Positions 1 to 38,281 of a stretch of 38,281 nt of DNA are shown piece after piece. Numbering within the stretch: position 1 is the first letter of the stretch; each line of letters opens with the position of its first letter. The notes beneath the pieces are model-generated. The model saw only the letters and a list, made by a program, of their open reading frames with translations, was not told the origin of the DNA and did no database searches. The position numbers and the translations under genes were made by a program. The DNA is from an uncultured Spirochaetales bacterium (GTDB taxonomy: Bacteria; Spirochaetota; Spirochaetia; Sphaerochaetales; Sphaerochaetaceae), in assembly GCA_949285785.1 (NCBI GenBank), contig CASEAG010000022.1:1-38281 (forward strand), in the 5' to 3' direction.

Positions 1-265
1 ATCCAATTTCTCCGACAGGACGCAGCCTGTTCACTTTGATTACTTCATCGGCAAGTACCGTGACATTTTCACGGGCAGTGGATTTGAACCGGGACTCGGG
101 CTGGATATTCCGGCATGGACCTGTCTGTATCTGGAGAGATGTAAAGACGAATGAGCCCTCAAAAAGAGAATCTGTCGATGCGGCTTCTACAAATCCCAGG
201 CGCGGACTTCCAAGAGCCTCCATGTATTCCATCCGGCCCTTGGAAACCTTATTGACACCAAGCAT
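1..265 (-). CDS. Partial unrecognised protein, runs off window start
   Basis: This minus-strand frame is open from about 406 to the window edge, with its first ATG at 263-265. The visible product begins MLGVNKVSKGRMEYMEALG and contains the stretch ESRFKSTARENVTVLADEV, which reads like a real soluble protein rather than noise. I do not recognise the family. No Shine-Dalgarno sequence sits at the right distance before the ATG. Protein-like sequence (GTTP) continues upstream of the ATG in the same frame, so the true start may be a non-ATG codon, or the gene may be frameshifted or degraded. The C-terminus lies outside the window. Confidence is low because no family match or clear start supports it. 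Confidence 0.35.
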   Translation of the reverse strand, partial: MLGVNKVSKGRMEYMEALGSPRLGFVEAASTDSLFEGSFVFTSLQIQTGPCRNIQPESRFKSTARENVTVLADEVIKVNRLRPVGEIG

Positions 266-531
266 CGGCGTTGTGCCATATTCCTTCTTTTCACAGTTTC
301 GGAAACGTCTATGATGCTGGTGCCTGTGCCTGTGAATCTGCTGTGCACTTCCTATTAAACTCAAGAAGGTCAAGGAAACCAAGCAAGGTTGCCGATGAAG
401 AGGTTTTCAACTGCTCATGTGTGGCTCAGATGGGAACCGGGAGCCTCTTCGGCCTGTGTCAGGAAGCCACTTTCTTGAGGGATTTGCTGTGCCCGTTTGT
501 GTGCCCATCCACGTTTTTCGGCCACATGAGA
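266..531. other. Interval without a supportable gene
   Basis: This stretch lies between the partial minus-strand frame and the tRNA-Gly terminator. Only short frames with poor starts occur on either strand. A weak inverted repeat (GTGGCT at about 421 with AGCCAC at about 465) is present. It may hold an eroded 5' part of the neighbouring gene, but nothing firm can be called. Confidence 0.4.
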
Positions 532-580
532 ACAAAAAGAAAGACCTAAATAACTCCTTGTACCAGAATCATTCAGGTCT
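532..580 (-). terminator. Rho-independent terminator of tRNA-Gly
   Basis: Read on the minus strand, AGACCTGAAT (580-571) pairs with ATTTAGGTCT (551-542) over 10 bp with one G-T pair. A T-rich tract (TTCTTTTTG) follows at once. It lies just downstream of the tRNA-Gly 3' end and has no other gene to serve. Confidence 0.65.
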
Positions 581-584
581 CAAA

Positions 585-655
585 GCGAAAGACGGGATTC
601 GGACCCGCGACATCCACCTTGGCAAGGTGGAGCTCTACCACTGAGCTACTTTCGC
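585..655 (-). tRNA. tRNA-Gly (anticodon GCC)
   Basis: The minus strand folds as a 71-nt cloverleaf. The acceptor stem pairs GCGAAAG with CTTTCGC, the D-arm contains GCTCAGTGGTAGAGC, and the anticodon stem CCACC/GGTGG encloses loop TTGCCAA with anticodon GCC (plus-strand 621-623). The T-arm is GCGGG/CCCGT with a loop starting TCCGAAT. The 3' CCA is not encoded. The gene has its own promoter and terminator. Confidence 0.95.
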
Positions 656-665
656 ATGTGTGCTC

Positions 666-695
666 TTTATGCCATGGAAACGGCTGTCTTGTAAA
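666..695 (-). promoter_or_regulatory. Putative sigma70-type promoter for tRNA-Gly
   Basis: Minus-strand -35 TTTACA (695-690), an 18-bp spacer, and -10 CATAAA (671-666) preceded by TGG, forming an extended -10. Predicted initiation near 659 is about 4 nt before the mature tRNA 5' end. Confidence 0.4.
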
Positions 696-815
696 GTCCC
701 CGCTTGCATCGAATTCATTCATGTGCCATCATCCTAGGCAGATTCCGACAAGAGGTGGCTGATGATACTCTGAGATCCCGCATACAGAAAACATTCCAAC
801 TGCAGAGGTCTCATC

Positions 816-2336
816 ATGTCCACAACCATCATACTCGACGACGTATCGTTCACATATCCCACACAGCAGAACCCGCTGTTCGAACATCTGGATCTATCAT
901 TCCATGAGGGATGGACTGCACTCTCCGGTGCCAATGGAAGCGGGAAGACGACGCTTGCAATGCTGCTTTCCGGCAAGCTGTTTCCCGATGCAGGTTGCAT
1001 CCGTGTCTCTGGCGAGGTGTACTATTGTCCCCAGCTGTTCACAGCCACCGATGTGGACGACTACCAGTATCTATACGACTACGGCGCCTACAGCATGGAA
1101 CTGCGCCGGCTGCTCGATCTTGACGACGACATGTTCTCCCGTCCCGAGACTCTCAGTGGAGGGGAACGCAAAAGGCTTCAGATATTCATCGCATTCTCGA
1201 GGATGCCTTCGTTGCTCATCCTCGACGAGCCTACCAACCATTTGGACGAATACAACAGAGGGCTTCTGCTGGATGCCCTGCGCCGTTTCGATGGAGTCGG
1301 TATCGTCATTTCCCACGACAGGGCATTCTGCGATGCTCTTGTCACCCGTACGCTGATCTTCTCGAGGCCGGACGCCACGATGCCTGTCAAAGTCGAAGAC
1401 ATGCCACTGCCGGTCACAAAGGCATTTGAAGAGCGTGAAGGAAGACGCAATGCACTCCTTTCGCAGAGGGCGGCCCTTGCCGGCAGGATATCCTCTCTGG
1501 ACCAGGCACGTCATCTTCTCGACCAGAAGGTCAGGCAAGGGGTGCAGAAGCTCTCGAAGAGGAACCTGTCGCCCAAGGACCATGATGCGGCCGGCCGGAT
1601 CGACCTGGCCCGTGTCTCAGGCAAGGACCGCAAGGACGCCGACCGGAAGAGGGCGCTGGAAAGCCAGATCGGCAGGATCCGTTCCGACATTGCCCGGATG
1701 GAGGAGGTCAGGCTACGCAAGAGCGGACTGTCGTCACGGGCGTTCCGCACTCTTCATTCCACGCTTCTCGTCCCTGCCGGTTCGATAGAAGTTCCCGGCT
1801 ACAGACTGGATTTCCCCACTATCGAGATTCCACCGATGAGCAGGACCGCCATCTGCGGGGTCAATGGAGCAGGGAAGAGCCTGCTGGTCGACCATCTGAT
1901 ATCCCTGGCAATGGCGAAGTGGGGTGATGACCTTGTTGCGTATATTCCGCAGGAATACGGGGAGGCTGATCTCGAGAGGGTGAGGAATGCATTTCTCGCC
2001 ATGGACGATATCCAGCGTGGCAGAATCGCCTCCGACCTGTACCGCATGGAAGGCGATCCGTCCTCGTTCCTGGAAGAAGGGCTCCTGCTGTCTCCCGGTG
2101 AGCTGCGCAAGCTGGACATTCTGCTCGCACTGGACAGGACTCCGGCCCTGCTGGTGATGGACGAGCCGACCAACCATCTCGACTTGACCAGTATCATGGC
2201 TCTGGAGTCCATGCTCTCCACATCGTCTCTGACGCTGGTGCTGGTGAGCCATGACGCGGCATTCAGGCAGGCTTTATGCACCAGGACCCTGTCAGTCATG
2301 CGCGAAGGCGAATGCGGACACGTCGTGCTACAATAG
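816..2336 (+). CDS. ABC-F family ATPase (duplicated ATP-binding cassettes)
   Basis: A 506-residue soluble protein with two ABC cassettes and no membrane segments, the ABC-F layout (ribosome-associated EttA/Uup/resistance-type proteins). Cassette 1 has Walker A GANGSGKT (38-45), signature LSGGE (113-117) and Walker B LILDEPTNHLD (134-144). Cassette 2 has Walker A GVNGAGKS (348-355), a degenerate signature LSPGE and a second DEPTNHLD. A Lys/Arg-rich linker of roughly residues 200-300 joins them, as in the P-site tRNA interaction motif region of the family. AGAGG precedes the ATG. The family acts on ribosomes by ATP-gated binding; which member this is (translation factor or antibiotic protection) cannot be told from sequence alone. 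Confidence 0.9.
   Translation: MSTTIILDDVSFTYPTQQNPLFEHLDLSFHEGWTALSGANGSGKTTLAMLLSGKLFPDAGCIRVSGEVYYCPQLFTATDVDDYQYLYDYGAYSMELRRLLDLDDDMFSRPETLSGGERKRLQIFIAFSRMPSLLILDEPTNHLDEYNRGLLLDALRRFDGVGIVISHDRAFCDALVTRTLIFSRPDATMPVKVEDMPLPVTKAFEEREGRRNALLSQRAALAGRISSLDQARHLLDQKVRQGVQKLSKRNLSPKDHDAAGRIDLARVSGKDRKDADRKRALESQIGRIRSDIARMEEVRLRKSGLSSRAFRTLHSTLLVPAGSIEVPGYRLDFPTIEIPPMSRTAICGVNGAGKSLLVDHLISLAMAKWGDDLVAYIPQEYGEADLERVRNAFLAMDDIQRGRIASDLYRMEGDPSSFLEEGLLLSPGELRKLDILLALDRTPALLVMDEPTNHLDLTSIMALESMLSTSSLTLVLVSHDAAFRQALCTRTLSVMREGECGHVVLQ
2326..2334 (+). promoter_or_regulatory. Extended -10 (TGC-TACAAT) directly before the YhhN gene
   Basis: TGCTACAAT lies across the 3' end of the ABC-F gene, and 6 nt separate it from the ATG at 2341. 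Initiation 7 nt after the box would fall on the ATG itself, predicting a leaderless transcript. No good -35 and no Shine-Dalgarno sequence are visible. Confidence 0.4.
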
Positions 2337-2340
2337 TTCC

Positions 2341-3015
2341 ATGGCGGCTTTCGTTCTGGTCATCTGCATCTTCATCGCGGACACCATCCTTCATCTGCAT
2401 TTCCAGCGGACAAGGCCTGATGACGGCATCGACCATCTGCCGTGTGCCGTCACCAAGGTATTCCTGATCCCGACTCTTTACCTGGCACTCTTCCTTGCTT
2501 CGGGCGCATTCGCTCGTCCGCTTCAGAACCCTGATGTGGTCCTCTTGATCGCCATCTGCTACTGGCTGGGCGACGTCCTGCTGATATTCAAGGGACACTT
2601 CGTCTTCTACATTGGAGTCGTGGCCTTCATGCTCGGCCATGTGGGCTATATCCTCTACTTCAGGGCCTTCGGCTTCTGCCTTCCGGCGCTTGTTGTCGCC
2701 ATCGTCGTATCCGCAGTCTTCTATGCCCATTACTGCCTTGTGATCGTGAAGAGGAGGCCCGCGCTGATGGCGGGCTTCCTGCTGTATGGATTCATGATCA
2801 TGGCCTTCGCCGTGGGCATGGCGAGCTTCTTCTCATATGGGCACGTGCGCTCGTCCATGCTGGCGCTCTGCGGCGTGGCGGCCTTCGCGTATTCCGACTC
2901 CCGGATCGCCTACAACATGGCAGGATACAGGAAGACCTCCGATTTGGTGATCATGAGCACATACGTTCTGGCCAACGTCCTGCTGGCATCGGCCATATGG
3001 TGCATCAACGCCTGA
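2341..3015 (+). CDS. YhhN/TMEM86-family integral membrane protein
   Basis: A 224-residue protein almost entirely hydrophobic, with about seven to eight membrane helices. The late motif AYSDSRIAYN, followed by a helix with STYVLANVLL, matches the YhhN family, which includes eukaryotic lysoplasmalogenases. A plasmalogen or ether-lipid substrate is therefore possible but not shown. I chose the ATG at 2341 because it precedes a membrane helix; a longer frame back to 2251 would overlap the ABC-F gene by 86 nt and add non-hydrophobic residues. Only 4 nt separate it from the ABC-F stop, so it may be co-transcribed as well as having its own promoter. Its stop is 1 nt from the stop of the convergent NYN-LOTUS gene. 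Confidence 0.8.
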   Translation: MAAFVLVICIFIADTILHLHFQRTRPDDGIDHLPCAVTKVFLIPTLYLALFLASGAFARPLQNPDVVLLIAICYWLGDVLLIFKGHFVFYIGVVAFMLGHVGYILYFRAFGFCLPALVVAIVVSAVFYAHYCLVIVKRRPALMAGFLLYGFMIMAFAVGMASFFSYGHVRSSMLALCGVAAFAYSDSRIAYNMAGYRKTSDLVIMSTYVLANVLLASAIWCINA

Positions 3016-3016
3016 G

Positions 3017-3853
3017 TCAGGCGCGTCCGAGACAGCGGTATGAGTAGCCGGAGGTCTTGCGGTCGCCGTCCCTCTTGATCTCGTACAGCTGCGGGAAGTC
3101 CTTGATCAGGTCGCTGAGCTTGTTGTAGCCGTAGGCAAGGGGACTGAACTCCGGCTTGACGCGCTTGATGTACACTCCTGCGCTGCTTATGTTCACGTAC
3201 CCGTCGTCATCCTCGACGAACTTCTCGTATGCGATCCTGAGCAGGGCGTGTATCTCGCCGATGTCGCTGTCTTTGCCGTCCTTGGACGACGAGGCAGTGG
3301 CCGCGGCCTTGGACTTCGTCTTGCGTGCCGGCTTCTCCTCGCCGCCGTCCTTGGATGCCTTCTTGCCATCCTGCGTCTTCGCACTCTGGCTCTGGACCTG
3401 CTCCTTGCTCTTGGTGCTCGTCAGGTACTCGAGGTATATGAAGTCGTCGCAGGCGTTGCAGAAGGCCTCCGGGGTCTTCTTCTCGCCGACGCCTATGACG
3501 TACATCCCGCTCTCCTTGAGACGGACGGCAAGAGGGGTGAAGTCGCTGTCGCTGCTGACAAGCACCGCCGCATCGTACATGCCCGTATGGAGCATGTCCA
3601 TGGCGTCTATGACCATGGCGATGTCGGTGGTGTTCTTGCCTGCCACGTAGTCGAACTGCTGCTCGGCCTTGATCGCCAGGCTCTTTATCTTGTCCTCCCA
3701 CTTGTGGAGATTGGGCTTGGTGAAGTTGCCGTAGGCCTTCTTGACGATTATCCTGCCGTAGGTCGAGATCTCGTGCAGGACCTCCTCGAGTCTGCTCAGC
3801 TGTGTGTTGTCGGCGTCGATCAGGACGACCATCTTCTGGAAGTCTTCCATCAT
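3017..3853 (-). CDS. NYN-domain (PIN-like) protein with C-terminal OST-HTH/LOTUS domain
   Basis: A 278-residue protein. Residues 8-145 form a NYN/PIN-like nuclease fold with the expected acidic residues: D13 in VVLIDADNTQ, D77 in NTTDIAMVIDAMD and the SDSDF motif at 101-105. Residues 145-196 are a Lys/Ser/Ala-rich linker. Residues 197-275 resemble an OST-HTH/LOTUS domain (RNA- or G4-binding winged helix in other proteins), including GYNKLSDLIKDF. The family (COG1432-like) is thought to act in RNA metabolism; the substrate is unknown. The start ATG (3853-3851) overlaps the epimerase stop by 1 nt, so it is translationally coupled as the last gene of a five-gene operon. A second ATG follows immediately. 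Confidence 0.85.
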   Translation of the reverse strand: MMEDFQKMVVLIDADNTQLSRLEEVLHEISTYGRIIVKKAYGNFTKPNLHKWEDKIKSLAIKAEQQFDYVAGKNTTDIAMVIDAMDMLHTGMYDAAVLVSSDSDFTPLAVRLKESGMYVIGVGEKKTPEAFCNACDDFIYLEYLTSTKSKEQVQSQSAKTQDGKKASKDGGEEKPARKTKSKAAATASSSKDGKDSDIGEIHALLRIAYEKFVEDDDGYVNISSAGVYIKRVKPEFSPLAYGYNKLSDLIKDFPQLYEIKRDGDRKTSGYSYRCLGRA

Positions 3854-4713
3854 CAGAACACCGTGAACGTGTTTTCCCACACTTCGCTGTGGTCCTTCTC
3901 CAGCAGACGCGTCTCCTTCATCTTCTCGATCTCGAGAGGCCTGTCGGCAAAGCCGAACGACACCATGGGCTCCAGACAGAGGAACTGGCCATGCTTCTTC
4001 AGCTGTGTCCAGGCGACGAAAGTGGTCATGTCGCCAAGACCTGCCGTGACGCCATGCTCCCCCTGTGATGAGGTGAGCGTGACCTCCCTGGACTTCACGT
4101 CCATGAAGACCATCGGTCCCTTGTCGGTCTCGGCCCTGGTCAGGTCGATCGAGTCCCCGACGAGGAAGTCCCTGTCGACCCTGTAGGAATCCTCCCACTG
4201 GTACATCCTGTCCAGGTGCTCGTTCTGCTCGAACGACAGTGTGTATGTCTCGAGGTCGCAGCCCTTGCCGTTGATGTCCAGGCTGAATGCCGGATGCCAG
4301 GCGAAGGTGTAGTACAGATCCTCCTTCGCGGTGACCTCGGCACGTGCCGTGTATCCGTTCTCGTGAAGAGTGTAAGTCACGGTGAGCACGAAGCCGTATG
4401 GGTAGTACTTCTCGCGGAACTCCGGAGTGTCCTCCAGCGTGAACTGGGCGATGTCGTCCGTCAGCTTCTCGGCCTTGAACTCGTTGTCGCGGGCGAAGCC
4501 GTTGTTGGGCATGTCGTATGTCCTGCCCTTTGCGATTATCCTGTTGTCCTTCGTAGGGCCAGAGAGCGGGAAGAGCAGGGGGGCGCGGCGGAACCAGTAT
4601 TCACTGTCCCCCTGCCAGATGTACTCGATGCCGTCCCTGACGAGGGACTGCGGCTCGGCTCCGAGCGAGCTGATCGTCATTGTCGTGTTTCCTTTCTTCA
4701 GTTCGATGATCAT
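3853..4713 (-). CDS. Aldose 1-epimerase (LacX/YeaD-like) family protein
   Basis: A 286-residue galactose-mutarotase-superfamily beta-sandwich protein. TFAWHPAFS (H140) and LCLEPM (E248) match the catalytic His and Glu of aldose 1-epimerases. The motif usually written HGFARD reads NGFARD here (residues 71-76), so the first conserved His is replaced by Asn. The sequence was checked in the DNA (codons aac aac ggc). It may thus be a weak or altered epimerase or a sugar-binding relative. AAAGGA precedes the ATG. It lies 9 nt after the methyltransferase and overlaps the NYN-LOTUS gene by 1 nt. Confidence 0.85.
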   Translation of the reverse strand: MIIELKKGNTTMTISSLGAEPQSLVRDGIEYIWQGDSEYWFRRAPLLFPLSGPTKDNRIIAKGRTYDMPNNGFARDNEFKAEKLTDDIAQFTLEDTPEFREKYYPYGFVLTVTYTLHENGYTARAEVTAKEDLYYTFAWHPAFSLDINGKGCDLETYTLSFEQNEHLDRMYQWEDSYRVDRDFLVGDSIDLTRAETDKGPMVFMDVKSREVTLTSSQGEHGVTAGLGDMTTFVAWTQLKKHGQFLCLEPMVSFGFADRPLEIEKMKETRLLEKDHSEVWENTFTVF

Positions 4714-4722
4714 TTTTTCCTT

Positions 4723-5466
4723 TCAGACTCCTTTTCTTGCCTTGAATATTATGAATGACGGTTTCACCAGGTCTCTTCTGAGGCCTTCCAGACGGCGTAT
4801 GGCACGCCTGTCCGGGCTGGGTTCGACACAGCGGACGATGGTGAATCCCGCGTCGCACATCGCGTTGACGAGTGTGGAGACGGTCCTGTGCTGATGCACC
4901 ACGTCGTCGACGAACCATCTGACATGCCTTTCCCCCTCGCTTGGGTAGTCGGCGACCTTGAAGAAGACGTTGCCCTCGTCGTCCTTCACATAGCGGTTGT
5001 CGGTGTTCCTCGAGGCCGTGGCGATGGGGTGCTCCTGGCTGAAGAGCAGGATGCCGCCATCCACAAGGAGGTCGTGGCAGTCCCTCATCAGCCTGGGAAA
5101 GTCGAGCGCGTAGTGGAAGGCCAGCGAGCTGTATATCAGGTCGAAGCCTCCCTCCAGCGTCGAAAGGTCCTCCATGGCCAGCCTCCGGTACTCGATCTCC
5201 GGCGCCGGGTTCTCCTTCATCGCGATGTTGAGCATCTTCGATGATATGTCGATCCCCAGCACCTCCGAGGCGCCACGCTGGACGAAGTCCATGCAGTTGC
5301 GTCCGAAGCCGCAGCCGATGTCCAGGACACGTCTGCCTTCCAGTGGCGGAAGCAGAGCGCCCATGGAGGGCTGCTCCAGCAGGTCGTTGAAGTTCTCTTC
5401 GCTTCTGAGCTCCATGTACGAGTAGAAGAACACGGGATCGTCGAATATGTTCTGCGCTTCCTGCAT
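4723..5466 (-). CDS. Class I SAM-dependent methyltransferase
   Basis: A 247-residue protein with a Rossmann methyltransferase core. Motif I is VLDIGCGFGRN (47-57), followed by the acidic strand end VLGIDISSKML, then DLIYSSLAFHYALD and GGILLFSQEHP, typical of small-molecule methyltransferases of the Methyltransf_11 type. The substrate cannot be inferred. The ATG (5466-5464) overlaps the rarA stop by 1 nt; extending the frame upstream would run deep into rarA and adds an Arg/Gln-rich stretch of shadow coding, so the short start is preferred. Confidence 0.85.
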   Translation of the reverse strand: MQEAQNIFDDPVFFYSYMELRSEENFNDLLEQPSMGALLPPLEGRRVLDIGCGFGRNCMDFVQRGASEVLGIDISSKMLNIAMKENPAPEIEYRRLAMEDLSTLEGGFDLIYSSLAFHYALDFPRLMRDCHDLLVDGGILLFSQEHPIATASRNTDNRYVKDDEGNVFFKVADYPSEGERHVRWFVDDVVHQHRTVSTLVNAMCDAGFTIVRCVEPSPDRRAIRRLEGLRRDLVKPSFIIFKARKGV

Positions 5467-7730
5467 CACTTGCCCCTCGTCATGTCCAGGACGTCCTTCC
5501 AGGCGCCCTTGTCGGCCGTGGATGCCCTGGGCCGCGGCCTGTCGGAGTTCGTCGCGCTGACGAACACCAGGGAGTGTCTCCATGGCACCTTACGTCCCTC
5601 GAGTTCGTGGAGCACCTTGTCAAGCAGCGTGTCGCTGTGCCTGTCCATCGCGTCCAGCACGCCCATGTAGCTCTTCGTGATCCACATCGTCAGCGTGTTC
5701 CGGTCCAGCGTCCGCTCCTCGCGGCTCTCCAGCGTCTCGACGGCGACGTGTCTGAAGCGGGTGGAGAAGAACGTGTTCACGTCGTCCAGCCCCCAGTTCG
5801 TCATCGCGTTGGAGCGGCTGTGGTACAGCGTCTGCTCGGCGAGCGAGAGCAGATGCCTCGTCTGGGCATCCGAGACGAATTCGCTGAGCACGGAACCCAT
5901 CGACGGCACGGACTCGCACAGCCTCAGCGTGCCATCGAGCGTCATCGCCCGGGATATGGCGGTGAGCAGAGCCTCCTCTTCCAGAAGCCGGGTGAACACG
6001 TTGCGGGCGAAGACGAACTCGAACTTCAGATCCTCGTCCAGGCCCCTGATCACGTCGACCGCCTCCCCGCAGTGGACCTCCGGCTGTCGCAGCAGGTCGA
6101 GGGATGCCTTGTAGTGGTCTATGTACTGTTTGTCCTCCTGACTGCGCACCTGGGCGACGCAAAGCCCCTCCGGGTTGTGCTTCATCGCCTGCCATAGCAG
6201 CAGACCATGGGAGGCGTTGAGCACGAGGATGTTGTCGCTTCGCCTGATCACGAGGTCCTGGAAGAGCCTGTCCCTTATCTTCAACAGCAGCTGGGAGCCG
6301 TTCGAGCTGGCCCTCCTGAGCCACTTCTCGTCCTTCCTGTCGATGGGGGAGAAGGTGAGGTTCTCGATGAACGGACTTTGCGATATGTTCTCGAGCTGGG
6401 CCTCCCGCTTTCGCTCCACCTCTTCCCTGATGGTCGCCTCGTAGCCCTGGCCGGAAGGGTGGTAGTACATCTTGCCCTGCAGTCCGTCGGGAAGATACTG
6501 CTGGGCGATGAAGTGCTCCCTGTAGGAGTGGGGGTACAGATAGCCCTTGCCGTGCCCGAGGTCGTTTCCATCCCTGGATGGGTCCTTGAGGTGGTTGGGA
6601 ACCTCCTCGTCCTGCTGCTTCTCCACATCGGAAAGGGCGTCGAAGAAGCCGAGCGACGAATTGCTCTTGGGGCAGGTGGACAGATAGAGCGCCGCCTGTG
6701 TCAGCAGGAAACGTCCCTCCGGCAGTCCTATGCGGTCGTAGGCCCTGGCGCAGGATTCGACCACGGTGATTGCTCCCGGATCCGCCATGCCCACGTCCTC
6801 GCAGGCGAGGATGAGCATGCGCCGGAAGATGAAGCGGGGGTCCTCTCCCGCCGCGACCATGCGGGCCAGCCAGTATAGCGAAGCATCGGGGTCGCTGCCT
6901 CTGAGCGACTTTATGAAGGCGCTGATGACGTCGAAGTGGTAGTCTCCCTCCTTGTCGTACAGCACGGCACGTCTCTGGATCGACTCCTCCGCCACGCTCA
7001 TCGTGATCTCGATCCTCTCTCCGTCCTTCGGGGGGAAGGTCTCCGGAGTCGTCTCCACGGCGAGTTGCAGCGCGTTGAGAAGGCTCCTGGCGTCGCCGGC
7101 GGCGACGGATACCAGGTGCTCCAGCGCCCCGGGGGCGAACTGGACGTCGTAGCGTCCGTAGCCGCGCTCCCTGTCGCGCAGGGCCTGTATGGCGACCCGG
7201 GTCATCTCCTCTTCGGTCAGCCTGGTCAGCTGGAAGATGCGCGAACGCGAGACCAGGGCGGCGTTGACCTCGAAGTAGGGGTTCTCCGTCGTGGCGCCGA
7301 TGAGGATTATCGTGCCGTTCTCGACCCAGGGCAGGAGGGCGTCCTGCTGGCTCTTGTTCCAGCGGTGGACCTCGTCGACGAAGAGTATGGTCTTCTGTCC
7401 GTACATCTTCAGCCTGTCGCGGGCGTTGTCTATCTCGAAGCGCAGCTCCTTGACGCCGGACAGCACGGCGTTGAGTGTGCTGAAATGGCTCCTCGTGGTG
7501 TTGGCGATCACCCGGGCAAGCGTCGTCTTGCCGGTTCCCGGAGGTCCGTAGAAGATGACGCTGGTCAGGAGGTCCGCCTGTATGGCGCGCCTGAGCAGGC
7601 GTCCCTTGCCGATGATGTGCTCCTGGCCGATGTACTCGTCTATGGTCCGCGGCCTCATCCTTGCGGCAAGCGGCTCGACGGACTTGTCGACGGCTGCCGA
7701 GAACAGGTCCTGCGATTCGTCGTATCTCAT
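5466..7730 (-). CDS. rarA: RarA/MgsA AAA+ ATPase fused to a C-terminal extension domain
   Basis: A 754-residue protein. Residues 1 to about 430 are a standard RarA/MgsA (WRNIP1 relative) clamp-loader-like ATPase acting at stalled replication forks: Walker A GPPGTGKT (62-69), Walker B/DExH-like DEVHR (119-123), sensor region GATTENPYF, and the C-terminal DVISAFIKSLRGSDPDASLYW and HPSGQGYE motifs. Residues of about 440-754 are an extra region found in some RarA fusion proteins (recombination factor RarA/unknown-domain fusion). It contains ILVLNASHGLLLWQ and TLDGTLRLCESVP, which look like a degenerate Rossmann/methyltransferase fold. It overlaps the lipoprotein gene by 4 nt upstream and the methyltransferase by 1 nt downstream. 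Confidence 0.92.
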   Translation of the reverse strand: MRYDESQDLFSAAVDKSVEPLAARMRPRTIDEYIGQEHIIGKGRLLRRAIQADLLTSVIFYGPPGTGKTTLARVIANTTRSHFSTLNAVLSGVKELRFEIDNARDRLKMYGQKTILFVDEVHRWNKSQQDALLPWVENGTIILIGATTENPYFEVNAALVSRSRIFQLTRLTEEEMTRVAIQALRDRERGYGRYDVQFAPGALEHLVSVAAGDARSLLNALQLAVETTPETFPPKDGERIEITMSVAEESIQRRAVLYDKEGDYHFDVISAFIKSLRGSDPDASLYWLARMVAAGEDPRFIFRRMLILACEDVGMADPGAITVVESCARAYDRIGLPEGRFLLTQAALYLSTCPKSNSSLGFFDALSDVEKQQDEEVPNHLKDPSRDGNDLGHGKGYLYPHSYREHFIAQQYLPDGLQGKMYYHPSGQGYEATIREEVERKREAQLENISQSPFIENLTFSPIDRKDEKWLRRASSNGSQLLLKIRDRLFQDLVIRRSDNILVLNASHGLLLWQAMKHNPEGLCVAQVRSQEDKQYIDHYKASLDLLRQPEVHCGEAVDVIRGLDEDLKFEFVFARNVFTRLLEEEALLTAISRAMTLDGTLRLCESVPSMGSVLSEFVSDAQTRHLLSLAEQTLYHSRSNAMTNWGLDDVNTFFSTRFRHVAVETLESREERTLDRNTLTMWITKSYMGVLDAMDRHSDTLLDKVLHELEGRKVPWRHSLVFVSATNSDRPRPRASTADKGAWKDVLDMTRGK

Positions 7731-8401
7731 GTTCCGACCCCCTCGACGATCATGCGGCTGCGCTGTACGACCTCGTTCCTCGCGAGAGTGTCGAAGTACG
7801 TGTCGAACGCCCATTGCGAGAGCTCGTCCGATCCTATCGGTTCAATCGAAGGCAGCTGCCGGCCCTGTCCGACGAGTGCCAGGTTGGCCTGGTTGTCCCT
7901 CCAGATGCGCGCCTCCCTGTCCATGAGCGAGTACATCGCATCTATGTCCTCGGCGTGCTGCTCAAGATGCGAGTGCAGGATCCCCAGCACCGCATCGGCG
8001 TTCTCGTCCATCAGCTCCTCGCCGACGCTGGAGTAGCCGCGGGTGAAATAGCCGTAGACGTCCTGGGAGAGGTCCATGGTCTCGAGACCCGCCAGCAACA
8101 GGTCGGTGATCTCGCCCAGGGCGCTGTGCAGGGCGAGGCGTATCGCCTCCAGGTACCCGTCCAGGGCGATCGAGAACTGTCTCAGCTGCGAGGTGTATGT
8201 GGAGTATGATGCCGGAAGCTCGAGTGTCTCCAGGTCCTGGAAGGCCTCGTTCTCGGTGGTCATGAGGGCGCTCTGGGCGCTATGCAGGAGAATGAGCTGC
8301 GCCTGGCTCTCGTCTATTGACGAGAAATCCGTCTCCTCGCTGCTCTGGCATGAGGCCAGCAGCACAAGGACGCTCAGCATGATGACGGTCAGTGTGCGCA
8401 T
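7727..8401 (-). CDS. Putative lipoprotein of unknown function
   Basis: A 224-residue protein with a clear lipoprotein signal: M-R followed by a hydrophobic stretch and lipobox L-A-S-C with Cys18 as the likely lipidated residue. The mature part is acidic and predicted to be mostly helical, with no motif I recognise. It is first in the operon leading into rarA (ATGA overlap at 7727-7730). I placed the start at 8401 because this gives the signal peptide directly at the N-terminus; an upstream extension to 8494 is not signal-like. No Shine-Dalgarno sequence precedes it; a -10-like box ends 6 nt before the ATG. Confidence 0.75.
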   Translation of the reverse strand: MRTLTVIMLSVLVLLASCQSSEETDFSSIDESQAQLILLHSAQSALMTTENEAFQDLETLELPASYSTYTSQLRQFSIALDGYLEAIRLALHSALGEITDLLLAGLETMDLSQDVYGYFTRGYSSVGEELMDENADAVLGILHSHLEQHAEDIDAMYSLMDREARIWRDNQANLALVGQGRQLPSIEPIGSDELSQWAFDTYFDTLARNEVVQRSRMIVEGVGT

Positions 8402-8407
8402 AATGGA

Positions 8408-8437
8408 ATAATAGTTGGCTTGAGCACATGTTGTCCA
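8408..8437 (-). promoter_or_regulatory. Putative promoter of the lipoprotein-rarA operon
   Basis: Minus-strand TGGACA (8437-8432), 18-bp spacer, TATTAT (8413-8408). The box ends 6 nt before the ATG, so initiation would fall at or next to the start codon. Confidence 0.45.
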
Positions 8438-8549
8438 CATCATGCATGGAGGAATCGTCTGCGGATGGCGATGCCGCGTGTCCTTTTCCTGCAATGTGCC
8501 CGCCTGTTCAGAGTCTTGTCATGTATTCCTAGCCTTTTGGCCCGATGGA

Positions 8550-8558
8550 TGGTATATT
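8550..8558 (+). promoter_or_regulatory. Extended -10 (TGG-TATATT) before the Bax-inhibitor-1 gene
   Basis: TGGTATATT ends 7 nt before the ATG at 8566. No Shine-Dalgarno sequence is present between them, suggesting a leaderless or near-leaderless mRNA. The -35 region is poor. Confidence 0.4.
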
Positions 8559-8565
8559 AGGTTAC

Positions 8566-9276
8566 ATGAGCGATACGAAACTTACTGTATATGCCAATAC
8601 GCAGAAGCGTGAGAACACGCTGATACGCAACGTCTACGGATTCATGACACTCGGCCTGGTGCTGACAGCGGCCGTCGCATGGTTCGCCTCGCACAGCGAG
8701 ACGGTCATCAGGTTCTTCCTGCTCAACCCGGTCGGCTCCATCGTGCTGATCGTGGCTCAGCTGGCGCTGGTCTTCTATCTGTCGTCCAGGATAGAGCGTC
8801 TTGGCACAGGTGCGGCGACGCTGTGCTTCTTCGGCTATTCGGCCCTCACGGGAATCAGCCTGTCGGCGATCTTCATAGCCTATGCGCAGATCACCATCTG
8901 GAAGGCCTTCCTGACGACGGGTCTGATGTTCGCAGGCATGACGGTCTACGCAACGACGACCAAGCGCAACGTGGCGGGGTGGGGCAGCTACCTTGTCATG
9001 GGGCTGTGGGGCCTGATCATCGCCTCCCTGGTCAACATGCTGCTCGGCTCCTCGATGCTTGACATGGTCATCAGCCTGGTCGGCATAGCGCTGTTCACCG
9101 GACTGACGATCTGGGACACCAGAAGGGTCGTGGAGATGAACAGGGAATACGGATCCGAGATGACCGCATCAGAGCATACGAAGATAGGCATCATCGGCGC
9201 CCTGAACCTCTATCTCGACTTCCTCAACATCTTCCTCTACGTACTGAGACTCTATGCCGCAGCCGACAGGGATTGA
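8566..9276 (+). CDS. Bax inhibitor-1 / YccA family membrane protein
   Basis: A 236-residue protein with seven hydrophobic helices and a C-terminal hydrophobic segment ending LNLYLDFLNIFLYVLRL, the hallmark of the BI-1 (UPF0005/TMBIM) family. The N-terminus is polar (about 25 residues), as in bacterial YccA/YbhL proteins. The conserved acidic residue region SLVGIALFTGLTIWDTRRV is present. Family members are pH-sensitive calcium leak channels or regulators of the FtsH protease; no specific role can be assigned here. I used the ATG at 8566 rather than 8545 because it fits the promoter spacing and family start. The next gene starts inside its last 23 nt. Confidence 0.9.
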   Translation: MSDTKLTVYANTQKRENTLIRNVYGFMTLGLVLTAAVAWFASHSETVIRFFLLNPVGSIVLIVAQLALVFYLSSRIERLGTGAATLCFFGYSALTGISLSAIFIAYAQITIWKAFLTTGLMFAGMTVYATTTKRNVAGWGSYLVMGLWGLIIASLVNMLLGSSMLDMVISLVGIALFTGLTIWDTRRVVEMNREYGSEMTASEHTKIGIIGALNLYLDFLNIFLYVLRLYAAADRD

Positions 9277-9949
9277 GGTCGTCTATTCCAACGACGACAT
9301 CCTGATTGTCGACAAGCCTTCGTTCATCCCCACCGCTCCGCTGACGGACGACGGGGATGAATACTGTCTGCTGAACCTGGTGCGCAGATTCGAGCCGCGG
9401 GTGATGGTGCCCTCCGGAAGGCTGCTCAGGGAGGGCGGTCTCGTGCACCGGCTGGATACGGCCACAAGCGGCCTTGTGCTCTTCGCCCTGAATCAGGATG
9501 CATACGACGACCTGATGAGGCAGCAGAGACATGACGGGATCATGAAGCAGTACCGTGCCACGTTCTCCTCGTACCACGACGTTCTTCCCGACGGCTTCCC
9601 CGAATACCCGTACCACGATGTCGCGCACTCGTGCGGCATCGTCTCGTCCTATTTCCGTTCCTACGGAGAGCGTGGGGCGTCCGTGCGGCCTACGATGAGG
9701 AGCGACTCCAAACGCTGCAGCGGGGTGCTCTATTCGACCGAGGTGGAGGTGGAGGGCGAGCATGACGTGCTGTGCACGATCACACGCGGCTTCCGCCACC
9801 AGATCAGGGCCCACATGGCCTGGGCGGGCTATCCGTTGGTGGGGGATGTGCGATATGGAGGGGACGAGAGCGACACGTTCGGTCTGAGGGCCGTCGCGCT
9901 GAGCTTCACCAACCCCTCGGACGGCGCACACCTCACGATAACGCTCTAG
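9254..9949 (+). CDS. RluA-family pseudouridine synthase
   Basis: A 231-residue protein of the RluA/RluD superfamily that isomerises uridine to pseudouridine in rRNA or tRNA. Catalytic motif HRLDTATSG at 65-73 places the nucleophilic Asp at 68. The N-terminal VVYSNDDILIVDKPS and the C-terminal GFRHQIRAHMAWAGYPLVGD motif are typical. There is no S4 domain, so it is a compact family member whose RNA target cannot be named. It overlaps the BI-1 gene by 23 nt at the start and ends in a CTAG that is also the stop of the convergent xseB. Confidence 0.9.
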   Translation: MPQPTGIEVVYSNDDILIVDKPSFIPTAPLTDDGDEYCLLNLVRRFEPRVMVPSGRLLREGGLVHRLDTATSGLVLFALNQDAYDDLMRQQRHDGIMKQYRATFSSYHDVLPDGFPEYPYHDVAHSCGIVSSYFRSYGERGASVRPTMRSDSKRCSGVLYSTEVEVEGEHDVLCTITRGFRHQIRAHMAWAGYPLVGDVRYGGDESDTFGLRAVALSFTNPSDGAHLTITL

Positions 9950-10155
9950 GCCTGGTCCTCGACCTCCTCGATGCTTCCGTCAGCCGACACCTGCTCTATG
10001 CGTCTGCGCACATCCTCGAGCGTCTTCGTCAGTCTGCGGTTGAGCCTGCTGGCCTCCTCATAGAGCGCAAGGCTCTCCTCGAGCCCAGTCTCGTCGCTCT
10101 TCAGCTTTGCGGTTATCTCCTCAAGTCTCTTGAGATCCGTCTCGAAACTCATCAT
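9946..10155 (-). CDS. xseB: Exodeoxyribonuclease VII small subunit
   Basis: A 69-residue helical protein beginning MMSFETDLKRLEEITAKL and containing the EESLALYEEASRL segment typical of XseB, which binds XseA to form exonuclease VII (single-strand DNA degradation in both directions). It directly follows xseA with a 4-nt overlap and the Shine-Dalgarno AAGGAGA. The stop overlaps the convergent pseudouridine synthase stop on the palindrome CTAG. Confidence 0.93.
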   Translation of the reverse strand: MMSFETDLKRLEEITAKLKSDETGLEESLALYEEASRLNRRLTKTLEDVRRRIEQVSADGSIEEVEDQA

Positions 10156-11684
10156 TCATCTCCTTTGCCGGTGACACTGGCGGCGATGCTGCCGTCACCG
10201 ACTCTTATCCTCATTGAATCGCCCACGTGGAGCTGCCGTGTGCTGCGCACAATGCGCCCCTCGGCATCGTAGGCGATCGAATAGCCTCTTGCCAGCACTC
10301 CTGCCGGATTCAGCGCCTCGCACTCGTTCCAGACCCTCCTGAGCGCATCCGAGAAACCGGTGAGCCTGGACTGCGTGGCCATGCTCGCCATGTCGGCCAG
10401 AGAGGCGAGTCTGGATTCCGCCTCCCTCCTATGCGATGCCAGGACGGCCTCGAGCGAGTGTGGAGACAGCCCTGCAAGGGCACCCTGTGCCCTGAGCACT
10501 CCGCCCTCGACACATGATCTGATGTCCCTCGTCATCTGCTCCAGGGCCTCTCTTGTCCAGTCGACAAGTCTCATCGCGCTGCGGTCGCATTCCGCTGCAA
10601 GTTCCTGACGGCGTCTTTCGTCATCATCGAGCCTCGAGGCAACCGCATCGCATGCCGAGTCGAAGCCATAGGACAGGCGCAGCTGCATCGAATCCGCCTT
10701 CTGCAGGATGATGCGGCGCATGACATCCAGCGGGGCGGGCTCGAGTGAGGCGACCTTGCGTGCCATGAGCCCTTCGAGATAATCAATCGACGGCAACGAT
10801 GCACAGAGCCTGTAGTATCTTGCCGAAAGAAGCTCCCGCATCTGCTTCATCAGCGAAGGAAGCGTGCCGGACAGTTCGAAATAACCCTCGGTCGCGATCG
10901 CGGCTCCGTCCGTCGGCGTGATCGCCCGACGTGTCGCCACGTAGTCCGACAGCGACGTGTCGATCTCATGGCCGACCGCGCTTATGACCGGGATGGAGCA
11001 TTCATGGATGGCACGTACCACCTCGTCGTCGCTGAATGGCAGCAGGTCCTCCATGCTTCCGCCTCCACGACCCACGATCAGCACGTCTGATATCCCGAGC
11101 TCGTCCGCCTGCCTTATGGCTGCGGCTATCCTGCCTGCGGCCGTATCGCCCTGGACCAGCGTCGGGTAGATGGTGATGTCCACCGACGGGGCGCGGCGGC
11201 GTGTCGTGTCCAGGATGTCCCTTATGGCGGCGCCCGTCGTGGCCGTGACGACGCCTATGTTGCGCGGAAAGCGCGGAAGTGGCGGCTTGGCTTCGGCATC
11301 GAACCATCCGAGACTCTGGTAATAGGCCTTGCGCTTCTCGAGCTGCTCCAGAATCGCGCCGAGACCTGCGTGTTCGATGCTCTGCACGATGATCTGGTAC
11401 GTGCCCCTCGATTCGTAGACGTCTATGCCGCCCCTGACCTGGACCAGGTCGCCGTCTTTCGGGACGAACGGCGCCATGGCGTTGGCCGAGCGGAACATGA
11501 CGGCATCGATCTGGCTGTGCTCGTCCTTGAGCTTGAAGTACCAGTGTCCGTTTGCGGAAGGACGGAACGTCGAAACCTCGCCCTCGATGCACAGGTTGTA
11601 GAAGCTCTCCTTGATGAGGCTTCTGAGCATGGCGTTGATCTCGCTTACGGCGAGCGGTCTGTCGATGAGCGTCCTTTCGTCCAT
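10152..11684 (-). CDS. xseA: Exodeoxyribonuclease VII large subunit
   Basis: A 510-residue protein, slightly longer than the usual ~400-450. The N-terminal OB-fold is marked by LAVSEINAMLRSLIKESF and WYFKLKDEHSQIDAVMF. The catalytic core contains RNIGVVTATTGAAIRDI, VDITIYPTLVQG, IVGRGGGSMEDLLPFSDDEV and SAVGHEIDTSLSDYVA with family-conserved residues. A long coiled-coil region (about 300-450) and a C-terminal barrel segment (ALNPAGVLARGYSIAYD) follow. With XseB it degrades single-stranded DNA. No Shine-Dalgarno sequence precedes the ATG; a -10-like box lies 9 nt upstream. Confidence 0.95.
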   Translation of the reverse strand: MDERTLIDRPLAVSEINAMLRSLIKESFYNLCIEGEVSTFRPSANGHWYFKLKDEHSQIDAVMFRSANAMAPFVPKDGDLVQVRGGIDVYESRGTYQIIVQSIEHAGLGAILEQLEKRKAYYQSLGWFDAEAKPPLPRFPRNIGVVTATTGAAIRDILDTTRRRAPSVDITIYPTLVQGDTAAGRIAAAIRQADELGISDVLIVGRGGGSMEDLLPFSDDEVVRAIHECSIPVISAVGHEIDTSLSDYVATRRAITPTDGAAIATEGYFELSGTLPSLMKQMRELLSARYYRLCASLPSIDYLEGLMARKVASLEPAPLDVMRRIILQKADSMQLRLSYGFDSACDAVASRLDDDERRRQELAAECDRSAMRLVDWTREALEQMTRDIRSCVEGGVLRAQGALAGLSPHSLEAVLASHRREAESRLASLADMASMATQSRLTGFSDALRRVWNECEALNPAGVLARGYSIAYDAEGRIVRSTRQLHVGDSMRIRVGDGSIAASVTGKGDE

Positions 11685-11693
11685 AACACGACA

Positions 11694-11722
11694 ATATTAG
11701 ACCGTATCGCCGTTCTTTGACA
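11694..11722 (-). promoter_or_regulatory. Putative promoter of xseAB
   Basis: Minus-strand TGTCAA (11722-11717), 17-bp spacer, TAATAT (11699-11694). It sits in the 3' end of the upstream membrane-protein gene. The box is 9 nt from the xseA ATG, and there is no Shine-Dalgarno sequence. Confidence 0.35.
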
Positions 11723-12182
11723 GTCTTATCGGCTGGAGAAGATGACCGAGGACGACGGCGATGACCGCTATCAGCAGTCCCACGGGCCAGGAGAGGTGGT
11801 AGAGCCGCATGAAGAGGTCGGCGAGGACGATGGATGGCAGGACGAGCAGGGCGGCCTTCCTCCATGCCGGATTGAACAGGGCCGCAAGCGCCGCGATGGC
11901 CAGGATGGCTGCGACGTGGGGGGTGTGCCACATTCTGGAAAGCGGAAGTGCGACCAGCAATGGAGCAGACAGCTTGTCGGATGCGTTTCTGACATGGCGG
12001 GAGAAGGCCGTGGCGAAGACCGCCAGGGAGAGTGCCGATGCCAGGCTCCGGTCAAGTCCGGTCAGGCAAAGCAGTCCCGAGACGTCCAGGTAGGCCAGGG
12101 CGAATGCCGAGGAGCGCGGCATTGTCCGGGACGAGAAGACCAGGAACACGAGGGGCAGAAACGAGAGGGCGAAGGTGATCAT
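11697..12182 (-). CDS. Small integral membrane protein, unknown function
   Basis: A 161-residue protein with four to five hydrophobic segments (for example FALSFLPLVFLVF, SALSLAVFATAF and GLLIAVIAVVLGHLL). I recognise no family. I start it at the ATG 12182-12180, immediately downstream of the ferredoxin terminator, because a start at 12221 would put that terminator hairpin inside the coding sequence. No Shine-Dalgarno sequence is visible, and expression may rest on read-through from the ferredoxin promoter. It ends 12 nt before xseA. Confidence 0.55.
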   Translation of the reverse strand: MITFALSFLPLVFLVFSSRTMPRSSAFALAYLDVSGLLCLTGLDRSLASALSLAVFATAFSRHVRNASDKLSAPLLVALPLSRMWHTPHVAAILAIAALAALFNPAWRKAALLVLPSIVLADLFMRLYHLSWPVGLLIAVIAVVLGHLLQPIRLSKNGDTV

Positions 12183-12188
12183 CAGGGC

Positions 12189-12214
12189 AAAAAAAAGCTG
12201 TCCCGGAGGACAGC
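12189..12214 (-). terminator. Rho-independent terminator after the ferredoxin gene
   Basis: Minus-strand stem GCTGTCC/GGACAGC with loop TCCG, followed directly by eight T residues. It lies 19 nt after the ferredoxin stop. Confidence 0.9.
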
Positions 12215-12232
12215 CCGTCATTCCGGAGGCGT

Positions 12233-12400
12233 TCAGGCCTCTTCGATGGCACCAGTGGGACAGACGCTTGCGCAGGTTCCGCAATCGATGCACTTCTCGG
12301 GATCGATGGAGTAGATGTCTCCCTCGGAGATAGCTCCGACCGGGCACTCTCCGGCGCAGGTTCCGCAAGCGACGCATGTGTCTGTGATTCTATAAGCCAT
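12233..12400 (-). CDS. 2x[4Fe-4S] bacterial-type ferredoxin
   Basis: A 55-residue protein with two CxxCxxCxxxCP cluster motifs: Cys 9, 12, 15, 19 and Cys 37, 40, 43, 47. This is the classic clostridial-type low-potential electron carrier. I used the ATG at 12400, preceded by AAAGGAG, giving the standard start MAYRITDTC. It has its own promoter and terminator, so it is probably mostly monocistronic, and it supports an anaerobic lifestyle. Confidence 0.97.
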   Translation of the reverse strand: MAYRITDTCVACGTCAGECPVGAISEGDIYSIDPEKCIDCGTCASVCPTGAIEEA

Positions 12401-12432
12401 AGTACTGCTCCTTTGCTGATTAAGATGTCTGA

Positions 12433-12462
12433 AGTATAAGTCCAGCCCTTTCAAAGGGTCAA
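12433..12462 (-). promoter_or_regulatory. Ferredoxin promoter
   Basis: Minus-strand -35 TTGACC (12462-12457), 18-bp spacer, -10 TATACT (12438-12433). A leader of about 25 nt then carries AAAGGAG before the ATG at 12400. This is one of the best consensus promoters in the window. Confidence 0.7.
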
Positions 12463-12556
12463 GGGAAGAAAGGGGATGAAAGTGGACAAAATGGGGTCTG
12501 GAACATGTTGTTCATGCCTAACATATGCTCGTTTCCTTTATTCCGGGCCGTCTTTC

Positions 12557-12565
12557 TGCTATCAT
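12557..12565 (+). promoter_or_regulatory. Extended -10 (TGC-TATCAT) before the topoisomerase gene
   Basis: TGCTATCAT ends 8 nt before the ATG at 12574; a partial -35 (TTTATT, 12537-12542) lies 17 bp upstream. There is no Shine-Dalgarno sequence, so a leaderless mRNA is likely. Confidence 0.45.
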
Positions 12566-12573
12566 CGTCTGAC

Positions 12574-14817
12574 ATGAAGAGACTTGTGATTGCAGAGAAG
12601 CCCTCCGTGGGGAGGGAGCTTGCCAGGACCCTCGGTGCGCATGGGCGCGGCGAGGGGTATATCGAGGGTGACGAATACATCGTCACATGGGCGCTCGGAC
12701 ATCTCGTGGAGCTGTGCGAGCCGGCCCATTACAGCGAGAAGTACAGGAGATGGTCGATGAAGGACCTTCCGATGATCCCCGAGACGCTCGAACAGCATGT
12801 GATAGACGACACGAAGGGCCAGTTCGAGGTCATAAGCTCGCTGCTTTCCAGAAGCGACGTGTCGTCCGTGATCATAGCCACCGACGCCGGACGCGAGGGC
12901 GAGCTGGTCGCCCGCTGGATCCTCAAGCTCGCCGGCTACACCGGTCCAGCCCAGAGGCTGTGGATCAGCAGTCAGACCGAGAAGGCTATACGTGACGGAT
13001 TCGCCGATCTGCGTCCTGCATCCGACTACGACGACCTTTATCATGCGGCCGAGTGCCGCTCCGCCGCCGACTGGTACGTCGGCATGAACGTCACCCGTGC
13101 CCTGACCTGCCATTACGACGCCAAGCTTTCTGCAGGTCGTGTCCAGACCCCGACACTTGCCCTGATGAGCGCCAGGGAGGACGAGATAGACGCCTTCCTC
13201 GGCAGCTGCTATTACACCGCACGCGCGGACTTCGGCCTCTTCAGCGCGAGCTTCCACCCTCAGGAGAACAGCATCCGCTTCCAGGACGAGGAGCTCAAGG
13301 AGGAGCTCGAGAACCTTGTCGGAAAGGAGGGCAGGATCGTGTCCATCGTCAGCGAGGACAAGGAGGAGAAGGCCCCGATGGCCTATGACCTGACCGAACT
13401 GCAGAGGGATGCGAACATCATGCTGGGCTTCTCGGCAAAGGAGACGCTGGACACGCTGCAGCGTCTGTACGAGGTGCACAAGATCGTCACATACCCGCGT
13501 ACTGATTCCAGATACATCTCCAGCGACATCGTCCCCACGCTGCCTGACAGGCTTGCCGCACTGCACGACACCCCGTTCTCCATCGTCAGCGACGAGTATC
13601 TGGCCAACGGGATGGACTATGAGGCGGATCGTCTTGTTCAGGACTCGATGGTCAGCGACCACCATGCCATCATCCCCACCGAACAGCGGGTGAGGATGGA
13701 TGCCCTGTCCGCGGACGAGACGAAGCTGTTCAACCTGATCGCGATGCGTTTCCTGGAGGTTCTCTCCCCGTCCTACAGATACAGGACCACGAGTGCCGTC
13801 ATCGATGTGGAGGGCAGAATCTTCAAGACCCGCGTCTCGATGCCGGTGGCACAGGGCTACCGCTCCGTCTCCATCGCGCTGAACACCCGCTCTGCGGCTC
13901 CAGCCGTGGACGAGGGGGAGAACGCGTTCGCCCTGCTGAGGATGCAGGAGGGGCAGAGCGTGAAGATCGAGCGGATGAAAGTGCGCCAGGCGAACACGAC
14001 TCCGCCCGAGCGTTATACCGAGGCGACGCTGCTGTCGGCGATGGAGCATGCCGGCCGCTTCGTCGAGGACCGCACGCTCAAGGGGAACCTCGCAAACGGC
14101 CTTGGAACCCCTGCAACCAGAGCCGACATCATCGAGAAGCTCATACAGAACAACTACGTCGAGCGTGACGGGCGTCATCTGGTGCCCACGGCGAAGGGCA
14201 GGGAGGTCGTGCGTCTGGCACCCGAGGTTCTCGCCTCGCCGGTTCTCACCGGAGTCTGGGAAGGCAGACTGGAGCGTATCAGCAAGGGCCTCGAGAAGAG
14301 CGAGGACTTCATCCGCGACATAAAGAGGATGGCTGTCGATCTCGTGGAGGAGGTCCGCAGCTCCAGCCTCACGTATGAACCGAAGTTCAAGGACGCCAAG
14401 GAATGTCCCTACTGCCATGGCGAGATGATGAGGGTCGTCGACAACGCCGGATGTGTCCATCACATCTGCCAGCGCCTGAGCTGTTCGTACGAGGAGAAGG
14501 AGGTGCGTACGCGTGTGGATACCCCGGCGGCAAGCGCAACCTCCCGTCCGGTGACAGGTCCGGACGGCAAGGTCCGCATAGTCGTCAGGAAGGGTGCCGT
14601 CAAGATGCCCAAGGCCGTGTACGAGACGCGCATCGAGGTCGTCAGACCGAGCAAGCTCGCCTGGAAGCGCGACAGGGAGGAGAGACGCTTCAAGGAAAGC
14701 GCCAGGCCTTCCGCATGGCATGGCATGGACGATGACATGGGTGGCGGCACGTTCGCCGACTTCCTGCGCCAGAGCCAGGAACGTCAGAAGAGACAGGATT
14801 CCAGGAGGAGGAAGTGA
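12574..14817 (+). CDS. topB: DNA topoisomerase III (type IA)
   Basis: A 747-residue type IA topoisomerase. The N-terminal Toprim domain starts KRLVIAEKPSVGRE and carries the acidic cluster ATDAGREGELVAR. The catalytic Tyr307 lies in VTYPRTDSRYIS, and the domain continues through the SAGRVQTPTLAL and NGLGTPATRADIIEKL motifs. A Cys-rich, zinc-ribbon-like segment (CPYC at 611-614, then CVHHICQRLSC) and a basic tail follow. Type IA enzymes relax or decatenate DNA through single-strand passage; the order and the EKPS start point to Topo III rather than TopA. The ATG at 12574 gives the canonical N-terminus; an earlier ATG at 12505 would add a hydrophobic extension crossing the promoter. It overlaps the thioesterase by 1 nt. 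Confidence 0.93.
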   Translation: MKRLVIAEKPSVGRELARTLGAHGRGEGYIEGDEYIVTWALGHLVELCEPAHYSEKYRRWSMKDLPMIPETLEQHVIDDTKGQFEVISSLLSRSDVSSVIIATDAGREGELVARWILKLAGYTGPAQRLWISSQTEKAIRDGFADLRPASDYDDLYHAAECRSAADWYVGMNVTRALTCHYDAKLSAGRVQTPTLALMSAREDEIDAFLGSCYYTARADFGLFSASFHPQENSIRFQDEELKEELENLVGKEGRIVSIVSEDKEEKAPMAYDLTELQRDANIMLGFSAKETLDTLQRLYEVHKIVTYPRTDSRYISSDIVPTLPDRLAALHDTPFSIVSDEYLANGMDYEADRLVQDSMVSDHHAIIPTEQRVRMDALSADETKLFNLIAMRFLEVLSPSYRYRTTSAVIDVEGRIFKTRVSMPVAQGYRSVSIALNTRSAAPAVDEGENAFALLRMQEGQSVKIERMKVRQANTTPPERYTEATLLSAMEHAGRFVEDRTLKGNLANGLGTPATRADIIEKLIQNNYVERDGRHLVPTAKGREVVRLAPEVLASPVLTGVWEGRLERISKGLEKSEDFIRDIKRMAVDLVEEVRSSSLTYEPKFKDAKECPYCHGEMMRVVDNAGCVHHICQRLSCSYEEKEVRTRVDTPAASATSRPVTGPDGKVRIVVRKGAVKMPKAVYETRIEVVRPSKLAWKRDREERRFKESARPSAWHGMDDDMGGGTFADFLRQSQERQKRQDSRRRK

Positions 14818-15200
14818 TGAAGGTGTTCACCTATACGCAGAGGGTCTATTTCTCCGATACCGATGCGCAGGGCATCGTCTATCATGCGCGCTATCTGGAC
14901 TTCGCGGAGCATGCCCGCACCGAGCTGGCGAGACAGCTTGGCACGTCTGGTCTCGAGGGAACCAGGGCGCTTGTCGTCAGAAGCATGAACGTCAGCTTCG
15001 ACAGGCCCGCCTATCTTGACGATCTGCTGACTGTCGACACGAGCGTCGCCGAGTCGGGCAGGTTCTCTCTCGTGCTGGACCAGGTCATCAGACGCGACGA
15101 TCAGGTCGTGTGCCGCCTATCGGTCAAGGTGGCTTGCATCGATATAAACACGAAGCGGCTGGCTCCGCTGGATGACAGCCTGCTGGAGGCGCTTACCTGA
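14817..15200 (+). CDS. YbgC/4-hydroxybenzoyl-CoA thioesterase family protein
   Basis: A 127-residue hot-dog-fold protein. DTDAQGIVYHARYLDF (from residue 14) carries the Asp-containing active-site motif of YbgC-type acyl-CoA thioesterases, and RSMNVSFDRPAYLDD matches the second conserved block. It probably hydrolyses short- or medium-chain acyl-CoA; the substrate is not visible. I used the ATG at 14817, preceded by AGGAGGAAG; a GTG at 14814 is an alternative. The start overlaps the topoisomerase stop (TGATG), so the two are co-translated. Confidence 0.88.
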   Translation: MKVFTYTQRVYFSDTDAQGIVYHARYLDFAEHARTELARQLGTSGLEGTRALVVRSMNVSFDRPAYLDDLLTVDTSVAESGRFSLVLDQVIRRDDQVVCRLSVKVACIDINTKRLAPLDDSLLEALT

Positions 15201-15297
15201 GCATGTCGCAGGACATGGCCCATGATACCGCTGCTCTTGTGGCATCCAGGATCAGAAGGAAAAGGGCGATGTTCTTCCTTCCTCACCGGGGGCGTAT

Positions 15298-15329
15298 GAA
15301 AAGAGGGCAGGTGCATGCGCCCGCCCTCT
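15298..15329 (-). terminator. Putative terminator of the TPR-like gene
   Basis: Minus-strand stem AGAGGGC/GCCCTCT with further internal pairing around GCATGC, followed by a short T run (TTTTC). It lies between two convergent genes. Confidence 0.5.
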
Positions 15330-15354
15330 GTGCAATTACCGGATTCCCGATTCT

Positions 15355-16404
15355 TCAGATATGATAGGAGTGGGCGATGAGCCTGAAGGCCTCCAGCGCC
15401 CCGCTCATGTCGTCGTCCTGCGCCTCCTCGATGCACTTGCCGAGTGCCTTGAGCCCTTCGAGCAGGGAATCGAGATCCTCCTGCCCGTCTTCGGCCTGTC
15501 CGTCGAGGGTCTTCTCGAACACCTCGAAGAAGCGCTCGTCGTCGACCTCCTCCTGCTGCCTGCTGGACAGCCTGCCCGCGATTTCGATCGAGGACTCGAC
15601 GATCCTCTTCATCATCTCGATGAAGGAGAGCAAGGCCTTGCGCCTCTTCTTGGTCACCAGTGCCTTCTGGCCCGTCATCGCCGAGACCAGATAGCGGACA
15701 TTGGACTCGAGCGTGTCGTAGAGGTCATGATACGTGTCCATCACGATGGAGAGGTCCGGTTCGTCCTTCTTCGACTCCTCGTCCAGCATGCGGGAGAGCG
15801 TGGCTATGCGCTCATTGTTGCGCGATACGATGAAGTCGATCAGCTCTCCATGCTCCTTCACATCCTTCCTGCGTCCTCTGGCGGCATGGATCGCCCCGAT
15901 CGTCTCGACGATGTCCTCGACGCAGGGGAAGTAGAACGGGAAGGTCCTGCACAGGGTCTCCAGGCACTGCTGGGCGACGGACATCGCCATGTCGAGCTGT
16001 CTCTGCTCCATGTAGACCTGGATGAGCATGTCGCACATGTCGCAGTACTGCAGGGCCTGCTCGTTGGGGTTCTGGACGACGTCGGACCAGGGGATCTCGT
16101 TGATCAGGGATTCGAGCATGGACACCAGCGTGTCGTCGTCCTCGACGTTGTCGAACAGGGCCGCCGTGTAGTAGTAGACGAGCCCGTCGAAGTCCTCGTC
16201 AAGCTCGATGCCGTTCTTCATGATATCGTCGGTGAGCTCCGCCATCAGCAGCATCGCCTCGCTGCTCTCGCTGCCATGGTCCAGAATGGCCCTGGCCAGG
16301 GCGTACTTGGCCTTTACAGTACCGGCATGTTCCCTGCCCAGAGTGTGAAGCAGGGCGTCGTACACCTCCCTCTTCTGGGTGATGATCGCATCTTCGCCTT
16401 TCAA
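15355..16404 (-). CDS. TPR-like helical protein, unknown function
   Basis: A 349-residue, acidic, all-helical protein. Repeating segments such as VKAKYALARAILDHG, DMCDMLIQVYMEQRQLDMAM and SNVRYLVSAMTGQKAL have the spacing of degenerate tetratricopeptide repeats, so a protein-protein scaffold is likely. I recognise no specific family. The start is a TTG (16404-16402) chosen because AGGAGG lies 6 nt upstream; the frame stays open for a further ~260 codons upstream, but that part covers nrdG on the other strand. It has its own promoter and terminator. Confidence 0.7.
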   Translation of the reverse strand: MKGEDAIITQKREVYDALLHTLGREHAGTVKAKYALARAILDHGSESSEAMLLMAELTDDIMKNGIELDEDFDGLVYYYTAALFDNVEDDDTLVSMLESLINEIPWSDVVQNPNEQALQYCDMCDMLIQVYMEQRQLDMAMSVAQQCLETLCRTFPFYFPCVEDIVETIGAIHAARGRRKDVKEHGELIDFIVSRNNERIATLSRMLDEESKKDEPDLSIVMDTYHDLYDTLESNVRYLVSAMTGQKALVTKKRRKALLSFIEMMKRIVESSIEIAGRLSSRQQEEVDDERFFEVFEKTLDGQAEDGQEDLDSLLEGLKALGKCIEEAQDDDMSGALEAFRLIAHSYHI

Positions 16405-16436
16405 GTCGATCCTCCTGTGTGCGATTGATGCATGCA

Positions 16437-16464
16437 ATTCTAGCAGAAAAGCGATGCAAGACAA
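16437..16464 (-). promoter_or_regulatory. Putative promoter of the TPR-like gene
   Basis: Minus-strand TTGTCT (16464-16459), 16-bp spacer and extended -10 TGC-TAGAAT (hexamer 16442-16437). A leader of about 25 nt carries AGGAGG before the TTG start. Confidence 0.5.
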
Positions 16465-16501
16465 AGCCGACTGTCGGATTTGAACCAGGGGCGAGTGATA
16501 T

Positions 16502-16548
16502 GCACTACATATGGTGGTGAGTTGATTATACAACGCTAGATGTTGCAA
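16502..16548. promoter_or_regulatory. Tandem NrdR-box-like palindromes upstream of nrdG
   Basis: Box 1 (16502-16517) reads GCACTACATATGGTGG and matches the NrdR consensus ACACTATATATAGTGT at 12 of 16 positions. Box 2 (16533-16548) is weaker (ACGCTAGATGTTGCAA). Their starts are 31 bp apart, three helical turns, the usual NrdR arrangement. Box 2 covers the predicted nrdG -35, as expected for repression by NrdR-dATP. Confidence 0.6.
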
Positions 16549-16571
16549 TGGCGACTCTCTTGTGATAAACT
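16543..16571 (+). promoter_or_regulatory. Putative nrdG promoter
   Basis: -35 TTGCAA (16543-16548), 17-bp spacer, extended -10 TGA-TAAACT (hexamer 16566-16571). Seven nt separate the box from the ATG at 16579, so the mRNA would be leaderless or nearly so. Confidence 0.45.
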
Positions 16572-16578
16572 GCGGAAC

Positions 16579-17280
16579 ATGCTCAGGATACATGGTCTGA
16601 ACAAGTTGTCGCTGGTCGACTATCCCGGTCTGATGTCGGCGATAGTCTTCACGGGCTGCTGCAATTTCCGCTGCCCGTTCTGTCATAACTCCTCGCTGGT
16701 CCTCGACCCGTCCAGCCAGCCCGTGCTCGACGTGGAGGAGATCCTGTCGTTCCTGAAAAGGCGCAAGGGGATGCTTGACGGCGTGGTTGTGACCGGAGGG
16801 GAGCCGACGATACACGACGACCTGCCGCAGTTCATCCGCTCTATCAAGGACCTGGGCTATCTGGTCAAGCTCGACACGAACGGATCCCGGCCCGACATGG
16901 TACGCCGCCTCGTCGAGGCCCATCTGGTCGACTACATCGCCATGGACATCAAGAACTCCCTGGACCGCTATGGCATGACCGTGGGAATTCCCGACTTCGA
17001 CACCACGCCGATCCGGGAGAGCGTCGACTATATCAGAGGCTGCGGGGTGGACTACGAGTTCCGCACGACCGTGGTCGCCGGGCTCCACTACGAGGAGAAT
17101 TTCCATGGAATCTGCCGCCTGATCGCGCCTTGTCGACGCTATTTTCTGCAAACTTTTGTCCCATCGCAAGATACGATCGTCCAAGGTCTGGAGGCACCTT
17201 CCAGGGGCGATATGGAAAACTATCTTGAATTGGTTAGAAGTTATATAGGTGAGGCCGCGATCCGGGATAGCAGGGATTAG
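16579..17280 (+). CDS. nrdG: Anaerobic ribonucleotide reductase activase (radical SAM)
   Basis: A 233-residue radical SAM protein with the CxxxCxxC cluster motif at Cys28, Cys32, Cys35, the GGE motif in VVTGGEPTIHDD, and the LVKLDTNGSRPD segment. This is the NrdG2/PflA-like type of activase that generates the glycyl radical on NrdD. The next plus-strand gene, nrdD, starts 125 nt downstream and is its likely partner. I chose the ATG at 16579 because it gives the family N-terminus LRIHGLNKLSLVDYPG. Tandem NrdR-like boxes precede it. Confidence 0.9.
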   Translation: MLRIHGLNKLSLVDYPGLMSAIVFTGCCNFRCPFCHNSSLVLDPSSQPVLDVEEILSFLKRRKGMLDGVVVTGGEPTIHDDLPQFIRSIKDLGYLVKLDTNGSRPDMVRRLVEAHLVDYIAMDIKNSLDRYGMTVGIPDFDTTPIRESVDYIRGCGVDYEFRTTVVAGLHYEENFHGICRLIAPCRRYFLQTFVPSQDTIVQGLEAPSRGDMENYLELVRSYIGEAAIRDSRD

Positions 17281-17286
17281 TTGCCA

Positions 17287-17333
17287 ACGCTATATGTAGT
17301 GGCATGCATGAATGGTGACGCTTAGTATTGTGT
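17287..17333. promoter_or_regulatory. Tandem NrdR-box-like palindromes upstream of nrdD
   Basis: Box 1 (17287-17302) reads ACGCTATATGTAGTGG, 13 of 16 matches to the NrdR consensus. Box 2 (17318-17333) reads ACGCTTAGTATTGTGT, 11 of 16. Start-to-start spacing is 31 bp, identical to the pair before nrdG. They end 8 bp before the predicted -35 of nrdD. Confidence 0.7.
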
Positions 17334-17341
17334 TTTTCCTC

Positions 17342-17370
17342 TTGCGTTCCAGTCCATACTGTGCTAGATT
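17342..17370 (+). promoter_or_regulatory. Putative nrdD promoter
   Basis: -35 TTGCGT (17342-17347), 17-bp spacer, extended -10 TGC-TAGATT (hexamer 17365-17370). A leader of about 30 nt includes GAGGTG before the ATG at 17406. Confidence 0.55.
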
Positions 17371-17405
17371 GTATTGCAATCGATAAGTGAAATGAGGTGA
17401 AATAG

Positions 17406-19763
17406 ATGTACGAAGTGGTCAAGCGAGACGGCAAGGTCGTGGCCTTCGATATCAGGAAGATCGCAGGTGCGATCAGGAAGGCCTTCGACGCCAGCGGAAA
17501 GCAGTACAACGATGACATAATCGACTTCATCGCCCTCAAGGTGACGAGCGATTATGAGAAGAAGATCAGGGATGGCAAGGTCCAGGTCGAGGACATCCAG
17601 GACAGCGTCGAGAGCGTCCTGTCGGCGGCCGGCTACACCGATGTCGCGAAGACGTACATCCTGTACAGGAAGCAGCGCGAGAAGATCCGCAACATGAAGT
17701 CCACCTATCTGGACTACAAGAACGTCGTGGACGGCTATCTCGGTGCAAGCGACTGGCGTGTCAAGGAGAACAGCACCGTCAACTACTCCCTGGGCGGACT
17801 TATCCTGTCCAACAGCGGCGCCATCACCGCCAACTACTGGCTCAGCGAGATCTACGACCAGGAGATCGCAGACGCCCACAGGAAGTGCGACTTCCATCTG
17901 CATGACCTCTCGATGCTCTCCGGGTACTGTGCAGGCTGGTCCATCAGACAGCTGATCGAGGAGGGCCTTGGCGGCGTCACCGGCAAGATCACGTCCGCTC
18001 CTGCCAAGCACCTGTCCACGCTGTGCAACCAGATGGTCAACTTCCTCGGCATCATGCAGAACGAGTGGGCCGGCGCCCAGGCGTTCAGCTCATTCGACAC
18101 ATATCTGGCACCGTTCGTCAGGGTCGACCATCTCGACTACGACGAGGTGAAGCAGTGCATCCAGTCGTTCGTATACGGCGTCAACACGCCTTCCAGATGG
18201 GGCTGCCAGGCTCCGTTCACGAACATCACGCTGGACTGGGTCTGCCCGCCTGACATGAAGGACAGGAAGGCTCTGGTCGGCGGCAGGGAGATGGACTTCA
18301 CATACGGCGAGTGCAAGGCCGAGATGGACATGGTCAACAAGGCCTTCATCGAGGTCATGATCGAGGGCGACGCGAACGGACGCGGCTTCCAGTATCCGAT
18401 TCCGACCTATTCCATCACCAAGGACTTCGACTGGTCCGAGACCGAGAACAACAGGCTCCTGTTCGAGATGACCGCCAAGTACGGAACCCCGTACTTCTCC
18501 AACTACATCAACTCCGACATGGAGCCCAGCGACGTGCGCAGCATGTGCTGCCGCCTGCGCCTGGATCTCAGGGAGCTGAGGAAGAAGTCCGGCGGCTACT
18601 TCGGATCCGGAGAGTCCACGGGAAGCATCGGCGTCGTCACGCTCAACCTGCCTCGCATGGCGTACCAGAGCAAGGACAAGGACGACTTCTATCATCGCCT
18701 CGACCACCTCATGGACGTCGCGGCCCGCAGCCTCAAGGTCAAGAGGACCGTCATCACGAAGCTGCTGGACGAGGGTCTCTATCCCTATACGAAGCGCTAT
18801 CTCGGCTCATTCGACAACCACTTCTCGACCATCGGACTGGTCGGCATGAACGAGGCCTGCCTGAACGCCAGCTGGCTGAGGATGGACCTGACCCACAAGG
18901 AGGCGCAGGACTTCTCCGTCGATGTGCTCAACCACATGAGGGAGCGCCTGTCCGACTACCAGGAGCAGTACGGCGACCTGTACAACCTCGAGGCGACTCC
19001 GGCCGAGTCCACCAGCTACCGCTTCGCCAAGCATGACGTGGAGGACTTCCCCGCGATCATCACGGCCAGCGACAACGCCGCGGCTCCGTACTATACCAAC
19101 TCGTCGCATCTGCCCGTCGGCTACACCGACGATATCTTCACGGCGCTTGACATCCAGGACAGGTTGCAGACGCTGTACACCTCCGGAACCGTCTTCCACG
19201 TGTTCCTCGGAGAGAAGCTTCCGACCTGGAAGGCCGCTGCCGAGATTGTGCGCAAGATCGCAGAGAACTACGAGATGCCGTACTACACGCTCAGCCCGAC
19301 CTATTCGGTATGTCCTGACCATGGATACATCACCGGCGAGGTCTACAAGTGCCCGACCTGCGGCAAGACCACCGAGGTCTACTCGAGGATCACGGGCTAC
19401 TACCGCCCTGTCCAGAACTGGAACGTCGGCAAGACAGAGGAGTTCAAGGAGAGGAAGGAGTATGTGCTCGAGACCAGCCACTTCCATGGTTCGCATGTCA
19501 CCAGAAAGGAGAACACCGTGGTTGACAACGCCTCGTCCCTGCTGCTCTTCACGACGAAGACCTGCCCCAACTGCAGGACTGCAAAGGCGGCTCTGGACAA
19601 GGCCGGCGTGAAGTACGAGGTGATCGATGCGGAGGAGAATGCGGATCTGGCGAGGAAGTACCACATCATGCAGGCTCCGACGCTGGTCGCACTGAAGGGT
19701 GAGGAGGCCGAGATCTCCAGCGGAATCGCCGCCGTCAAGGCCTACATCGAGCGCGCCTGCTGA
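17406..19763 (+). CDS. nrdD: Anaerobic ribonucleoside-triphosphate reductase with fused glutaredoxin-like domain
   Basis: A 785-residue class III RNR that makes dNTPs without oxygen. It starts with an ATP-cone (residues 1-95, YEVVKRDGKVVAFDIRKI), followed by the large ten-stranded barrel. A zinc site (C636-x2-H639, C649-x2-C652) precedes the glycyl-radical loop RITGYYRPVQNWN, with Gly664 as radical site. Residues of about 707-785 form an extra thioredoxin/glutaredoxin-fold domain with CPNC at 720-723 and the cis-Pro motif QAPTL, which may supply reductant in cis. GAGGTG lies before the ATG. It follows nrdG and shares its NrdR-box arrangement. Confidence 0.95.
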   Translation: MYEVVKRDGKVVAFDIRKIAGAIRKAFDASGKQYNDDIIDFIALKVTSDYEKKIRDGKVQVEDIQDSVESVLSAAGYTDVAKTYILYRKQREKIRNMKSTYLDYKNVVDGYLGASDWRVKENSTVNYSLGGLILSNSGAITANYWLSEIYDQEIADAHRKCDFHLHDLSMLSGYCAGWSIRQLIEEGLGGVTGKITSAPAKHLSTLCNQMVNFLGIMQNEWAGAQAFSSFDTYLAPFVRVDHLDYDEVKQCIQSFVYGVNTPSRWGCQAPFTNITLDWVCPPDMKDRKALVGGREMDFTYGECKAEMDMVNKAFIEVMIEGDANGRGFQYPIPTYSITKDFDWSETENNRLLFEMTAKYGTPYFSNYINSDMEPSDVRSMCCRLRLDLRELRKKSGGYFGSGESTGSIGVVTLNLPRMAYQSKDKDDFYHRLDHLMDVAARSLKVKRTVITKLLDEGLYPYTKRYLGSFDNHFSTIGLVGMNEACLNASWLRMDLTHKEAQDFSVDVLNHMRERLSDYQEQYGDLYNLEATPAESTSYRFAKHDVEDFPAIITASDNAAAPYYTNSSHLPVGYTDDIFTALDIQDRLQTLYTSGTVFHVFLGEKLPTWKAAAEIVRKIAENYEMPYYTLSPTYSVCPDHGYITGEVYKCPTCGKTTEVYSRITGYYRPVQNWNVGKTEEFKERKEYVLETSHFHGSHVTRKENTVVDNASSLLLFTTKTCPNCRTAKAALDKAGVKYEVIDAEENADLARKYHIMQAPTLVALKGEEAEISSGIAAVKAYIERAC

Positions 19764-19791
19764 AAAACCGTAATCCAATAATCGTCATATT

Positions 19792-19830
19792 GCCGCTGTC
19801 GGGAGGAATCCTGGTAGCGGCTTTCCTCTT
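19792..19830 (+). terminator. Putative rho-independent terminator of nrdD
   Basis: Stem GCCGCT (19792-19797) / AGCGGC (19816-19821) with additional AGGA/TCCT pairing inside the loop, followed by TTTCCTCTT. It lies 28 nt after the nrdD stop. Confidence 0.55.
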
Positions 19831-19882
19831 GTCTCCTCCAGTGTGGATTTTTCCTTTTGATTGTGAGATAGTCCAGAAGTAG

Positions 19883-21691
19883 ATGAAGAGGATAGCCGCA
19901 TTCGCCATAGTCGTCCTGTTGTGCATGACATCGATCCTTGCCGCCCATGATGGGAACCGGCAGAGGGTGGTCGAGGTCGGCGACGACCTGTACGATGCGA
20001 TGTGCGCCCTGTATTTCTCCCAGGGCATGGCCTCTCCTTCCACCACCGGCCCCTGGACAGTCGGCGAGATGGACATGATGCTTGAGCGCATCGACGTGTC
20101 CGTACTCGACGATGCGGAGCGCAGACTCTACGACATGATTGCGGCCGGACTCGGCAAAAGCCCGCGCTTCCAGCCTGACGATGCACTCGGCATAGACGCC
20201 TCCATCGTGTTCAGCCCTTATATATACGTGCACGCGAACAAGGACGACTTCACGAATCCGGACGACTGGGCCAATGACGGATGGTGGGGCGACTGGAACA
20301 GGATGGAGAGCCTGCTGGCGATCCCGCTGGCGATCTCCATAGGCGACCACATCTACGGCTATACGGAGGTGCAGGCGGGGGCCAACCGCTCGATGCTCGC
20401 CGACATCCACGATATCGGATACGTGGATCACCCGTCTTCACATGTGACGTATGACGGGCGCAACGTGTTGTCCAACATCTTCCTGCTTCCTCCGGGGGAG
20501 GGCAACGACTTCAACCTGAACTTCCCATATCGGGCGGTAGGCAGCGTGGGTGGCGAGCACTGGAATCTGCTGATCGGACGCGAGAAGCTCAGCTGGGGAC
20601 CCGGCGTCACCGGCAACCTGATGGTCGGCGACCAGATCCCGTACCACAACAACGCCCGATTCAGCGCATTCACCCGGAGCTTCAAGTACACATTCAGCGT
20701 CTCGTCGTTCATCCATCCGCTGAACTACACGTTCAAGGCGGATGATGGCAACGACTATCTGGACATGTACTACGACCAGGCGAAGCCGAGGAAGGGCCTG
20801 AACCTGTTCATCGCCCATCGTCTGGAGTGGAGGATAGGGCAGAAGGCGAACATGACGCTCACCGAGGCGATCATGTACCAGACGGATGGCGGCGGGATGG
20901 ACTTCTCCGTCCTCAGTCCGACGGCCCTGTTCCACAACTACTACATCAGGGGGAACGCCAACTCCATGCTCTCATTCGAGCTGGACATGTCGATCTTCAG
21001 GCACTTCGATTTCTACTTCTCCTTCCTGATAGACGAGATCAACGGGCCGGGCGAATACGACTCGGGAGACGAGTTCCCGCCTTCCGCCTTCGCATTCCAG
21101 ATGGGGCTTAAGACGAGCTGGCCCATGGAGACGGGCTACCTTTACGGCTCCCTCGAAGGCGTGTACACCGACCCGTATCTCTACCTCAGGGACGACGGAC
21201 GGGATCCGAGGGGTTCCGGGGACTACGGAATCAACTTCATCGTCGCCGTTCCCGAATACGTGAACGGCACGGGGAATCAGCGTGTGGCCAACTATTCCCT
21301 GGAGTTCCTCGGCTACCGCTATGGAAACGACAGCATCGTCGCTAATCTCAACCTCGGCTGGAAGGACTACCGCGGATGGAGCCTGGAGGGCAACTTCATG
21401 TATCTCGTCCAGGGGGTGATGGACAGGTATTCCCGCTGGCAGATGGTCGACCATGACGTGGCAGGACCCACCTCCTCGTCAGATGTGGGCAGCTACCTGT
21501 ACCAGGACGTCAGACGGAAGAACGCCGTCAGCCATACACTGCTTTTCACCATCTCCTCCACTGTCGAGATCACCGACTGGCTGTCTGTCGATGGCAAGAT
21601 CGATTACGTCACGATCTTCAACCATCTCAACATGAAAGGCGAGACCGCCTCGGACTTCCAGCTTTCACTCGGAATCATAATGTCATATTGA
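19883..21691 (+). CDS. Outer-membrane beta-barrel protein, Wzi-like candidate
   Basis: A 602-residue protein with a Sec signal peptide (KRIAAFAIVVLLCMTSILAA, cleavage near residue 21). The rest is rich in aromatic residues and alternating strands, ending with an amphipathic strand FQLSLGIIMSY of the kind recognised by BAM. The central block HWNLLIGREKLSWGPGVTG resembles the capsule-assembly Wzi family of outer-membrane barrels, but I hold that only as a possibility. It lies alone between nrdD and a tRNA. No clear Shine-Dalgarno sequence is visible (AGAAG is nearest). Confidence 0.7.
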   Translation: MKRIAAFAIVVLLCMTSILAAHDGNRQRVVEVGDDLYDAMCALYFSQGMASPSTTGPWTVGEMDMMLERIDVSVLDDAERRLYDMIAAGLGKSPRFQPDDALGIDASIVFSPYIYVHANKDDFTNPDDWANDGWWGDWNRMESLLAIPLAISIGDHIYGYTEVQAGANRSMLADIHDIGYVDHPSSHVTYDGRNVLSNIFLLPPGEGNDFNLNFPYRAVGSVGGEHWNLLIGREKLSWGPGVTGNLMVGDQIPYHNNARFSAFTRSFKYTFSVSSFIHPLNYTFKADDGNDYLDMYYDQAKPRKGLNLFIAHRLEWRIGQKANMTLTEAIMYQTDGGGMDFSVLSPTALFHNYYIRGNANSMLSFELDMSIFRHFDFYFSFLIDEINGPGEYDSGDEFPPSAFAFQMGLKTSWPMETGYLYGSLEGVYTDPYLYLRDDGRDPRGSGDYGINFIVAVPEYVNGTGNQRVANYSLEFLGYRYGNDSIVANLNLGWKDYRGWSLEGNFMYLVQGVMDRYSRWQMVDHDVAGPTSSSDVGSYLYQDVRRKNAVSHTLLFTISSTVEITDWLSVDGKIDYVTIFNHLNMKGETASDFQLSLGIIMSY

Positions 21692-21698
21692 CGAAATG

Positions 21699-21790
21699 AT
21701 GTAACGCTATTGGAATATTGATGGTTACATATTCATATCATATTTTAATTATATCGTTTAGATGGAATTATAATATTAAAAAATAATATT
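21699..21790. repeat. AT-rich island with two inverted repeats
   Basis: About 90 bp of strongly AT-rich DNA follows the barrel gene in an otherwise GC-rich window. It contains a 7-bp inverted repeat ATGTAAC (21699-21705) / GTTACAT (21724-21730) and another, AATATTA (21772-21778) / TAATATT (21784-21790), around an A5 loop. It could act as a weak terminator, a bent upstream element or a protein-binding site; no gene is present. Confidence 0.5.
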
Positions 21791-21905
21791 GCTTTCCATC
21801 ATTTCAGCTTCTTGCATGCCGCCCGACTTCCCTCGTGCCGTATGGGGTGTGAATGATATTCGGCCAGTTGGATAGATGAAAGATGCATTTTCTGCCTGAT
21901 GACGG

Positions 21906-21934
21906 TTGAACAAAAAATCCAAAGAGAGTAGGAT
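21906..21934 (+). promoter_or_regulatory. Putative tRNA-Pro promoter
   Basis: -35 TTGAAC (21906-21911), 17-bp spacer, -10 TAGGAT (21929-21934). Predicted initiation near 21941 lies about 5 nt before the mature tRNA. Confidence 0.5.
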
Positions 21935-21945
21935 GCAGAAAGTCT

Positions 21946-22019
21946 CGGGCTGTAGCGCAGGGGTTTAGCGTACAAGTCTGGGGGACTTGGGGTCGCCGGT
22001 TCAAATCCGGCCAGCCCGA
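21946..22019 (+). tRNA. tRNA-Pro (anticodon GGG)
   Basis: A 74-nt cloverleaf. The acceptor stem pairs CGGGCTG with CAGCCCG and has A as discriminator base. The D-arm starts with GCGCAG, and the anticodon stem CAAGT/ACTTG encloses loop CTGGGGG with anticodon GGG. The T-arm is GCCGG-TTCAAAT-CCGGC. CCA is not encoded. A strong terminator follows. Confidence 0.95.
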
Positions 22020-22033
22020 CTACCGAGCAGCAT

Positions 22034-22070
22034 GCCGGCATTCCACAAGGGGTGCCGGCTGTCTTTTTCT
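22034..22070 (+). terminator. Rho-independent terminator of tRNA-Pro
   Basis: An 11-bp stem (GCCGGCATTCC with GGGGTGCCGGC, including G-T pairs) closes the tetraloop ACAA and is followed by TGTCTTTTTCT. Confidence 0.85.
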
Positions 22071-22198
22071 CCTGGAACCCCTGCAATCGGCTTTCGCCTT
22101 GCATCATTCTGGTGCGGATCGGGTGTCGAATGAACGTGAACATATGACATAAGTCTTCAAAACACGATCATATCCCGATGAGCCATGGAATATCGATA

Positions 22199-22228
22199 TT
22201 GCGAAATATGTTGTCATGACAGTATAAT
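22199..22228 (+). promoter_or_regulatory. Putative promoter of the chaperone-usher locus
   Basis: -35 TTGCGA (22199-22204), 18-bp spacer, perfect -10 TATAAT (22223-22228). The leader carries GAGAGG before the ATG at 22252. Confidence 0.55.
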
Positions 22229-22251
22229 GGGCTGAAGTAAGAGAGGTCTAC

Positions 22252-22995
22252 ATGAGACATAAGTCAATTGTAATCATGTTTCTGCTGTCGATTCTTGCCT
22301 GTGCAACGCTCTCTGCGTTCCAGTTCGAACCGCTTGTGCAGTCATTCGACGTATCCGGTGCAGACGCCACCAGGACCTTCACCATAACCAACGACAGCGA
22401 TGACATCATCGCCGTGGTCGTCAGCGCCCTTGTCAGGACCCAGGACGGCGAAGGCAACGAGGTCAACTCGGATGCCTCCAGATATTTCAACATCCAGCCG
22501 GCGAGAATACTCATCCAGCCGCAGAGCTCGCAGATCGTCCGCGTCCAGTACCGTGGGCCCAGAACCGTCACCAGGGAGCTCTCTTTCAGGATAGTCGCCG
22601 AGCAGATCCCGTATTCGCAGGGCCGCATCGCCTCCTCGGGAAGCATGTTCAACTTTCTTTATGTCTTCCGTGCATCCGCCTATGTGCTTCCCAACCAGAT
22701 ACAGGAGAGCGTGCGCGTGGGCGCGTTGCAGGACAACGGGGACGGCACGCTGGCCGTGACGCTTGCCAACAACGGCAACGTCCATCAGATACTGTACGAC
22801 TGCCAGCTGACGATAAAGGATGCAGAAGGTGGAAGTGTGACACTGTCAGGATCCGATGCGCTGCCGGGAATCTCCGGTTCGAACATCCTTGCGGGCATGA
22901 CATGGACCAAGGACATCCCGCTCCCCGATGGTCTTGCCGCAGGTTCCACCTACAGTGCATCCATCGAATACGACTTCGACATAGAGAACCAGTGA
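22252..22995 (+). CDS. PapD-like periplasmic pilus-assembly chaperone
   Basis: A 247-residue protein with an N-terminal signal (MRHKSIVIMFLLSILACATLSA). Cleavage after LSA would give a soluble periplasmic protein; ILAC is a weaker lipobox alternative. Domain 1 is an Ig-like fold with FTITNDSDDIIAVVVSAL and the strand QSSQIVRVQYRGP that resembles the chaperone G1 strand, which donates to pilin subunits. FRIVAEQIPY and the later ASAYVLPNQIQ match fimbrial chaperones. A second Ig-like domain begins near VTLANNGNVHQIL. It is followed 44 nt later by an usher-like gene, the standard partner. No pilin gene is nearby. Confidence 0.8.
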   Translation: MRHKSIVIMFLLSILACATLSAFQFEPLVQSFDVSGADATRTFTITNDSDDIIAVVVSALVRTQDGEGNEVNSDASRYFNIQPARILIQPQSSQIVRVQYRGPRTVTRELSFRIVAEQIPYSQGRIASSGSMFNFLYVFRASAYVLPNQIQESVRVGALQDNGDGTLAVTLANNGNVHQILYDCQLTIKDAEGGSVTLSGSDALPGISGSNILAGMTWTKDIPLPDGLAAGSTYSASIEYDFDIENQ

Positions 22996-23039
22996 GGCCA
23001 TCTGCCGATACTGCTCCATGAAAGGTGTGTGATTGCGGT

Positions 23040-26000
23040 ATGAAGAGGAGGACTTTCGATTTCAAGAAGGTGCTGGCATTGACCTTTCTCATGGTCATGC
23101 TTGCCTGTCTGCTGTCCTTTGTTGCATTCCATCTCTTCTCCACTGCAGGTCGGAGCACCGGGCAGGATGGTGTCGGCGAAGGCATTCAGACAATCGTCGA
23201 GCCCACGCCTGCCGGGATACAGGAGGATGCTCCCTCCGTTTCCCAGCCCATGCAGGATCCATCGGGACAGGAGGTTACGCCTGCCGCAGCTCCGCATCCC
23301 GATTCCTTGAACCCGTCCGATGACGTTTCCGCCATGCCCGATGATGTAGACACCTGCCTGGAGCCGGATCCGGATCATCCTGACACCGCCGCCCTCCAGC
23401 CGGATGCGACGGTCCACATGACCGCAAGTCCTGTCGAGACCCGGCTCGAGGATGCCGGGGAGGTCAGGGCGGATGATGAGGGAACTCTCCATGTGGATGG
23501 TGCAGGGGAGCCGGGTCCGGATACGGATACGGATACGGATACGGATACGGATGCCGTGACGGCGACGTCTGAAGCGGACGGGAGTGCATCACCGACAGGC
23601 CAGGACGATTCACCCGATACGCACGGGATAATAATCACCGGTTCCGACGAACCCGTCTACGATGACGACTTCTTCTCGACGTTCTTCGTCCAGGGCCAGG
23701 ACACCCTGGAGTACGACGACGGCCTGTACTATTTCATGTACTCTGTCGAGGGCGAGGTGATGGGCAATCTCGAGGTGCTCTTCCAGGACGGTCGGCGTCT
23801 GATGAACACCTCGGAGCTCCAGATGTATCTGTCGGCCCTGCTGACCGACGAGGCCTACGAGAGGCTTCTCGGCGAAGGCGTCGGGGACTATGTGTCCATC
23901 GTCTTCTTCGAGGACAACGGCGTGCAGGTCGCCTACGACGAGGTCGGTTTCACGATCGACATGCGCTTCTCTCCGGACGACATGCCCGAGAGGGTGATCA
24001 GCCTTGCCGGCGGATCCTACCGGAGGCGGAACTACAGCCTGTCCGGCGCCGTCCAGCTCGAGCCGGACTGGTTCAGCTGGAGGACCGGCTACAACCTCTA
24101 CACGAGTCTGGACTGGGCCTTCGATGAGAACCTGTTCAACTATTCGGTCAGCCTGAGCGTCTCCAACTACCTCACGCTTGGACCTGTGGATTTCGACTTC
24201 TTCTTCAATCTCGGAGTGCGCAACGACAGGTTCCATTTCAACTGGAACTCATATCGCTTCTTCCACGACTTCGAGGATGAGGGCATCAGGCTGAGCTGGG
24301 GCAACGTCTACGGCTTCGGCCAGACGCCCCAGGGCACGCCGCTCGGCATCCAGTTCGAGAAGAGCTACAGCTACGGCAACCTGTCAAGTCCGTACAACAG
24401 CCACAGGGAATACCTGACGATAGTCGAGGAGTCCTATGTCTGGATCGTGCGCAACGGACGCATAATCTTCCACAGGCTCCTCCAGCCGGGCAACTATAGA
24501 CTGGAGGACTTCACGTTCGACTCCGGCTACAACGAAATCGAGATCGTCGTCACTCCCAGCCGTCTGGTCGATCCGTCCATGGACCGCAGCGACCCCGAGG
24601 TCCTGAAGCTGCTCGAGGACGTGTCATACAGACAGTACTTCGACATGTCATACGACTCGCAGCTGCTGTCCAGAGGGGAGACCCTGTTCGGAGGCTCCAT
24701 CACCGTCGGCCGCAGCCAGATAGATGTCGGTGACGAGGACCAGGCCACCGGTCTTCTGCTCAGAGTCTCACCCTGGTATTACTACGACTACCATCTTGAC
24801 GACGTGGTGCTGTCCTGGTACCAGGATGTCGGACTGAGCGACGAGATGACGCTCATGAGCGACTTCAGCATGCGCATAGGAAGCAGCAGGAGCGTCGCCG
24901 ACATGTCGCTCTCGCTAAGGCGTGCCTGGCTTCTCGGCACCACGACCGTCGGCGTCGACGGTGTCCTCGACAGCGCCTCGTCGCCTTACGGCCCCTTCGA
25001 CTTCCAGGCAAGGCTGGACCACAGCTTCCTCTTCGACTGGAAGGTCCTCAGGGGCATGAGCACATCGGTGTCCTATGCCAATAGCAGCTATAACGGAGGT
25101 GATGGCAATCGCCTGTCGTTCAGGCTCTCGTTCTCCGGTTCGCTCGGCTTCCTGCGCTACAGCGCATCCGGCAGTCTCGTCATTGACGACTACGACTGGA
25201 ACAGGAGCGAATGGAGGATCAGCACATCGTTCGGTGTCAGCCCGTTCAGGGGACTGAGCATATCGGCGGGCGTGAGCGCAGGCCGTAACCTCGCCAGGGA
25301 GACGAACGTCCAGGTCTCGGGCTATCTCACCGCAAGCTTCTCCTTCGGTGGAAAGGCCAGCGGATCGTACTCGACGGGCTTCACCGGCACGCACAGCCTC
25401 TCGACGAACTTCTCGATAGGAAGCCGTGACAGCTTCTCGGTCAATCTGTCCGGCTTCGACTTCAGCGAACCTGTCGACCATACACTGTCCGGAAGCTGGT
25501 ATCACAGCGGTGACCTGTTCGGCCTGAGCGTGCGCGCCTCGGCCTATGACAGGTACGACAGGACGAATCTGTCCGCGAGCCTGTCCACGGCCAGCTTCTT
25601 CTCCGGCGGCGTGTTCGGCTTCAGCCGCTCGGTGCGTGACAACTTCGTCCTCATACGTCCCCGCGGATCGCTTTCGGGAGCACGCATCCAGGTCGCTCGT
25701 TCCAACCAGGGCAGCGCCCAGGACATCGACAGCCTGTTTGGAACAGGCGTCTATTCGTCGCTGTCCAGCTATCAGAGGAACAACATAGTCGTCTATGTGA
25801 CGGGTGACGACGAGTTCGCCGAGACCCGGACGTTCGCCTATGAACTCGCTCCGGACAACCGGGCGGGCTACTCCGTGAGGATAGACATCCCACAGGAGTA
25901 CACCGTAACCGGAGTCGTCGAATTCGACGGCGTGCTTCAGGACACCTTCAGCTCCCCTGTCTACAAGGTGGTCGAGAAGGAGGATGGAGGTACGGTGCTG

Positions 26001-26363
26001 GAAGGGGACCTGTCCCTCTACCTGTTCGCCGACCAGGACGGCCGTTTCATAATCTCCTCTGTGGAGCCGGGTACCTATGTCTTCGACGTCGCATACGAGG
26101 GCGCATGGTACGCGGTACGCTTCAGCGTGGAGGCGATGGAGGACGACGAGCTGAGGGTCGTGGACTACGGCACGATCGACTTCACCCGTTCTCTTGCTGA
26201 ACAGTGCGCGTTCCGCAGTGGAGATGATGTCGAATCCTATCTTGAAGGCTATGACGGGGTCCTGGACATCGGCGCCGAGCGCATCATCGATTCGCCCACC
26301 TTCTGGAACGAGCTGTTCCCGCCGCTGAGCGAGGAGGAGATCAGCCAGGATTTCGGCCAGTGA
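23040..26363 (+). CDS. Usher-like outer-membrane protein with long acidic N-terminal linker
   Basis: A 1107-residue protein related to FimD/PapC ushers. Residues 11-33 are hydrophobic and may be an uncleaved membrane anchor or a long signal peptide. Residues of about 40-212 are low-complexity, rich in Asp, Pro and Thr, with a (DT)5 repeat at 161-170. From about 213 there is an usher-like N-terminal region and a large barrel of amphipathic strands. VQNG/PG-type plug sequences are represented by IVRNGRIIFHRLLQPGNYRLEDF. The segment IDSLFGTGVYSSLSSYQRNN matches the usher segment before the C-terminal Ig-like domains, and ISSVEPGTYVFDVAY fits those domains. I used the ATG at 23040 with AAAGGTG upstream; GTG at 23025 is an alternative. 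Confidence 0.75.
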   Translation: MKRRTFDFKKVLALTFLMVMLACLLSFVAFHLFSTAGRSTGQDGVGEGIQTIVEPTPAGIQEDAPSVSQPMQDPSGQEVTPAAAPHPDSLNPSDDVSAMPDDVDTCLEPDPDHPDTAALQPDATVHMTASPVETRLEDAGEVRADDEGTLHVDGAGEPGPDTDTDTDTDTDAVTATSEADGSASPTGQDDSPDTHGIIITGSDEPVYDDDFFSTFFVQGQDTLEYDDGLYYFMYSVEGEVMGNLEVLFQDGRRLMNTSELQMYLSALLTDEAYERLLGEGVGDYVSIVFFEDNGVQVAYDEVGFTIDMRFSPDDMPERVISLAGGSYRRRNYSLSGAVQLEPDWFSWRTGYNLYTSLDWAFDENLFNYSVSLSVSNYLTLGPVDFDFFFNLGVRNDRFHFNWNSYRFFHDFEDEGIRLSWGNVYGFGQTPQGTPLGIQFEKSYSYGNLSSPYNSHREYLTIVEESYVWIVRNGRIIFHRLLQPGNYRLEDFTFDSGYNEIEIVVTPSRLVDPSMDRSDPEVLKLLEDVSYRQYFDMSYDSQLLSRGETLFGGSITVGRSQIDVGDEDQATGLLLRVSPWYYYDYHLDDVVLSWYQDVGLSDEMTLMSDFSMRIGSSRSVADMSLSLRRAWLLGTTTVGVDGVLDSASSPYGPFDFQARLDHSFLFDWKVLRGMSTSVSYANSSYNGGDGNRLSFRLSFSGSLGFLRYSASGSLVIDDYDWNRSEWRISTSFGVSPFRGLSISAGVSAGRNLARETNVQVSGYLTASFSFGGKASGSYSTGFTGTHSLSTNFSIGSRDSFSVNLSGFDFSEPVDHTLSGSWYHSGDLFGLSVRASAYDRYDRTNLSASLSTASFFSGGVFGFSRSVRDNFVLIRPRGSLSGARIQVARSNQGSAQDIDSLFGTGVYSSLSSYQRNNIVVYVTGDDEFAETRTFAYELAPDNRAGYSVRIDIPQEYTVTGVVEFDGVLQDTFSSPVYKVVEKEDGGTVLEGDLSLYLFADQDGRFIISSVEPGTYVFDVAYEGAWYAVRFSVEAMEDDELRVVDYGTIDFTRSLAEQCAFRSGDDVESYLEGYDGVLDIGAERIIDSPTFWNELFPPLSEEEISQDFGQ
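23520..23552 (+). repeat. In-frame hexanucleotide repeat (GATACG)5
   Basis: Five perfect GATACG units followed by GAT encode alternating Asp-Thr in the usher linker. Copy-number change would lengthen or shorten the linker by two residues per unit without breaking the frame. Confidence 0.9.
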
Positions 26364-26452
26364 CGGCATGTTTGTCACGCAAGTCCTTGTATTGCAAGCA
26401 CTTGGTGTAATTGATGCCACGTGTGGAATCGAGGCTTCCGAAATGAGCCTTG

Positions 26453-26482
26453 TTGACATTCACAGCCAAAGAAAAGAATATT
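26453..26482 (+). promoter_or_regulatory. Putative V-ATPase operon promoter
   Basis: Perfect -35 TTGACA (26453-26458), 18-bp spacer, -10 AATATT (26477-26482). The leader before the ATG at 26498 would be only about 8 nt and holds no Shine-Dalgarno sequence. Confidence 0.5.
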
Positions 26483-26497
26483 GTACCGGTATCGAAA

Positions 26498-26833
26498 ATG
26501 AGAAGCGAAGTCATCGACAGGATCCTCAGCGTTGAGGATGAGGCTCAGAAGATCAGGAAGCAGGCCGACGATGAGGCCAGAGCGATCGTCCTCGATGCCC
26601 AGAGCAAGGCGACGCTCGTCGTGAAGGAAGGGCTCGAGGCCGAGCGCAGAAGAGGGGACGAGGTCGTCGAGGAGGCGAACAGGGCCCTTGACGAGAAGCT
26701 CGGACAGCTCGACGAGAAGCTCAGGCAGCTTTCCGGTACGATCGTCGAGGTCGACGAAGATGTGGTGGAGGAGGCCAGTCGCAGGATCGTCGAGCTTGTG
26801 ACATCGGTCCGGCTTTTCGAGGAAAGGGGCTGA
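26498..26833 (+). CDS. V-type ATPase peripheral-stalk protein (subunit G/H-like)
   Basis: A 111-residue, strongly charged coiled-coil protein with Glu/Lys/Arg-rich heptads (QKIRKQADDEARAIVLDAQ). This is the profile of the G/H stalk subunit that pairs with subunit E to hold the V1 head against rotation. I start at 26498; an ATG at 26450 would overlap the promoter. It is the first gene of the V-ATPase operon, and its stop overlaps the subunit C start (TGATG). Confidence 0.75.
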   Translation: MRSEVIDRILSVEDEAQKIRKQADDEARAIVLDAQSKATLVVKEGLEAERRRGDEVVEEANRALDEKLGQLDEKLRQLSGTIVEVDEDVVEEASRRIVELVTSVRLFEERG

Positions 26834-27924
26834 TGGACAGGGTATCTCGTTACGGATACGTCAACGCCAAGCTCAGGGCCCGCATCGGCTCGATGATTTC
26901 ATCCGGCATCATCGATGCGATGGTCAAGGCGCCAAACCTGGGGGAGGCGGTCGCCGTCCTTTCGGGCACACAGTATGACGAGCTTGCCCAGGTGTATGCC
27001 AGAAGCGCGGACCTGCAGCAGGTGGAGCTTGCGCTGTTCAGCCGTGAGGTCGAGATCCAGAAGGACATAATCGCGGCCTTGGACGCGAGGCCGGCGGCAT
27101 TCGTCAGCGTGCTTCTCGAGAAGAGCGAGATCGAGAACATCAAGAACGCCGTGAGACTGTGGTATTCCGCCGCGGCGCTGCATCATTCGATAAGCTATCG
27201 TGCCGCATACGTCTACAGGGAGCGCATCGTAAACGACATCGACTGGACGCGCATCGTCAACGCGCTCACATACGACGACCTCGTGAAGGCCTTCCATTCG
27301 ACTCTATACAGCCATCTCTTCGAGGAGTATACGGAGCAGAGGATCCAGCGCGACGGACTGTTCGACTTCGAGATCACACTGGACCATCTGTGGTTCGACA
27401 GCCTCTACGGGGCTCTGGACCATCTCGACAGGGCCGACCGCGAGGTGGCCGAGAAGGTCTACACCGTCGATGCGGACCTCAAGAACATACTCAATCTCAT
27501 CCGCTACGGCTTCTACCACAATGTGGACGCCGCCAGACTGTCGCGGGTCTTCATCGCCAGAGGCGGCCTGTACTCCATTCTCGAGAAGAAGGTGTCCAGG
27601 GGCGAGCTGACTTTTGCGGATGCTCGCGAGATCATAAAGAGGAAATACCCTGAGGTGAACGAGCAGCTTGGCCAGATGGAGGCCAGGGGGGAGCTGTCCA
27701 CCTCGCATGGCGAGCTTGCATACGGCACGCTCGCGATAGAGAACTATCTGGCGAAGAGAAGGCGGAAGGAGTTCACTTCGATCCTCTCCGGCGATCCCTT
27801 CACCATCGGAACGATTCTCAGCTATATCTACCTGTGCAGGAGCGAGGACAACACCATCAGGGCCATCCTGTCCGCGAAGTACTACGGCTGGAGCGAGGAT
27901 CAGATCAGGAGGGAAGTGAATTGA
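26833..27924 (+). CDS. atpC: V-type ATP synthase subunit C
   Basis: A 363-residue, all-helical protein of the AC39/subunit d family. YGYVNAKLRARIGSMIS, LLEKSEIENIKNAVRLWY and the C-terminal AIENYLAKRRRKEF, YIYLCRSEDNTIRAILSAK motifs are typical. It forms the funnel-like socket that couples the central rotor stalk to the membrane ring. It is unusual in lying second in the operon, before subunit I. It overlaps the following gene by 4 nt. Confidence 0.92.
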   Translation: MDRVSRYGYVNAKLRARIGSMISSGIIDAMVKAPNLGEAVAVLSGTQYDELAQVYARSADLQQVELALFSREVEIQKDIIAALDARPAAFVSVLLEKSEIENIKNAVRLWYSAAALHHSISYRAAYVYRERIVNDIDWTRIVNALTYDDLVKAFHSTLYSHLFEEYTEQRIQRDGLFDFEITLDHLWFDSLYGALDHLDRADREVAEKVYTVDADLKNILNLIRYGFYHNVDAARLSRVFIARGGLYSILEKKVSRGELTFADAREIIKRKYPEVNEQLGQMEARGELSTSHGELAYGTLAIENYLAKRRRKEFTSILSGDPFTIGTILSYIYLCRSEDNTIRAILSAKYYGWSEDQIRREVN

Positions 27925-29906
27925 GCCTGTTTACGCAGAAGATGAAGATGCTCACGGCGGTCGTGCTGGACGGATACAGCGATGCCGTCGTCAAGGCCCT
28001 GCTGGAGGAGGGGGTCATGGACTTCGTCCACATCTCCCAGCTCGACGGCGAACAGGCCTCGAGGCTCTCCAGCCACAAGGCCGACATCCCCACAGGAGCC
28101 ATCAGCGACCTCAGGGGTCGTTGCGAGAACCTCATGAAGCTCGGATCCATCGAGCTTCCTTCGATATCCAAGGCGGATGTAGACGCTCTGGGTAAGCTTG
28201 ACATGGAGGAATGCCGGAAGGCCCTCGACAGGCTCTCGGGCAGTCTGTCAAGCATACGTGAGGACCAGAAGAACCTCAGCCAGCGTCTGGTCTCCTGCGA
28301 TGAGCTTCTCTCGTATGTGAAGGAGAAGAAGACGGAGTACCTCGACCTCAGGGTCGGCACCATAGCGCCAGACAGGAAGCTGGACGACTTTAGAGCCCGC
28401 CTGTCGGCATACACCGCCGTCGTCGCGCAGGACGGCAGGGGCTCTCTGGTCTCCCTGTCTCTCAGGCGTGACGTGTCGCGCATCGACGAGGTCATGGACA
28501 AGTTCGGCTGGACGGAGAGCCCGAAGGCCGACAAGGACAGTCTCGAGATCGCGGCCAGGGCGCTCGAGGAGAGAAGGGCATCGCTGCAGAGTAGGATGGA
28601 CGAGCTTGCCGACCAGGTCAGACAGAAGGTCGCCGACGAGGGCGACGATCTCAGACGCAGGTGGATTCTGCTTCGTGTCAGCGAGCTCAGCGGACATGTC
28701 GAATCATACTTCTCCTATACGCGCAACACGACGCTCTTCTCCGGCTGGGTGCCTGCATCCAGGGCCGGCGAGGTCGAGTCGGTGATCTACGAGGCGGCGA
28801 AGGGCAAGTGCATAATCGAATGGACGGAGGACAGCGAGGTGGACCGCTCGAGCATACCGACTTCCGTCTCCAGCGCAAAGGTCCTCTCGCCGTTCGAGCG
28901 CATGGTGAAGAACTACGGGACGCCCGAGTACGGTTCGATCAACCCGACGCCGTTCACGACCGTCGCCTACATCATCATGTTCGCCCTGATGTTCGCCGAT
29001 GTCGGGCAGGGCCTCATACTCCTGCTCATCGGAATCATAGGAGGACAGTGGTACAGGAGACATCCTATGGCAAAGGATGGTCTGATATCCCGCTATCTGT
29101 GCTCCCTGCTCATGTTCCTGGGACCGGCCAGCATGGTCGGCGGGGCGCTGTTCGGGTCATACTTCGGCTATTCCTGGCTTCCTGCGATCTGGTTCAACTA
29201 CCACGCCGTGGTCAACGGCCATGCGGAGGGAGGTCTGGTCAGCAGTGTCTACGACATACTCGGAATCACGATAAAGTTCGGAATCGCCGTGATATTCACC
29301 GGTCTGGTGCTCAACTGGATAAACCTCGTGCGCAAGAGACGCTTCCTCGAACTGGTCTTCGACAAGAACGGACTGGTCGGAGGCGTGATGTATGCTCTGG
29401 GCATATATGCCTGCTACTATTTCGTCGACACAGGCTACAGGGCGTTCCCCACGAGCCCTGCGCTGTACATCGGACTGTGCATCTGCCTGCTGCTCATCAT
29501 CGTCAAGGGGCCTGTCTACGCAGCCCACAAGGCGAAGCTCAGCGGCCACAGGGAGAAGGTGTCGTCGGTCATCGTGGACACCATCATGGACTTCTTCGTC
29601 CAGGTGCTTGAAATATTCTCCAGTTTCCTGTCAAATACTCTCTCGTTCATGAGGGTCGCGGGATTGGGGATCGCACACGTCTCGCTCATGACGGCATTCG
29701 AGGACATGGCCGCCATGACGGGCAACGCACTTGCCTATGTCCTCATCATGATCCTAGGCAATGTGATAGTCATTGCCATCGAGGGACTCAGTGCTGGAAT
29801 CCAGTCGCTCAGGCTGAACTACTACGAGTTCTTCACGAAGTATTTCACCGGTCATGGCATCGCATACGAGCCGGTTGGGCTCAAGAGCCGTGTCGTGATC
29901 GATTAA
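27921..29906 (+). CDS. atpI: V-type ATP synthase subunit I (a-type stator)
   Basis: A 661-residue membrane subunit that carries the ion half-channels. The N-terminal ~340 residues are cytosolic and coiled-coil-rich, with the block TPFTTVAYIIMFALMFADVGQG leading into seven or eight membrane helices (about 350-630). Late helices include LSFMRVAGLGIAHVSLMTAF, which carries the conserved Arg facing the proteolipid ring. I used TTG at 27921 with AGGAGG upstream; TTGA overlaps the subunit C stop. Confidence 0.93.
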   Translation: MSLFTQKMKMLTAVVLDGYSDAVVKALLEEGVMDFVHISQLDGEQASRLSSHKADIPTGAISDLRGRCENLMKLGSIELPSISKADVDALGKLDMEECRKALDRLSGSLSSIREDQKNLSQRLVSCDELLSYVKEKKTEYLDLRVGTIAPDRKLDDFRARLSAYTAVVAQDGRGSLVSLSLRRDVSRIDEVMDKFGWTESPKADKDSLEIAARALEERRASLQSRMDELADQVRQKVADEGDDLRRRWILLRVSELSGHVESYFSYTRNTTLFSGWVPASRAGEVESVIYEAAKGKCIIEWTEDSEVDRSSIPTSVSSAKVLSPFERMVKNYGTPEYGSINPTPFTTVAYIIMFALMFADVGQGLILLLIGIIGGQWYRRHPMAKDGLISRYLCSLLMFLGPASMVGGALFGSYFGYSWLPAIWFNYHAVVNGHAEGGLVSSVYDILGITIKFGIAVIFTGLVLNWINLVRKRRFLELVFDKNGLVGGVMYALGIYACYYFVDTGYRAFPTSPALYIGLCICLLLIIVKGPVYAAHKAKLSGHREKVSSVIVDTIMDFFVQVLEIFSSFLSNTLSFMRVAGLGIAHVSLMTAFEDMAAMTGNALAYVLIMILGNVIVIAIEGLSAGIQSLRLNYYEFFTKYFTGHGIAYEPVGLKSRVVID

Positions 29907-29911
29907 AGAGA

Positions 29912-30277
29912 ATGGAGATGTCGAATATGACCAGTCATGCATTCATTGGAAAGGTCCGCCTTTCGTTCCTGGCAACGATCCTGCTGATGGTGGGATGTGC
30001 CTTCGTCTTCACCCCTGGCCTGTACGCCGCCGAGACGGTCACGGGCCCGACTTCGGGTCAGTACACCACGGCATGGGTCTGCATCGCGGCCGCCATCGCC
30101 TTCGGTCTTGGCGCACTTGGTGCCGGCATGGCCATCTCGAAGGTCGGTTCCGCTGCCATGGGTGCGATCTCCGAGAGGCCGGAAATCGCATCCAACGCCC
30201 TGATCTTCATCGCACTGGCAGAAGGTCTGGTCGTCTTCGGATTCATCACTGCGCTGATGATCCTTGCCAAGGTCTGA
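29912..30277 (+). CDS. atpK: V-type ATP synthase subunit K (proteolipid)
   Basis: A 121-residue rotor-ring protein. Residues of about 16-40 form a signal-like hydrophobic stretch ending LYAAE, followed by a two-helix hairpin; the second helix IFIALAEGLVVFGFITAL carries the ion-binding Glu104. A cleavable leader before the hairpin is known in some bacterial V-type rings (Thermus) and may apply here. Three in-frame ATGs (29912, 29918, 29927) are possible starts; GGAG lies upstream of the third. Whether it moves H+ or Na+ cannot be told. Confidence 0.92.
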   Translation: MEMSNMTSHAFIGKVRLSFLATILLMVGCAFVFTPGLYAAETVTGPTSGQYTTAWVCIAAAIAFGLGALGAGMAISKVGSAAMGAISERPEIASNALIFIALAEGLVVFGFITALMILAKV

Positions 30278-30286
30278 GCAGCCGTA

Positions 30287-30586
30287 ATGAAGTATTTCGT
30301 GATCGCAGACGAGGATACGGCTCTGGGCTTCTCCCTTGTGGGACTGTCCGCAGCGAGTGTCCATGACGAAGGCGAGGCGAAGGCCGCCTGGGACAAGGCT
30401 CTCGAGGATAGGCAGAACGCCGTGATAATCATCACGGAATCCGTCGCATCCATGATCCGGGAGACAGTCGACAGGTACCTTTTCAGCGAAAGCTTTCCCC
30501 TTGTCGTCGAGATCCCCGATCCCGGCAAGAGCTCGTCGCGCGATCTCAGGAGCCTTGTCAACGAGGCCATTGGAGTTTCGATATGA
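30287..30586 (+). CDS. atpF: V-type ATP synthase subunit F
   Basis: A 99-residue Rossmann-like protein starting KYFVIADEDTALGFSLVG and ending LVVEIPDPGKSSSRDL, the subunit F pattern. With subunit D it forms the central rotor shaft. It lies 9 nt after subunit K and overlaps subunit E by 4 nt. Confidence 0.92.
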   Translation: MKYFVIADEDTALGFSLVGLSAASVHDEGEAKAAWDKALEDRQNAVIIITESVASMIRETVDRYLFSESFPLVVEIPDPGKSSSRDLRSLVNEAIGVSI

Positions 30587-31203
30587 GTGAGAGTCCGATC
30601 TACGAGGGTATCCTCCAGACGGCCAGGAGCGAGGCCGACAGGCTTCTGTCCAAGGCACGCAAGGAGGCTGACGAGATCCTCGAGGAGGCACGTCACAAGG
30701 CCGAGAAGGCCTGTGAGGAGGAGAGGCGCAACACCTCAATCCGCCTGGATGCCATCAGGACGCGCGAGGAGAACGCCGAACGGTCCTATGAGCGTGCACG
30801 CGAGCTGAAGAGCAACGATGCGGCCTACGAGGCCGTCATGGCCCGTGTGGATGTTCTCTTCGATGACTTCTTCCGCTCCCCCGGCGCCAGAGACGTGATC
30901 GTCAGATGGATAGCCGAGGCTGCGTACGGTCTTGGACTTTCCGAGGCCAAGGTCCAGCACGATGTCAGACAGGTTGTGGACCGGAAGATGCTGGACGAGG
31001 CGGCGGAACTCCTGGAGAAGAGCACCGGAATGCGCGTGGCTCTGCAGCTTGACGACGAACACCATGTCAAGGGCTGGGGCGTGCAGCTCGCCAGCCTTGA
31101 CGACAAGGTCTACTACAACAACCAGCTTGACGTGCGCATGAGGCGCATGGCCAAGGATATCAAGAAGATTATTCAGGAAAGCACATGCAAGGCAGAATCA
31201 TAG
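30583..31203 (+). CDS. atpE: V-type ATP synthase subunit E
   Basis: A 206-residue peripheral-stalk protein. The N-terminal ~90 residues form a coiled coil (SEADRLLSKARKEADEIL), and the C-terminal globular half includes DDKVYYNNQLDVRMRRMAKDI, typical of subunit E. It binds the top of the A/B hexamer. The start overlaps subunit F by 4 nt (ATGA), and the end overlaps subunit A by 19 nt. Confidence 0.9.
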   Translation: MSESPIYEGILQTARSEADRLLSKARKEADEILEEARHKAEKACEEERRNTSIRLDAIRTREENAERSYERARELKSNDAAYEAVMARVDVLFDDFFRSPGARDVIVRWIAEAAYGLGLSEAKVQHDVRQVVDRKMLDEAAELLEKSTGMRVALQLDDEHHVKGWGVQLASLDDKVYYNNQLDVRMRRMAKDIKKIIQESTCKAES

Positions 31204-32963
31204 GTCAGGTGAAGAGGGTCAACGGCCCTGTCCTTCAGGTGAAGGGCATTACCGATGCCGCGATGATGGAGCTCGTCCACGTGGGTGAAGGCCAGATCGT
31301 CGGCGAGATCGTCAAGCTGTCCGGCACGACAGCCACTGTGCAGGTCTACGAGGACGCCACCGGAATCGCTCCCGGTGACAACGTGTACGGCTCGGGCATG
31401 TCGCTGTCATGCGAGCTCGGCCCCGGCCTGATCGGAAACATATACGATGGAATCCAGAGACCTCTCGAGGAGCTCCGCCGTCTTAGCGGCGACTTCATCG
31501 GCAAGGGCATATCGGCCAGTGCCGTGGACGAGAAGCGCCTGTGGCATTTCACTCCCGTCGCATCCGTAGGCGATACGCTCTCCAGGGGAGATGTCATCGG
31601 CGAAGTCGATGAGACGAGCCGCGTGAAGCACAGGATCATGGTGCCCTCGTCTCTCGAAGGGGAGTGGACGCTAATCTCGATCGTCGGCGAGGGGGACTAC
31701 GATGTCAGGCACGAGATCGCGGTCATAGAGCAGGAAGGCAGACAGCAGAAGCTGACGATGGTCCAGTACCATCCGATCAGAGTGCCCCGTCCCATCAGGG
31801 ACAGGATGGCTCTCGATGTTCCCCTGATCACCGGTCTGAGGGTCATCGACTCCCTCTTCCCGCTGGCCAAGGGAGGCACTGTCGCCATCCCCGGTGGATT
31901 CGGCACCGGCAAGACGATGACCCAGCATTCGGTTGCCCAGTGGTGCGATGCCGACATAATCGTCTACATAGGCTGCGGCGAGAGGGGAAACGAGATGACG
32001 GACGTTCTCAGGGAGTTCCCGCATCTGGTCGACCCGCGCACAGGCAAGAGCCTGATGGAGAGGACCATCCTCATCGCGAACACGTCCAACATGCCTGTCA
32101 GCGCCCGTGAGGCGAGCATCTACACGGGAATCACCATGGCCGAATACTATCGCGACATGGGATACAACGTCGCCATCATGGCCGACTCCACATCCAGATG
32201 GGCCGAAGCCCTCAGGGAGCTGAGTGGACGCATGGAGGAGATGCCTGCCGAGGAGGGCTTCCCGGCCTATCTCGCCACCCGCATCGCACAGTTCTACGAG
32301 AGGGCGGGGCATGTCCGCACACTGTGCGGCGAAGAGGGATCGGTTTCCATCATCGGAGCCGTCAGTCCTCCCGGAGGAGACTTCTCCGAGCCCGTCACCC
32401 AGCATACCAGGCGTTTCGTGCGCTGCTTCTGGGGACTGGACAGGTCGCTTGCCTCCGCACGCCACTATCCTGCGATCAGCTGGCTTGACTCCTATTCGGA
32501 GTATGCCGACGAGCTGAAGAGCTGGTGGGATGACAAGAGCCAGGGCAAGTGGTCCAGGAACAGGGCCAGGATCATGGAGCTGCTGCAGAAGGAGACGAGG
32601 CTTCAGCAGATCGTCAAGCTCGTCGGAGCGGATGCGCTTCCCGACAGCCAGAACTTCATCCTCGAAGTCTGCACGCTGTTCAAGAACGCATTCCTTCAGC
32701 AGAACGCGTTCGACGAAATCGACCGCTACTGCTCCCCCGAGAAGCAGATCGCGATGATGGATCTCATACTCACATATTACGACGAGGGCAGCCAGGCGAT
32801 AGCCAAAGGCGTGCCCATGGTGAAGATCAGGAGACTCTCCGTCGTCCAGGAGATGGCGAGGATGCGCTTCAACGTCTCCAACGACAGGATAGAGGAGATC
32901 GACAGGCTTGCGCTCAAGCTCCATCGCTCCATCACTCAGCTGGGAGGTCTGTATGAGGACTGA
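31185..32963 (+). CDS. atpA: V-type ATP synthase catalytic subunit A
   Basis: A 592-residue catalytic ATPase. The Walker A is GGFGTGKT (237-244), the N-terminal barrel starts [15 protein letters not shown], and the non-homologous insertion and the [14 protein letters not shown] segment are family-typical. It hydrolyses or synthesises ATP at the A/B interface. The ATG at 31185 lies inside the 3' end of subunit E; it overlaps subunit B by 11 nt. Confidence 0.97.
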
Positions 32964-34359
32964 GAACACCATCGACAGAAGCCTGCTGTCGGGCAGGGAA
33001 TACAGAGGTGCCAGCCGCATCGACGGACCTCTCGTGTACATGAGGAACACGCATCCCGTCGGCTATGGTGAGCTGGTCGAGATCATCGCCCCTGACGGGA
33101 AGAGACGCCAGGGCCAGGTGCTCGACACCTCCGATGATGCGGTCTGCGTCCAGGTGTTCGAGGGAACCGATGGTCTGGATCTTCCGGATACCAGGATGCA
33201 CTTCCTTGGAGAGCCTCTCTCGCTCTCCGTCACCGAGGACATGCTTGGACGTGTCATGGACGGACTGGGACACAGCCGCGATGGCGGTGCCGACCCCAGA
33301 GGCAGCGAGGACAGGGACGTCAACGGCTCTCCCGTCAATCCGACCAGCCGCGAGTACCCCAGGGACTTCATCCAGACCGGCATCTCCGTCATCGACGGCA
33401 TGACCACGCTGATTCAGGGCCAGAAGCTTCCGATCTTCTCCGGCAACGGACTGAGCCACAACCAGCTGGCCGCACAGATCGTGCGCCAGGCGAAGGTCAG
33501 GGGAGGCAAGTCCGAGTTCGCGATCGTCTTCGCGGCGATGGGCGTCAAGTACGACGTCGCCAAGTACTTCACCGACAGCTTCGAGGAGACCGGGGTGCTG
33601 GACAACGTCGCCCTGTTCCTCTCTCTTGCCGACGATCCATCGATCGAGAGGACCATCACGCCGAGGACGGCGTTGACGCTGGCCGAGCATCTTGCATTCG
33701 ACAAGGGCAAGCAGGTTCTGGTCATCATGACCGATATGACGAACTACTGCGAGTCTCTTCGCGAGATCAGCACGCTGCGTGGCGAGATCCCTTCCAGAAA
33801 GGGCTATCCTGGCTATCTGTATTCGAACCTCGCCGAGCTGTACGAGAGGTCCGGCAAGATATCGGGGCGCAGCGGTTCGATCACCCAGCTTCCTATACTC
33901 ACGATGCCCAACGACGACATATCGCATCCCATTCCTGACCTCACGGGCTACATCACGGAGGGGCAGATAGTATTCGACAGAGAGCTCGGTGGACGTGGAA
34001 TATACCCGCCAGTGAACTGCCTTTCGTCCCTTTCCCGTTTGATGAAGGACGGCATCGGGGAAGGCATGACACGGGCCGACCATCCGCATCTGTCCAACCA
34101 GCTCTTCGCCTCATACAGCCATGTGAAGGATGTCAGGAACCTGGCCTCGGTCATCGGAGAGGAGGAGCTGAGCGAGACGGACAACCTGTACATGAAGTTC
34201 GGCGAGTTCTTCGAACAGCGCTTCCTCAACCAGGCATTCGACGAGGACCGCTCCATCGAGCAGACTCTGGACCTGGCCTGGGAGGGCCTCTCCATTCTGC
34301 CCTCCGAGGAGCTGCAGCGGCTCACGGAGGAGGAGATCTCCGAGCACTACAGGGGATGA
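32953..34359 (+). CDS. atpB: V-type ATP synthase regulatory subunit B
   Basis: A 468-residue non-catalytic nucleotide-binding subunit. The typical [49 protein letters not shown] and [12 protein letters not shown] blocks are present, and a canonical Walker A Lys is absent as expected for B. I chose the ATG at 32953 with GGGAGG upstream and overlap into subunit A; an earlier start at 32908 has no such support. Confidence 0.97.
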
Positions 34360-34362
34360 GAG

Positions 34363-35007
34363 ATGGACACGAGCATCGCACCGACCAGAAGCAATCTGAT
34401 GAGGATCAAGGACGAGCTGGAGTTCTCCAGACTCGGCTATGAGCTTCTTGACCAGAAGCGTAGCATCCTCGTCAGCGAGCTGCTCACGCTGGTCGACCAG
34501 GCGGTCGATTACCAGAACAGGGTGGAGAAGGCTCTTGGCGAGGCTCAGAAGGCGCTCGAGGACACGATCATGCACATGGGACGCCTGAGACTTGGCAACC
34601 TGGCAGGCGCCGTCGGCATCACGAGCGAGATCGAGCTGGGCCGTCGCAAGGTGATGGGTGTCCAGCTTCCGAAGGTCCATACCACGTTCTCCGGCGAGGG
34701 ACCGTTCTTCTCCCCAGAGGGAACCAGCATGCTCTCCGAGGTCGCCATCGAGAAGTACCGGGATGCACTGACCCTGATGGGGCAGATGGCGGAGCTCAAG
34801 GTCTCGATCATGCGTCTTAGCCGTGAGGTGAAGAAGACCATCAGGAAGGTCAACGCCCTAGAGAAGCTTGTGATACCTGACAAAGAGGAGACAATGAAGT
34901 ATCTTGAAGGCAGGATAGAGGAATCCGAGAGGGAGAGCTTCATCCTGCTCAAGTCCGTCAAGGACCGCCTTGAGAGAATGCAGACACAGGAGGAGGTTCA
35001 GCTGTGA
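34363..35007 (+). CDS. atpD: V-type ATP synthase subunit D
   Basis: A 214-residue helical rotor subunit with the conserved start APTRSNLMRIKDEL and a C-terminal coiled coil (KKTIRKVNALEKLVIPD). It forms the central shaft with subunit F. It lies 3 nt after subunit B and overlaps the UspA-like gene by 4 nt, showing tight coupling into the two extra genes. Confidence 0.95.
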   Translation: MDTSIAPTRSNLMRIKDELEFSRLGYELLDQKRSILVSELLTLVDQAVDYQNRVEKALGEAQKALEDTIMHMGRLRLGNLAGAVGITSEIELGRRKVMGVQLPKVHTTFSGEGPFFSPEGTSMLSEVAIEKYRDALTLMGQMAELKVSIMRLSREVKKTIRKVNALEKLVIPDKEETMKYLEGRIEESERESFILLKSVKDRLERMQTQEEVQL

Positions 35008-35498
35008 CAGGAAACGTGCCATTCAGCGACATGCTCGTCTATCTCGACGGATCCGAGGGGTCGATGAGCGCGGCGATGTATGCGGTGCTGCTTGCAAAGG
35101 GGACGGGATGCCGCCTTCATGCACTGTACTGCATCAACACCAAGGCCCTTGGCGATCTCGTCAAGGCCAGGATCTTCGTCAACCAGGAGAAGGCGGAGTA
35201 CCTGGATGACATGGGAAAGGATGCCAGAAGGCACATAAGGCACGTCGAGAAGCTTGCGCACAGCAAGGGCGTCGATGTGACCGGGGCCATCGTCGACGGG
35301 TCTCCGTCCGCCGAGGTGATACGGTATATCAAGGAGAACCATGTGGACCTGCTTGTCCTTGGTTCGGTGAACATGATACGTTCTAGACGCGAGGAGCTTA
35401 CGAGCGAGAGCGACAGGATGCTGCGCACGTCTCCTTGTCCGGTGCTCGTCGCACGTGACGACGAGTCGATCTGGCAGATGTTCGAGGAGCTTGACTGA
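35004..35498 (+). CDS. Universal stress protein (UspA)-like protein
   Basis: A 164-residue alpha/beta protein starting from GTG at 35004 (AGGAGG 11-16 nt upstream; GTGA overlap with subunit D). The fold pattern DMLVYLDGSEGSMSAAMYAV, VDLLVLGSVNM and SPCPVLVARD fits UspA. The usual ATP-binding GxxGx9G(S/T) motif is absent (the region reads GSVNMIRSRREELTSESD), so it is probably a non-ATP-binding member. It is cotranscribed with the V-ATPase, which suggests a regulatory or assembly role. Confidence 0.75.
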   Translation: MTGNVPFSDMLVYLDGSEGSMSAAMYAVLLAKGTGCRLHALYCINTKALGDLVKARIFVNQEKAEYLDDMGKDARRHIRHVEKLAHSKGVDVTGAIVDGSPSAEVIRYIKENHVDLLVLGSVNMIRSRREELTSESDRMLRTSPCPVLVARDDESIWQMFEELD

Positions 35499-35944
35499 TG
35501 GGACTGCTTGACATTATCGACAAAGGACTGATCATCAATCCGCTTACGAGCGTGAAGAAGGAGGATATCATCCGCGACCTCGTCGACCTGTACTGCGACA
35601 GGAAGTCGCTTGGCGAGGACGAGCGCGATGCGATCTTCAAGGCCGTCATCGACCGTGAGATGATCGCCTCCACGGCGATGGAGAAGGGCATTGCCATTCC
35701 CCATGCGAAGATTCCGTTCCTGAAGGAGAGCGCGATCGTCATCGGCGTCAGCCGCATCCCGGTTGATTTCGGTGGTGCAGAGAAGTCGAGCATATTCTTC
35801 CTGGTTCTTGCCAGCCAGGAGAATCCGACCGAGCACATCCAGATCCTCTCATCCATTGCCAGGTTGTGCTCCAGCGACGTCTTCGTCCGCATTCTCGCAG
35901 CCAGCAGGTCTCCGGAGGAGGTCTATCAGCTCTTCTTCGACTGA
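35498..35944 (+). CDS. PTS EIIA (fructose/nitrogen, PtsN-like) protein
   Basis: A 148-residue single-domain EIIA of the PtsN/fructose family. The phospho-accepting His69 lies in MEKGIAIPHAKIPF, and the late block ENPTEHIQILSSIARL is typical. No transporter, EI or HPr gene is adjacent, so a regulatory role (as for EIIANtr) is more likely than sugar uptake. It overlaps the UspA-like stop by 1 nt and is the last gene of the V-ATPase operon before a strong terminator. Confidence 0.85.
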   Translation: MGLLDIIDKGLIINPLTSVKKEDIIRDLVDLYCDRKSLGEDERDAIFKAVIDREMIASTAMEKGIAIPHAKIPFLKESAIVIGVSRIPVDFGGAEKSSIFFLVLASQENPTEHIQILSSIARLCSSDVFVRILAASRSPEEVYQLFFD

Positions 35945-35971
35945 TTCTCTGCTGACAGGAAGTTTCAATCA

Positions 35972-36003
35972 GGCGGTCTGCACCTCACGCAGACCGCCTT
36001 TTT
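35972..36003 (+). terminator. Rho-independent terminator of the V-ATPase operon
   Basis: A perfect 10-bp stem GGCGGTCTGC (35972-35981) / GCAGACCGCC (35989-35998) with a 7-nt loop, followed by five T residues. Confidence 0.92.
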
Positions 36004-36172
36004 CATCTTTCGTGCTGATCTGCAGGTATTCTTCAGGTTGCCATTTGGGGCTCGTCGGTGACTCGGATGGCTCATAGGGGCGTTGTATGCGTCATTACGG
36101 TCCTTGGTCGCCGACCTGGAAAATCCATGAACATGTTCGTGATCCGGTGTAGCCTGCCGATGGAAACCAAAT

Positions 36173-36178
36173 TAGAAT
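36173..36178 (+). promoter_or_regulatory. Possible -10 (TAGAAT) of the beta-CASP gene
   Basis: TAGAAT lies 19 nt before the ATG at 36198, with GGAGG (36186-36190) in between. No convincing -35 is visible. The upstream interval 36004-36172 holds no gene. Confidence 0.3.
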
Positions 36179-36197
36179 TTACAATGGAGGACAAGAG

Positions 36198-37847
36198 ATG
36201 GACATCAGATTCTGCGGTGCGGCAAGACATGTCACGGGTTCAATGTTCCTTGTCGAGAGCAAGGACCATGCGATTCTGGTAGATTGCGGCCTCAGCCAGG
36301 GCGAGGATGCAAAGGAGATGGGTGATGCATTCCCGTTCGACCCGGCTTCCATCGACTGCGTGCTGCTTACACACGCACACATCGATCATTCAGGTAGACT
36401 TCCCCAGCTGGTCAAGGAGGGATTTGCAGGAACCATATACGCCACGAAGGCGACGATGGAGCTGTGCTCGATAATGCTGCTTGATTCGGCACATATCCAG
36501 GAGAGCGAGGCCGAGTGGAAGAGCCGCAAGAACAGACGAAGCGGCAAGGATGGCGTCGATCCCCTGTACACGCAGGAGGATGCGTACGAGACGATGAACC
36601 ACTTCGAGGGCGTGGACTATGAGAGGATGCTGACTCTCTCCGAGCATCTCCATGTGCGTTTCATAGATGCAGGCCATCTGCTCGGCTCCGCAAGCATCGA
36701 GGTGTTCCTCGAGGAGGAGGGCGTCACCCGCAAGATAGTCTTCTCGGGAGATATCGGCAACCTCGACCAGCCGATCATCAAGGATCCGGAGTACATCGAC
36801 AAGGCGGATGTCGTGGTGATGGAGTCGACATATGGCGACCGGCTGCACGAGAAGAACGTGATGAGCCTGATGGACAGGGCATCAATGCTTGCCGAGATCA
36901 CTGACAGGACATTCAGGCGCGGAGGCAAGCTGATCATACCGTCCTTCGCCGTGGGCAGGACCCAGGAGATACTCTATCTGTACAGGCTGATCATCGACCA
37001 TGGCCTGCTTGACTATGCCCCGCCGGTGTTCCTGGACAGTCCGCTTGCGGTCAGGGCCACCAGGATCTTCAAGGATTCCATACGTGGCGACTACTTCGAC
37101 GAGGAGGCTATGGAGCTTGTCGCGAAGGGATTGAATCCTGTGGACTTTCCGTCGCTGGTCAAGACGCAGGACGTCGAGGACTCCAAGGCCCTCAATACCC
37201 GCAAGGAGCCCTGTGTCATCATAAGCAGCTCCGGGATGTGCGATGCAGGCAGGATCAAGCATCATCTGAAGCACAACCTGTGGAGAAGCGAGTGCACGGT
37301 CCTGTTCGTCGGCTATCAGGCGAACGGTACATTGGGACGTAACATAGTGGATGGTGCACAGCATGTGACGATCTTCGGCGAACAGATAGACGTCAAGGCC
37401 GAGATAGCCTCGCTTCCCGGACTTTCGGGCCATGCAGACCGTGACGGCCTCGAGAAGTGGCTGCACAGCTTCACCAGCAAGCCTGAGAAGGTGTTCGTCG
37501 TGCATGGCGACGAGAACGTCGCACCACTGTTCGCAGGCAGAATCGCCGATGAAGGCTATAACGCCTGTGCCCCCAGTATGCTGGAGTGCTACGACCTGGC
37601 GACACCTCTGCCTCAGCAGCAGGCGGCCGTGTACATCGATCACAACTCCAAGGTGCTTGATGGGGCATGCCAGACTCTCCAGGGAGAAAGGAGAAGACTC
37701 GACCATCTGCTCGAGAGATTCGAGTTCGCCGTCGCAGCCGTCGACCGGAGCGACCAGAAGCGCTGCACGCGTCTTGCAAACGCCATAACGAGGCTCGCCC
37801 AGGATCTCGATGATCTGTCGCAGAAGTGGAACAGCGACCCGGATTGA
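36198..37847 (+). CDS. Beta-CASP metallo-beta-lactamase RNase-like protein
   Basis: A 549-residue protein of the metallo-beta-lactamase/beta-CASP/RMMBL group, related to CPSF-type and YsiA-like RNases. The metal-binding HxHxDH is HAHIDH at 59-64; later metal-ligand regions are FIDAGHLLGSA and FSGDIGNLDQP. The beta-CASP segment includes PSFAVGRTQEIL and SSSGMCDAGRIKHHL, and the RMMBL part SGHADRDGL and VHGDEN. It probably processes RNA. GGAGG lies 7 nt before the ATG. The C-terminal ~80 residues are a charged helical tail. Confidence 0.9.
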   Translation: MDIRFCGAARHVTGSMFLVESKDHAILVDCGLSQGEDAKEMGDAFPFDPASIDCVLLTHAHIDHSGRLPQLVKEGFAGTIYATKATMELCSIMLLDSAHIQESEAEWKSRKNRRSGKDGVDPLYTQEDAYETMNHFEGVDYERMLTLSEHLHVRFIDAGHLLGSASIEVFLEEEGVTRKIVFSGDIGNLDQPIIKDPEYIDKADVVVMESTYGDRLHEKNVMSLMDRASMLAEITDRTFRRGGKLIIPSFAVGRTQEILYLYRLIIDHGLLDYAPPVFLDSPLAVRATRIFKDSIRGDYFDEEAMELVAKGLNPVDFPSLVKTQDVEDSKALNTRKEPCVIISSSGMCDAGRIKHHLKHNLWRSECTVLFVGYQANGTLGRNIVDGAQHVTIFGEQIDVKAEIASLPGLSGHADRDGLEKWLHSFTSKPEKVFVVHGDENVAPLFAGRIADEGYNACAPSMLECYDLATPLPQQQAAVYIDHNSKVLDGACQTLQGERRRLDHLLERFEFAVAAVDRSDQKRCTRLANAITRLAQDLDDLSQKWNSDPD

Positions 37848-37888
37848 GATTTTCGATGTAGACAAGTCTTTGTCTGATAAATAATTGT

Positions 37889-37938
37889 AAAGGCAATATG
37901 AAAAAGCTTGATAATTTGTCGCCTTTTCTATTGCCTTT
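37889..37938 (+). terminator. Inverted repeat after the beta-CASP gene, possible terminator
   Basis: AAAGGCAAT (37889-37897) pairs perfectly with ATTGCCTTT (37930-37938) over 9 bp around a 32-nt loop, followed by ATTTCTCC. It may terminate the upstream gene. The downstream arm contains the -35 of rRNA promoter P1. Confidence 0.4.
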
Positions 37939-37959
37939 ATTTCTCCAATGTGCTAGAGT
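37931..37959 (+). promoter_or_regulatory. rRNA operon promoter P1
   Basis: -35 TTGCCT (37931-37936), 17-bp spacer, extended -10 TGC-TAGAGT (hexamer 37954-37959). Transcription would start near 37966, about 265 nt before 16S. Confidence 0.55.
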
Positions 37960-38015
37960 CCAGATTCGTTGGCCGTAAGGCCGGCGGAAAGAAGTGGGAA
38001 GGCGCCCGAGGGAGC

Positions 38016-38044
38016 TTGACCACGGCCCGGAAAGGTGCTAAGTT
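38016..38044 (+). promoter_or_regulatory. rRNA operon promoter P2
   Basis: -35 TTGACC (38016-38021), 17-bp spacer, extended -10 TGC-TAAGTT (hexamer 38039-38044). It has the same geometry as P1, located 85 bp downstream. Confidence 0.5.
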
Positions 38045-38065
38045 GACAAGGCACCCTTGAGGGGC

Positions 38066-38078
38066 GGTTCTTTGAAAT
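38066..38078 (+). promoter_or_regulatory. BoxA-like antitermination element in the rRNA leader
   Basis: GGTTCTTTGAAAT resembles bacterial rRNA boxA (TGCTCTTTAACA) and lies between P2 and 16S, where Nus factors would bind the leader RNA. Confidence 0.45.
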
Positions 38079-38206
38079 GATGATGAGCGAAGGGAAAGAG
38101 AGAAGCGAATGAAGGAAGCCATGAGGCTTCCGTCAATCCGAGGATACGAACGGAAGAAAAAGCCGGTTTCGAGGAGTTGACGGGATTCGACTTGAAATGA
38201 GAATAG

Positions 38207-38224
38207 CTGCGCACTTGTGCGCAG
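38207..38224 (+). other. Perfect hairpin directly before 16S rRNA
   Basis: CTGCGCAC and GTGCGCAG pair over 8 bp with the 2-nt spacer TT, seven bases before the 16S 5' end. It may guide leader folding or 5' processing. Confidence 0.7.
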
Positions 38225-38230
38225 AGACAT

Positions 38231-38281
38231 ATCACGGAGAGTTTGATCCTGGCTCAGAACGAACGCTGGCGGCGCGTCTTA
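38231..38281 (+). rRNA. 16S ribosomal RNA, 5' end (partial)
   Basis: The universal AGAGTTTGATCCTGGCTCAG begins at 38238, equivalent to E. coli position 8, so the mature 5' end is near 38231. The following AACGAACGCTGGCGGCGCGTCTTA is the spirochaete-type variant. The gene continues past the window. Confidence 0.97.

Follow-up and report, generated by a model that had tools for sequence, protein, structure and literature searches.

Judged from sequence, the two genes described here are quite probably the assembly half of a chaperone-usher pilus system that is split, with its subunits encoded at an unlinked locus behind trpS. They lie in what we call the window, the whole stretch of 38,281 nucleotides that was analysed. 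The initial annotation offered two explanations for a pair that has no pilin gene beside it: either the pilins are encoded elsewhere, or the system is a divergent one whose exported cargo is not a pilin. We find support for the first, in a cluster of six subunit genes in the same genome that is inherited and lost jointly with the pair. If the system is split and its subunits lie elsewhere, a non-pilin cargo is not needed.

The pair and its surroundings

The chaperone gene (22252-22995, plus strand) encodes 247 residues and matches PF00345 at 1.2e-7, above the curated cut-off. PapD_N is matched by 25 of the 27 chaperone homologues, and the idea of a PapD-like chaperone is borne out. After a gap of 30 bp comes the gene for the outer-membrane usher (23025-26363, plus strand), which gives 1112 residues from a GTG and 1107 from the ATG at 23040, which is probably its start. 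The usher matches PF00577 at 6.3e-8, again above the curated cut-off, over residues 687-926 only (nt 25083-25802). Neither PapC_N (PF13954) nor PapC_C (PF13953) has a match in it. The earlier description of a 1107-residue usher with plug, barrel and C-terminal segments therefore stands as far as the usher goes, and the plug and C-terminal parts rest on a predicted model. Predicted secondary structure and the PF00577 match together place the usher core, with its N-terminal domain, plugged barrel and C-terminal domains, at residues 206-1112 (23640..26360, plus strand).

The usher of a chaperone-usher pathway is a barrel of 24 strands with a plug and with N- and C-terminal domains. The model of the window usher is poor (pLDDT 45, built from four sequences), with many strands. 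When this low-confidence model was compared with the PDB using Foldseek, the best 17 matches, with E from 1e-15 to 1e-9, were all FimD/PapC, and barrels of another type came in from 1e-5, so the predicted fold ranks FimD/PapC above the other barrel types that had been named as the alternative. PF00577 is matched by 11 of 28 ushers. A PF00577 search across the whole genome gave no match, though the usher protein itself matches, and no usher was among the matches of the usher profile to PDB sequences.

The upstream neighbour of the pair is a tRNA-Pro (21946-22020), followed by a terminator-like hairpin (22034..22059, plus strand) that is the likely upstream boundary. There are promoter-like sites on the plus strand 5' of the chaperone (22199..22228, 10 of 12 consensus positions) and between the usher and the V-ATPase (26453..26482). 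All three are consensus matches, from scans that returned 7 promoter-like sites against 2.3 expected and 4 terminator-like sites against 3.0. With promoter-like sites before both the chaperone and the V-ATPase, the pair is probably a transcription unit of its own. Downstream lies the V-ATPase operon, whose 363-aa gene matches PF01992 at 1.2e-41. Among the open frames of the locus none between the tRNA-Pro and the V-ATPase is subunit-like, so the initial annotation was right on this point locally.

Other features of the neighborhood deserve a short mention. A frame of 114 aa on the minus strand (21799-22143) is antisense to the tRNA-Pro and apparently conserved in five genomes; it is probably no gene, the simplest account of its conservation being that of the tRNA-Pro. 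At 19883-21691 is a secreted 602-aa protein with a weak match to Wzi, a capsule-assembly barrel (PF14052, 0.0026, below cut-off), and its homologues lie near the chaperone-usher pair in three other congeners. An anaerobic ribonucleotide reductase (NRDD) at 17406-19763 carries an in-frame C-terminal fusion to a glutaredoxin/thioredoxin-like domain (residues ~713-772).

Subunit genes at other loci

The six secreted subunit genes lie in a row on another contig of the same genome (G000:C31:87625-92989), downstream of genes that, from a reading of their sequences, we take to be ileS and trpS. Their order is C-D, then A-B-C-D, which is one complete set and an extra C-D pair. Iterated profiles drift among A, B and C, so these letters should be read as places within the module and less as established orthology. 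A D profile made from paralogous operons finds two D genes in this genome (2.7e-48 and 6.6e-26), and D subunits are large, at ~390-475 aa. None of the six subunits has a match in Pfam, PF05229 (SCPU) included. Comparing profiles with profiles brings out the relationship: C scores 82-83% against SCPU-type pilins and adhesins, 95% against the pilin-like A type and 89% against B, and the C-terminal half of D scores 54% against SCPU pilins. B against SCPU pilins gives 1%. As negative controls, 42 profile comparisons with seven unrelated families all gave <=1%. A first pilin profile that included the signal peptide matched many signal peptides only, so it was trimmed and the search repeated. These subunit families escape the standard libraries, and annotated genomes consequently look pilin-less.

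The pair is not confined to this genome. A search with one sequence found the usher in 27 of 61 relatives; of 15 fetched congeners 12 have it, as do most of the family's remaining genomes. In a sample of the class comprising 297 genomes, 81 have the chaperone. Conservation of the pair across relatives rules out chance. Within the family it usually sits directly upstream of the V-ATPase. The gene upstream of the chaperone was considered as a pilin and set aside, since in two genera it is by appearance a TetR-type regulator; in G022 the gene at this place is pilin-like.

The subunit module and the pair go together. Twelve genomes of the genus have a V-ATPase-linked pair, and 10 of them, the window's own among these, carry the module behind trpS. 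Within the genus, D is found in all 12 genomes with the pair and the trpS-linked module in none of the 4 without it (p 5.5e-4, a value that ignores shared ancestry). G001 has an 84-aa usher remnant beside the V-ATPase and no trpS-linked module, a case of partial loss. G005 has kept the trpS region and lacks both the module and the pair. In the sample of the class, D is found in 25 genomes and every one of them carries the chaperone, again a count that ignores ancestry.

Paralogous copies of the system keep their subunits at hand. Relatives with such a copy have ~10 secreted subunit genes directly 3' of the usher; in G001, G011 and G030 the order is chaperone, usher, B, C and D, then several pilin-like secreted genes. 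The ushers of these three form one clade in our tree (100/100). G249, G125 and G237 hold three further operons of the paralogous kind, with a different gene order in G237 (L150, on G237:C20), where the chaperone and usher apparently flank about a dozen subunit genes (the usher is cut by the end of the stretch). Other families of the class often have a compact operon of a pilin (~160 aa), chaperone, usher (800-950 aa) and two-domain adhesin (~315 aa). The N-terminal half of these adhesins matches SCPU PF05229 (8.2e-9; a match of 5.1e-5 also comes from the distant operons), and the C-terminal half matches the pilin profile at 98%. It had been suggested that an adjacent pilin gene in relatives would make this an ordinary, shuffled cluster. 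Such genes do exist in the paralogous clade, but the V-ATPase-linked form consistently lacks them at its own locus.

One could argue that the two genes by themselves make up a secretion system for a non-pilin cargo, with no relation to the trpS cluster. More than a dozen genomes have the V-ATPase-linked pair with no adjoining subunit gene, and the D profile finds no match in some same-family genomes that have the pair, namely those of genus g3, several of which are one-contig assemblies. The subunits of that genus may be too diverged for the profile. Against a non-pilin cargo stand the homologous subunits directly inside the paralogous operons, the joint loss of the pair and the trpS module, and the distant relatives with ordinary pilin-chaperone-usher-adhesin operons. 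We regard non-pilin export as quite unlikely, and do not support that part of the initial annotation. As an observation on g3 itself, two of its one-contig genomes (at L144 and L148) have the V-ATPase-linked pair intact and no D match anywhere in the genome.

It could also be that the trpS-locus subunits are served by another, undetected usher, the V-ATPase-linked pair being a remnant. There are relatives with two chaperone-usher pairs, such as G011. But the window's genome, which is ~96% complete, has a single usher match and a single chaperone match, and both frames are intact, as is the G011 ortholog at 73% identity. This makes a second usher very improbable in our opinion. Separately, G014 has eight secreted pilin-like genes in a row with no chaperone or usher adjoining (L083:7166-13093, on G014:C20). 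This is a second orphan cluster of subunits, and the genome has one usher.

The split pilus system we propose would work much as the known pathway does. The subunits would cross the inner membrane by Sec, and the chaperone would hold each of them by donor-strand complementation, anchoring the C-terminus of the subunit at Arg113. The usher would then exchange donor strands and pass the fibre through its barrel. From its size, its position and analogy, the large D subunit may be the tip adhesin.

The N-terminus of the usher

In front of its core the usher has a hydrophobic helix, recognized by hydropathy (23070..23138, plus strand, residues 16-38), and an acidic, disorder-prone linker (23139..23639, plus strand). 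The initial annotation did not mention this feature. The linker is 172 residues long and includes a (TD)n run; there are 38 D+E and 3 K+R over residues 35-206. Every usher of the same spirochaete family with a complete start has the long hydrophobic helix, and the linker before the core is usually 95-190 residues and mostly acidic. In genus g3 it is near neutral, and the shorter length measured for G029 comes from another hydrophobic stretch being called within its linker. The pilin-linked usher clade goes further, with 3-7 predicted N-terminal helices (G001, G011, G030, G125 and G249); in the three of its ushers that were measured the frame starts ~30 bp after the chaperone. Outside the family, most ushers begin with a short signal-like segment, and their linker is small or absent. 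A few have 100-190 residues at the N-terminus without strong acidity, some perhaps through wrong start calls. To our knowledge the classical FimD/PapC ushers do not have an N-terminal helix plus a long linker.

This arrangement suggests that the ushers of the family are tethered to the inner membrane by the helix and the acidic linker. The N-terminal domain of an usher faces the periplasm, so an inner-membrane anchor fits topologically. The helix would stay in the inner membrane and the linker would cross the periplasm, a step that is more speculative than the others. We see about an even chance of a trans-envelope usher in the full sense, that is, one to seven helices in the inner membrane, a long and mostly acidic linker to the outer membrane, pilus assembly coupled to the inner membrane, and subunits at an unlinked locus. 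If true, the tether would revise the picture in which the usher stands free in the outer membrane. We found no description of an inner-membrane anchor on an usher in our literature search.

The alternative has no tether: the helix would be removed as a long signal peptide, leaving the acidic stretch as a periplasmic tail. It bears on the tether and does not touch the split-pilus reading. Known ushers have a cleaved signal peptide. The window usher has a weak signal-peptidase-like site, STA|GRS, after its helix, and 9 of 24 single-helix ushers have such a site by a crude motif test that does not separate the classes cleanly. On the other hand, the hydrophobic stretch of the ushers is longer (median 26) than that of the chaperones (18) and subunits (17) from the same genomes, and the long linker is conserved. 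The 3-7 predicted membrane helices of the five related ushers cannot form a single signal peptide. We consider cleavage a serious possibility, if a little short of even.

Comparison with known systems

We read the window system as a chaperone-usher pilus system in a gut-type spirochaete, archaic-like in character and split between two loci. Subunit genes within a chaperone-usher cluster are usual, not defining. They are absent from the cluster at the window locus and present in the paralogous and distant operons. The pair had been put forward as an undescribed system. Our literature search, which left most subscription journals outside it, turned up no report of a chaperone-usher system in a spirochaete, but the machinery is a recognizable chaperone-usher pathway. 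The finding extends chaperone-usher pili to a phylum for which we found no published report. The group includes gut bacteria, and adhesion fibres could matter for colonisation.

Non-classical (archaic or alternative) chaperones are marked by an invariant proline and by a strand-F1 arginine that is highly conserved, and archaic systems are listed for proteobacteria, Cyanobacteria and Deinococcus-Thermus, the host phylum not being among them (Pakharukova et al., PMC4654587). The window chaperone has this pair of residues in Pro83 and Arg113, which are invariant among the 27 homologous sequences and align with EcpB. The archaic (sigma) pili, such as Csu of Acinetobacter baumannii, share the proline and the F-strand arginine (PMC4654587). 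CsuC is the first fold match of the chaperone model, ahead of Caf1M and PapD; the model is of modest confidence (pLDDT 58). The SCPU domain of these systems is present in the adhesins of the distant spirochaete operons. Unlike Csu, the window system has its assembly and subunit genes unlinked, its subunits are too diverged for Pfam, and its usher has the N-terminal helix and linker.

The E. coli common pilus, an alternative system, is the other point of comparison. EcpB is the closest solved structure to the window chaperone by sequence (0.003), and Arg113 aligns with the EcpB residue corresponding to Arg89. Against EcpB of E. coli K-12, hhalign gives 89.8% for an alignment that spans domain 1; the Tyr and Arg that bind the subunit carboxylate belong to domain 2. 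The likeness does not extend to the other proteins: by HH comparison the usher family gives 2.9% against EcpC, no signal, and the subunit profiles give none against EcpA and EcpD. As for the classical ushers, the 17 FimD/PapC structures that top the Foldseek list for the window usher share only ~9-13% sequence identity with it.
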